A stretch of 44,748 bases of DNA from Candidatus Hydrogenedentota bacterium (lineage in GTDB: Bacteria > Hydrogenedentota > Hydrogenedentia > Hydrogenedentales > CAITNO01), in NCBI GenBank assembly GCA_012730105.1, contig JAAYBJ010000246.1:1-44748 (forward strand), written 5' to 3'. The translations under genes and the position numbers were made by a program. The notes beneath the pieces are model-generated. The model ran no database searches. It was not told the DNA's origin and was given only the letters and a program-made list of their open reading frames with translations. Each line of letters opens with the position of its first letter. The first letter of the stretch is position 1. Shown here in pieces: positions 1-44,748 of the stretch.

Positions 1-227
1 CCCTGATGTGCGTGTTCGCCCTGATGTGCGTGTTCGCCCTGATGTGCGCGTTCGCCCTGATGTGCGTGTTCGCCCTGATGTACGTGTTCGCCCTGATGTG
101 CGTGTTCGCCCTGATGTACGTGTTCGCCCTGATGTGCGTGTTCGCCCTGATATGCCTGTTCGCCCTGATGTGCGTGTTCGCCCTGATGTGCGCGTTCGCC
201 CTGATGTGCGCGTTCGCCCTGATGTGC
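1..227. repeat. 18-bp minisatellite array, truncated by window edge
   Basis: Twelve complete head-to-tail 18-bp units (consensus CCCTGATGTGCGTGTTCG) fill 1-216 and a partial unit ends near 227. Units differ by 0-3 substitutions: T/C at the thirteenth base, G/A in TGTGC/TGTAC, and one divergent unit at 145-162. There are no spacers, so this is not a CRISPR. Because 18 is a multiple of three, several frames stay open across it, including a minus-strand frame that starts at the ATG at 247-245. The unit resembles the 18-mers nested in the adjacent transposase gene (538-627). The array may extend beyond position 1. Confidence 0.95.
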
Positions 228-240
228 TGCCCGTACGTTT

Positions 241-258
241 GTTTCATTTTGTCACCTC
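241..258. repeat. Left 18-bp direct repeat flanking the RAYT gene
   Basis: Bases 241-258 match 987-1004 at 16 of 18 positions in the same orientation. This copy covers the RAYT stop codon and an ATG overlapping it (ATGA, minus strand). The other copy covers the hsdM stop and the RAYT start in the same arrangement. Confidence 0.8.
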
Positions 259-993
259 GTCAATCAGGGCTTCAAAATCGGATTCTTTGGATGGAAGGAT
301 TGCGCTGAGATTTTCACGATCAACATGCCATCGCATCGGATTGTTGATGATGTATTCACGGATGCGGTTGCAGGATGGTTCGTTGCGGATGACATGTTCG
401 TAATAATTGCGTTGCCATAATTTACCGGGGAACGGGGGCCATTGCGATTGTTTCACGCCGCGAATATAGGCGTTGGTGGTCATCGTTTTGAACCATTGCA
501 CCACACAGGATAACGACGTACCGGGTCGGGGCGGACCTGCGTGTCCGCCCGGACCTGCGTGTCCGCCCGAATTGGCGTGTTCGCCCGAATGAACGCGATC
601 GCCCGAATGAACGCGATCGCCCGGATCGTTTGGGCGGATGCCGGGGCGGACACGTAGGTCCGCCCCTACGGAATCCGCCCGTACATTCATTTCATTGTTT
701 GTTTCGGTATTGGGGCAGACACGCTGGTCTGCCCGTACCCCGGTGTTGATTACGATGAAATGAATGTGGTTGGGCATGCATACGAATGCGTCGCATTGGA
801 TGTCGGGGAATTTGTTTTCCAATTCCTCATACCAATGGACGATCATTTCGCCGGCGTCGTTCAGGTGCATTTCGTCGCCCACGATTTCGCCGAACAGGGA
901 TTCCCTGTTTTGGGTGCAAATTGTCACGAAATACGCGCCTGCCTGGGCGTAATCGTATTCCTTCAAACGGATGGAACGACGGTTGTGTTTCAT
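244..993 (-). CDS. REP-associated tyrosine transposase (RAYT, Y1_Tnp / IS200-like)
   Basis: This is a 249-aa HUH-type single-strand transposase of the RAYT group, thought to mobilise REP hairpins. The N-terminus has the family YFVTICTQNRE segment. The metal-binding HUH motif is visible in MPNHIHFIV (about residues 73-81), and the catalytic tyrosine is expected in WQRNYYEHVIRNE (about 194-206). Between them is an unusual insert of about 75 residues (roughly 84-160) with repeated GDRVHS and GGHAGP hexapeptides and the peptide GADLRVRPG. It is encoded by REP hairpins and 18-mers inside the gene. The start ATG overlaps the hsdM stop as ATGA, so translation is probably coupled. Whether the enzyme tolerates the insert is unknown. 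Family assignment is firm; activity is uncertain. Confidence 0.9.
   Translation of the reverse strand: MKHNRRSIRLKEYDYAQAGAYFVTICTQNRESLFGEIVGDEMHLNDAGEMIVHWYEELENKFPDIQCDAFVCMPNHIHFIVINTGVRADQRVCPNTETNNEMNVRADSVGADLRVRPGIRPNDPGDRVHSGDRVHSGEHANSGGHAGPGGHAGPPRPGTSLSCVVQWFKTMTTNAYIRGVKQSQWPPFPGKLWQRNYYEHVIRNEPSCNRIREYIINNPMRWHVDRENLSAILPSKESDFEALIDEVTK
529..734. repeat. In-frame REP hairpin and 18-mer cassette inside the RAYT gene
   Basis: Three REP-like hairpins lie inside the coding sequence: 529-550 (GGGCGGAC, 6-nt loop, GTCCGCCC), 643-666 (GGGGCGGAC, loop ACGTAG, GTCCGCCCC) and 713-734 (GGGCAGAC, loop ACGCTG, GTCTGCCC). Five contiguous 18-bp units occupy 538-627, running from TGCGTGTCCGCCCGGACC to AACGCGATCGCCCGGATC. 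The first unit overlaps the loop and right arm of the first hairpin, which suggests the tandem repeat grew out of a REP. The frame is kept throughout. Confidence 0.85.
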
Positions 994-1004
994 TCCGTCA
1001 CCTC
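987..1004. repeat. Right 18-bp direct repeat flanking the RAYT gene
   Basis: This is the partner of 241-258 with 16 of 18 identical bases. It spans the end of hsdM (codons for Glu-Val-Thr-Glu-stop) and the RAYT start codon. Confidence 0.8.
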
Positions 1005-3005
1005 AGCGAGCATCTTGGCGATTTCATTTTCGATTTTTTTCAGGTCGCTTTCAATTTCCTCCAGCGGCCTTGGCGGCGTGTACTGGTAGAAATACCGGTT
1101 GAAGTTAATCTCATACCCCACCTTGGTCTTGGATTCGTCCACCCAGGCATCGGGCACATGGGGCAGGACTTCCCGCTTCATGTAGTCGTTGATGGCCTCC
1201 TTGAGGGGTACGTTCTCATAATCACGCAGATCGGTATCCGGTTCGGGGTTGCCCTTGGCGTCGGTGCAGACATCGGCGGTTTCGTCGCGTTCGGACAGCG
1301 CGGCGAGGATGGCCTTCAGGAGTGATGAAGGCGGAGTGATGAGTGATGAGTTGTTGAAAGCAGCCTTAAGGTCTTTGAGGAAGGCGTCTCGGTTTGTCCA
1401 GACCTTGTTTTGGGGCATGGATTGCAGTATCTGAATGATTATCTGTTGCTGTTCCTTGCCTGCCTCGATTTCCGCCTGGGCGGCGTTGGTGTCCTTACGC
1501 TTCTTGCTGGTGGCGAGGTTGACGAAGGGATTGGCTTCTTTGAGCCGTTCGATGCGCTCTTCATTCACGGCAAAGTTGAGTTTCAGGGGACGTTCCACGG
1601 TGATGCGCTGGTAGCCGAAGTCGGTATTGTCGAATACCCGGACATATTCGCCTTGTTTCAGGGTGCCGTATAACCGGGTAATGTCGTCGCGCTGTTGTTC
1701 ACAGATTTCGTTGCGCTTATTGCCGAGGCTTTTGCGCATCTTCTTGAAGAAGCTGACGCCGTTCACCAGTTGGATTTTGCTTTTACGGCTTGCCGCTTTT
1801 CGGTTGGTGAGAATCCAGAGGTAGGTGGAGATGCCCGTATTGTAGAAGAGTTGGTCGGGCAGGGCGACAATGGCTTCGAGCCAGTCGTTCTCGATGATCC
1901 AGCGCCGGATTTCGCTTTCACCCGAACCCGCCCCGCCGGTGAACAGGGGCGATCCGTTGAACACGATGGCGAGGCGCGTGCCGCCTTCCTTTTGCGGCTT
2001 CATCTTGCTGATCATGTGCAGCAGGAACAGGAGCGAACCGTCGTTGATGCGGGGCAGCCCGGCGCCGAACCTGCCGCCGAAGCCCTGTTCCTCGTGTTCG
2101 CGCCTGACCACGGCCTCTTCCGGTTTCCACTCGACGCCGAAGGGCGGATTGGCGAGCATGTAGTCGAAGTATTTCCCGGCGAAATGGTCGTCTGTAAGGC
2201 TGTCGCCAAAGGCGATATGGTCAATGTTCTGACCCTTGATCATCATGTCCGAACCGCAGATGGCATAGGACTGGTCGTTATAGTCCTGGCCGAAGACTTC
2301 GAGGCGGGCGTCCGGGTTCAGGGCGCGCAGGTATTCTTCCGATACGGACAACATGCCGCCGGTGCCGCTGGTGGGGTCGAAGAGGGTCTTCACAATGCCG
2401 GGTGTGCGCAGGGTATCGTCATCGGGTGCGAAAATGAGGTCCACCATGAGGCGGATGACTTCGCGGGGCGTGAAATGGTCCCCGGCCTCTTCGTTCGACG
2501 CTTCGTTGAATTTACGGATGAGCTCCTCGAAGATGTAGCCCATTTCGATGTTCGAGACCGTGTCCGGGTGCAGGTCAATCTCGCAGAATTTCGAGACCAC
2601 CAGGTAGAGCCGGTCCGCCTTCTCCAGTTTCGCGATCTGTTCCTCGAAGGCGAAGTGTTCGATGATTTCCAGGGCACGGGCTGAAAAGCCCTTGATGTAG
2701 TTGACCAGGTTGGCGGCGATATTGTCCGGGTCGCCCTTGAGTTTATCGAAGGTATACAGGCTGGTGTTGTAGAAGTCATGGCCTGACGCCTGTTTCAGTT
2801 TCGCGTCAAGCACCCCCGCGCCCTTCTCGCTCCACTTTTCCGCCGCCTGGAGCACCTTGTCCTTGTTCGGCTCCAACACACAGTCCAGCCGCCGCAGCAC
2901 CGTCAGGGGCAGCATGACATCCTTGTACTGGTTCGGCCGGTAGGGCCCGCGCAGCAGGTCCGCCACGGACCAGATAAAACTGACTTTCTCACCAAAATTA
3001 TTCAT
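990..3005 (-). CDS. hsdM: Type I restriction-modification DNA methyltransferase subunit (HsdM)
   Basis: This is an adenine-N6 methyltransferase subunit of a type I restriction-modification system (SAM-dependent, cytoplasmic). I place the start at the ATG at 3005, giving 671 aa, because the family begins near NNFGEKVSFIWSVADLLRG. The frame stays open a further 38 codons upstream, but that stretch looks non-homologous. The N-terminal helical HsdM domain is followed by FTPREVIRLMV (about 178-188), the SAM-binding motif FDPTSGTGG (about 209-217) and the catalytic NPPF motif (about 286-289). A C-terminal helical region ends the protein. No hsdS or hsdR is in the window: the gene upstream is a secreted GxGYxYP protein, and a RAYT occupies the downstream position where hsdS often starts. 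The partners may lie beyond the left edge or be lost. Confidence 0.93.
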   Translation of the reverse strand: MNNFGEKVSFIWSVADLLRGPYRPNQYKDVMLPLTVLRRLDCVLEPNKDKVLQAAEKWSEKGAGVLDAKLKQASGHDFYNTSLYTFDKLKGDPDNIAANLVNYIKGFSARALEIIEHFAFEEQIAKLEKADRLYLVVSKFCEIDLHPDTVSNIEMGYIFEELIRKFNEASNEEAGDHFTPREVIRLMVDLIFAPDDDTLRTPGIVKTLFDPTSGTGGMLSVSEEYLRALNPDARLEVFGQDYNDQSYAICGSDMMIKGQNIDHIAFGDSLTDDHFAGKYFDYMLANPPFGVEWKPEEAVVRREHEEQGFGGRFGAGLPRINDGSLLFLLHMISKMKPQKEGGTRLAIVFNGSPLFTGGAGSGESEIRRWIIENDWLEAIVALPDQLFYNTGISTYLWILTNRKAASRKSKIQLVNGVSFFKKMRKSLGNKRNEICEQQRDDITRLYGTLKQGEYVRVFDNTDFGYQRITVERPLKLNFAVNEERIERLKEANPFVNLATSKKRKDTNAAQAEIEAGKEQQQIIIQILQSMPQNKVWTNRDAFLKDLKAAFNNSSLITPPSSLLKAILAALSERDETADVCTDAKGNPEPDTDLRDYENVPLKEAINDYMKREVLPHVPDAWVDESKTKVGYEINFNRYFYQYTPPRPLEEIESDLKKIENEIAKMLAEVTE

Positions 3006-3262
3006 AAGGAGGGTTTGCTTTCCTGATGGGTTGACCCGTTCCCGTTTCCGCTCGTTACCAAAATTGAATTTGGGAACGCCAGTGCGCTTGAAGTTTTCAC
3101 TTCCTCTTTGCGGCGCCATTTCAAACGGATTGGTTTATTATGCTACCTCTGGTGATGAGGTTCAAGTCTGCGTGGGAGGGGCGCGTCACTGCAGTGAAGA
3201 CGCACCAACGGACCCCGGTTTCTGCCGCTGTAGAATGGGCACGGTGCGTTTATGCAGTTTGT

Positions 3263-5050
3263 TTAGTGACCCTCAATGGTCTTTGACGCTTCCAGAGCGA
3301 GTTGAACAGCAGTGTCAGCGCTGACCAGGCGAACGTGTTCCGGGAGTATGGTCACCAGTTCCATGACGGAATTCTGGAGGTTGAGTCCGCCGTCGCTGGT
3401 CATGTAAATGCCCGTAACGGTTCCCCGCGGATAGGCACCCAGTTCTTGGGCCATCTTTTCAGGACTCAGGTAAAATTCTTTATCCAGGGGGCCGCCATTA
3501 TCATGAACTCCCCGCCATTCCCTGGGGCGGAACAGTACGACCTTCCCGCCGTCCTGACCGGTAATCACTTTGAAGAACTGATTGGGGTTCCACGTGCCTG
3601 TTGGGAGCATATAGGGCACGTTAACGGGGAACACCCCCTGAATGGCCCCGTCCATTGTTGCGTACTTGGGCAGGAACACCTCTTCCGCGTATTGCCATGT
3701 GTCAAAAAACTCCCAATGAACCGTGCTATGGGTGCCGAACAGGCGGGCATCGTCTTCCGTGGCCGCGACAAACTCGTCTTGCATGGTTGTTTCTTCCAGC
3801 GATGCGGGATATGCATACAAGTGGCCGCTGGGCGGCAGCATGAAGTAATCTTTTCCTGTTTCATAACTCATCGTGTAGTACCACTTAAGTACATCCGGTG
3901 CAAGGCGGGCGAGGTGCGGCGAAATGGACCAGGTAAGGGGCGGGCAGAACGCATCTCCCTTGTTGCAGGCCTCGGCCCGCTGCCGGATCCACTGTGCCCG
4001 TGTTCCCATCATAAAATTGACATTATCCCCGTCCCCCACAATAAAGGCGACATAGGTCTTGGAGGGATCATAGTCGACATCCTCCAGCGCGTTTTGCGGT
4101 ATCTCGTCCGGATTGGTAATCGGTGCTCGTCGTGTGGAGAAAAAGGAAAGGTTATTCACTTCGGTCGGAATAGCGCCCATGTTTCGTGACTCCCCACATA
4201 GGGTCTGCGCCTCGAAAAGGTATCCCCCGAATACCAGCCAATAATTTGCGTAGCCATACACCCCGATGGGTTTGGGCCAGGGGTTTGCGCTGACGATCTC
4301 ATTCAGAAGAGCGCCCTGTTCTGTGTTCGTGATGCATCCGTTCACCAGAAACATGACGAACAGCTTTTTAGAAAACACGAAATCAATCAGGGAAGATGCC
4401 ATGCTCCCGTTAAGTTCAGGGTTCCAGACTCTTCTGCCGTCTCTGCTATAGCCCGGGTTCAGCATGGCGAGTCCCGTGGTCTCGTTTACATAGTGCTCAT
4501 ACACGTACTTTGTCGCGAGATAAGGCGTATCGTGGTCCGCGAATACTGCCGTTGCGTCGAATACCAGGTCGCCCCATTGCATATCCATTTCCTCGGCGAT
4601 GGGTACGGCTTCGAGGACCGCGCTGACTGTGAGGATATTGGGAAGCAAGGTCTGCTGCTTCTTGTAGGAGTAACGCACATATCGGGGGAATTTCGTCCGA
4701 CAGACCTCCAGAAACTGATCTGCAGTTAGCAGGGCATCCGGCTGTAACGTGAGATCCTCCATCCATTGCGCGTCCTTTTTATTCATGCGCGTGAAAACGG
4801 ACCCGCCATGCTTGCGATTGCACAACCCGGCACATGCCTGCACTGCGATTGTTACCGCCGGGTCGGTCGCGGGATCAATGTCCACCACCCGCAATAACTG
4901 CCCTTCATCGGGCGGGGGAGCCGTGTCAGCACGTTTTTGTGTGACGTCCGACGGCGGTGCTGCCATCGCTTCTGCAAATACAGCATCGGAAGAAAGTATT
5001 ATCCCAAGGGCAAACGATACCGCTATCAACGTGTGTTTTGTTAAGGTCAT
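3263..5050 (-). CDS. Secreted GxGYxYP-family protein (putative glycoside hydrolase-like)
   Basis: About 595 aa from the ATG at 5050, chosen because it gives a signal peptide (TLTKHTLIAVSFALGIILSS...FAEA) and has a GTAGGA-like ribosome site upstream. The frame is open 35 codons further upstream without a signal sequence. The body matches the GxGYxYP family: a FIVGDGDNVNFM segment (about residue 340) and the region KDYFMLPPSGHLYAYP (about 405-420). The name-giving motif here reads GHLYAYP, so the second glycine is Leu. The family is secreted and suspected to act on polysaccharides, but no reaction is established to my knowledge. It lies upstream of hsdM on the same strand with about 260 bp between them, so it is probably a separate transcription unit. 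Confidence 0.75.
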   Translation of the reverse strand: MTLTKHTLIAVSFALGIILSSDAVFAEAMAAPPSDVTQKRADTAPPPDEGQLLRVVDIDPATDPAVTIAVQACAGLCNRKHGGSVFTRMNKKDAQWMEDLTLQPDALLTADQFLEVCRTKFPRYVRYSYKKQQTLLPNILTVSAVLEAVPIAEEMDMQWGDLVFDATAVFADHDTPYLATKYVYEHYVNETTGLAMLNPGYSRDGRRVWNPELNGSMASSLIDFVFSKKLFVMFLVNGCITNTEQGALLNEIVSANPWPKPIGVYGYANYWLVFGGYLFEAQTLCGESRNMGAIPTEVNNLSFFSTRRAPITNPDEIPQNALEDVDYDPSKTYVAFIVGDGDNVNFMMGTRAQWIRQRAEACNKGDAFCPPLTWSISPHLARLAPDVLKWYYTMSYETGKDYFMLPPSGHLYAYPASLEETTMQDEFVAATEDDARLFGTHSTVHWEFFDTWQYAEEVFLPKYATMDGAIQGVFPVNVPYMLPTGTWNPNQFFKVITGQDGGKVVLFRPREWRGVHDNGGPLDKEFYLSPEKMAQELGAYPRGTVTGIYMTSDGGLNLQNSVMELVTILPEHVRLVSADTAVQLALEASKTIEGH

Positions 5051-5262
5051 CAGTGTTGTTCCTACGGGTTCATAATGTTTCAAGTTGAGCGGCATTTTCT
5101 TCATTCCCATCCAAGGAGCGAAGCGCAGCCGGGGGCCTGCGTCATAATACGGCAACGCACCTTAATTCGCTCTGTATGCCCCTGGCCAGCCTGGAAGCGC
5201 ACCGTTTGCAAAACCCATCCCGTTTATCGAGCCGTTCTGGCATGCGAGTTCCGTCCAGGGAC

Positions 5263-5354
5263 GTCATTGACCGCACTGACCTTATTGACATGCATCGTGC
5301 CAAATTGCGCCTGTATTTGTCAGTGGAGTCAATCCGGTCAATCCGGTCATTAAC
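5263..5354. repeat. Nonamer repeat pair in inverted orientation
   Basis: This lies in the 312-bp gap 5051-5362, where nothing else was recognised. The left arm (5263-5289) is three 9-bp units, GTCATTGAC, CGCACTGAC, CTTATTGAC. The right arm (5319-5354) is four units in the opposite sense, GTCAGTGGA, GTCAATCCG, GTCAATCCG, GTCATTAAC. The outer part can pair (5263-5280 with 5319-5336) to give a hairpin. Related units occur at 11424-11450, 14748-14907 and 29935-29970. Bases 5219-5304 also resemble 11381-11464. Confidence 0.75.
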
Positions 5355-5362
5355 TTATTCTG

Positions 5363-6913
5363 TTAATCTGCCGACGCTGGCGGATAGACACCCAAATCAT
5401 GAGTTTGAACGGAGAAGGTATGCTCACTTCTCGGCTTTCGTTTCCAATCCAAGGTCCGATTGGGTTCGGCCATCATCCAGTCCGGGCGTTTTGGAACCTC
5501 GGGGAATTGGGGTACCGCGTAGGATTCTTCGCGAAGATGTATCAGAAGCGGCCTGTTGGGTTCCACTTCCAGGAACACTTCGGCGCCCTCGTGCGGGAAA
5601 AACCGGAGGTAAATCGTCCAGGAGTCCTTGCCACCGGCAAACACATGGTCCAGCATACGCGCCTCAAACACCTGCAGGTGCTCTATCGTGAGGGTGAGTC
5701 GTTGCGCATCTCGGGGTGAATCCAAAAACAGTTTCAATTTTCTGCGCCCCCCTTCGATGACATCGTCCAGCACCTCCAGCCGCGTCGGTCCCGAAGGATC
5801 GAAGGGCGCAGGCGCCTTGAAACACGCTTCCTCCATACCCGGGAAAAATTCATCTATCCTGGCGCGCACCGGGTCGGGACCAAAAAAGTTCTCCGTATAG
5901 GCATCCAGTTCCGCGTCCGTACTCAGCCACCATGCCTTGCCACGGTCATGGTCCATTCCGTAAGAAAGACAGTTCTGCTTGGGGCAGTCCGCGCTGGGAA
6001 AGTTGGTAAGAAATGCGGCAAGGAAAACCAGTACTCCAAACGCAAACACAGCGCCGAAAATCTTAAACGGCCTGCCCTCAACAGCGGTGATGAATTGAGG
6101 TATCGCCAAACTGGCCAGCAGCATAAGCAACGCTGCCAGAACAGGCATGCCGAGAAGCGTGATGCTATACGCCATGGCAACAAGCAGTGGAAATATCACC
6201 ACAAGGGGTGGCAGGACCAGCAGTGCGGCAAGCAGGGTTGCGGGAGGCGCCAGTTTCTCGTTTGTGTGGCATGTCGCGAGCACCATCAACGCCAAACTGC
6301 CGCATACCAGCCCGAGCAGGGGCGCATGCGCCCCCCCGGGCACATACTGCTGCATCAAAACGAGCAGCACCGCCCAGAGGATAAGGCCGGCGCCCAGAAA
6401 ACTCTGCGGGGCAAGTGATTTGCGCAGCCATGCCGCTGTTCCCAAATAGAGCGACAACGCCACTGCGCACCCGCCCAGACAATACCAGTTGTTACTATAA
6501 AGCGCGTGTTCGCGAAACAGGTAGAGCAACCCGAACACGATAATACCCAGCAGGGTTCCCACCACGACGGCAATGCCCACCATTACGAGGAGCGCACCCA
6601 GAAGTTGCCGTAGGGTTACATAGTTCCGGTAAAGCGCCCAGGCCAGGCAACACAAAAAGAGCGGTAATGCCAGACCCGCCAATAAAGGCCCGTAATCTTG
6701 GGGATAGACAATCATATGCGAGCCGAGTGTGTTGAAGTAGGTCGCATTGGGCGCCTCACAGAGGTAAAGCGGCAGGTTGCCCAGGTGTTTCGCCAGGCCC
6801 AACGTATGGGCCCCCATGTGCTGTACGCTTGCCAGGCTAACAGTTTCAGGATTATCCATCTTTGTATGGTAATGACAGAAATCATCCGTAAAGGCAATAT
6901 TATAGCCAGGCAC
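5363..6913 (-). CDS. M28 peptidase, C-terminal membrane part (split by frameshift)
   Basis: This is the downstream piece of an ERMP1-like M28 peptidase, readable from about 6913. It opens with PGYNIAFTDDF and HYHTKMDNPETVS, which is the end of the M28 catalytic domain and carries the last zinc-ligand histidine. After that come roughly eight hydrophobic segments (for example LLAGLALPLFLCCLAWAL and LLGALLVMVGIAVVVGTLLG) and a soluble C-terminal beta-rich region of about 190 residues. The GTG at its 5' end lies inside the conserved catalytic domain, so it is not a believable independent start. It overlaps the upstream piece by about 200 bp in another frame. Together the pieces would make one protein of about 790 aa. 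Confidence 0.8.
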   Translation of the reverse strand: MPGYNIAFTDDFCHYHTKMDNPETVSLASVQHMGAHTLGLAKHLGNLPLYLCEAPNATYFNTLGSHMIVYPQDYGPLLAGLALPLFLCCLAWALYRNYVTLRQLLGALLVMVGIAVVVGTLLGIIVFGLLYLFREHALYSNNWYCLGGCAVALSLYLGTAAWLRKSLAPQSFLGAGLILWAVLLVLMQQYVPGGAHAPLLGLVCGSLALMVLATCHTNEKLAPPATLLAALLVLPPLVVIFPLLVAMAYSITLLGMPVLAALLMLLASLAIPQFITAVEGRPFKIFGAVFAFGVLVFLAAFLTNFPSADCPKQNCLSYGMDHDRGKAWWLSTDAELDAYTENFFGPDPVRARIDEFFPGMEEACFKAPAPFDPSGPTRLEVLDDVIEGGRRKLKLFLDSPRDAQRLTLTIEHLQVFEARMLDHVFAGGKDSWTIYLRFFPHEGAEVFLEVEPNRPLLIHLREESYAVPQFPEVPKRPDWMMAEPNRTLDWKRKPRSEHTFSVQTHDLGVYPPASAD

Positions 6914-7740
6914 CGTTTTTTATAACGCGTTGAGAAGTCGCTTCCGAAGGGCATGGCTTCATAGACATCGAACATGATGGAAGAGGCCCGCGGTTGCACC
7001 CCGGCACGCGCCAGTTCCTGTATCAGCCATCCATTCTGTTGCGATGTTTCGAACATATGCACCGGCCCCGACGTACCCCGGGCCTCCAGGCCAAGCATAA
7101 CGCCAATCTCCTCAAACCAGGGATGCTGTGTGACAGCCCATGCGCCCAACGTTCCTTCCTCTTCCATATCCGTAAAACAGAGGATGATATCGTTCATCAA
7201 CGGCGGACCGGCTTTCAACGCGCGTGCAGTTTCAAGCATGGCGGCGCAGGCACTGACGTCATCCGCCGCCCCCGGACCGTAAGGGGTGGAATCAAAGTGG
7301 CCATCAATGGCGAAGGCTTTGGTGGGGGCGGTCCCCGGGATGCGGGCAAGCACAGCGCGTGTAATCGTGAGATCATGGTTGCCTGCCCTCAGCAGGGTAT
7401 GAACAACGTACGCTATGCCCATTGCGTCCAGTTGCGAACAGATATAGGCGAAGACTTCCTCGTTCTCTTTACTGCCGGCGGGATGCACCTCTTGCGCCAT
7501 CACCTCAATATGCTTCAAGGCGCGCTCGGCGGAAAAGACCTCCGCTGGTGCACTGCTGGACAGGGGGCGCGGGGGCAGCGAAAGCCAATGTGCCAACCCG
7601 GCCATGAACACCAGCATCACCACGGAGGCAATAGCAAAACGCCGGCGTGTCAGGAAAGAGGCGTTCTCTTTAGCGACGTCTTTCGGGGCTGCGGGTGAAA
7701 CGATTGAGGCTGAATTCTGTTCTGGAAGATAAGCGGACAT
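6712..7740 (-). CDS. M28 peptidase, N-terminal catalytic part (ERMP1-like, frameshifted)
   Basis: This is the upstream piece of a membrane-anchored zinc aminopeptidase resembling the ER metallopeptidase ERMP1. A membrane segment lies near residues 35-54 (RFAIASVVMLVFMAGLAHWL). Catalytic-domain motifs are GHFDSTPYGPGAADD (His148, Asp150, Asp160/161), DMEEEG (Glu193-195) and LGLEARG (Glu219). Family similarity continues to MPFGSDFSTRYKK (about 263-275) and then stops. The last 68 or so residues look like out-of-frame translation. The break is at a six-A run (minus strand; 6916-6921 on the plus strand). One additional A, or a -1 slip there, joins this frame to PGYNIAFTDDF. Neither half carries the full metal site. 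The start ATG has an AAAGGAG about 14 nt upstream. Confidence 0.85.
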   Translation of the reverse strand: MSAYLPEQNSASIVSPAAPKDVAKENASFLTRRRFAIASVVMLVFMAGLAHWLSLPPRPLSSSAPAEVFSAERALKHIEVMAQEVHPAGSKENEEVFAYICSQLDAMGIAYVVHTLLRAGNHDLTITRAVLARIPGTAPTKAFAIDGHFDSTPYGPGAADDVSACAAMLETARALKAGPPLMNDIILCFTDMEEEGTLGAWAVTQHPWFEEIGVMLGLEARGTSGPVHMFETSQQNGWLIQELARAGVQPRASSIMFDVYEAMPFGSDFSTRYKKRCLAIILPLRMISVITIQRWIILKLLAWQAYSTWGPIRWAWRNTWATCRFTSVRRPMRPTSTHSARI

Positions 7741-7912
7741 ACGAGAAACGATGGCTCCTTTCTGCGAAGCGTTGGAAAGATACAGCGGTGTACCGCCGTA
7801 TCATTGGTGGCGCCCACAAGTGGGACCGTCTAATCCGAAGAACATGGGTATGTTCGACTTTTTTCTTCTTTAAAATGCAGGTTCCAGCTACCACCACGAG
7901 GTTCAACAAGAA

Positions 7913-7939
7913 CCCCCACGAGCAAGGGACCCGTGGGGG
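7913..7939 (-). terminator. Hairpin downstream of prepilin copy 1
   Basis: CCCCCACG (7913-7920) pairs with CGTGGGGG (7932-7939), just past the stop of the minus-strand prepilin-like gene. The T-tract is weak. The intact paralogue has a comparable hairpin at the same relative place. Confidence 0.55.
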
Positions 7940-7963
7940 CAACAAACAGTATCTACGGGAGTC

Positions 7964-8650
7964 CTACATGCCGCCAACAAAGATGCCGATTACTCCGGCA
8001 AGGCTCGGCAGCACCGGTTGGGTTGCACCCAGGTCCATGCTTACGCTGTTGTCCTGGCCTGGTGCGGGCGCTACATAGGGGACCCAGTCCACATGGCCAT
8101 CCATGTACAGGACGTTACACCCTCCCGGAACGTGATTAAACTGGGCGATACCGCCACCGTTGCCGAAGAGGTCCATCATGGTGAAAAGACTGCTCTGCGC
8201 CATGGCAGAGGTTTGCGGATTATTGACGTCTGTAATCAAAAATCGTTCGTTGCCTTCCTTGAGACGATAAATGGTTTCGCCGCCGCCGTTGCCGAGTCCC
8301 GGGGCAACATCAAGATCCGCCCCTACGATTTCAAGCAGTGTAATACCGGCGGTACTTGAAGGTAGCGCATCCATCAACACTCTACGCAGCAGTTCGTCAA
8401 TAGTGGCGCCAAACTGCGCCGAAATATAACCGTCATCAGGAGTGGGAAGATTCAACGCAGCGGTGCCGGCCGACAGGTTCGTCAGACTGCTCATCGCAAC
8501 GGGCGGCAGATAAGGCTTGTTCAGCAGGTCAAACATCCATCCGATGTACATATAACTGCGGCTATGTCGTTTCCTCTTATAAAAGTCCCAATCCCCGTTC
8601 GCATCCTTCAAATCATCAATCGAATCCTCCGCATCCGAAGGACAAATCAA
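7964..8650 (-). pseudogene. Prepilin-like protein copy 1, distal part after an amber codon
   Basis: This is the remainder of the prepilin-like gene begun at 8968. It is readable without further stops and is colinear with residues of the intact paralogue at 11674-12675 ([10 protein letters not shown], then [15 protein letters not shown], then [17 protein letters not shown]). It ends in the processing-associated motif [17 protein letters not shown], a variant of H-X9-DG with ten residues between His and Asp-Gly. A TAG at 8681-8683 replaces the paralogue's Trp codon (TGG) in [10 protein letters not shown]. Its 5' end has only a TTG inside conserved sequence, so it is not an independent gene. The rest is well conserved, so inactivation would be recent, unless the TAG is read through or is a sequencing error. 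Confidence 0.8.
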
Positions 8651-8680
8651 AATGGAAGGATCGCTGTTGTAATTGGGATA

Positions 8681-8968
8681 CTAGGCGGTAACTTGCGGCG
8701 AGCAGCCCAGAACCAGTTCATCAAGAACGTTGCCATTAGGCCAGCCATCGCGCAGCGTGCTGGTAATCTGCAAAGGCGGCCAATAATCCTTCTGTTCATC
8801 GGCGTACAGTTTGAAGATAGTGCCCCATTGTTTCAGGTTGTTCTGACAAGATTTCCGGCGGGCCGCCTCGCGGGCGCGCGCCAGGGCCGGCAATAAGATG
8901 GCGGCCAGAATGCCTATTATGGCGATTACTACCAACAGTTCAATCAGGGTAAACCCTTTACGTTTCAT
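8681..8968 (-). CDS. Prepilin-like protein copy 1, N-terminal part up to the amber codon
   Basis: This 95-aa product begins with a class III/type IV prepilin leader: MKRKG followed by [20 protein letters not shown], with Glu at position 5 of the mature protein, as in type II secretion pseudopilins and planctomycete-type pilins. The ribosome site AAAGGA lies about 10 nt before the ATG. The sequence is colinear with the intact copy at 11674-12675 and stops at TAG, where that copy has Trp. A truncated pilin helix could still be made. It is transcribed divergently from the remnant oxidoreductase at 9242. Confidence 0.8.
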
Positions 8969-9151
8969 TGGAAAAAATCCTTTCGCTTTTTATAATAAAA
9001 ACTTAATCCACAAACTCACCCCTCAAAAAGTTGTCTTTACCTCCTTTCTTGTTAAAAATACGCAATACCAAGTCAATAAAAGATCACCATCCACATCCCT
9101 TTTATTCAAGTTAAAGACTATCACCGCGGCAACTATCGACTTATAAGTGCG

Positions 9152-9206
9152 CCTATCGTATGGTAGGGAATTATAATCCATTCGGTTGAGCCTGTCAACT
9201 ATTTTT
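9152..9206 (+). promoter_or_regulatory. Conserved intergenic regulatory block, copy 1
   Basis: The block holds a near-palindrome CCTATCGTATGGTAGG (9152-9167), a TATAAT (9172-9177), and a small hairpin GTTGA-gcctg-TCAAC (9185-9199) followed by TATTTTTTAG. The same order and spacing recur at 12859-12914 before the intact oxidoreductase, although the flanking sequence has diverged. Confidence 0.45.
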
Positions 9207-9241
9207 TAGTTTTCAGGCTTCGAAACAAAAAAGAACGCTTG

Positions 9242-9612
9242 ATGCCAAGAATCAAAAGAACGTTATGATGTATTTGTGCGGCGGCAATGAGTTGTAACAT
9301 CACCGCACAGTGTGGGTGGTGTGATGCAAACGCCGCCCCAGCAGGCCTTCGCTAGTATCGGCGCGTGGACGGATTGACCTCGAGCGGGTTGACCGCTACC
9401 GATACAGGCGACCAGGGAACCGTCGGCGGATTGGCCCGCAAGCGCTATACCCATATTGGCACAGTCAAAGACTTTCGTCCCTCGGGGGCCGCTTTGGCAC
9501 TGGGCGCGGGTATTGCGGTTCAAGACCTCGCTTACGATAAACCGGGCAAGGTGTTGGCTGAAAAAAGACAATGCCTCTATGCGGCATTTAACGGATGCAA
9601 ACGTGATTCCCG
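9242..9612 (+). pseudogene. Remnant of FAD-dependent oxidoreductase (decayed duplicate)
   Basis: About 370 bp align in patches with the intact gene at 12950-14674. The 5' part matches its start and signal-peptide region. A piece from about 9365 matches the intact gene from about 13207 (CGGATTGACCTCG). A piece from about 9500 matches its 3' end (ATTGCGGTTCAAGACCTCGC, intact copy about 14593). Two internal deletions, roughly 130 bp and 1.2 kb in intact-copy terms, plus frame damage remove most of the enzyme. The fragment is clearly non-functional as an oxidoreductase. It forms copy 1 of a divergent pair with the damaged prepilin gene. Confidence 0.85.
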
Positions 9613-9830
9613 GAAGTCGTGCGATTCGATTTCACCCGATGCTGTATGCAGGTGCATCAAATCCAACCAAGGCTTGCATCACGAGCACTACGGAAGTGCC
9701 TGCGAAATATGATTTCGCTAAAAAAATACCGCGAAACATTTTCCAATCCTGGCAAGTCCATACAACTCAAGGGTCTATTCGCTTTTTTACGGGAAAGCCA
9801 TTCAGTCCGATACTTAAAGAAAGGAATAGC

Positions 9831-11303
9831 ATGACCGTTGGAATCTGTATCGGTCTCGCTCTAATTATTCAAACTATGACAATTGCAGACGCCGATCTGT
9901 CACCCACCGTCAAGGAATGGGTGGACATCACCCTCTCTCGACAGGGTGAAACGTGGGACGAAGCAGCGGGCATGATTGGAAGCAGCGAGGGAAACAGTAC
10001 CCGTGGCACCATGTTTTATGCCTTGGGACTGCTGCAACGGGGACGCGGGGAAGATGGGGAGCGCGCCTGCAAAACCATTCGATCTGTGTGCAAGCAGCAA
10101 TATGTCGCCCCAGGATCCAAATACCATGGAACATTCAGTCGCTCCGACACAGATAAACCGCCTAGGGATGGAGGCGACTATGACCAAAACTGGCGTGAGT
10201 TTATCGGGCTCAGCATGATTCTTATACTGGAACAATGCGGCGATTCAGTAGACGAAGAAACCAGGCAAGCCATGCTGAATGCGTTGCGCTACGCCTGTGA
10301 AGGCGCGTATGAACGCAATGTTTCATGGCAGTACACGAATATCAGTCTTATGAGCGCCTTTCTGCTGGGCTGGGGCGCCAAACAATTCGCTAACCCAGAA
10401 TGGAAGGCCAGGGGAGAAGAACTCAGCCGGGACATATATGAGAATTTCATAAAGCACGGAACCTTTACCGAATACAATTCCCCCACCTATAACGGGGTAA
10501 ACCTGTGGGCCTTGGCGGCATGGCGCGTCATTGCGCCAACCCCGGAGATGGCTGTCATGGGCACGGAAATGGAGGCCGGTTTATGGCGTGATATCGCCCG
10601 GTCCTACCATGCTGGGCTAAGTAATTTTTGTGGGCCCTATGATAGAAGTTATGGAATGGATATGCGGCGATACTTTGCCATTACGGGTATCGCTATAGCG
10701 CTGGCAACGGAATCCCCGGCATCCATGCCTGATCTTTCTAGCCACACCCATCTCCATGACGTAGCCTACTTGCCATTGCTGGCCTTACTCGGCCTTCAGG
10801 TGCCGGAGGATGCCATGGCTCATTTGAAATCCTTTCAGGGAACGCGGCGATATGCTCGCATCATAGAAAAAGGAAGAACGGATCGCAGGGCCTACTCCTG
10901 GCTATATGACACCTATATGGTGGGCGTTCAAACCAATTCGCGCGGGACAAAAATATCAAGCCAGTATCACCCCTTTACCGTCCATTGGAAGGGAAACAAT
11001 GATGCCATTTCCTGGATCCGGTTTATCAGCGATACCTTGGCAATCATTTCTCTCTCTGGGGATGCCATAGAAATGCAGCCTGCAAGAAAAAGCGTCCAGA
11101 CCGTGCTGAACTTCGAAATCTATGCGCCAGGCGCGGAAATGGCATCTTTTAACGCCGGGTCATGGAACTTGCCCGGGATAACCATTAAAACACCGGTTGT
11201 TCCAGTTAACCCTGAAGTAAAGCAGAAGGACAACACCTTCACGGTTTCTTATCCTATCCCTGAAGGTCACAAAAGAAACCGTTTGATTATTGAGGTCAAC
11301 TAA
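9831..11303 (+). CDS. Secreted protein of unknown function, possible helical-toroid enzyme
   Basis: 490 aa from the ATG at 9831, chosen because AAAGGA sits about 8 nt upstream and a signal-like segment (GICIGLALIIQTMTIADA) follows. The frame is open upstream only because it runs through the oxidoreductase remnant. The protein is helix-rich with aromatic, glycine-containing loops such as TEYNSPTYNGVNLWALAAWR and GPYDRSYGMDMRRYF, and its C-terminal third looks beta-rich. This layout resembles (alpha/alpha) toroid polysaccharide lyases or hydrolases with a C-terminal beta domain, but I recognise no named family and see no certain catalytic residues. It lies between the two copies of the duplicated prepilin/oxidoreductase module. 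Confidence 0.75.
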   Translation: MTVGICIGLALIIQTMTIADADLSPTVKEWVDITLSRQGETWDEAAGMIGSSEGNSTRGTMFYALGLLQRGRGEDGERACKTIRSVCKQQYVAPGSKYHGTFSRSDTDKPPRDGGDYDQNWREFIGLSMILILEQCGDSVDEETRQAMLNALRYACEGAYERNVSWQYTNISLMSAFLLGWGAKQFANPEWKARGEELSRDIYENFIKHGTFTEYNSPTYNGVNLWALAAWRVIAPTPEMAVMGTEMEAGLWRDIARSYHAGLSNFCGPYDRSYGMDMRRYFAITGIAIALATESPASMPDLSSHTHLHDVAYLPLLALLGLQVPEDAMAHLKSFQGTRRYARIIEKGRTDRRAYSWLYDTYMVGVQTNSRGTKISSQYHPFTVHWKGNNDAISWIRFISDTLAIISLSGDAIEMQPARKSVQTVLNFEIYAPGAEMASFNAGSWNLPGITIKTPVVPVNPEVKQKDNTFTVSYPIPEGHKRNRLIIEVN

Positions 11304-11423
11304 TCCGCTTTGTGTCATTGGTTTCACCGGCCACGCAGATAAGTCCCGTAGTATTTGGCGCCGGACTTGCGGAAGTCACCCCGTTTATCAAACAGTTCTG
11401 GCATGACCGCCCCTTCCGGGGAC

Positions 11424-11450
11424 TTCGTTGACCACACTGACCTTATTGAC
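11424..11450. repeat. Nonamer repeat, three units
   Basis: TTCGTTGAC, CACACTGAC, CTTATTGAC are the reverse-complement form of the GTCAATAAG-like unit. They lie in the 370-bp gap 11304-11673, which otherwise contains only sequence resembling 5219-5304 (at 11381-11464) and the hairpin at 11626-11651. Confidence 0.65.
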
Positions 11451-11625
11451 GTGCATCTGGTGCCTTGCCGGGGCATACGGAAGAGCCAAGCCTGTGACGG
11501 ATGCTGTGTTCCGTTCCCAAGTTGAATCCCTTTGCAGTCGTCCCCTACACCTTCAGAAACCGGGTCTGATAAACAAAACAAACAGGATATAAATATACGG
11601 TGCCCAGAACTCGGCACACCAATAA

Positions 11626-11651
11626 CCCCCGCGGGCCTGAACCCGCGGGGG
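11626..11651 (-). terminator. Terminator-like hairpin of prepilin copy 2
   Basis: A perfect 10-bp stem: CCCCCGCGGG (11626-11635), loop CCTGAA, CCCGCGGGGG (11642-11651). It lies 22 bp past the stop of the minus-strand prepilin gene. Short T-rich stretches flank both sides. Confidence 0.7.
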
Positions 11652-11673
11652 AATGGTTTTTAGCGGTAAAGAA

Positions 11674-12675
11674 TTACAGATCTGCGTTAAAGATACCGAT
11701 GACGCCGGCCAGACTCGGCAGCACGGGCTGGGTCGCCCCCAAGTCCATGCTTACACTGTTGTCCTGACCCGGGGCGGGCGCCACATAGGGGATCCAGTCC
11801 ACATGGCCGTCCATAAACAGGACGTTGCAGCCACCGGGAACGTGGTTAAACAGGGCGATACCGCCGCTGTTACCGAAGAGGTCCATCATCGCAAACAGCG
11901 AACTCTGGGCCATGGCGGAAGTCTGCGGATTGTTGACGTCCGTGATCATAAACCGCTCATTCCCTTCCTTGAGCCGGTAGATGGTGTCGCCGCCGCCGTT
12001 ACCCAAGCCGGCGGGGACATCCACATCTTCGCCTACAACCCTAAGCATTGAGATGCCGACAGGAGGATTGGCTTCCGTCAGTACTTTTCTCAATAACTCA
12101 TCAATCAAGGCGCCGAACTGCGCGGAGATAAACCCGCCGTCAGGTGCAGGAAGACTTAGCGCGGAGGTACCGGCCGACAGGTTCGCAAGGCTACTTATCT
12201 CAACGGGCGGCAGATAGGGCTTGTTCAGCAGATCGAACATCCAGCCTATGTATAAATAACTGTAGGTGTAACTCTGGTTCGGCTTATAAAAGTCCCAATC
12301 ACCGTCGGCGTTCTTCAGATCGTCAATCGAGTTCTCCGCATCCGACGGACAAATCAAGATCGAGGGATCGCTGTTATAGTTGGGATACCAGGCGGTATAT
12401 TGCGGCTGGGCGCCAAGGTCAAGTTCTTCCAACAGTGAGCCACTGGGCCAGCCATCGCGAAGGATGCTGGTAATCTGCAGGGGCGGCCAGTAATCCTTTT
12501 GCTCATCCGCATACAGTTTGAAGATGGTGCCCCATTGCTTCAGGTTGTTTTGACAGGACTTCCGGCGGGCCGCCTCACGGGCGCGCGCCAGGGCCGGCAA
12601 CAGGATGGCGGCCAGAATGCCTATTATGGCGATTACTACCAACAGTTCAATCAGCGTAAAACCATTACGTTTCAT
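11674..12675 (-). CDS. Prepilin-like protein with H-X-DG C-terminal domain (intact copy)
   Basis: 333 aa from the ATG at 12675, preceded by AAAGGA at about 10 nt as in copy 1. The frame extends to a TTG at 12723, but the prepilin leader fixes the start. MKRNG is followed by [20 protein letters not shown] and an amphipathic helix ([20 protein letters not shown]), which is the type IV pilin / type II pseudopilin N-terminus cleaved by a prepilin peptidase. The globular domain has [11 protein letters not shown], and near the end [17 protein letters not shown], a processing-associated motif with one residue more than the usual H-X9-DG. It is probably exported to the envelope; its partner is unknown. 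It is divergent from the oxidoreductase at 12950 and shares a 274-bp regulatory gap with it. Confidence 0.92.
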
Positions 12676-12858
12676 TGGAAAAAATCCTTTCTGTTTCTTG
12701 TAACATAGACTTGTCCTGCACAATAAATCCTCAAAAAGTTGTCTTTGCCTCCTTTCTTGTTAACAATACGCAATACCAAGTCAACAAAAAATAATCATCC
12801 TTGCCCGTTTTATCTAAATGAAAAAACTAACACCGGGCCGATTATGGAGATAAAAAAT

Positions 12859-12914
12859 CCCTATCGTGTGGTAGGGAATTATAATCCATGCGGTTGAACT
12901 TTTCAACTATTTTT
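12859..12914 (+). promoter_or_regulatory. Conserved intergenic regulatory block, copy 2
   Basis: Near-palindrome CCCTATCGTGTGGTAGGG (12859-12876), TATAAT (12880-12885), hairpin GTTGAA-ctt-TTCAAC (12893-12907) and TATTTTTTAG. Compared with copy 1 the hairpin is retained although its loop and one stem pair differ. I see no good -35 box at 17 bp. The hairpin would start close to the transcription start, so it may be an operator rather than an attenuator. Confidence 0.45.
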
Positions 12915-12949
12915 TAGTTTTCAGGTTTCGAAACAAAAAGGAACGCAGG

Positions 12950-14674
12950 ATGCCGGGAATCAAAAGAATACTGTGGTTTATTTTTGCGCTTGCAACAAGT
13001 TTTAGCATCACCGCACAGTCCGGGTGGTGTGATGCGAACGCGGACCCATCCAGCCTGCGCTACTATCGACGCGTAGTGCCAGGAGAACCGAAGCCTATCG
13101 CGTGCGATGTGTTGGTCTACGGCGGCACACCGGCCGGGGTGACGGCCGCCGTTGAGGCCTCGCGGATGGATAAGAAGGCTGTCTTGCTGTCTTTCAATCG
13201 GCACGTCGGCGGATTGACCTCGGGCGGATTGACCGCCACCGATACAGGCGATCAGGAAACCATCGGCGGATTGGCCCGCGAGTTCTATACCCGAATCGGC
13301 GCCATCAAAGACTTTCGCCCCTCGGAAGCCGAGGCGCTGTTTCTGGATATGCTGGAGGAGGCCGGTGTTACCGTCCTCTTTGAACGCTGCCTGGAATCGG
13401 TGACCGTCGAAGAGGGCCGCTTGGTATCCGCCACCATGGAAACAGGAGAAACCTTCGATGCTGCGGTCTTCATAGACGCCACCTATGAAGGCGATCTGAT
13501 GGCGGCAGCCGGTGTCTCGTACCGTGTCGGACGGGAACCCGCAGGCGCATACGGCGAATCTTTGGCAGGCCAGTGGCAACAGGTCTCCTGGGAGGACACC
13601 TACCAGTTCTGCAGGTTGCCGCTGAGCCCTTATGTGGAACCGGGCCATCCGGAATCGGGTCTGCTGCCTGAAATCGCTTCGGAACCGCCCGGCCGACCGG
13701 GCGAAGGCGACTATAAGGTGCAGGCCTACAATTTCCGCATGTACCTTACGGACAAGGAAGGAAGCGTTCCATTCCCCAAACCGGCCGGCTATGATCCCGG
13801 CCGCTACGCGTTACTCGCGCGATTTCTTAATGCGGACCCGGACATTGAATGGAAACTCAATTACACTGTGGCGCCCATGACCGACGGGCCGGTCCAAATG
13901 CGCAACGGCGATTCCAACAACGCGGGAAGTTTCTCGTCGGATTATATCGGCGGCAATTATCGCTGGCCGGACGGCACCTACGAGCCGGGGTCTTTTGCGG
14001 AACTTCCAGCTCCTCGACGCGGACTGTCCATGCCCTTCCAACAACTTTACAAAATGCGGGAACACATCTTTCAGGACCATGTCGCCTATCAGCAGGGGCT
14101 CATGTACTTTCTGGCAAACGACTCCCGGGTTCCCGATGCACTTCAAGAAAGGGTGAATCGATTCGGACTCGACCCGCGCGAGTTTCAGGACACGGGGCAC
14201 TGGCCACATCAGTTGTACGTGCGAGAAGGCCGCCGCATGGTGTCCGAGTACGTGATGACCCAGGCGAATTGTGAATCAAAACGGACAGCACAAGATTCCG
14301 TTGGGCTGGCGTCATACCCGATGGACTCCCACTTCTGCCAGCGTGTGGTCGTCGAGGAAAAAGGAGTCACTACCGTCCGGAACGAAGGCGGTTTCGGACA
14401 CCGGTGTTCCAAGCCCTATCCCGTCTCCTATCGTTCCATGGTTCCCAAAAGGGAGGAATGCACCAACCTGCTGGTGCCGGTCTGCCTTTCCGCCTCGCAC
14501 GCCGCCTACGGCTCCATCCGCATGGAGCCGGTGTTTATGATTCTCGGGCAGAGCGCCGGAATGGCGGCAGCATTGGCGATGGATGAGGACATTGCGGTTC
14601 AAGACCTCGCCTATGCGAAATTGGGCAAAGTATTGGCGGAAAAGGGGCAATGCCTCTTTTCGGCTTTGAAGTAA
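12950..14674 (+). CDS. Secreted FAD-dependent oxidoreductase
   Basis: 574 aa. A signal peptide (KRILWFIFALATSFSITAQS) precedes the FAD-binding Rossmann segment DVLVYGGTPAGVTAAVEASR (residues 53-72), with GGTPAG as the dinucleotide-binding loop. The next conserved segment is HVGGLTSGGLTATDTGD, typical of the FAD_oxidored family often annotated as xanthan-lyase-associated or glucose-inhibited-division-like. The C-terminal part has the second FAD segment ILGQSAGMAAALAM. AAGGA lies about 12 nt before the ATG. The substrate is unknown; such secreted members are abundant next to glycosidases in PVC-type genomes. A truncated paralogue lies at 9242-9612. Family assignment is firm. Confidence 0.9.
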   Translation: MPGIKRILWFIFALATSFSITAQSGWCDANADPSSLRYYRRVVPGEPKPIACDVLVYGGTPAGVTAAVEASRMDKKAVLLSFNRHVGGLTSGGLTATDTGDQETIGGLAREFYTRIGAIKDFRPSEAEALFLDMLEEAGVTVLFERCLESVTVEEGRLVSATMETGETFDAAVFIDATYEGDLMAAAGVSYRVGREPAGAYGESLAGQWQQVSWEDTYQFCRLPLSPYVEPGHPESGLLPEIASEPPGRPGEGDYKVQAYNFRMYLTDKEGSVPFPKPAGYDPGRYALLARFLNADPDIEWKLNYTVAPMTDGPVQMRNGDSNNAGSFSSDYIGGNYRWPDGTYEPGSFAELPAPRRGLSMPFQQLYKMREHIFQDHVAYQQGLMYFLANDSRVPDALQERVNRFGLDPREFQDTGHWPHQLYVREGRRMVSEYVMTQANCESKRTAQDSVGLASYPMDSHFCQRVVVEEKGVTTVRNEGGFGHRCSKPYPVSYRSMVPKREECTNLLVPVCLSASHAAYGSIRMEPVFMILGQSAGMAAALAMDEDIAVQDLAYAKLGKVLAEKGQCLFSALK

Positions 14675-14747
14675 TAAACACGCGATTCCCGAAAGGCGTA
14701 CGCTTCGACGTCGTCTGCACTGCCCGGCGATGGCTTTGAGAGGGAAC

Positions 14748-14907
14748 CTTATTGACAGTATTGACCGAAGAGACGGAAGTGTCAACAGGATATCTGATTG
14801 CGCAACATTAAGAGCGGTCGAATGCCTTTGCAGGGAAAAAGCCGGGCATCCCACTACATCGCCCTCTATTTGTCAGTGGAGTCAATAAGGTCAATACGGT
14901 CCATACA
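14748..14907. repeat. Nonamer repeat pair in inverted orientation
   Basis: The left part is CTTATTGAC, AGTATTGAC (14748-14765). The right part is GTCAGTGGA, GTCAATAAG, GTCAATACG, GTCCATACA (14872-14907). It lies between the convergent 3' ends of the oxidoreductase and the response regulator. The segment TATTTGTCAGTGGAGTCAAT is also present at 5314-5333. Confidence 0.75.
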
Positions 14908-14937
14908 GGCCCATTTCCCGGATCGTGTACATGTGGG

Positions 14938-15867
14938 CTATGCCGAGGCGAACATGCGCGCGCTGATGCGGTCGGGGGCCCCGCTTTTGGCAAGCAGGAG
15001 CAGGCGCATGGTTTCGCCGAGCAATTCCTCCGCACTTGGCGCCCGTTTGCCGTCGTTGCAGGTGACAATGCCAAAGCATAGATCTGTGCCGGAATCGGCG
15101 CGGACATCGGCCTTGAGCACATCCGTGATTTCGCGTCGAATCTTGTTCGCGTAGGATATGGCATTGGGCAGGTGGGTATGGGGCAAAATAGCAGCGAACT
15201 GGGTGTCGTCATAGCGGGCAAGGATATCGAAGGCGCGGCTACTGCTGCGCAACGCCATCGCCATCTCCACCAGCATGTCCTTTATGCCGTCCCGTTCGTC
15301 ATCGGAATCCTCCGCGCCGCTCTCATCAAAATCGAAGAGCAGACAGGACAGGGGGTAACGGTAGCGATGCGCTTTTTCCGCTTCCTCTTGGAGACGCTCC
15401 ACCAAAAATCTGCGGTTGCGCAGTCCCGTCAACTGGTCCGTGTAGATCGGGTCGGTAAGCACATACGGCCCCGACACAGGACCCGAAAAATCCTGACGGG
15501 TACGCAGGGCTGCTTCCACCTGAACAATGACGATGGGCAGGTTATAGGGCTTGGCTACATAATCCACCGCGCCAAGATCATAGCCGAGCGCCACATCTTC
15601 AGAAGAGCCGCGGGCCGTCACAAAAATCACCGGGATGTCCATGGTAAGCGGGTCGGATTTGAGCTGCCGGCATATCTCATGACCGTCAATATCCGGCAAA
15701 CCAATATCCAGCAGTACAAGTTGCACGTTTCCTGTGCGGCAGATTTCGAGTGCCTGACTACCGGAATACGCGGCAACCGTATGATAACCGAAAAGGTGCA
15801 GGCCGTCACATAAGACGGTCGCCTCATCCCGGCAGTCATCAACAACGCATATGTTTATTGAATACAC
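14938..15867 (-). CDS. Response regulator with degenerate GGDEF domain (PleD-like)
   Basis: 309 aa from a GTG at 15867, supported by AAAGGA 8 nt upstream. The receiver domain (about 1-120) has the acidic pair Asp10/Asp11, the phosphoacceptor Asp54 in LLDIGLPD, Thr84 and Lys106 in AKPYN, so it should be phosphorylatable. The linker leads to a diguanylate-cyclase fold starting with TDQLTGLRNRRFL (about 143-155). The signature that should read GGDEF reads DDTQF (ARYDDTQFAAILP, about 217-230), so the metal- and GTP-binding residues are lost and cyclase activity is unlikely. It may act as a c-di-GMP or GTP sensor or as a protein-interaction output. No histidine kinase is adjacent. Confidence 0.9.
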   Translation of the reverse strand: MYSINICVVDDCRDEATVLCDGLHLFGYHTVAAYSGSQALEICRTGNVQLVLLDIGLPDIDGHEICRQLKSDPLTMDIPVIFVTARGSSEDVALGYDLGAVDYVAKPYNLPIVIVQVEAALRTRQDFSGPVSGPYVLTDPIYTDQLTGLRNRRFLVERLQEEAEKAHRYRYPLSCLLFDFDESGAEDSDDERDGIKDMLVEMAMALRSSSRAFDILARYDDTQFAAILPHTHLPNAISYANKIRREITDVLKADVRADSGTDLCFGIVTCNDGKRAPSAEELLGETMRLLLLAKSGAPDRISARMFASA

Positions 15868-16405
15868 AGCACCAATCCTTTTCCCGCGTGCCGCTCTGTT
15901 TTATTGTAGCAGCAGCTTACCACGTCTCCCCGCACCACATCGAAGGGGAAAACTCGCTCTCTCCCTTGTGTTAATTCATAACACCGAAAGAGTGTTTTTT
16001 TCGTATATCATAATTATACCCTACAAAAACCGCAACGGGGACAGGAATTTCATCCCAGACACATCCCCGCCTTTCCATAACAATCTTCATACTGCACCAT
16101 AACCATAACACTTTTTTCATATCTGGAGTCAACTTTGCACAGAATTGATATTTTTATTTTAAGCGCCAGATAAAAGACCCGTATCGGTCCGCACCAGGCG
16201 TTTCAGAGAACCTACACAGCGCGACATACTGTAACTTCAAGTATCGCATTGCCTTCCAGGAAGAACTATTCCAGGCACGCCAAAAAACGGGTTTGGACAC
16301 GAGAATGCGCACGGGGTACACTTAGGCCTAGTGGCCGCATCCTACACCTCCCGACAGTCGGGTTGCCCGGGGCGTTCACTACCCGTTGAAAGAGGGAAGC
16401 ACAGC
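15868..16405. other. 538-bp divergent intergenic region, AT-rich
   Basis: This separates the response regulator (minus) from the transglutaminase-like lipoprotein (plus). It is AT-rich compared with its neighbours, especially 15960-16170. ACAC-cgaaaga-GTGT followed by a T run lies near 15983-16005 and could be a weak hairpin. I see no convincing gene or clear promoter pair. Confidence 0.5.
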
Positions 16406-17605
16406 ATGAAGCCCGCAACACATCTTGCCCTTTTTATCTTCCTCCTCGGAATGGCCGCCCTTGCCACGGGCTGCCGGCAGGAACCCCCTGACTCGAAAAT
16501 CGCACAGGAGGCGCCTGCTCCCGATCCGGCGCCGGCGTCAACGCCCCGGTTCCCTGTCCTGGAACTGGACACGGATGCTGGTGCACGCGCCTATTTCAAG
16601 GCCCTTCCGCCGGGAGAAAGGCTCGATGTTCTCGATGCCGCCCTTGCCCGGATATTTCCCAAATGCGTCGCCAACCCGGGCGAAAGGGAAGTGCTTGCTG
16701 TGCTTTCCTATGTGGGGCAGGTGCTGAAATTGAAGTCCAGCGCCCGGCACCTGGGCTCCGAGGTGCTGGCGGAAGGTCAGGCCTACTGTTACGGCATGGC
16801 CCGGGCCTTCGAAGCGCTGTGCCGGCGCATGGGTCTGCCCGCGCGTATCAATGCCGTCCACAATTTTGACTATATGCAGGCCCATAACATGGCTGAGGTA
16901 TATTACGGCGGACAATGGCACTTCTTCGATCCCACCTATGGCGTTTTCTTTTATGACCGCGAAAACTATGACGGCGCCGGGCGCATCCTCTCAGCGCGGG
17001 AGTTGTTCTCGGGAAGCGTTTCCTCCCGTTTCGCGTTCATGACCTGTGATCCCCTGTGGACGGGCAACTACAATCCCGGGCAAGTCCCAAAACTGCTTCC
17101 TGACGATTTCCGATACCGAGGGGCCTTCACGCTGCGTCAGTTATACGACCAGGTGCTGGCCGTTGGTTTTCCCTTCATTCAATCCGATGCCAACACCTCT
17201 TCTTTTCCAATAGATATTGACATGGGCAACACTCCGCAGCTGGCCATAGGCACGGTGAACGGCGCCTTTGACGATGTAGAAGGGTGCCGGGAAAACGGCA
17301 CCTGCCCGCGCTACCACGGCGCACCCTTTCTGGGCAGCGGCAGCACCGGTTTTGTGTTTCACACCCTTACCGTTAAATCGGCCGCCCCCGCCCGCTTCAA
17401 AATGACCTACCATTTCCTGCGGGGAAGCCGTTTTGAAGCCATGGGCGTCCTTGAGCTGCGCGATGTAATTATTGAACGGCAGGAATCACGGGACGATACC
17501 TGGTCGGTGTGGTTCCGCCTGCAAAGCGCCGAGGGCCTCTTCCTGGCAATCAACCGCCGGGATGTCGCGATTCTGGACGCCATCACCGTAGAGCGCCTGC
17601 AATAA
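16406..17605 (+). CDS. Transglutaminase-like lipoprotein
   Basis: About 399 aa from the ATG at 16406, chosen for its AGAGGGA site and because it gives a clean lipoprotein signal (LALFIFLLGMAALATGC, lipid-carrying Cys23). The frame is open 25 codons further upstream. A proline/alanine-rich linker (about 36-48) leads to a transglutaminase-like core with a Cys-His-Asp triad: Cys128 in GQAYCYG, His160 in QAHNMAEVYY and Asp175 in WHFFDPTYG. Such domains often act as cysteine peptidases or cross-linking enzymes at the cell surface; the substrate is unknown. The C-terminal 200 residues are uncharacterised. The gene ends 21 bp before the PLP enzyme, so the two are probably cotranscribed. Confidence 0.88.
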   Translation: MKPATHLALFIFLLGMAALATGCRQEPPDSKIAQEAPAPDPAPASTPRFPVLELDTDAGARAYFKALPPGERLDVLDAALARIFPKCVANPGEREVLAVLSYVGQVLKLKSSARHLGSEVLAEGQAYCYGMARAFEALCRRMGLPARINAVHNFDYMQAHNMAEVYYGGQWHFFDPTYGVFFYDRENYDGAGRILSARELFSGSVSSRFAFMTCDPLWTGNYNPGQVPKLLPDDFRYRGAFTLRQLYDQVLAVGFPFIQSDANTSSFPIDIDMGNTPQLAIGTVNGAFDDVEGCRENGTCPRYHGAPFLGSGSTGFVFHTLTVKSAAPARFKMTYHFLRGSRFEAMGVLELRDVIIERQESRDDTWSVWFRLQSAEGLFLAINRRDVAILDAITVERLQ

Positions 17606-17626
17606 TCCCTTCGGAAAGGAAATCCC

Positions 17627-18712
17627 ATGAATCCTTCAGACATGCTGCTTGGCCTGCCTTATCAGCCCCTGGCGGCGCTGCCCACGCCCGTGGAGGAATA
17701 CGAGGCCCTGGCGCGGGCATACGGCATGCGCTCCTTCCAGGTCAAACGTGACGACAAAACACATCCCTATTACGGGGGCAACAAGGTCCGCAAACTCGGA
17801 TTCCTGCTTGCCCACGCCCGGCAAAACGGTTACCGCTCCGTGATGACCTTCGGCGGCGCAGGCTCCAATCACGCGCTGGCCACGGCGTTGTTCGCCCGGG
17901 ATCTGGATATGAGGGCCCTGCTCGTGCTCGGGCCGCAGTACAACAGCCGCCATGTACGCGCCAACCTGCTCGCCGACTTAAAGACGGGCGCGGATCTCTT
18001 CCCCTGCGAGTGGAAGGATACGGCCAGCACGGCGGCGCATGCCATCCACGCCGCCTGGAAGCGGGACGGAAAACCGCCGTACGTTATTCCCTCCGGCGGG
18101 TCCTCGCCCTTGGGCACGATCGGCTATGTAAACGCCGCCCTGGAACTGCGCCGCCAGGTGGACGGGGGCCTGTTGCCCGAACCGGATATGATTTATGTCG
18201 CCTCTGGAACCATGGGCACTTGCATCGGCTTGGCCCTTGGCCTGCGCGCGGCCGGATTGAATACGCGGGTCATGGCGGTGCGCGTAACCACGCCGCCCTA
18301 CACTGGCCTGGAACGGGCGCGCAGGTTGTTCACGGCGGCCAACAGGATGCTTCAGCAATGGGACGACGCGCTCCCGCTCTTCCCGTGGGATGACACCCGG
18401 TTCACCATACGCGATGAGTTCTTCGGCGGCGAATATGCCCTGTTCACCCCTGAGAGCATGGCTGCGGTGCGGCAGGCCCGGGAACAACTGGAGATGGAAC
18501 TCGAGGGCACCTATACGGGCAAGGCCTTCGCGGCCCTGCTTTACGATGCGGCCGAGGGCCGGCTTGCAGGCAAGAATGTGTTATTCTGGGATACCTACGC
18601 CGGAGACGACACTTCATTAAGCATTGCGGCTGCGGACGGGGACTGGCGCGCGCTTCCCGCAGCACTTCACCGGTATTTTACCGAGCCGGTACAGCCCTTG
18701 GACGCGGAATGA
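17627..18712 (+). CDS. PLP-dependent ACC deaminase / D-cysteine desulfhydrase family enzyme
   Basis: 361 aa of fold-type II (tryptophan-synthase beta-like). The Schiff-base lysine is Lys53 in GGNKVRKL, followed by FGGAGSNHALATALFA, which holds the Ser-Asn substrate loop, and the glycine-rich phosphate loop ASGTMGTCIGLALGL. Family members deaminate 1-aminocyclopropane-1-carboxylate or desulfhydrate D-cysteine; sequence reading alone does not separate the two here. GGAAAGGAAA lies just before the ATG. It follows the lipoprotein gene by 21 bp and ends before a strong hairpin. It is cytoplasmic. Confidence 0.9.
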   Translation: MNPSDMLLGLPYQPLAALPTPVEEYEALARAYGMRSFQVKRDDKTHPYYGGNKVRKLGFLLAHARQNGYRSVMTFGGAGSNHALATALFARDLDMRALLVLGPQYNSRHVRANLLADLKTGADLFPCEWKDTASTAAHAIHAAWKRDGKPPYVIPSGGSSPLGTIGYVNAALELRRQVDGGLLPEPDMIYVASGTMGTCIGLALGLRAAGLNTRVMAVRVTTPPYTGLERARRLFTAANRMLQQWDDALPLFPWDDTRFTIRDEFFGGEYALFTPESMAAVRQAREQLEMELEGTYTGKAFAALLYDAAEGRLAGKNVLFWDTYAGDDTSLSIAAADGDWRALPAALHRYFTEPVQPLDAE

Positions 18713-18733
18713 GACCCCGCCGAAAACGCGAAA

Positions 18734-18758
18734 GGGCCGGCACGCTTCCGGCCGGCCC
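18734..18758. terminator. Bidirectional terminator-like hairpin
   Basis: GGGCCGGC (18734-18741) pairs with GCCGGCCC (18751-18758), between the convergent PLP enzyme and hsp20 genes. No long T run is present on either side. Confidence 0.65.
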
Positions 18759-18795
18759 TCCGTCAGGGTTGATGTTTATGGGAAAGCAGGGGCTA

Positions 18796-19272
18796 TCATG
18801 ACACCTTAACCGTCACCCGCCTGCTTTTCGAGTCGGCGGTCTTGGGCAAGGTCACCGTAAGCACGCCGTGCTTATAGGTGGCCTCGGCCTTGTCCCGATC
18901 CACGGTCGCGGGCAATGGAATGGCCCGGTAGAACGAACCGTAATGGGCTTCGCGGATCAGGCAGGTGCCTTCTTTCTGTTCCTTCTCGGCCTTCTTTTCA
19001 CCGCGCAGGATAAGCCGGTCGCTTTCGACCTCGATGGTGAAATCGCCCTTGTCCAGGCCGGGCAGTTCCGCTTTCACCAGCACATCCTCGTCGCGGTCCA
19101 CGATGTCCACCGCGGGTCCCGTCAGGTTCTGCCAGAACGCCGCGGGGGATAGCACGCCCTCGTCCCGGCTCCCCGTCCACGTGTCGGGAAGCCACCCATC
19201 GAACAGTCGGGTCATCCTGTCGCGCAGGTCATTAACACCCGATCTCAGGGAAACAGGCATCAGGTCTTTCAC
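18796..19272 (-). CDS. Small heat shock protein Hsp20 (third gene of operon)
   Basis: 158 aa from a GTG at 19272, chosen because AAAGGAGG sits exactly 8-9 nt upstream; an ATG lies four codons later. An N-terminal arm (SGVNDLRDRMTRLFDGW) precedes an alpha-crystallin domain from about residue 55 (AVDIVDRDEDVLVKAELPGL) to YKHGVLTVTLPK, which has the family G-V-L motif. A short C-terminal tail ends in VTVKVS. It is an ATP-independent holdase chaperone that normally forms oligomers in the cytoplasm. It is the last of three hsp20 genes and lies 46 bp from the second. Confidence 0.95.
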   Translation of the reverse strand: MKDLMPVSLRSGVNDLRDRMTRLFDGWLPDTWTGSRDEGVLSPAAFWQNLTGPAVDIVDRDEDVLVKAELPGLDKGDFTIEVESDRLILRGEKKAEKEQKEGTCLIREAHYGSFYRAIPLPATVDRDKAEATYKHGVLTVTLPKTADSKSRRVTVKVS

Positions 19273-19318
19273 AGTGAACACCTCCTTTCTCAACACAGTG
19301 CCGCTGCGGCCGCGGCGC

Positions 19319-19708
19319 TTATTGCGCCACGGACACCTCGATCTTGCGGGGTTGCTGTTCTTTGACCTTCGGGAGATGAATGGTAAGCACGCCATACTTC
19401 ATCTCCGCCGAGATCCCGGACTGGTCCACCGCCTCGCTCAGCTGAAACTGGCGGTGGAAGGGCAGCAGTTCATACTCCTGCCGCGCCAGGTTGTCCTTCA
19501 GGTGCTGCGCCGGCTTCGCCTTCAAGGTCAGGATGTTTTTCTCCACATTGACTTCAATGTCTTCCTTGTTGACCCCGGGCAGGTCGGCCACCACCACCAG
19601 GCCGGTCTCCGTTTCGAAAATGTCCACCGGGGGGATCAGCACCCGGGTATCTTCGCGCGTATCGGGCACGTTCTTTTCAACATTGGCTGGAACCGTCGTT
19701 TCTTTCAT
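19319..19708 (-). CDS. Small heat shock protein Hsp20 (second gene of operon)
   Basis: 129 aa, with AAAGGAGG 8 nt before the ATG. The N-terminal arm is short (about 25 residues). It is followed by an alpha-crystallin domain: PPVDIFETETGLVVVADLPG, then NVEKNILTLKAK, then MKYGVLTIHLPK. It lacks the long arm of its two neighbours and resembles the short class of bacterial Hsp20. It may form mixed oligomers with the flanking paralogues (inference). It starts 36 bp after the first gene. Confidence 0.95.
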   Translation of the reverse strand: MKETTVPANVEKNVPDTREDTRVLIPPVDIFETETGLVVVADLPGVNKEDIEVNVEKNILTLKAKPAQHLKDNLARQEYELLPFHRQFQLSEAVDQSGISAEMKYGVLTIHLPKVKEQQPRKIEVSVAQ

Positions 19709-19744
19709 GGTAACTACCTCCTTTCATTCGGTGTGAAGGACAAC

Positions 19745-20209
19745 TCAGCCTACTTTCACCGCGATTTGTTTCGGTTTGGCTTCGGCATGCTTCGGCAACG
19801 TCAGCAGAAGCAGCCCGTTTTTGTACTCGGCGGCAACCTTGTTGCCGTCCACTTCCGTGGGCAGGGTAATGACCCGCGTAAACCGGCCCGCGCCGCGCTC
19901 GCTGCGGTGATAAGCCTCCGGCTTGATGTCCGGATTGATGGCCGCCTTCTCGCCGGCGATGCGCAGCTGGTCGCGCAACACTGTCACCTCGATGGAATCG
20001 GGATTCAGGCCGGGCGCGAGCGCCTCCACATAGACGTTGTCCGCGTCTTCATTCATGTTGATCAGCGGATAACTGCGCGCCGAAAGGCTCGGCAGGAACG
20101 CCGAACGGGCATAACCGCGCCGCGCAGGCTCAAATTGTTCCATCACACGGTCCATCTCGCGGCGGATCGCATCCAGCCCCGCTAAAGGTTCCCAGTAAAA
20201 TGTTGCCAT
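19745..20209 (-). CDS. Small heat shock protein Hsp20 (first gene of operon)
   Basis: 154 aa from the ATG at 20209, with AAAGGAGG 8 nt upstream. The frame is open for 44 more codons, but those include the leader inverted repeat. The N-terminal arm reads FYWEPLAGLDAIRREMDRVM, typical of Hsp17/18-type chaperones. The alpha-crystallin domain runs from YPLINMNEDADNVYVEALAP to YKNGLLLLTLPKH. All three genes use nearly the same ribosome site, which points to tandem duplication followed by divergence. The promoter must lie upstream of 20209; no CIRCE element (TTAGCACTC-N9-GAGTGCTAA) is visible. Confidence 0.95.
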   Translation of the reverse strand: MATFYWEPLAGLDAIRREMDRVMEQFEPARRGYARSAFLPSLSARSYPLINMNEDADNVYVEALAPGLNPDSIEVTVLRDQLRIAGEKAAINPDIKPEAYHRSERGAGRFTRVITLPTEVDGNKVAAEYKNGLLLLTLPKHAEAKPKQIAVKVG

Positions 20210-20254
20210 GTCTATTCCTCCTTTCAAACGTTGTTGTTTTTTTTCAACAGGTCC

Positions 20255-20277
20255 GTGAAGCCTATCGACGGCTTCAC
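20255..20277 (-). promoter_or_regulatory. Inverted repeat in the hsp20 operon leader
   Basis: GTGAAGCC (20255-20262), 7-nt spacer, GGCTTCAC (20270-20277) lies 46-68 nt before the first hsp20 start codon. It could be an operator or an mRNA hairpin. It is too far from the ribosome site to mask it directly, so a simple RNA thermometer is not evident. Confidence 0.45.
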
Positions 20278-20864
20278 ATGCGCTTCGCCTGTTTACCACG
20301 CAAATCCGGTGCCAATAGATCAGATTTTCAGTCGAAACCACCTATCCTGTTGTCATTAAAAGAGATAGCGAAAATAGGGAAGCGCGAAGACCTTTTCGGC
20401 AAGTGCATGGCGCCTGAAATTCCTGTTGCAGACTAAAACAGGGCGTTGCATTTTGAAACGGAAAGGAGGCTTTCTCTGCACAGTCAATCCTATGCTTCAC
20501 AGCTGGCTTGAATATTTCAAACACAGCCACAATAGGATTCAGGAAGAAATTGACGGATGGCTTCGCAGGAGGCTGCGGTTTATACACTGCAAGCGCGCCA
20601 ACCGCAACGGACATGGGAGAGGCCTTGATCACCACAGACACCCAACAACTTTTCTGCCGGGCACGGGTTGTATTGCCTGAAGCCCGCCTGGGGCCAGGCT
20701 TCGGGGCAAACCATCAATCGGGAGCCGTGGGTAGGATATCCACGCGCACGGTTTCCAGGATGGGAAGGCTTGGCAACAAGCCTTCCCTGTCCCTGGTGTT
20801 TTTCTTCGTGTAAACCGCATGTTTCATAAGAACCGCTGTTACACGCTTTCAACCCTAACGATGC
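20278..20864. other. Gene-poor region upstream of the hsp20 operon
   Basis: Several short frames are open on both strands (for example 20342-20641 minus, 20426-20680 plus), but none has a convincing start site, domain or protein-like composition. The region presumably carries the hsp20 promoter. It also holds the hairpin at 20762-20787. Confidence 0.5.
20762..20787 (+). terminator. Strong hairpin with T run on the plus strand
   Basis: GGGAAGGCTTG (20762-20772), loop GCAA, CAAGCCTTCCC (20777-20787): a perfect 11-bp stem with a GNRA-type tetraloop. A TGGTGTTTTTC follows about 12 nt later on the plus strand. No plus-strand gene precedes it. The nearest gene end is the minus-strand FG-GAP gene at 20865, for which it lacks a T run. 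Confidence 0.6.
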
Positions 20865-23800
20865 TCAGGGTGTTAAACGTGTCAGCAGCGCGGCCAGTTC
20901 CTGGCGCACGGACCGGATCTTTTCCCAGCGCGCGTCCGTGACCCGGCGTACTCCGGCCAGGCCGTCAGCGCCGGGGAGCGTGTCATCGCCATCCATGCCG
21001 CAGAACAGGGCCACGGCATCGGCTTCCGCGCCGAGCAGCGCGCGGGCGGTTTCAAGATCTTCCGGCATTGCGGTCGCCGGCGGCTGATTTACCCGGTCCC
21101 GCAGCGCGGCCAGCATGGAATAATCTTCCACGCCGTCGCGCACCGCCTCCCAGCGTTTGCTGGAAACAACGCCGTTGCCGGGATAGACCATCAGGTAATC
21201 GTGTCGCAGCGTGGGCAGGAACCACGGGTCGTCCTGCGAGGTACAGTAGGACCAGAACCCGATGCCCGTCATGCCGTGATGCCAGGCCAGCCATGCCTGG
21301 GCGCGGTAGTAGCCGAGCGGCGACTGGTGCTTCGCGTTGCTGTCGCACTCGTAGGTCCATACCGTGGCGCCGGAGTTCTTGATAATCGCCAGTTTGGCGG
21401 TATTGGTCTTGTCGAGAATCAGCCCTCTCCGGTTCGGGCACCAGATGTCCACATAGGGCAGCATTTCCCTCAACTCGTCTTCCGTGATGCGCGCGACTGG
21501 ATCGGTGTACATTTGAATATTCGGGTCAGCCTCGCGCGCCAATTTCGCCATGCGCAGGTACAGTTCCACTAACCCGTCGCTCAAGCCGGGCTCGTCCACG
21601 GGATAGAGGGCGTAGCCGTCATAGTCTACACCGAGTTCTTTCAGATGGGCCACCCACGCACGCAGCCAGGCAACATGGGCCTTGGCGTAGGCCTCCGAGT
21701 CCTGCCCGCCGGGCCCTTTGAGTGCGCCCTGATAACCACAGAACAGGATCGTGCCGTGGGGCGCATGCCGCTTGACATAGGCGTCGTGGTCGGTGAAATC
21801 CGGAGCATCGATTAGTTCACCCTGTTCGTTATATTCGGCGCGGGGGTAGAACAGGCCGACAAAGACGTTGGTGCCGTTGCGCACCTGGTCCGCCAGCGCC
21901 GCATCCGGGTAGTCCTTGAGCACGGAAGAGTGCACATAGCCCCAGTGGCACAGGGAAAGTGGCTGCGTGTCGGGCAGTTTCGGCGCCCATACCATCAGTT
22001 TTATATCCGCACTAATGGATACGGGCTCAATATCGAGACTGCGCAGGTGTACGCTGCCGGTCCATTCACCGGGCGTCAGGCCTTGGGTGGAAATGTTCAG
22101 CCACAGCTGGCGCGCATCCCAGGCACCCACCTGTATCAGGTTCGCGCTGTTTAACAAGGGAATGGCATCCTCCGAAAAATCCCGCATTTCCGTCGGTACC
22201 GCCACAGCCTCGTGCAGGCTAACCAGATTCCGTGCGGGAACCTCCGTATCCCCCTGTTTCAGGCCTTCCAGGGTTACCCGGAACGTGCGGTCCCGGCTGC
22301 CCAGGTTGAAAAGATTCAGCGCGGCAGACTCCGTTTCGCCGCCGAAGGCCTCCACGGCAAGCGTGGCTTCGCCCTCGCGCCCTTCCGTCAATTCTTCAAG
22401 CCCCCCGAAAGGCGCCCAGGGATTGGCGGCACGGGCGAAAATAGTGCTGCCGGCTTCGGTCGCTTGCGCGGCGGCCACGGCCGTGCTTCGTAACAGGGAA
22501 AGTTCCGGCAGATAGGTTTGCAGCGTATTGCGCAATTCGATGTGCTCGCTTTCCGTACCCGCACCCGCAGTCAGGATACGCGGCCGGAAATCGTCCAGCT
22601 TCAGGCGCAGGAAACATGCACGTTCCTCAAGGCCCGCCTTATCCGCTAATGTCGCGATCAAGCCATCCGTTTCTTTCAGGGTACGTTCCGCGTCGCCGAG
22701 TTCCTTCATGAACGGCACCACATAGGCGGTGTGGCTGCGCCGTGCGACAACACGGTTCCCCTCAGCGACTATACAGTTCAATGTGAGGTTGCCGGCCTGA
22801 TTGGCGGGTACGGTATAAGACAGGTGGAGTTCCACCAACGGCGCATCGGAGGTTGCCGTCACCAGGGACGGCGCGCCGTTGTCGCGAACCGCTTCCAGAC
22901 GCACCTCCAGGTTGAGGCCGTCGGGATTGTCCACTGATGCCGTCATCAGGTTTGTGCCGACATAACGGTTCCCAAAGTCCACTGTCACCTGCACGACGGG
23001 TTCTTTAGACGCTGCGGCCACATACCCATTCCGTCGGGAATCGTACTGGTATTCCGGCCAGAGCAGCACGGCATCCGATTTTGCGCCGGGAAAACGGAAC
23101 ATGCGCATGGCATCATTGGAGGGAGTCAACACAATACCAGGCGCACCGTCCATCATGGGAAGCAGCGTGGCCGTACTGTTGATGCCGCCCGGGGCGGATA
23201 TGCCCGTGTCAAGCCGGCCATCCGGTTCAAACACGTGCACGGTGTTGCTATACCCAGCCACGAGAATCTCCTGTTTCCCGTCACCGTCTACGTCACCCAC
23301 GGACGGCGAACGGCGGACCCGCTCCTCTACGTCCGCTTCCCAGCGCAATTGACCGGCAGGAGACAGGCAGACCATTTTCCCAGCAAGGTCCACAAGATAG
23401 ATTTCAACCTCGCCGTCTTCGTTGGCATCCGCGACGGTCAACGCGCCGTCCATCTCGCGCTGCATCTGGTAGGTCCAGTCCACCGCTCCTTTCGCATCAA
23501 GTACGGTGAGGTTAACCCCCACGCCGATGAGAATTTCCGGGGTGCCGTCCTTGGTGATGTCGTATACCAATGGATTACCGCCGATACCCGAGTCCAGTTT
23601 CCAGAGTTCCTTCCCCTCATGGGACAGACAAACCAGCGGTATCAGATTGCCGCCGACGAGCACCTCCATCATGCCGTCACCGGTCAGATCGGCCAGGGCG
23701 GGCGCCTGCGTGATGCCGTGCTGCCCCCGGTACTGCCACACCAGTTCCCCCGCGCCGTTCAGGCAGACCACCACGCCGTCCTGGTCACCGGTCACGATTT

Positions 23801-24230
23801 CCAGAGCGCCATCGCCGTTGACATCGCCCAGGGCAAGCACCGTCTCACCCCACTGCAGCCGTCCCGGGATACTCGTCTCCCAGACCAGGTCTCCGGTACT
23901 CCCGGCCAGACAGCGCAACTGACCCTGCCGGTTCATCACCAACACTTCGAGCCCTTCCTGGCCTGTAAGGTCACCAATGCTGGGCGACACACTAATCGGC
24001 CCGCGCATCTCCTGCCGCCAGAGTTCCTGCGCGTCCGAGCTCAGGGCGATGATCATGCCGGCCGTCGTACCAATCACCAGATCCGGGTGCCCGTCACCGT
24101 TCAGGTCCGCCACCCCCGGCGAAGCATCCACGTACCCCGACGGCGGCGCGTAGGTCCACACGGTCTCCACACCTTCCCCATGGGCTACACTTGCGCACAT
24201 GATCACGGTTAACAGAATAAGAGATTTCAT
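20865..24230 (-). CDS. Secreted FG-GAP/PQQ-like propeller protein with DUF4091 domain
   Basis: 1121 aa, with GGAGG 7 nt before the ATG and signal peptide KSLILLTVIMCASVAHG. Residues about 25-370 are FG-GAP/VCBS-type repeats, seen as recurring DLNGDGHPDLVIG, DVNGDGALEIVTG and DVDGDGKQEILVA calcium-binding loops; together they should form a seven-or-so-bladed propeller. A middle region of beta-sandwich character (about 400-720) follows. The C-terminus (about 730-1110) matches DUF4091: LSLCHWGYVHSS, YALYPVDEPGLSDG, GIGFWSYCTSQDDPW and WEAVRDGVEDYSMLAALRD. DUF4091 is a TIM-barrel-like domain suspected to be a glycoside hydrolase. The likely location is periplasmic or extracellular. It is a single-gene unit. 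Confidence 0.85.
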   Translation of the reverse strand: MKSLILLTVIMCASVAHGEGVETVWTYAPPSGYVDASPGVADLNGDGHPDLVIGTTAGMIIALSSDAQELWRQEMRGPISVSPSIGDLTGQEGLEVLVMNRQGQLRCLAGSTGDLVWETSIPGRLQWGETVLALGDVNGDGALEIVTGDQDGVVVCLNGAGELVWQYRGQHGITQAPALADLTGDGMMEVLVGGNLIPLVCLSHEGKELWKLDSGIGGNPLVYDITKDGTPEILIGVGVNLTVLDAKGAVDWTYQMQREMDGALTVADANEDGEVEIYLVDLAGKMVCLSPAGQLRWEADVEERVRRSPSVGDVDGDGKQEILVAGYSNTVHVFEPDGRLDTGISAPGGINSTATLLPMMDGAPGIVLTPSNDAMRMFRFPGAKSDAVLLWPEYQYDSRRNGYVAAASKEPVVQVTVDFGNRYVGTNLMTASVDNPDGLNLEVRLEAVRDNGAPSLVTATSDAPLVELHLSYTVPANQAGNLTLNCIVAEGNRVVARRSHTAYVVPFMKELGDAERTLKETDGLIATLADKAGLEERACFLRLKLDDFRPRILTAGAGTESEHIELRNTLQTYLPELSLLRSTAVAAAQATEAGSTIFARAANPWAPFGGLEELTEGREGEATLAVEAFGGETESAALNLFNLGSRDRTFRVTLEGLKQGDTEVPARNLVSLHEAVAVPTEMRDFSEDAIPLLNSANLIQVGAWDARQLWLNISTQGLTPGEWTGSVHLRSLDIEPVSISADIKLMVWAPKLPDTQPLSLCHWGYVHSSVLKDYPDAALADQVRNGTNVFVGLFYPRAEYNEQGELIDAPDFTDHDAYVKRHAPHGTILFCGYQGALKGPGGQDSEAYAKAHVAWLRAWVAHLKELGVDYDGYALYPVDEPGLSDGLVELYLRMAKLAREADPNIQMYTDPVARITEDELREMLPYVDIWCPNRRGLILDKTNTAKLAIIKNSGATVWTYECDSNAKHQSPLGYYRAQAWLAWHHGMTGIGFWSYCTSQDDPWFLPTLRHDYLMVYPGNGVVSSKRWEAVRDGVEDYSMLAALRDRVNQPPATAMPEDLETARALLGAEADAVALFCGMDGDDTLPGADGLAGVRRVTDARWEKIRSVRQELAALLTRLTP

Positions 24231-24296
24231 TGGGAGCCTCCATAATTCGGGGAATTGTGTATTACTTTCGTTTCACTTATTTCCTATCACAATGCA

Positions 24297-25478
24297 TCAC
24301 ACCAGCCATTCACTAACCGGTGTCACAAAGAACTCTTCCAACGGAATGCCGTCCGCGCCTACGAGCCATGTCCGGGTGACCGGGAATTCTTTTGCGAACT
24401 GTTTCATGCCAGGCAGGTTGTCTTTGCGGCTACCGCTTTTTACTTCAATCCCGGCAAGGCGCTTACCACGGCGCAACACAAAGTCCACTTCCTGATTCCT
24501 GGCAGTCCAATAATAGACTTCAATGTCCGTTCCAATGCAACTATTCACCAGAGTAGCCCCAACGGCAGATTCGACGAGACGCCCCCACCAAGCGGGATCT
24601 TCCCGGGCCTCTTCATATCGAAGGCCCGAGGCCGCCGTCATAAGGGACGTGTTCATGACGAGTAGTTTGGGACTTGACCCGCGGCGACGGGCCGTGTCCC
24701 CTGCAAACTTTTGAAGTCCCTTGACAAACCCGGCGCTTTCCAGGAGATCAAGGTAATGGGCAAGGGTAGTGGTGTTGCCCGCTTCCTGGAGCTGTCCTAC
24801 CATCTTCTGGTAAGAGAGGACACGCCCCGAATACGCGCAGGCCAACGCGAAAAGGCGGCGCATCAAGGCGGGCTTGTCCACGCGATGCATCAGGAAGACG
24901 TCCCGGGAGAGCGTAGTCTCGACCAGGGCATCCATAATGTAGCGTTGCCACCGGGGAGGATCCGCAACCAGGGGCACGGCGCCGGGATAAGCCCCGTAAT
25001 AGAGGTAGGTTTCCAGGGACCATCCGAAGGCATCCCGCATTTCAGCAAAGGACCAGTGGCTAACCGGCAATATCTCGAACCGGCCGGTAAGGCTCTCGCT
25101 CAAGCCCTGCTGCATCATCCAGGGAGCCGAGCCCAACAGCAGGACCCGCAGGTCAAGGCCAGCGTGCGTGTCCGCATCCCATAACCGTTTTACAGTCTCC
25201 GACCAGCCGGGAAGTTTTTGAATTTCATCCAAAACCAGAAATGCCGGACCGGGACCCGCCTTTCTGCGGGCTTGTTCCCACTGCTGCCCTAACCAGGAGG
25301 CGTCCTTGATCGCAGGTTCATCTGCGGACGCAAACTGTACCGGATAATCCTGATCCGCCATAAACTGCCGGGCAAGGGTCGTCTTACCCGTTTGCCGTGG
25401 CCCAGCCAACACTTGCAGGAACCGCCGGGGTTCCAGCATCCGCCGACGCAAGTCAGCCAGGATAGGACGTTGAAACAT
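24297..25478 (-). CDS. AAA ATPase with C-terminal DUF4143 domain
   Basis: 393 aa. AAGGAGG sits at normal distance before the ATG. The N-terminal AAA_14 domain has Walker A GPRQTGKT (residues 26-33), Walker B FLVLDEIQKLP (about 79-90) and sensor LLLGSAPWMM. DUF4143 follows, from TYLYYGAYPGAVPL to EVDFVLRRGKRLAGIEVKSG, a PD-(D/E)XK-like core whose acidic and Lys residues are visible here. The family is widespread in variable copy number in bacteria and archaea; its function is unproven, although roles in nucleic-acid interaction or toxin-like systems have been suggested. Two palindromes directly upstream suggest autoregulation. No partner gene is adjacent. Confidence 0.92.
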   Translation of the reverse strand: MFQRPILADLRRRMLEPRRFLQVLAGPRQTGKTTLARQFMADQDYPVQFASADEPAIKDASWLGQQWEQARRKAGPGPAFLVLDEIQKLPGWSETVKRLWDADTHAGLDLRVLLLGSAPWMMQQGLSESLTGRFEILPVSHWSFAEMRDAFGWSLETYLYYGAYPGAVPLVADPPRWQRYIMDALVETTLSRDVFLMHRVDKPALMRRLFALACAYSGRVLSYQKMVGQLQEAGNTTTLAHYLDLLESAGFVKGLQKFAGDTARRRGSSPKLLVMNTSLMTAASGLRYEEAREDPAWWGRLVESAVGATLVNSCIGTDIEVYYWTARNQEVDFVLRRGKRLAGIEVKSGSRKDNLPGMKQFAKEFPVTRTWLVGADGIPLEEFFVTPVSEWLV

Positions 25479-25496
25479 GACAGGCCTCCTTACAAA

Positions 25497-25535
25497 TTAC
25501 TCAATATGTTGAGTAATTTTACTCAATATATTGAG
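25497..25535 (-). promoter_or_regulatory. Tandem palindromic operators upstream of the AAA/DUF4143 gene
   Basis: TTACTCAA-TATG-TTGAGTAA (25497-25516) and CTCAATATATTGAG (25522-25535) are two near-identical palindromes whose centres lie 22 bp apart, about two helical turns. The nearer is 19 nt from the start codon and just upstream of the ribosome site. This layout suits a dimeric repressor binding both sites on the same face. Confidence 0.7.
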
Positions 25536-25661
25536 ATAATTCAAGGCAAGAAAAACCCCTGAGCGTATAGTATTGAAGTTAAACATCATAAGTGGAACAA
25601 AACATCAGGTCTTACGTCCCATATTCCGTGTTCTTCCGTGAATTCCGTGGTTGGCATCGTC

Positions 25662-27656
25662 CTATTTCTTCCACACACACCGGTAATTAAAGCGCCGGTT
25701 GGGCGCACTGTCGCCGTGCATGCAGAGGGAGATAGGGTCTTTCAGTTCAACGGGGTTGTCACACCAGTGGAAGTCAAAGGTCAGGGCGTCACCATTAAGC
25801 GCAAGCAATGCACGCGGCACGGCGATCTCGAGTTCCTTTTCGCCACGGCGGTATTCCAAGGTTCCCTGTGCCACCCAGGGACCGTCAGCGCTGTCGGACG
25901 CGTAGCGCATCAAGGTGGTGTTGGTATCGCTGATCACCGGTTGGTTGATCAGAAAATCATAGCCAAACCAGCCAGTGCTGTTGTCCTTGTCCGCATCAAT
26001 CAGCAGCAGCATCCAGTTGGGGTCCGTGCTGGGGGTCAACGCCTCATGGGTGGCGGCATAGAAATGGACATTTTCATCGTCCACAGCGGTCTTGCAGGTA
26101 ATGATGTCGTTGCGGCCTGAGGTGTCCGTGTAATGCAGGCCGCCGTAGCCGTTGTAATCCCGGTGGGCCGTGTCCCCGACGGTGTCCCGGTATTCGACCG
26201 TGACGGCTGCCCAGTCCTCAAACGCGCCGTCAATGGTTATGGGGGTGACGCCGCTCGATTCAGGCACCGGCCGGACCCCCTTGTAGCGGCGGATATTTTG
26301 CGCCATCTGCATGTAGTAATTGTCGGTATAGCCCCCTTTCATGGGATGGATGCAGCGGTTGAATTCCGCATTGTACTGGTCCACAAAGAAGAAATTACTT
26401 TTACGGCGCATGAAATCAGCGGGGTTATCCGGTGGACGGCCGTACTTCCCCGCCGTCCATTCGTTCCAGTCGTTGATATACAGGAACTGCGGGTCTTCCT
26501 GAAGTGCTTCATCCCAGCGCTGTTGAAAATAGATGCCGTAGCCTTCCGGATTTTCCACCGTTTTGCCGAGCCAGGGCACATGGGTAGGCACCGGAAGGTC
26601 GAATTCATTCAGTTCGGGCTCGCCGTGTTCGCGGGTCCAGCATTTCCCGGTCAGGCTGGACGGGTGTTGCGCAGGAGTGACGGCGGCCTGCTCCTTCACC
26701 CCCTGGTGCAGGGAGAGCAATTCTTCAGGTTTCATCGCCTTCACGTTTTCATTGCCCAGATCGTAGCCGAAACTCCAGTAATCTTCCGTGCCGATGGCCC
26801 GCTTGCCCGCCCATTCGTAATAGCCCCACCACATGGTGCGCAGCGTAAAGAAGTCCTTCACTTCCTGCGTATAATCGACGTAAAACTCTTCCGTATAGTA
26901 GGGATCATTATAATGGGGGTGATTCGGGTCAGTTTTGGCCGCTGCGTCGTAATGCAGGTTGGGATGCTGAATGCCGCCCCGATTGGCGTCTACGGAGGGT
27001 GTTCCGTTATACAGCAATAGCGGTTTCCCGTCCCAGTAAAACCAGAGATCCTCATATCTTCTTTCTTTGTAGATGCGTTCATACAGGTCCTGAACCACGG
27101 TGATGCAGGGTCCGTTGAAGGCCCAGAAGATAAACTGGGGCACCTTGTTACCCTCGGCCTTCATCTGCTGCATGGTGGAGAACACGACGTCCCATTCGTC
27201 CCAGTAGCGCACGGCGTTGGTGACGTCCATGACCAGCACGTCCACGCCCGCATCGGCCAGCATGGACATGTCTTTGCGTACCACGTACGGATCGCGGCTG
27301 AGAAAATAGCCCATCTCCGGTTCGCCCCAATGATAGGAACCCTCGGTCCATAAGGGATGCGCGCCGTCCAGCCGTGCGGCGGGGTCCTGCGCCAATATCT
27401 TGTTCACATCCGCGGTGAACGGGCTTTTCATGCCGTGCAGGGAATCAGCGTGCCAGGTGATATAAAAGATACCCACCACGCGGCGCTGCCCGTCCTTTAC
27501 CGGTCCCGCTTCGGCCAGATCCGGCATGGTCCGGCCAAGCGCGTCCGTCGCCACCCAGGTGTCGGCATAGAGATCACGATAATAGGGTTCGTTATCAAAG
27601 GCGGCGGCGGATAGCAGCATATTTGCAATAAAAATAACTGTGGCAGCGGTTCGCAT
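25662..27656 (-). CDS. Secreted GH71/GH99-like TIM-barrel protein with C-terminal CBM9-like domain
   Basis: 664 aa from the ATG at 27656, chosen because RTAATVIFIANMLLSAAA forms a signal peptide and AGGA lies about 10 nt upstream; the frame extends 22 codons further. The catalytic part reads like the glycoside hydrolase 71/99 group: VVGIFYITWHADS, then MGYFLSRDPYVVRKDMSMLADAGVDVLVMDVTNA, here split as two recognisable stretches, and FLYINDWNEWTAGKYG with acidic residues near the barrel end. From about residue 505 (VTPITIDGAFEDWAAV) a DOMON/CBM9-like carbohydrate-binding domain runs to the end. GH99 enzymes are endo-mannosidases, but the substrate here cannot be stated. It is divergent from the glycosidase at 27904, with 247 bp between them and no recognised operator. 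Confidence 0.75.
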   Translation of the reverse strand: MRTAATVIFIANMLLSAAAFDNEPYYRDLYADTWVATDALGRTMPDLAEAGPVKDGQRRVVGIFYITWHADSLHGMKSPFTADVNKILAQDPAARLDGAHPLWTEGSYHWGEPEMGYFLSRDPYVVRKDMSMLADAGVDVLVMDVTNAVRYWDEWDVVFSTMQQMKAEGNKVPQFIFWAFNGPCITVVQDLYERIYKERRYEDLWFYWDGKPLLLYNGTPSVDANRGGIQHPNLHYDAAAKTDPNHPHYNDPYYTEEFYVDYTQEVKDFFTLRTMWWGYYEWAGKRAIGTEDYWSFGYDLGNENVKAMKPEELLSLHQGVKEQAAVTPAQHPSSLTGKCWTREHGEPELNEFDLPVPTHVPWLGKTVENPEGYGIYFQQRWDEALQEDPQFLYINDWNEWTAGKYGRPPDNPADFMRRKSNFFFVDQYNAEFNRCIHPMKGGYTDNYYMQMAQNIRRYKGVRPVPESSGVTPITIDGAFEDWAAVTVEYRDTVGDTAHRDYNGYGGLHYTDTSGRNDIITCKTAVDDENVHFYAATHEALTPSTDPNWMLLLIDADKDNSTGWFGYDFLINQPVISDTNTTLMRYASDSADGPWVAQGTLEYRRGEKELEIAVPRALLALNGDALTFDFHWCDNPVELKDPISLCMHGDSAPNRRFNYRCVWKK

Positions 27657-27903
27657 AGTTGGTATTCCTGGGATTGAAAGGTCTGTATTGAAAACAAGTT
27701 CTTTGTATATTACACTGAACAACGAGTGTATCTTTAATCACATGACAAGAACAAGCCTTGTGCACAGGATGAAAGCAAACACAACCGCGTGATTACGACG
27801 ACAAACACCCGGGAAGTCCGGCATAGTCGGACGTGGTCAGACTCAGCCGCACAGGGGCAGTGTACGGAACCGCCTGTTGACATTTCAGCGAAGGAATATG
27901 CCG

Positions 27904-29928
27904 ATGAGTAACACCACGCATAAGATCAGCGTCATCCTACTCGCCTTTTCGGTTGCAGCCTCAGCCTTCTCCCAATCTGCGGACAAACCACTGAACGAAC
28001 TCCTCCCCGAAGTCCACTGGTCTGAGAAACGACCCTGGACCGGTCGTGATAATGACAGCGGCGCGGTCCATTGCCTGGGCAATGGCCGCCTGTGCGTCTA
28101 CGAACAGGGTCCGGACATCATACAGGTCTTCGGCCCGCCCTACAGCGCCACCACTATCGGCCGCATGGACCTCAAGGGCGACGGATTGTCCTGCATCTCG
28201 CAACGGGTATGGGGCACGGCGGTATGGCGGCATACAGTTAGTCGTGACGGGGCCCCTGTCGCCGTGATAACGGATTTTGTTTGTGATGCATTGCCCGCCC
28301 TGGTGCGCGTAGTCCATGCGACATCTCCCGTTACTTTTTCCTATAAACCCGATCCGGAACTCCGACTTGCAGCGTATGAATCCCCGGAGATGCAGGCGCA
28401 CGGCGCCACGGACGGGCTCCTGGTGGAAACACCCATCGGCATACCGCTGGTGCCTTTCGGCCGGTACCCAATGCCCTGCGCTGTTTTTAATCAGATTGCA
28501 TGGAAAGGTGCGGTCAGCGTTGAAAAAACGGATGCAGGCATGTATTTTTCCTGCGACCCCGGTGAAACATGCCTGTATATCACGGGCGGTCCCGAACTTG
28601 AAACGTGCCTTCAGCACATGGAGGCTGTTTTGACAGCGACGCCGGGCGTGTTGTTGCGGGAAACGCTGTCGGCATGGGAGACCTTTACCGCTTCAGGTCG
28701 TGACTTCGATGCTGAACTGCCTGCCGATGTGCCCGGGCGCGCACGACTCTTGCAGGTACTCGATGATACGGCGGTGATGATAAAAACGCAGCAGGCGGCG
28801 GAAGGCGGCATACTCGCCGGCTACCCCTATCATCTCGGTTATGTGCGCGACCAGTACGGCACGCACCGCGGCCTTGTCGCATTAGGTCACGAGGAAATGT
28901 CGCGCGATATCCTCCGGTTTTACTGGGAAGTGTTTCAGCGAGGCGGTCAAATCCGCAACGCCCAGGCCTTCGGTTTCCCCGGGGTCTATCATGTCCATGA
29001 AAATGACGATGTGGAAATTACCGGCTACATCACCTTGCAGGCCTTCGACTATCTGCAGCGCACGGGGGACAAGGCGTTTGTCCGGGAGATACTGCCCATG
29101 CTCGAATGGGCGTGGGAGGTGCAGCAGCGTTATCTCGTCAAGAACATGCTGCCTTTCAACGGGGATGAGACCTACGTCGCCGGGGGTATTCTGCCCCGGT
29201 CCGCGTTGAACGATGGCTCTGCCGAAGCCACCCTGCTCTTTATTGAAAGCGGTGCACTGCTGCTTGACTTTATTGAGGAAATGAACCTGTGGGATGCAGT
29301 TCGTGTGGCGCGGGCGCGAGAAACGGTAAGCCTTGTACGCAATGCCTTTCGCGACAATTTCCTGAAAGACAGCAGGTTGATTACAAACAATCCCGCACGG
29401 GGGTCGGCAGCGCCCATGCCCCGCACACGACATGGCGTCTGTGAACGATGCATGAGCGTCGAATGGACCCTGCGCACGAATAACGGCCGTTATGTGTGCC
29501 TTTCCTGTTTGAATGAAGAGCCGCTGCCGGCCGCACTAACCGAAGTGTTCCTGCTGCAATCTGTTAGCCTGACACCCCTGTATTTCCATGCTTCACTGCC
29601 TGCCGCAGAAGATCTTCGGCCCGAAGTGGAAGCCATCGTGACGGGATACAAAAACACCGGAAAACTTCCCTCGCGGCCCGATGGCAACGTAGCGGTAGGC
29701 TATGATTACGGATTGCTGCTGTATGCCCTCACTGAACTCAGCCATCCCATGGCCCGGGACCTCTATGACAAGACCCTTGAACTTGCGGATGACACGGGCG
29801 CCTGGGCGGAATATTATCGGGACCATCAGCCCGCAGGCACCCGCTGCCGCCCGTGGGAAAGCGCCATCAACGTGGAGGCCCTGCTGCACTGGATTGAGAC
29901 TGGGAATAAAACGCCGGGACGAGAGTAA
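27904..29928 (+). CDS. Secreted six-hairpin glycosidase-like protein with zinc-ribbon-like insert
   Basis: About 674 aa from the ATG at 27904. GAAGGA lies 8 nt upstream, whereas for the ATG at 27898 it would be only 2 nt away. Signal peptide: ISVILLAFSVAASAFSQ. A beta-rich N-terminal half leads to an (alpha/alpha)6 barrel resembling GH15/GH65/GH116-like six-hairpin glycosidases: YPYHLGYVRDQYGTHRGLVALG, NGDETYVAGG and the C-terminal CRPWESAINVEALLHW. Conserved acidic residues are visible in GDE and RDQ, but I cannot name the pair used in catalysis. Near residues 515-545 is a Cys-x2-Cys...Cys-x2-Cys insert (VCERCMS and VCLSCLN), unusual in this class. It probably acts in the periplasm. Confidence 0.75.
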   Translation: MSNTTHKISVILLAFSVAASAFSQSADKPLNELLPEVHWSEKRPWTGRDNDSGAVHCLGNGRLCVYEQGPDIIQVFGPPYSATTIGRMDLKGDGLSCISQRVWGTAVWRHTVSRDGAPVAVITDFVCDALPALVRVVHATSPVTFSYKPDPELRLAAYESPEMQAHGATDGLLVETPIGIPLVPFGRYPMPCAVFNQIAWKGAVSVEKTDAGMYFSCDPGETCLYITGGPELETCLQHMEAVLTATPGVLLRETLSAWETFTASGRDFDAELPADVPGRARLLQVLDDTAVMIKTQQAAEGGILAGYPYHLGYVRDQYGTHRGLVALGHEEMSRDILRFYWEVFQRGGQIRNAQAFGFPGVYHVHENDDVEITGYITLQAFDYLQRTGDKAFVREILPMLEWAWEVQQRYLVKNMLPFNGDETYVAGGILPRSALNDGSAEATLLFIESGALLLDFIEEMNLWDAVRVARARETVSLVRNAFRDNFLKDSRLITNNPARGSAAPMPRTRHGVCERCMSVEWTLRTNNGRYVCLSCLNEEPLPAALTEVFLLQSVSLTPLYFHASLPAAEDLRPEVEAIVTGYKNTGKLPSRPDGNVAVGYDYGLLLYALTELSHPMARDLYDKTLELADDTGAWAEYYRDHQPAGTRCRPWESAINVEALLHWIETGNKTPGRE

Positions 29929-29934
29929 GGTTCT

Positions 29935-29970
29935 GTCCGATCGGTCTGATCGGTCTGATCCGTCCGATAG
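29935..29970. repeat. Nonamer repeat, four units
   Basis: GTCCGATCG, GTCTGATCG, GTCTGATCC, GTCCGATAG fill the 47-bp space between two convergent genes. It has the same 9-bp period and GTC-x-x-AT core as the repeats at 5263-5354, 11424-11450 and 14748-14907. Confidence 0.65.
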
Positions 29971-29975
29971 ACCTT

Positions 29976-30782
29976 CTATCCTTTCTTCGCCTCAAGCGGC
30001 ACTTCCACAAATTCCGTTTCCACTCTATCCCCTTTCATGTGGAACAGGCGGTAACCGCGCGCCTCGGTTTTGTCGAAGTTGCCGCGTGTGGAAGAGCAGC
30101 ACGCCGTGGTGGCGAACAGAACGCCCCCCTGTTCCTCCACCTGATTCCCGTGCCAGTGTCCGGCTGCGGCCAGGCGAAGCATTTTCCCTTTGAAGACGTC
30201 CAATACCGTGTCGGCATTGAGGATGCGATAACTCGCCGTATTCGGATTCAGGGGATGATGACAAAACAGGGCTATGGGCGTTTCCGGCGGAACAAGCGCG
30301 GCCTGCTCACGCAGCCAGGCCAGTTCCGTGTCAGCCACGGAGACATCGCTTTTAACCCCGTCGCAGGAATTAAACCCGATAAAAGTCCAGCCGTGATATT
30401 CATGCACCCAATGAACCGGACCGAATACGGCTGTATAGTTGGCATAAATGTCCTCGTCGCGCATAAAAACATCATGGTTGCCCGGCAAAATATGCCAGGG
30501 CCGCTGAAGTTTAGCCAGGGCTGCCTTGGTCTGATCCAATTCCTCACGCGCGCCGGCTGTCGCCACATCACCCGCCACAATGACCGCCTTTACGCGGACA
30601 TCGGCGTTAATCTGGGCGATGGCCCGGTCCAGTATGGCCACACTCGGGACATCTTTGATGTGGCAATCATTAAGCACGGCAAAAGTAAATCCTGCGTCCG
30701 CCTGCTGGCCAAAGGCCAGGCGCGCACCGCATACCCCCGTCGCGCACAGGGTCAGAAACTGCCTGCGTGTCTGATGAAACAT
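29976..30782 (-). CDS. Exported calcineurin-like metallophosphoesterase
   Basis: 268 aa. The N-terminus TRRQFLTLCATGVCGARLAFG is a twin-arginine-type or Sec signal. All metallophosphoesterase motifs are present in order: Asp-x-His in LNDCHIKD, Gly-Asp in VAGDVATAG, GNHD in LPGNHDVF, the His pair in FCHHPLNP and Gly-His-x-His in AAGHWHGN. These bind the dinuclear metal centre that hydrolyses phosphoesters; the substrate is unknown. The gene is convergent with the glycosidase at 27904 and divergent from the fucosidase at 30996. Confidence 0.92.
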   Translation of the reverse strand: MFHQTRRQFLTLCATGVCGARLAFGQQADAGFTFAVLNDCHIKDVPSVAILDRAIAQINADVRVKAVIVAGDVATAGAREELDQTKAALAKLQRPWHILPGNHDVFMRDEDIYANYTAVFGPVHWVHEYHGWTFIGFNSCDGVKSDVSVADTELAWLREQAALVPPETPIALFCHHPLNPNTASYRILNADTVLDVFKGKMLRLAAAGHWHGNQVEEQGGVLFATTACCSSTRGNFDKTEARGYRLFHMKGDRVETEFVEVPLEAKKG

Positions 30783-30995
30783 CGGTAAAATCTCCCGCTA
30801 TTCTTGTGAAGATACAGGCCAGGGCAACTACCACGGACACAATAGTTGGAATGTATCACGAACCGGACAAAACAAGCAAAAAGAAATATCCATACGACAT
30901 TTTTTCTGTCAACCGGTTCCATCCACAACGTACGAGGCAACCCCTATCTGCTATGATAGTTCCATCGAGTCAATCCTTAACAAGGGAGTTTCACC

Positions 30996-33425
30996 ATGAG
31001 CACGCTAAGCGTTTTGGGAGTGTTGATGCTTTCAGGCATTTTCTGCGCAACGGGACCGGGGGAGATGACCTTACTATTCAATGCTCCGGCGGACGCCTGG
31101 ATAAAAGCCCTGCCCCTTGGCAACGGCCGTATTGGTGGCATGGTCTTTGGCGGGGTAAAACAGGAACGGGTGGCCCTGAATGAGGACAGCCTCTGGTCAG
31201 GCGGCCCGCAGGAGGCGGACAACCCCGAAGCGCTGGAGGCACTGCCCGAAATCCGGCGACTGCTGTTCGCGGGCAAGGTCGAGGAAGCCGAGCGCCTGGC
31301 GAACGCGAAGCTGGTATGCAAAGGCGCGGGCTCAGGACTGGGCAACGGCGCCTATGACCCCTACGGTTCGTATCAAGCGCTGGGCGACCTGCGCCTGTTT
31401 TTCGCCTCAGATGACACGGTTACCGACTATCGCCGATCCCTGGACTTGTCCACGGGCGTGTCGCGCGTTAACTATACCCAGGGAGAGACCGCCTATGAAC
31501 GGGAATATTTCATCAGCGCCCCCGACGGGGTAATGGTCATCCGCATGACGGCTGCAGGCCCCGGCACACTGGACTTTGAGGCGGTATTGGAACGGGATCC
31601 GAAAAGCGGCAGCCACCGTTGGAAAAATGACGGCCGACTGGAGCCCTTTGCTGACACGGAGGAAAGCATTGCGCCTGTCAGGGCCGTTGCGGAGGGTAGC
31701 AAACTTATACTGCAAGGCGCCACCGCTCCGAATGGCGGGCTGCGCTATGCCGCGGCACTCGCCGTTTCCGAAACGGACGGGCAGCTTTCCTTTTCCGGGA
31801 ACAGGCTTCAGATGCGCGGAGCGCACACGGTTACGCTCCTGTTAAGCGCCGCCACCAGTTTCCGCCACGCGGACCCGGCGATGCGGTGTATTGGTGAACT
31901 CGATGCAGCCGCCGCCAAACCCTATGCGGCCCTGCGAGAAGCCCATGTCAACGAGCATGGCTCCTTTATGAACCGCATATCTCTTGTACTGGAAGGTCCC
32001 GACCATAGCGCTGTTCCCGTTGACGAGCGACTGCGCGCCCTGCGCCGTGGCGAAAAGGACCCGGGGCTCATGGCGCTTTATTTCCAATACGGACGCTACT
32101 TGCTTCTTGCCAGCTCCCGTCCCGGCACGCTTCCCGCCAACCTGCAGGGCATCTGGTGCGATCACATGCAGGCGCCGTGGAACGCTGATTATCACCATAA
32201 CATCAACGACCAGATGAACTACTGGCCCGCGGAAGTCACCAACCTCCATGAATGCCATAAGCCCTTCCTCGAATTTATTGACTCCCTGCGCGTGCCCGGG
32301 CGGAAGACGGCCTCGGTGCACTACGGGGCAAGGGGGTGGGCGGTGCATACCATCTCCAACATCTGGGGCTTCACCTCGCCCGGCGAACACCCGAGCTGGG
32401 GCGCGTTTAGCGCGGCGGGCGGTTGGCTGTGCAGGCACCTTTGGGAACACTACGCCTTCTTCCCCGAGCGCGATTATCTGGAATGGGCGTACCCGATTAT
32501 GCGCGAATCCGCCCTGTTCTATCTCGATTTTCTGGTGGAAGACCCCAAAACCGGTTTCCTGGTAACGGGGCCGTCCAACAGCCCGGAGAACAGTTACCGC
32601 ACAGCGGACGGGCAGACAGCCCGCGTGTGTCTCGGACCGGCTATGGATGTCCAGATCATCCGGGACCTCTTCACCAACTGCATCCACGCGGCTGAGATTC
32701 TCGGGATTCAGGATCCCGACGTGGAAAGCATGAAGGAAGCGCGCGAACGGTTGGCGCCGAATAAAATTGGAAAGCACGGCCAACTTCAGGAATGGCTGCT
32801 GGAAGATTATGACGAACCCGAACCGGGGCACCGGCATATGTCGCATCTGTATGCGCTGCATCCGGGCGAGGCCATCACGCCTGAAGCGACACCGGAACTG
32901 TCCCGGGCCGCCCGGATTACCTTGGAACGACGGCTGGCCCACGGTGGCGGCCATACGGGATGGAGCCGCGCCTGGATGATCAATTTCTTCGCGCGTTTGC
33001 ACGACGGCAACGCCGCCCATGAGAACCTGCGCGCACTGTTGGAAAAATCCACCATGCCCAACCTCTTCGACGACCATCCGCCGTTCCAGATCGATGGCAA
33101 TTTCGGTGGCGCGGCGGCTGTCGCGGAAATGCTGCTCCAGAGTCACGACGGCGTGGTGCGTCTGCTGCCGTCTCTTCCAGATGCCTGGCCCAACGGTTCC
33201 GTGCAAGGCCTGCGTGCTCGCGGCGGCTTTGAAGTGGATATCACATGGAAAGCGGGCCGGTTGGTGGAAGCCCTTTTACGCTCCGATTATGGACAGCCCT
33301 GCATTGTGAATGCGCCCATTCCCGTGACGGTACACGAGGGAAGCAAAAATATCACGGAGAATGGCGCTTCCTTTGCCACGGAGAAAGGTGTTGTCTATAG
33401 CGTTCGTCCGGCAAGCACCCCTTGA
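30996..33425 (+). CDS. Alpha-L-fucosidase, GH95 family
   Basis: 809 aa, with AAGGGAG before the ATG and a signal-like N-terminus ([17 protein letters not shown]). The N-terminal GH95 beta domain shows [36 protein letters not shown] and [11 protein letters not shown]. The helical barrel has [20 protein letters not shown]. The Asn pair (402/404), Glu531 in SPEN and Asp700 in FQIDGNFGG correspond to the asparagines, catalytic acid and Asp described for Bifidobacterium AfcA. The family inverts and cleaves terminal alpha-1,2-L-fucose or, in some members, L-galactose. Length matches the family. It is near a fucose-isomerase-like gene but apart from any transporter. Confidence 0.95.
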
Positions 33426-33728
33426 GATATTGGTTTCAGGAAAACGACCATAAGGACACATCTCTTTCGGCCAAGTAACAAAATCCTTTTCTGTCCTTGG
33501 GGTCCTTTCTTACCTTTCCACATAGGTACCCCAAGTTCTATAGCGCAAGAATAAGGCAAATTTTCCCAGTATCACCCAGACACGGGATTCCCAGAAATTT
33601 CCTTGGTAAAAACGCCTGAATGAAATTTCTTTTGCCTAAACGAAACCAAATTTGCAATAGTTGCGAATTCCATGAGGTGCCTCGTATACTGATGGTTCGC
33701 TTGGGAGCTACGGAAGAAAGGGTGCGCG
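33426..33728 (+). promoter_or_regulatory. Intergenic region with candidate promoter for the M19 gene
   Basis: In this 303-bp gap a sigma-70-like pair is visible: TTGCGA (33661-33666), 18-bp spacer, TATACT (33685-33690). It would start transcription about 32 nt before the GTG of the dipeptidase gene. The rest is AT-richer than its neighbours and shows no gene, and I see no clear terminator for the fucosidase. Confidence 0.4.
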
Positions 33729-34910
33729 GTGTCAATAGGGTATACGAACAGCAATGATAGCCTGGCGCCTGCCACGGGCTTCACGTACAGGAAAGCCCAT
33801 TTCTCGCCCATGGCCTACCTGTGGCTGCGCATGGTGAACCGCACCCGCCTGAGGAAACCCTACCGGGCATCCGAAGAGGCGAAACGCCTTCACGCGACAC
33901 TGACCGTGGCGGATCTCCATTGCGACGCCCTGCTTTCCAACCGCGACCTGCTGGCACGCAGCCGCAGGGGACATGTCGACATTCCCCGCATGCGTGAGGG
34001 GAATGTGGCCCTTCAATTTTTCTCCTTACCCACAGTGGCGCCGGTGCGCGCGGGCATTCCCTGGCTGCCCCTGGATACGGACGCGATGACGCCGCTGCTG
34101 GCGGCGGAACACTGGCCCGCGAAAACAAGAAAAAGCTCCTGCGAACGGGTATTGTACGGCGCCAGCCTGCTTCGGGATATGGAGGCCCGCTCCGCGGGAA
34201 TGTTCCGCCTTATCAGAACGACGGCACAGCTTGACATTTTTTTAAACGAGCGGCGCACAAACCCCTTGTTGACGGCAGGTGTCCTGGGGGTGGAGGGACT
34301 GCATAGCCTTGAAGGCCGTGTGGAAACCCTGGATATTTTTTACGATGCCGGGGTGCGCACAGCGGGCCTCGTGCATCTGGCCGACAATAACCTGGGCGGC
34401 TGTGCTCACGGCAAACATCGCAGCGGGCTTACTCCTTTTGGCGAAGCCGTGTTAAAACGCATGGAAGAAAAGAACATGCTGGTCGATTTCGCCCATGGGT
34501 CGGCAAGGCTCCTGGACGACCTGCTTGCCTGCTGCACGCGCCCGCCGATCCTCTCCCATACCGGGCTTAAAGGCGCCCATGATAATGAACGCAATATCAC
34601 CGATGCGCATGCCCGCGGCATTGCCGCAAAAGGTGGTGTCATCGGCATTGGCTTTTTCCCCTGGGCCATCGGTTCCTGTTCCATGAAGGCGTTGCTCAAG
34701 ACGCTTGTTTACGCCGTGGACCTGGTCGGCCCGGATCACGTCGCGCTGGGATCGGACTGGGACGGCATGGTAATCACGCCCTTTGACGCTTCCGGCACGG
34801 TCCTGGTCACCGACGCGCTTTTGAAACATGGCCTTGACGAAGACGATATTGCGAAGATCATGGGCGAAAACGTCATCCGCGTCCTGCGCGAAACCCTGCC
34901 GGACGCGTAA
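33729..34910 (+). CDS. Membrane-dipeptidase family protein (peptidase M19)
   Basis: 393 aa from a GTG at 33729 with GAAAGGG a few bases upstream; an ATG 27 codons later is an alternative start. M19 (renal-dipeptidase-like) motifs are clear: the zinc-binding His-x-Asp in VADLHCDALL, the bridging Glu in LGVEGLHSLEG, His in VDFAHGS and LSHTGLKGAHDNERN, and Asp in LGSDWDGM. The family hydrolyses dipeptides, some with a D-residue at the C-terminal side. No signal peptide is obvious, so it may be cytoplasmic. It lies 37 bp before the fucose-isomerase-like gene, possibly in one unit. Confidence 0.92.
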   Translation: MSIGYTNSNDSLAPATGFTYRKAHFSPMAYLWLRMVNRTRLRKPYRASEEAKRLHATLTVADLHCDALLSNRDLLARSRRGHVDIPRMREGNVALQFFSLPTVAPVRAGIPWLPLDTDAMTPLLAAEHWPAKTRKSSCERVLYGASLLRDMEARSAGMFRLIRTTAQLDIFLNERRTNPLLTAGVLGVEGLHSLEGRVETLDIFYDAGVRTAGLVHLADNNLGGCAHGKHRSGLTPFGEAVLKRMEEKNMLVDFAHGSARLLDDLLACCTRPPILSHTGLKGAHDNERNITDAHARGIAAKGGVIGIGFFPWAIGSCSMKALLKTLVYAVDLVGPDHVALGSDWDGMVITPFDASGTVLVTDALLKHGLDEDDIAKIMGENVIRVLRETLPDA

Positions 34911-34947
34911 CCGGGGCAATGAAAGGTCCCGCACAAGGAGATGAAAC

Positions 34948-36411
34948 ATGAGCTCAGACTGCAGCCGTCGCGGATTTCTGAAATCAGGCGCTTTACTTAC
35001 CATGCTGGGCGCGTGGCCGGGATTTGCCCAAGGAATACCGGGCGCCGCGTTAGCCTCAGCAGCCCACCGCCCCAGGAAAGCGGCCCGGATCCGGGGCGCA
35101 TTTTTCTATCCGCCGGCCGATGTCGTGCTCAGCGGCAACTGCGAGGACTCCTGGGCGGCGCACCAATGGTTTACCTGGCCGGGCAACCAGTTCAAGCCGG
35201 AAGAACAGCAGGCTTCGTTCCTGACAGCACTGGAACGCATCGGGCGCGGACTTAACCTGGAACTGGCCCTTGACGACGCCCCGATCTATACCGACGCGGC
35301 CATCGCCGCTTTCGCCGAAGAAATGCAAAGCAACCCACCGGACGCCCTGCTGCTTTTCAACTTCTGGAACAGCTTCAGCGCCAAAATCCTGCCCATCCTG
35401 GACGCTTTTCCCGGGCCGGTCATCCTGTACCACCCGCTGGGCGCGAGCCACCAGTTGCCGCCGGAACGGTTCCGCACGGACCCGCGCATCCAGTACATTC
35501 ATTCCATTGAACACTTTGAAGCCTTGGAAAACGGGCTGCGCGCCGTGCACGCACGCACGCTCATGGCGCAAAGCCGGGTGCTGCGTGTTTCCGGCAAAAT
35601 CGACCAGGAGCAGGATGATGTGGAACCCTTTTTCAAGACGGCCGTTCATGCCGTGCCCGCATCACACTTCAACGATTTGTACGATTCCCTGGAGGAAGAT
35701 GACGTCCTGCGCGAAGCGGCCGCGGCCTTCCGCGCCGGCGCTCAAAACACTATCGACCTGAGCGACCAGTCCTTTATGGACGCCGCCCGGGCCCATGCGG
35801 CGGTGAAGGAACTCATGAGGCGGCAGGAGGCCGACGCCATCACCATCGAATGCCTGTTTCTGAAACACCGCAAACCCTGCCTCAGTTTCGCGACCAACAA
35901 TGGCGCCCTGGTCCCATGCGGTTGCGAGAATGACCTGAACGCAACCCTGTCCCTGATGCTGGGAACCAGTCTTTTCGACCGGCCGGGTTTCCAGCACAAC
36001 CCGGAATTCGATACGGTGGAAAATCATTACTTCGCGTCCCACTGCACCTGCACGCCCCACTTGCACGGCATGGACCAGCCGCCTGCAACCTATGATTTTC
36101 GTCCCTTCTTCCACCAGATGCCCAAGACGCCCGCCCTGGATGTGCAATGGCCGCCTGATGAGCCGGTCACATTGTTCAAATACCAGGCGGACGGCCCGCT
36201 GCTGCATGCCTGGGAGGGCAGGGTTCTTTCCTCACCCCAGTGCCCGCCCACGGGTGGCTGCGCCACCCGCGTGCTGGTGGAAATGCGCGGCGTGGAGGAT
36301 ATCTGCACAATTTACCCGGGCCCGCACCCGACGCTCTTCTGCGGTCATTTCGCGAAACGTGTAAAAACCTTCGCCAAACTGAGCCAAATGGAAATCCGCA
36401 CCAACGCCTGA
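34948..36411 (+). CDS. Tat-exported L-fucose/arabinose isomerase-like protein
   Basis: 487 aa, with AAGGAGATG before the ATG. A twin-arginine signal (CSRRGFLKSGALLTMLGAW) is followed by two Rossmann-like regions (for example PPDALLLFNFWNSFSAKILP) and the C-terminal barrel of the FucI/AraA fold: ITIECLFLKHRKPCLSFATN, CGCENDLNATLSLMLGTSLF and SHCTCTPHLHG. True isomerases are cytoplasmic hexamers using Mn2+ bound by Glu, Asp and His. Here the Tat signal and the Cys-rich CTCTPHLHG segment set it apart, so the activity is uncertain and may be a non-isomerase role. Its position downstream of a GH95 fucosidase is suggestive only. Confidence 0.8.
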   Translation: MSSDCSRRGFLKSGALLTMLGAWPGFAQGIPGAALASAAHRPRKAARIRGAFFYPPADVVLSGNCEDSWAAHQWFTWPGNQFKPEEQQASFLTALERIGRGLNLELALDDAPIYTDAAIAAFAEEMQSNPPDALLLFNFWNSFSAKILPILDAFPGPVILYHPLGASHQLPPERFRTDPRIQYIHSIEHFEALENGLRAVHARTLMAQSRVLRVSGKIDQEQDDVEPFFKTAVHAVPASHFNDLYDSLEEDDVLREAAAAFRAGAQNTIDLSDQSFMDAARAHAAVKELMRRQEADAITIECLFLKHRKPCLSFATNNGALVPCGCENDLNATLSLMLGTSLFDRPGFQHNPEFDTVENHYFASHCTCTPHLHGMDQPPATYDFRPFFHQMPKTPALDVQWPPDEPVTLFKYQADGPLLHAWEGRVLSSPQCPPTGGCATRVLVEMRGVEDICTIYPGPHPTLFCGHFAKRVKTFAKLSQMEIRTNA

Positions 36412-36436
36412 CGGTCCAGGTGCAATCCAGACCGTC
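36410..36436. terminator. Hairpin between convergent genes
   Basis: GACGGTC (36410-36416) and GACCGTC (36430-36436) form a 7-bp stem across the 27-bp gap between the fucose-isomerase-like gene and the GT2 gene. No T run follows; it could serve both directions. Confidence 0.4.
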
Positions 36437-36438
36437 GG

Positions 36439-37440
36439 TTATGCAATGAAAAGGTAATCTTCCATTTCCCGGTAACCGCGGGGTTCGAGGTATTCCCGGA
36501 TCTCATCTCGCGCGCCGCGCGCGCCGACAGCCACCAGGATGAAACAGGAGCCCGGGGGCGGCAACGCTTCCCGAACAATGACCTTGACGCCGTGGATGGA
36601 GCGCCCGATCTTTCTCGGGTGAATGTCCACCACCGCGACAGGCGGCACGGGCCATTCCCGAAGCCAACGTTTTCCCACCTCTCCCGCGCCCCATTGTATG
36701 AAGGCGCGGCGCTCGTCCTGTAGGCAGGTCTGAAAGAGAACGTGCCGTTTAAGACGGCGGAAGGCTTCCGGTGCGTACCGGGGATCGTTCATGGACAAAC
36801 GTCCGGGGCGTTCCCGCCAGTGCAACAGCACGGCTTCCGGTTTTGCGAAACGGCCCCCGGCCTGCCAGGCCCGCAGGACAAGGTCATAATCCTCCGGCCA
36901 TCCCACGTCCCGGTAGCCGCCCAGGCGCTCATAAACACAACGAGGCATCATAAAGGTGGGATGCGGCAGGGGGCATTCCACAAACAACTCCCGAGCGATG
37001 TCCTCATGGCGCACAAGACTGTTTATCCACACATCGTACCGCCGTCTTCCCATGCCCGGCGCGGACCCATGTGTCTGGATTCGGGCGCCGCACAGCGCAA
37101 GGCCGGGCGTGTGGTCAAAAAGGTCCGCCTGGGCGGAAAGCCGCGCAGGCAGGGAGATATCATCGGCGTCCATGCGCGCAAGCAGGTCACCCCGCGCTTC
37201 GGCACAACCCCGCTGCAGCGCGGCAACAATGCCCCCATGTGCCGACGCGATCACCCGTATGCGCGCATCCCGCGTTTCATACGCTCTCAAGATGGAGAGG
37301 GAGGCATCCGTGGACCCGTCATCCACGGCGATCAGTTCCCAATCCTCCATGGATTGGGTAACGATCGATTCCACAGCCGCATCCAATGTCTGTTCCGCGT
37401 TGAAAACCGGCAGGATGACGGATATGCGCGGGGCACGCAT
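36439..37440 (-). CDS. Family 2 glycosyltransferase with C-terminal nucleotide-fold module
   Basis: 333 aa. The GT-A fold has ISVILPVFNAEQTLD at the start, VDDGSTD (about 40-46) and the metal-binding DADD (91-94), followed by LPARLSAQADLF and WPEDYDLVLRAWQAGG, whose ED is the likely base region. From about residue 245 a second module follows: FIQWGAGEVGKRWLREW resembles a small Rossmann-type nucleotide-binding loop as in sugar-modifying enzymes, and SCFILVAVGARGARDEI completes it. It is probably cytoplasmic, transferring a sugar from an activated donor; acceptor unknown. It starts 4 bp after the GH51-like gene and is cotranscribed as the last gene of that operon. Confidence 0.9.
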   Translation of the reverse strand: MRAPRISVILPVFNAEQTLDAAVESIVTQSMEDWELIAVDDGSTDASLSILRAYETRDARIRVIASAHGGIVAALQRGCAEARGDLLARMDADDISLPARLSAQADLFDHTPGLALCGARIQTHGSAPGMGRRRYDVWINSLVRHEDIARELFVECPLPHPTFMMPRCVYERLGGYRDVGWPEDYDLVLRAWQAGGRFAKPEAVLLHWRERPGRLSMNDPRYAPEAFRRLKRHVLFQTCLQDERRAFIQWGAGEVGKRWLREWPVPPVAVVDIHPRKIGRSIHGVKVIVREALPPPGSCFILVAVGARGARDEIREYLEPRGYREMEDYLFIA

Positions 37441-37444
37441 GGCT

Positions 37445-38935
37445 TCAGGATTCCAGCGTAATGCTCAGAGCGGTAAACGAATGGGGCGGGAACACATGGA
37501 ACAGCCCGTCCTGGCGCGACTCCAGCCGCACCCGGCGCGGAACCACGCGCGATGGCGCATCAAAACTGTTCACCTCTTCCGGGGCGGCAGCATGGAGCAC
37601 TCTTCCCGAAACCGAGGCGGCCGCGGCCTCACGCAGTGCAATCCGCGTTTCAATCGCATGCTCCCGGGATTTGTTGACCACGGTCAACAGCATCTTCTTC
37701 CCGGACAGGGAGGCGCAGACGTCCAGGCAGGGAAGTTCACGGGCGGCGGAAGCGCCCGGGGAAAAGGCTTTGAACGCGGGAGAATCCGTTTCCGTCAACA
37801 GGAGGGCGGCATCCTGGTGGGGCCGCATCATGTCAAACACATGATACGTCGGGGTCAGAAACAATTTGTCGCCGCCGGTCACCGCCAGGCACTGCAGGAC
37901 ATTGACCGCCTGGGAGAGCTTGGCCATGGTGACACGGCGACACCAGCGGTTGAACAGGTGCAATACCGATGCGGCCAGCAAGGCATCCCGAAGGGTGTTC
38001 GGCTGTTCCATGCCGTTGTCGATCACCGCTTCCGGATGCCGCATGCCCCATTCGTTCACGGCGATATGCACCTTTTTATCCGGAAAGTAGTAGTGCAGCA
38101 AGGCGTCCGCCCCCTGCAGGTTCCGCTCAAAATCCAGCACATCCGCGAAGAGGCCATAGTATTCATTGTCGGAAAAGTCCACCGCGCCGCCCCGCGTAAA
38201 GTGTCGGCGCAGGCTTAAATAATCCATGAAAGGAACATGCCTCAATTGCCGGCACAGATCATGGTTCCAGTCATTGAGGCGTGGATCCCGGCCATCCGGC
38301 ACGGCGCCGCACGCGAATAATTTGATGTCGGGCGCCAGGGCGCGTATGGGTGCGGCAAAGCGGGTGAAGCATTCCGCATAGGCGCCGGCGCACAGATGCC
38401 CGCTGTCTTCCGGAGACAGACCGCCCACCCCCCAGTAGGGCGCCAAATACGGTTGGGCCCTGCCGTGGCGCGCCCGCATGCGGGTCAAGGACGAGTCTCC
38501 CGGAAAGCGGCAATACTCAAGCCATTCCCGGGCCTCGCGGGGAGTGCCCGATCCCGCGTTCACGGTGATATAAGGGGCCGCGCCCACCTGTTCGCAAAAA
38601 CGCATGAACTCATCGGTCCCGAACATGTTAGGATCGGTTTGCCGCCCCGATAAGTTTACGGTCTGAGGGCGTTTGGCCGCGGGTCCGATGCCGTCACGCC
38701 AATGATACCCGTCGGCGAAACCACCGCCCGGCCAGCTGACGACCGGTGCGCGAAGGTGGGCGAGCGCCGCCAGGATGTCAAGACGCACTCCGTCCCGGTT
38801 GGGTATGGAAGTGTCGGGGCCGACCCACATGCCCTCATAGACGCAACGGCCGCCATGTTCCGCGCTATGGCCGTAAAGCTCCCGGGCAATCATTCCGCGC
38901 GCCAGGGAAGGCCAGCACCGGATTACCGCCTCCAT
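37445..38935 (-). CDS. GH51-like protein (alpha-L-arabinofuranosidase family) lacking acid/base residue
   Basis: 496 aa. GH51 motifs are strong: VVSWPGGGFADGYHWRDGIGP (split here by length limits; about residues 65-85), FGTDEFMRFCEQVGAAPYITVNAG and the C-terminal beta-sandwich. The catalytic nucleophile Glu295 is present in HIAVNEWG. The acid/base motif should read WGVGNE; here WGVG (168-171) is followed by GLSPED, so the Asn-Glu pair is Gly-Leu in an ungapped alignment. The protein may have lost glycosidase activity, use another residue (Glu in SPED), or bind sugar only. No signal peptide is apparent, as expected for GH51. It lies 2 bp from the upstream unknown gene and 4 bp from GT2. Confidence 0.88.
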   Translation of the reverse strand: MEAVIRCWPSLARGMIARELYGHSAEHGGRCVYEGMWVGPDTSIPNRDGVRLDILAALAHLRAPVVSWPGGGFADGYHWRDGIGPAAKRPQTVNLSGRQTDPNMFGTDEFMRFCEQVGAAPYITVNAGSGTPREAREWLEYCRFPGDSSLTRMRARHGRAQPYLAPYWGVGGLSPEDSGHLCAGAYAECFTRFAAPIRALAPDIKLFACGAVPDGRDPRLNDWNHDLCRQLRHVPFMDYLSLRRHFTRGGAVDFSDNEYYGLFADVLDFERNLQGADALLHYYFPDKKVHIAVNEWGMRHPEAVIDNGMEQPNTLRDALLAASVLHLFNRWCRRVTMAKLSQAVNVLQCLAVTGGDKLFLTPTYHVFDMMRPHQDAALLLTETDSPAFKAFSPGASAARELPCLDVCASLSGKKMLLTVVNKSREHAIETRIALREAAAASVSGRVLHAAAPEEVNSFDAPSRVVPRRVRLESRQDGLFHVFPPHSFTALSITLES

Positions 38936-38937
38936 TT

Positions 38938-39630
38938 TCAGACTATTCCGGCGGGAACATCAAATTGTTGCAGGAAGGGATAGACCCGGTCCGTAATGAA
39001 TTGCCGCGTCTGCTGCAGGCTTGTAATAACCACATCCAGGGTGTCGGGGGTCACGGGCTGCCGCCCGAATATACCCTTCACCTCGACAAACACCTCGTTG
39101 TTGCTGTGGCGGAAGGATTCGATGTTGAGATGCAGCACCCCGGCATGCTCGTTGGTTTCCGGGAAGACGAAGCGCAGGCCCCCTGTGGCGATGGGGCGCT
39201 GAAAAAACGGATTGACCTTGCCCGCCAGGTGGCAGGCGTTGTCCAGCAGAAACACACGCGCGTCGTCGTAATGGGTCAGGGCAAAGGTAGACCGCACGGT
39301 GACGCTGTGCACAACCACCTGCGACACGGACCGCGCCTCCATGATCATGGGGCAGGCGGTGCGGATTTTTTCCGCGAAGGTACTCTGCGGGATATCCGCC
39401 CACTCCTCCACCATGAGTTCCCGGTCGGGCAGGAAGACAAGCAGGGACTGCGCCTTTCCCCGCTGCGAGTGAAATTTGGCCTGAACCGCGTCGTTCAGGT
39501 CGATATTGTCATAAGCGGCGCGGGTTTGCGACAGATCGTAGTAGAGTTTCTGCAGGTTCTGGCGTTTCAACGGCGCAGGCCGGTGAATGAGCTCCAGGCA
39601 AAAATGAATGACCCTGTCTTCTGCTTGCAT
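38938..39630 (-). CDS. Conserved-looking protein of unknown function
   Basis: 230 aa from the ATG at 39630, chosen because the 30 codons upstream are Arg-rich and overlap the end of the lipoprotein gene. I recognise no family. The protein has alternating beta/alpha character (VIHFCLELIHRPAPLKRQN, SVSQVVVHSVTVRSTFALTH, GVLHLNIESFRHSNNEVFVEV) and no signal peptide or membrane segment, so it is probably cytoplasmic. It ends 2 bp before the GH51-like start and shares the operon with the upstream lipoprotein and downstream GT2, which points to a common process at the envelope or in glycan handling (inference). Confidence 0.75.
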   Translation of the reverse strand: MQAEDRVIHFCLELIHRPAPLKRQNLQKLYYDLSQTRAAYDNIDLNDAVQAKFHSQRGKAQSLLVFLPDRELMVEEWADIPQSTFAEKIRTACPMIMEARSVSQVVVHSVTVRSTFALTHYDDARVFLLDNACHLAGKVNPFFQRPIATGGLRFVFPETNEHAGVLHLNIESFRHSNNEVFVEVKGIFGRQPVTPDTLDVVITSLQQTRQFITDRVYPFLQQFDVPAGIV

Positions 39631-39700
39631 AAGTGCGTCCCGTCTTCCAAACCGGGCGTCCCGGGAAGGTATCCGGGCCCGCTGCGGTTCGGTTCTCCTA

Positions 39701-40525
39701 TTATTCGATAACCACGCCATCCAAGAACACGGCGGATTCTTCGCCTAACACGCCCATGCTGTAATAGTAAAATGTAAGCACCACGGTGCGGCTGTCGGCA
39801 AAATCACTGATGTCCACGCTTACCGGCTGGTACGTGCTGAAAAGAAGCGCGTCCTCTTCGGTCAATTCGAGGAGGGGCGTGCCGTTGAAAAGCACTTGAA
39901 AGGTAAAAGGCATGTCAGACCTGGGCATCGCGAGATAAAACTTGAGATAGGCCTCCTCCTGTATCGGCATTGTAATTTCCTGGAAGAGCGTGGCGGATTC
40001 GTAATTGTACGTGGCGCTGTTTCCGAACCAGGCCCATTGGGTTCCATCAGAGGAACTGATACCGTCAATCCCGGTGCAGGCGTCGATGTCGCATATCATA
40101 TCCATGCCGGTGAGCGATACTTGGGTCCAGTCCTGCGCTCCGCCCTCAAAATTGCCATTCTTGACAATTTCACCCTCCCCTTCCGGCTCTCCTTCTCCCT
40201 CCGTAACGCTTGATGTTGTGGAAAATTCCGCCACGATGGTTTCATCAGCATATACCCGCTTCTTGGTTGGGTTGATGGTGGTATTGATACCGGTGCCCAC
40301 CCAGCGCTGGAACGCGTAGCCGTCATTGGGAACCGCTTCCAGGTATACCTCCTCGCCCGCGAAATAGACCGCTTTGTCGGGATCCAATGTTATGGTGCCG
40401 CCTTCTATCGGCGTCACCATGAGCGTCAACACATGATAGGCGTTGGGCGGACAGCCCACCAGGATGCCCATGGCCAGAAAGGACAGGACGCCGGCCAATA
40501 CCGCTGTAAGCGCTTTGTGAGACAT
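39701..40525 (-). CDS. Lipoprotein with InlB-type B-repeat domain and EGEGE linker
   Basis: 274 aa, with AAAGGGAG before the ATG. The signal ends in a lipobox (FLAMGILVGC, Cys25). Next is a divergent InlB B-repeat-like domain (about 33-100): GGTITLDPDKAVYFAGEEVYLEAVPNDGYAF, written here as a landmark region rather than one motif, with the typical GYAFQRWVG end. A short acidic linker (EGEGEPEGEGE, about 113-124) leads to a beta-sandwich domain starting VKNGNFEGGAQDW, which looks like a carbohydrate-binding-type module. Such linkers recur in secreted proteins of Hydrogenedentes-like genomes. It is surface-exposed or periplasmic and first in the operon with 38938-39630. Confidence 0.85.
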   Translation of the reverse strand: MSHKALTAVLAGVLSFLAMGILVGCPPNAYHVLTLMVTPIEGGTITLDPDKAVYFAGEEVYLEAVPNDGYAFQRWVGTGINTTINPTKKRVYADETIVAEFSTTSSVTEGEGEPEGEGEIVKNGNFEGGAQDWTQVSLTGMDMICDIDACTGIDGISSSDGTQWAWFGNSATYNYESATLFQEITMPIQEEAYLKFYLAMPRSDMPFTFQVLFNGTPLLELTEEDALLFSTYQPVSVDISDFADSRTVVLTFYYYSMGVLGEESAVFLDGVVIE

Positions 40526-40604
40526 ATCAGGGTCTCCCTTTAAGTTTATAAGAATATCTTTTCAGTTCCACCGGAAATGTTGGAAAGCTGAGCGTGCGGG
40601 TTCC

Positions 40605-40718
40605 CTATTGTCTGTTGAACAATTCACCCAGGTTGCGGAAGACTTCGATAATGAAGTTCAGCAAATCAAACAGGTCAAACAGGAAATCCATAATATCCGT
40701 CGACGATGCTTTATTCAT
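40605..40718 (-). CDS. 37-aa amphipathic peptide, translationally coupled to the TolC-like gene
   Basis: MNKASSTDIMDFLFDL begins the peptide; the rest alternates Phe/Leu/Ile with acidic residues (FDLLNFIIEVF, RNLGELFN) and ends with RQ and TAG. The ATG at 40718 overlaps the end of the TolC-like gene (stop 40713-40711) and has AAGGAG 6 nt upstream within that gene, an excellent site. Residues 10-35 should form a strongly amphipathic helix. The sequence resembles no named family I know. It may be a membrane-associated small protein regulating or stabilising the efflux pump, or merely cotranscribed. Confidence 0.6.
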   Translation of the reverse strand: MNKASSTDIMDFLFDLFDLLNFIIEVFRNLGELFNRQ

Positions 40719-42552
40719 TGTTTTTCTCCTTGTCCACGCCGGAGATGGGCGCGGTTGTCTTTTGTATTTTGTCCAAGACTTCGGACGGCTCTCCAGTAAG
40801 CAGGGCGAGGCTGACGCCGGTGGCATGGTGAAGCGCCTGCCAGCTGCGTTGCACCGCCACCCGGGCCTGGGCCAGCATGCCCGCGGCCTGCATGTAGTCG
40901 TTCTGGGCCTGATTCAACTGTACCAGCATGGCCTTGCCCGCCCGATATTCCTTTTCTACAAGGTCGCGATTTTTCTGCACGCACTCCGCGGCGTTGCGAT
41001 TCAGAGTCAGGGCTTCCTGGGCCATTTTGAGGTCCAACAGCGCACGGTTCACTTCGCCCGCCATTCTCCGCTCCGTTTCCACGAGATGCCATTCGGATTC
41101 ACGGCGCGCGTGCTTGGCCTCGATCAATTCGGCCCGACGTCGTCCGCCCGAAAACAGGGTCATGGACGCGTTAATACCGACCGTGGTCATAATGCGGTCC
41201 GCATCAAAACTGGTATCGTTGATATTCAGGGTCGAAGCCGAGGCGAACGCGGCGATTTGGGGGGCAAAACGGGCATATTCCCGACGCACGGCCGCACGCG
41301 CCCGCTTCACGCCCAGCTCCCGTTGTTCCAGGTCCGGCCGATAGGCGTAAGCCAAAGCCAGCATGGCATCCGATTCGGGCAGCTGCATCGTTTCGGGGGT
41401 TTCAGATTCCAGCCCCGCCAATTGCACCGTGTCGGGAAGGTACCCCTCCTTATACCCCAGTAATACGGACAAGGCAATGCGCGCCAGTTCGTATTCCCGC
41501 CGCGCGCGAAGTAAATTGCCCTTGGCCGCATACAGGGCCGTCTGAAAATTAAGCACATGGCTGGTGGGTCCGCGGCCGATAGCCCGGCGCGCCTCGGCTT
41601 CTTTGACCAGGCGTTCAAAGAACGTGATGGCGGACTCGGCAATGGCAATCTGCTCCCGCGCGTACTGGCCCCCGTAATAGGCCTGCGCTATGGCGTCCAG
41701 CAGTATCCGCTGGCCGTCACGGTAGGCGGCTTTCGCCTCACCGTAACCGTGCTTGGCCATGGCATTGAGGAATTCCCGGGCGAACCCGTCGAACAGCAGC
41801 CAGCCCGCAGTCAGGTTGGCTGTGGCGTTTTCCTGGGGGCTTTCGATATACCCCCGGGCCGTGTCCACCAAATCCTCCGCATCATTCAAATAATTGCGCA
41901 TCGTACGCCGGTCGTTGAGCGTAAACGACGAGGTGGTCACATAGTACATGTACAGTTCATGGCGCAGCGTGGAAATGACATCCTCCGTGTCATCGAGAAA
42001 TTCGTCAATGGGGTCGACATAGTCGGATGGCAACCAGGTAAAGGTATACCGGTAGGACACATCGATCTGGGGAAAATAGAGCGACCTCGCTTTAACCACC
42101 ATCTGGCGGGCCTGTTCCACCCGTTCGGCGCCCGCTGTAAGCGACGGGTTTTGCGCCAGGGCGCGGCGTTGCGCGCCAACCAGATCAAGCAGGAAGGCGG
42201 ACGGCCGCAACGGCGCCGTATTCGTTGACATTTCCGGGGGGACGGATTGCCCTTCGTAGACTTCGGGAGCTGCCGCCTCTTGCTCTTCCGCACCGGGCTG
42301 CATTGCGGGAATCTCTTCCAGATCTTCGCCGGCGTCCCCCGCAATGGTGCGCATTTCCCTGGAATAATCCAGCGTGCTGATATCGCCTGGCGGCGGCCCG
42401 CCCAGGGAGGGCAAATCAACAAGGTCCAGCGAACCGGTCTCCGCGCCCGTTCCGGACGCGAAAGCAAGCAGAATGAGAACTAGAATGCCCGTGTCAAGAC
42501 AATGGAAATATTTCTTCTCGGAGAGAAGTTTTCCCGGCCCAAGAAAACGCAT
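40711..42552 (-). CDS. TolC-family outer membrane efflux protein
   Basis: 613 aa. The N-terminus has a hydrophobic export segment (TGILVLILLAFASGTGAETG) and an acidic, proline-containing stretch of about 100 residues before the first outer-membrane-efflux repeat. Two OEP repeats follow: one from about AQNPSLTAGAERVEQARQMV with long helices, the second from about YAYRPDLEQRELGVKRARAAV to EYRAGKAMLVQLNQAQNDYM. This is the TolC pattern of a trimeric beta barrel plus periplasmic tunnel. The N-terminal extension is longer than usual. The gene starts 31 bp after the RND pump gene, forming a pump-exit-duct unit; an adaptor (membrane fusion protein) would be expected upstream of the window. Confidence 0.93.
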   Translation of the reverse strand: MRFLGPGKLLSEKKYFHCLDTGILVLILLAFASGTGAETGSLDLVDLPSLGGPPPGDISTLDYSREMRTIAGDAGEDLEEIPAMQPGAEEQEAAAPEVYEGQSVPPEMSTNTAPLRPSAFLLDLVGAQRRALAQNPSLTAGAERVEQARQMVVKARSLYFPQIDVSYRYTFTWLPSDYVDPIDEFLDDTEDVISTLRHELYMYYVTTSSFTLNDRRTMRNYLNDAEDLVDTARGYIESPQENATANLTAGWLLFDGFAREFLNAMAKHGYGEAKAAYRDGQRILLDAIAQAYYGGQYAREQIAIAESAITFFERLVKEAEARRAIGRGPTSHVLNFQTALYAAKGNLLRARREYELARIALSVLLGYKEGYLPDTVQLAGLESETPETMQLPESDAMLALAYAYRPDLEQRELGVKRARAAVRREYARFAPQIAAFASASTLNINDTSFDADRIMTTVGINASMTLFSGGRRRAELIEAKHARRESEWHLVETERRMAGEVNRALLDLKMAQEALTLNRNAAECVQKNRDLVEKEYRAGKAMLVQLNQAQNDYMQAAGMLAQARVAVQRSWQALHHATGVSLALLTGEPSEVLDKIQKTTAPISGVDKEKNNE

Positions 42553-42583
42553 AATATGCCTGCGAAATGCCCTGTTGAAATTA

Positions 42584-44748
42584 CTACTCGATTAGGTCCC
42601 GATACCGCGCGGGCTCGACCTCTTCGGGTGTCGGCCATTGACCATGGATCAGCCAGTACATGGCGCGGCGTCCATCGTTAATAATACATAAAGTACAGGG
42701 GGTAATCAACAAAGAAACAATCATGGAAAAACCGACACCGGCGCTCATGGACAGCGCCATGGGGATCAGCATCTGCGCCTGGGAATCCTGTTCCAGCATT
42801 AAGGGACCCAGCCCGCCCACCGTGGTGATGGTGGTAAGGAATATGGCGCGGAACCGCCTTACCCCGGCCCGGCCGACGGCCTCAAAGAAATTCTCTCCAT
42901 TGGCCACGTAGGTGTTGACGCAATCCACGAGAACGATCGAATCGTTGACCACCACGCCCGAAAGGGCCACAAGACCCAGGATGCTCATGATGCTGATGTC
43001 ATACCCGAAAAGCCAATGCCCGAAAAGGGCGGCGGCGGAGCCGAAGGGCACGGCCACCATGACAACTATCGTTTGTATATAAGACCGGAATGAGGCGGCC
43101 ACGAGAACGAAAATACCCATCAGCGCAAGGGGATAGCCTATCTTAAGGTAATCCAGGGCCTCACGAAAATCCTGCTGCTCCCCTTCAAAGGACAGGGTCA
43201 ACCCGGGATACTTGTGTACCAGTGACTGCAAAAAGCCCGACTTCAATTCCGCCACAATCTCGTTTGAATTCGCCTGGGAGGTGTCCATTTCAGCGGACAC
43301 GGCTACGCGTCGCTGCCCGTTGGTGCGTTGTATGGAGCTAACACCGGCCTTATATTCCAGGTCGGCAACGGAGGTGAGCGGCACCTCCTGCACCTTGGGC
43401 GGCAATGTCGGCAACCCGGCGCCGCCGGCCTTCATTTTGGCCTCATTCATGGCTGTTGCCGTGAATACTCCTTGGTGCGGCATGGACACGGGTATCCGTA
43501 TCTTTTCCAATTCCGACACCTGGGTGCGTTCGTCTTCCGGGTACCTGAGGCGTATTCGGAGGTTGTTGTCGCCCCGCTGCACGCGCATCAGCTCCTCGCC
43601 AAAGTACCCGGTAAAGATATGTTTCGCCAGGTCATAGGCGTGAAGGCCCAGGGCGCGGGCTTCCGGTTTCAGCCGCAGGTTGATTTCCTTCTTGCCGATT
43701 CGGAAATCATCTTTTATCTGGTACACGCCGTCGTAGGTGCCCAGTTTTTCTTTCAACTCACTGGCGGCCGCGGCGAGTTGGTCCAGGTCATTGCCTTTCA
43801 TCCAGATGTCCACGGGCCTGCCAGGCGGGCTGGTGGTCTCATCGCCGCGTATAGTAAATGCAATGGCGCCGTTCAACGCTCCGACTTCCTTTTCCCACTC
43901 GGCCATCATTTTCGTGATATGAATGCCCCGGGCTACCGAATCCAGCAGTTCGACGCGCACCGTGCCGAAATGGGTTCCCAGGTTGATCTGGCCGCGCTCG
44001 TCCAGGTGGGCCCCTGTCAGGGAGAACACATTGTGAAGCAACGGCTCTCCCGTGGCCGTCGTTAGTTTATCCTGAAGGCGACGCGCCGCCTCTTCGATGC
44101 GCACTACCGCGTCCGTGGTGACGGCCATGGTGGTTCCGCTTGGAAACTCCACCACCGCAGACATGCTGTTCCCGTCAATCAAGGGGAAAAAGTCCACCTT
44201 GACAAAGCCCCCGGAATACACACCCGCAGCCAGCAGCAATATGGCAATCGCAATGGAGGCGGTCACATAGCGCCACCGCAGCGTCCAGCTGACGAAAGGC
44301 TGATAGCGCTTCTCGATAAATTGTTCAAGGCCGTGATTCGTATATCGGTGAAACAGCATTCCCATGCGGGCCAGCAAATTCCGGCCCTTCTCCGGCGCGT
44401 TCATGTCGGGCAGATGGTTCAGATGCGCGGGGAACATGAACAGGCATTCCAAGAGCGAAAATATGAAGGCGGCAATGGTGACAATCGGCAGGGTGCCCGC
44501 CAGACGCCCCACGAAGCCCGGAACGAAAAGCAAGGGCACAAAGGAGACCATGTTGGTGGTGGTCGAGGCGATAATGGGCAGCGCGACTTCGGCAACCCCC
44601 TCAACCGCGGCTTTTACCGGTGGCAGGCCCCGTTTTCGCGCCACATAGATCGCCTCCCCGATGATCATGGAATTGTCTACCACAATGCCCAGCACCATTA
44701 CCATGCCGAACATGGTGATCATATTCAGCGTGACATCGTAATAATGCA
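42584..44748 (-). CDS. RND-family efflux transporter, 5' end beyond window
   Basis: About 720 C-terminal codons of an AcrB/HAE-type resistance-nodulation-division pump are present. The frame continues unbroken through position 44748 (NMITMFGMVMVLGIVVDNSMIIGE corresponds to AcrB TM4; shown only as a landmark), so the start and roughly the first third are outside. A periplasmic porter half and the second membrane half follow, including SMSILGLVALSGV-type TM10 with VVVNDSIVLVD, then TTVGGLGPLM. The proton-relay position has Asp-Asn rather than Asp-Asp, a common variant in this group. It exports small amphiphiles with an adaptor and the TolC-like protein encoded 31 bp downstream. Confidence 0.95.
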   Translation of the reverse strand, partial: HYYDVTLNMITMFGMVMVLGIVVDNSMIIGEAIYVARKRGLPPVKAAVEGVAEVALPIIASTTTNMVSFVPLLFVPGFVGRLAGTLPIVTIAAFIFSLLECLFMFPAHLNHLPDMNAPEKGRNLLARMGMLFHRYTNHGLEQFIEKRYQPFVSWTLRWRYVTASIAIAILLLAAGVYSGGFVKVDFFPLIDGNSMSAVVEFPSGTTMAVTTDAVVRIEEAARRLQDKLTTATGEPLLHNVFSLTGAHLDERGQINLGTHFGTVRVELLDSVARGIHITKMMAEWEKEVGALNGAIAFTIRGDETTSPPGRPVDIWMKGNDLDQLAAAASELKEKLGTYDGVYQIKDDFRIGKKEINLRLKPEARALGLHAYDLAKHIFTGYFGEELMRVQRGDNNLRIRLRYPEDERTQVSELEKIRIPVSMPHQGVFTATAMNEAKMKAGGAGLPTLPPKVQEVPLTSVADLEYKAGVSSIQRTNGQRRVAVSAEMDTSQANSNEIVAELKSGFLQSLVHKYPGLTLSFEGEQQDFREALDYLKIGYPLALMGIFVLVAASFRSYIQTIVVMVAVPFGSAAALFGHWLFGYDISIMSILGLVALSGVVVNDSIVLVDCVNTYVANGENFFEAVGRAGVRRFRAIFLTTITTVGGLGPLMLEQDSQAQMLIPMALSMSAGVGFSMIVSLLITPCTLCIINDGRRAMYWLIHGQWPTPEEVEPARYRDLIE

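What the first reader, a model, noticed from the sequence alone, without database searches (positions are those of the whole stretch)
1..735. An 18-bp minisatellite seems to have been seeded by a REP hairpin, and a sister array lies inside the transposase gene
The 12.6-copy array at 1-227 and the five 18-mers at 538-627 share the core TGCGTGTTCGCCC / TGCGTGTCCGCCC. The first nested unit overlaps the loop and right arm of a REP hairpin at 529-550. The unit length (18 = 6 codons) keeps the transposase frame open, so REP expansion has been tolerated inside its own mobilising enzyme. RAYT genes are known to sit beside REPs, but growth of REP halves into a tandem array, inside the gene and next to it, would be a distinct behaviour.
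Basis: partly seen in the sequence, partly recalled or inferred. Interest (0 to 1): 0.75.

Follow-up and report, generated by a model that had tools for sequence, protein, structure and literature searches.

The report
REP hairpin halves expanded in tandem
A short DNA hairpin that belongs to a tamed bacterial transposase has had one of its halves copied over and over, both inside the transposase's own gene and beside it; hairpins inside this gene were already known, but their one-sided growth into long tandem arrays in unrelated bacteria seems to be undescribed.

Summary
The 18-bp array at 1-227 (12.6 copies) and the shorter 18-bp array at about 533-622 inside a REP-associated Y1 transposase (RAYT) gene both stand. 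The 1-227 array is cut by the contig end. A paralogous RAYT on C233 has the same architecture with a different REP and a different 18-mer. So REP-seeded growth happened at least three times in this genome. It is growth of REP halves, not copying of one array: the REP-derived part of the unit is shared, the spacer is not. Similar arrays occur in many phyla, mostly growing away from the GTAG foot (38:2), and are enriched in and near RAYT genes. REPs inside RAYT genes, with short repeats, are already published for TnpAREP subclass 2.4 (PMC6006769), which this protein fits. The polar half-REP arrays, including the intergenic one, are the part I did not find described. The likely mechanism is hairpin-promoted slippage, tolerated in a disordered loop and filtered for reading frame; a role of the transposase in array growth is possible but unproven. 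New variant of a known kind.

The parts
1..227 (+). Intergenic minisatellite, unit TGATGTGCGTGTTCGCCC, 12 whole copies plus a partial one; truncated by the contig start and continued on C231:1-207 (minus strand)
   Evidence: TRF; pattern hits only on C209 and C231; C231 sequence
228..237 (+). TGCCCGTACG, resembles the untagged end of the local REPs; right border of the array
   Evidence: sequence read, compare GTCTGCCCGTAC at 727-738
244..993 (-). RAYT / TnpAREP gene, 249 aa, subclass 2.4 type; ATGA overlap with the end of hsdM
   Evidence: ORF; Pfam Y1_Tnp; alignment A1 with invariant motifs; best fold match 4ER8
760..777 (-). codons for MPNHIH, the HuH motif (residues 73-78)
   Evidence: M, P, N, H, H invariant in 13 relatives
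520..741 (-). variable in-gene insert made of REPs and the nested array; residues 89-154 predicted disordered
   Evidence: alignment; pLDDT below 50; homology to the G005 orthologue stops at window 740
525..550 (+). REP seeding the nested array: foot GTCG (variant of GTAG) plus perfect 8-bp stem hairpin at 529-550
551..622 (+). four further 18-bp half-REP units (five counting the REP's own right part from 533)
644..669 (-). second REP, inverted: GTAGGGGCGGACCTACGTGTCCGCCC
713..738 (-). third REP: GTACGGGCAGACCAGCGTGTCTGCCC
352..354 (-). codon of the presumed catalytic tyrosine (Y214 in YIINNP)
   Evidence: invariant in alignment; motif as given for subclass 2.4

Best explanation
This is a REPtron: a RAYT (TnpAREP subclass 2.4) gene with its GTAG-footed REPs flanking it and lodged in the gene. 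Three REPs in this genome grew one-sided tandem arrays. In each, the foot and left arm (or its base) stay single, while the loop's 3' side, the right arm and a few neighbouring bases (18 bp together) were duplicated in tandem and then expanded. Shown: the anatomy, the recurrence in unrelated sequences, the bias away from the foot, the concentration at RAYT genes, and unit lengths that are multiples of three within genes. Inferred: the first duplication and later length changes arise by slipped-strand misalignment helped by the hairpin on single-stranded DNA; the one retained left arm can pair with any right arm, so whole units are gained or lost. Also inferred: within the gene the array survives because it codes for a disordered loop after the HuH motif and because frame-breaking steps are removed by selection.
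For: Intergenic array starts at a complete REP on C231. Paralogue on C233 has GTAGGGGCACCCCCCTGTGGGTGCCC followed by AACCCCCCGTGGGTGCCC units. A whole-genome search for four GCCC at 18-bp steps finds only these three arrays plus one unrelated low-complexity stretch on C134. All five REPs of the C209 type, and both exact matches of the C233 type, lie at RAYT genes. Half-REP arrays are found in many phyla; 15 of 20 such genomes have this RAYT, against 99 of 395 sampled in one class at a stricter cut-off and 9 of 68 in the own phylum. Half-array loci carry a RAYT in 9 of 50, full-REP-pair loci in 0 of 69, p = 2.6e-4; foot on the far side 38, on the array side 2. Among 58 RAYT inserts, 35 hold a tandem repeat of period 9 or more in 10.3 kb, against 9 in the other 28.9 kb; 34 of 35 periods are multiples of three. 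Insert residues 89-154 have pLDDT below 50. dN/dS about 0.14 over 72 codons.
Against: No length variation between strains could be seen, so slippage itself is not observed. The microhomology expected for a first slip is 3 nt in all three own arrays by eye, but weak in the wider set (mean 0.9 against 0.36 by chance, only 8 scorable cases). Plain slippage does not explain why growth avoids the foot side; left-half arrays do exist (L266, L270). The C209-C231 join is inferred from the shared array and gene order, not from a spanning read.
Confidence: 0.66

Rival explanations
1. The transposase itself builds the arrays. RAYT binds the foot and hairpin on single-stranded DNA, cleaves at a C|T step downstream, and joins strands so that the distal half of the REP is added again.
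For: Bias away from the foot (38:2); arrays enriched at RAYT genes; TnpAREP cleaves 5' or 3' of REP at C|T and joins strands in vitro (PMC8266576); units of the intergenic array begin at CCC|T.
Against: Many arrays have no RAYT of this type within the fetched DNA (41 of 50 loci). The base after the right arm is T in 19 of 40 arrays against 16 of 44 solitary REPs, not a clear excess. Left-half arrays exist.
Confidence: 0.15
2. The arrays do a job: tuning hsdM-hsdS expression by RNA structure between the genes, or tuning the RAYT loop by its length.
For: The array lies between RAYT and hsdS in a type I restriction operon; hypervariable inserts with up to 32 copies in one RAYT.
Against: Insert sequence, unit and length are not conserved between relatives; the insert is predicted disordered; other RAYTs of the family have short inserts.
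Confidence: 0.1
3. The two window arrays are sister copies, one made from the other by gene conversion or transposition.
For: Shared 13-nt core and 18-bp length.
Against: Spacer parts match in only 2-3 of 5 positions while the REP part matches 12 of 13 in the best units; each array sits next to its own REP with matching arm type; C233 shows the same form with unrelated sequence.
Confidence: 0.05
4. An ordinary minisatellite whose likeness to the REP is chance.
For: Minisatellites are common; one non-REP period-18 stretch exists on C134.
Against: A REP at the array border in all three cases; recurrence across phyla with different REP sequences.
Confidence: 0.04

Closest known systems
TnpAREP subclass 2.4 (Bertels group 4) REPtrons, Quentin et al. 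2018, PMC6006769
   Same: Protein motifs, variable insertion between HuH and Y, GTAG-footed long and double-foot REPs, REPs inserted in frame within the tnpAREP gene, short repeats noted in the insert
   Different: The text read does not describe REP halves growing into tandem arrays, their bias away from the foot, or an array beside the gene (supplementary figures S6 and S10 could not be read)
REPINs and REP/REPIN tandem clusters of Pseudomonas fluorescens, Bertels and Rainey 2011, PMC3116915
   Same: GTAG-tagged hairpins in inverted pairs, occasional tandem clusters, RAYT link
   Different: There whole REPs or REPINs with flanks are repeated at about 70-180 bp spacing; here only a half hairpin, and REPs are few and confined to RAYT loci
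GTAG REPs, Di Nocera et al. 2013, PMC3733652
   Same: GTAG foot, stem-loop, some elements inside genes
   Different: Tandem reiteration described for whole singletons or dimers with flanks, not for halves
BIMEs of enterobacteria
   Same: REP-based composite repeats
   Different: Alternating whole REPs, not half-REP units

Membership tests
TnpAREP subclass 2.4 | HuH motif NH[IFV]H | tested here: met
   NHIH at residues 75-78, invariant N, H, H in 13 relatives
TnpAREP subclass 2.4 | WQ motif and YIxNNP tyrosine motif | tested here: met
   W193-Q194 and YIINNP 214-219; motif list
TnpAREP subclass 2.4 | variable insertion between HuH (beta3) and alphaC | tested here: met
   inserts of 16 to 197 aa in 58 relatives; strand 76-83, then disorder, then helix 161-181
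TnpAREP subclass 2.4 | REPs within the gene in frame, and flanking it | tested here: met
   525-550, 644-669, 713-738 in gene; C231:200-225 beside it
TnpAREP subclass 2.4 | placement by phylogeny among the published subclasses | not tested
   published sequence set not at hand
TnpAREP subclass 2.4 | cleavage of its own REP as single strand | not testable with these tools
   needs purified protein
RAYT fold | structural likeness to E. coli TnpAREP | tested here: met
   best PDB match 4ER8, E 1.5e-5, prob 1.00; then IS200/IS605 transposases
NCBIfam NF047646 REP_Tyr_transpos equivalog | score above curated cut-off 80 | tested here: not met
   62.9 bits; the long insert splits the match; I do not file it under this model
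REPIN / dispersed REP family | many copies dispersed through the genome | tested here: not met
   five copies, all at this RAYT locus

The most novel reading that the evidence does not exclude
RAYTs of this subclass actively lengthen DNA at their REPs: foot-anchored cleavage and strand transfer repeatedly add the distal half of the hairpin, making directional arrays, including in the enzyme's own gene, so that the enzyme edits the length of its own loop.
Probability: 0.12. Interest if true: 0.85.

Novelty: new variant of a known kind. Interest (0 to 1): 0.48.

Why it matters
How REPs multiply is an open question. A one-sided array that keeps foot and left arm single is a record of what happened to the hairpin, and it can be tested in a laboratory strain. 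It also gives many natural examples of a tandem array born from a palindrome, with the seed still readable, and of a mobile element wearing its own repeats in its coding sequence without losing conserved motifs.

Tried and rejected
No solved structure is found by sequence alone; fold comparison was needed. Microhomology as a general rule for the first duplication: weak. T as the base after the right arm, which would point to C|T cleavage: no clear excess. Strict polarity: rejected, since L266 and L270 hold left-half repeats. Frame as the reason for 18 bp: rejected, as the intergenic array has the same period and others differ. Paper searches for half-REP tandem arrays gave nothing relevant. 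The search centre could not be given as a locus.

Full report
Observation. The array at 1-227 (period 18, 12.6 copies) and the nested array in the ORF 244-993 (-) are both there and far beyond chance. The nested array is best described as five units at 533-622, the first being the last 18 nt of the perfect REP hairpin at 529-550, which is preceded by GTCG, a one-base variant of the GTAG foot. Later units are diverged: three keep 12 of 13 core positions, two keep 9.

The missing end. The window is one whole contig, C209 of genome G000, so the array at 1-227 is cut by the contig end. Its unit occurs in the genome only on C209 and at the start of C231. Read on the matching strand, C231 gives GTAGGGGCGAACCTGCGTGTTCGCCC followed directly by TGATGTACGTGTTCGCCC-type units up to the contig end. 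So the array starts at the right arm of a complete GTAG-footed REP. The order of unit variants on the two contigs does not overlap by eye, so the array has at least about 23 units; its full length is unknown. C231 carries hsdS (Pfam Methylase_S) and, by my reading of the ORFs, an ImmA/IrrE-like gene and hsdR; the window carries hsdM. The order is hsdM, RAYT, array, hsdS. The join is inferred.

The paralogue. The nearest RAYT paralogue in the genome (C233) holds, at the same place in the gene, GTAGGGGCACCCCCCTGTGGGTGCCC followed by four AACCCCCCGTGGGTGCCC-type units and later an inverted REP. Sequence and stem differ from the window's REP, yet the design is the same. A genome-wide search for four GCCC at 18-bp steps finds these three arrays and one unrelated low-complexity stretch on C134. 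REPs of the C209 type occur five times, all at this RAYT locus. REPs of the C233 type occur twice, both in that RAYT gene, and the only looser match lies downstream of yet another RAYT on C56. In this genome REPs of these types are not a dispersed family but stay at RAYT genes.

Independent growth, not copying. Comparing units, the REP-derived 13 nt agree in 12 positions in the best units while the 5-nt spacers agree in 2 or 3. Each array uses the arm type of its own neighbouring REP. With the C233 case this means at least three separate expansions.

Other genomes. After removing tandem or inverted whole REPs, 50 loci show half-REP repeats, in Bacteroidota, Cyanobacteria, Chloroflexi, Proteobacteria, Oscillospiraceae, Acidobacteria and others, with periods of 12 to 42 bp and up to nine copies. 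A few of these are probably chance matches in GC-rich genomes without a GTAG foot. The foot lies on the side away from the array in 38 cases and on the array side in 2. Because the arms are palindromic, the scan was blind to this, so the bias is not built in. It is not absolute: L266 and L270 hold repeats of the left half. RAYT genes occur at 9 of the 50 half-array loci and 0 of 69 loci with whole REPs only, p = 2.6e-4; at six of the nine the array lies inside the RAYT gene. In 395 genomes of one class, 7 have a short half-array and 6 of these have this RAYT, against 93 of 388 others, p = 0.0012.

RAYT inserts. In 58 RAYTs with an insert of 16 aa or more, 35 hold a tandem repeat of period 9 or more within the insert (10.3 kb in all) against 9 in the rest of the genes (28.9 kb), and 34 of 35 periods are multiples of three. 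The extreme is L301 with 32 copies of 15 bp, starting at GTAGGGGCGAACCTGCGTGTTCGCCC. Residues around HuH, W and Y are invariant in the aligned relatives. The predicted structure of the window protein has a confident core and no order in residues 89-154; its best match among solved structures is E. coli TnpAREP bound to a REP hairpin, 4ER8. A fragment of an orthologue in G005, same family, is alike up to window position 740 and then stops at a GTAG REP; over 72 codons dN is 0.088 and dS 0.61. That copy is itself broken, so the ratio reflects past selection on both lines.

Mechanism. Shown: seed, design, recurrence, foot bias, RAYT link, multiples of three in genes. Inferred: hairpin-promoted slippage on single-stranded DNA makes the first duplication of loop, right arm and a few flanking bases, and whole units are then gained or lost; in genes, selection keeps the frame and the disordered loop tolerates length. 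Not explained by this: the bias away from the foot. RAYT cleavage and joining next to REPs, shown in vitro for other RAYTs (PMC8266576), could explain it, but a simple test (base after the arm) was not conclusive, and microhomology at the first step was weak.

What is known. Quentin et al. 2018 (PMC6006769) describe REPs inside subclass 2.4 tnpAREP genes, in frame, between HuH and Y, as a unique feature of that subclass, and mention short repeats in the insert. This window's protein meets the listed motifs. So the in-gene REP is known. What I did not find described is the half-REP array as a thing in itself: its seed at a footed hairpin, its one-sidedness, and its presence beside the gene and in other intergenic places. 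Only open-licence papers were searched and supplements could not be read.

Verdict. Observation confirmed, interpretation partly supported, new variant of a known kind.

Noticed in passing
window 990-3119 (-), 244-993 (-), and G000:C231 (L354) 387-7893: The RAYT sits within a type I restriction-modification operon between hsdM and hsdS, with an ATGA overlap to hsdM; an ImmA/IrrE-like gene (by eye) and hsdR follow.
   Followed up: partly
window 240-258 and 986-1004: A 19-nt imperfect direct repeat (17 of 19) lies at both ends of the RAYT gene, so that hsdM ends in EVTE and RAYT in EVTK; it could mark how RAYT entered the operon.
   Followed up: partly
L041 1468-1776 (genome G005): An orthologous RAYT fragment whose homology ends at a GTAG REP, as if the REP were the breakpoint.
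   Followed up: partly
L301 (genome G149): A RAYT ORF with 32 copies of a 15-bp half-REP unit in its post-HuH insert.
   Followed up: partly
L266, L270: RAYT genes with repeats of the left REP half, the exceptions to the usual direction.
   Followed up: no
L130, L160, L173, L095: Some RAYTs carry further REP-derived peptides at a second place, near the N-terminal LFG...LN stretch.
   Followed up: no
L034 1-170 (G000:C316): A 35-bp tandem repeat, 4.9 copies, near another Y1 transposase gene.
   Followed up: no
window 5328-5349, 25497-25541, 29935-29968: Small tandem repeats elsewhere in the window without REP likeness at a glance.
   Followed up: no
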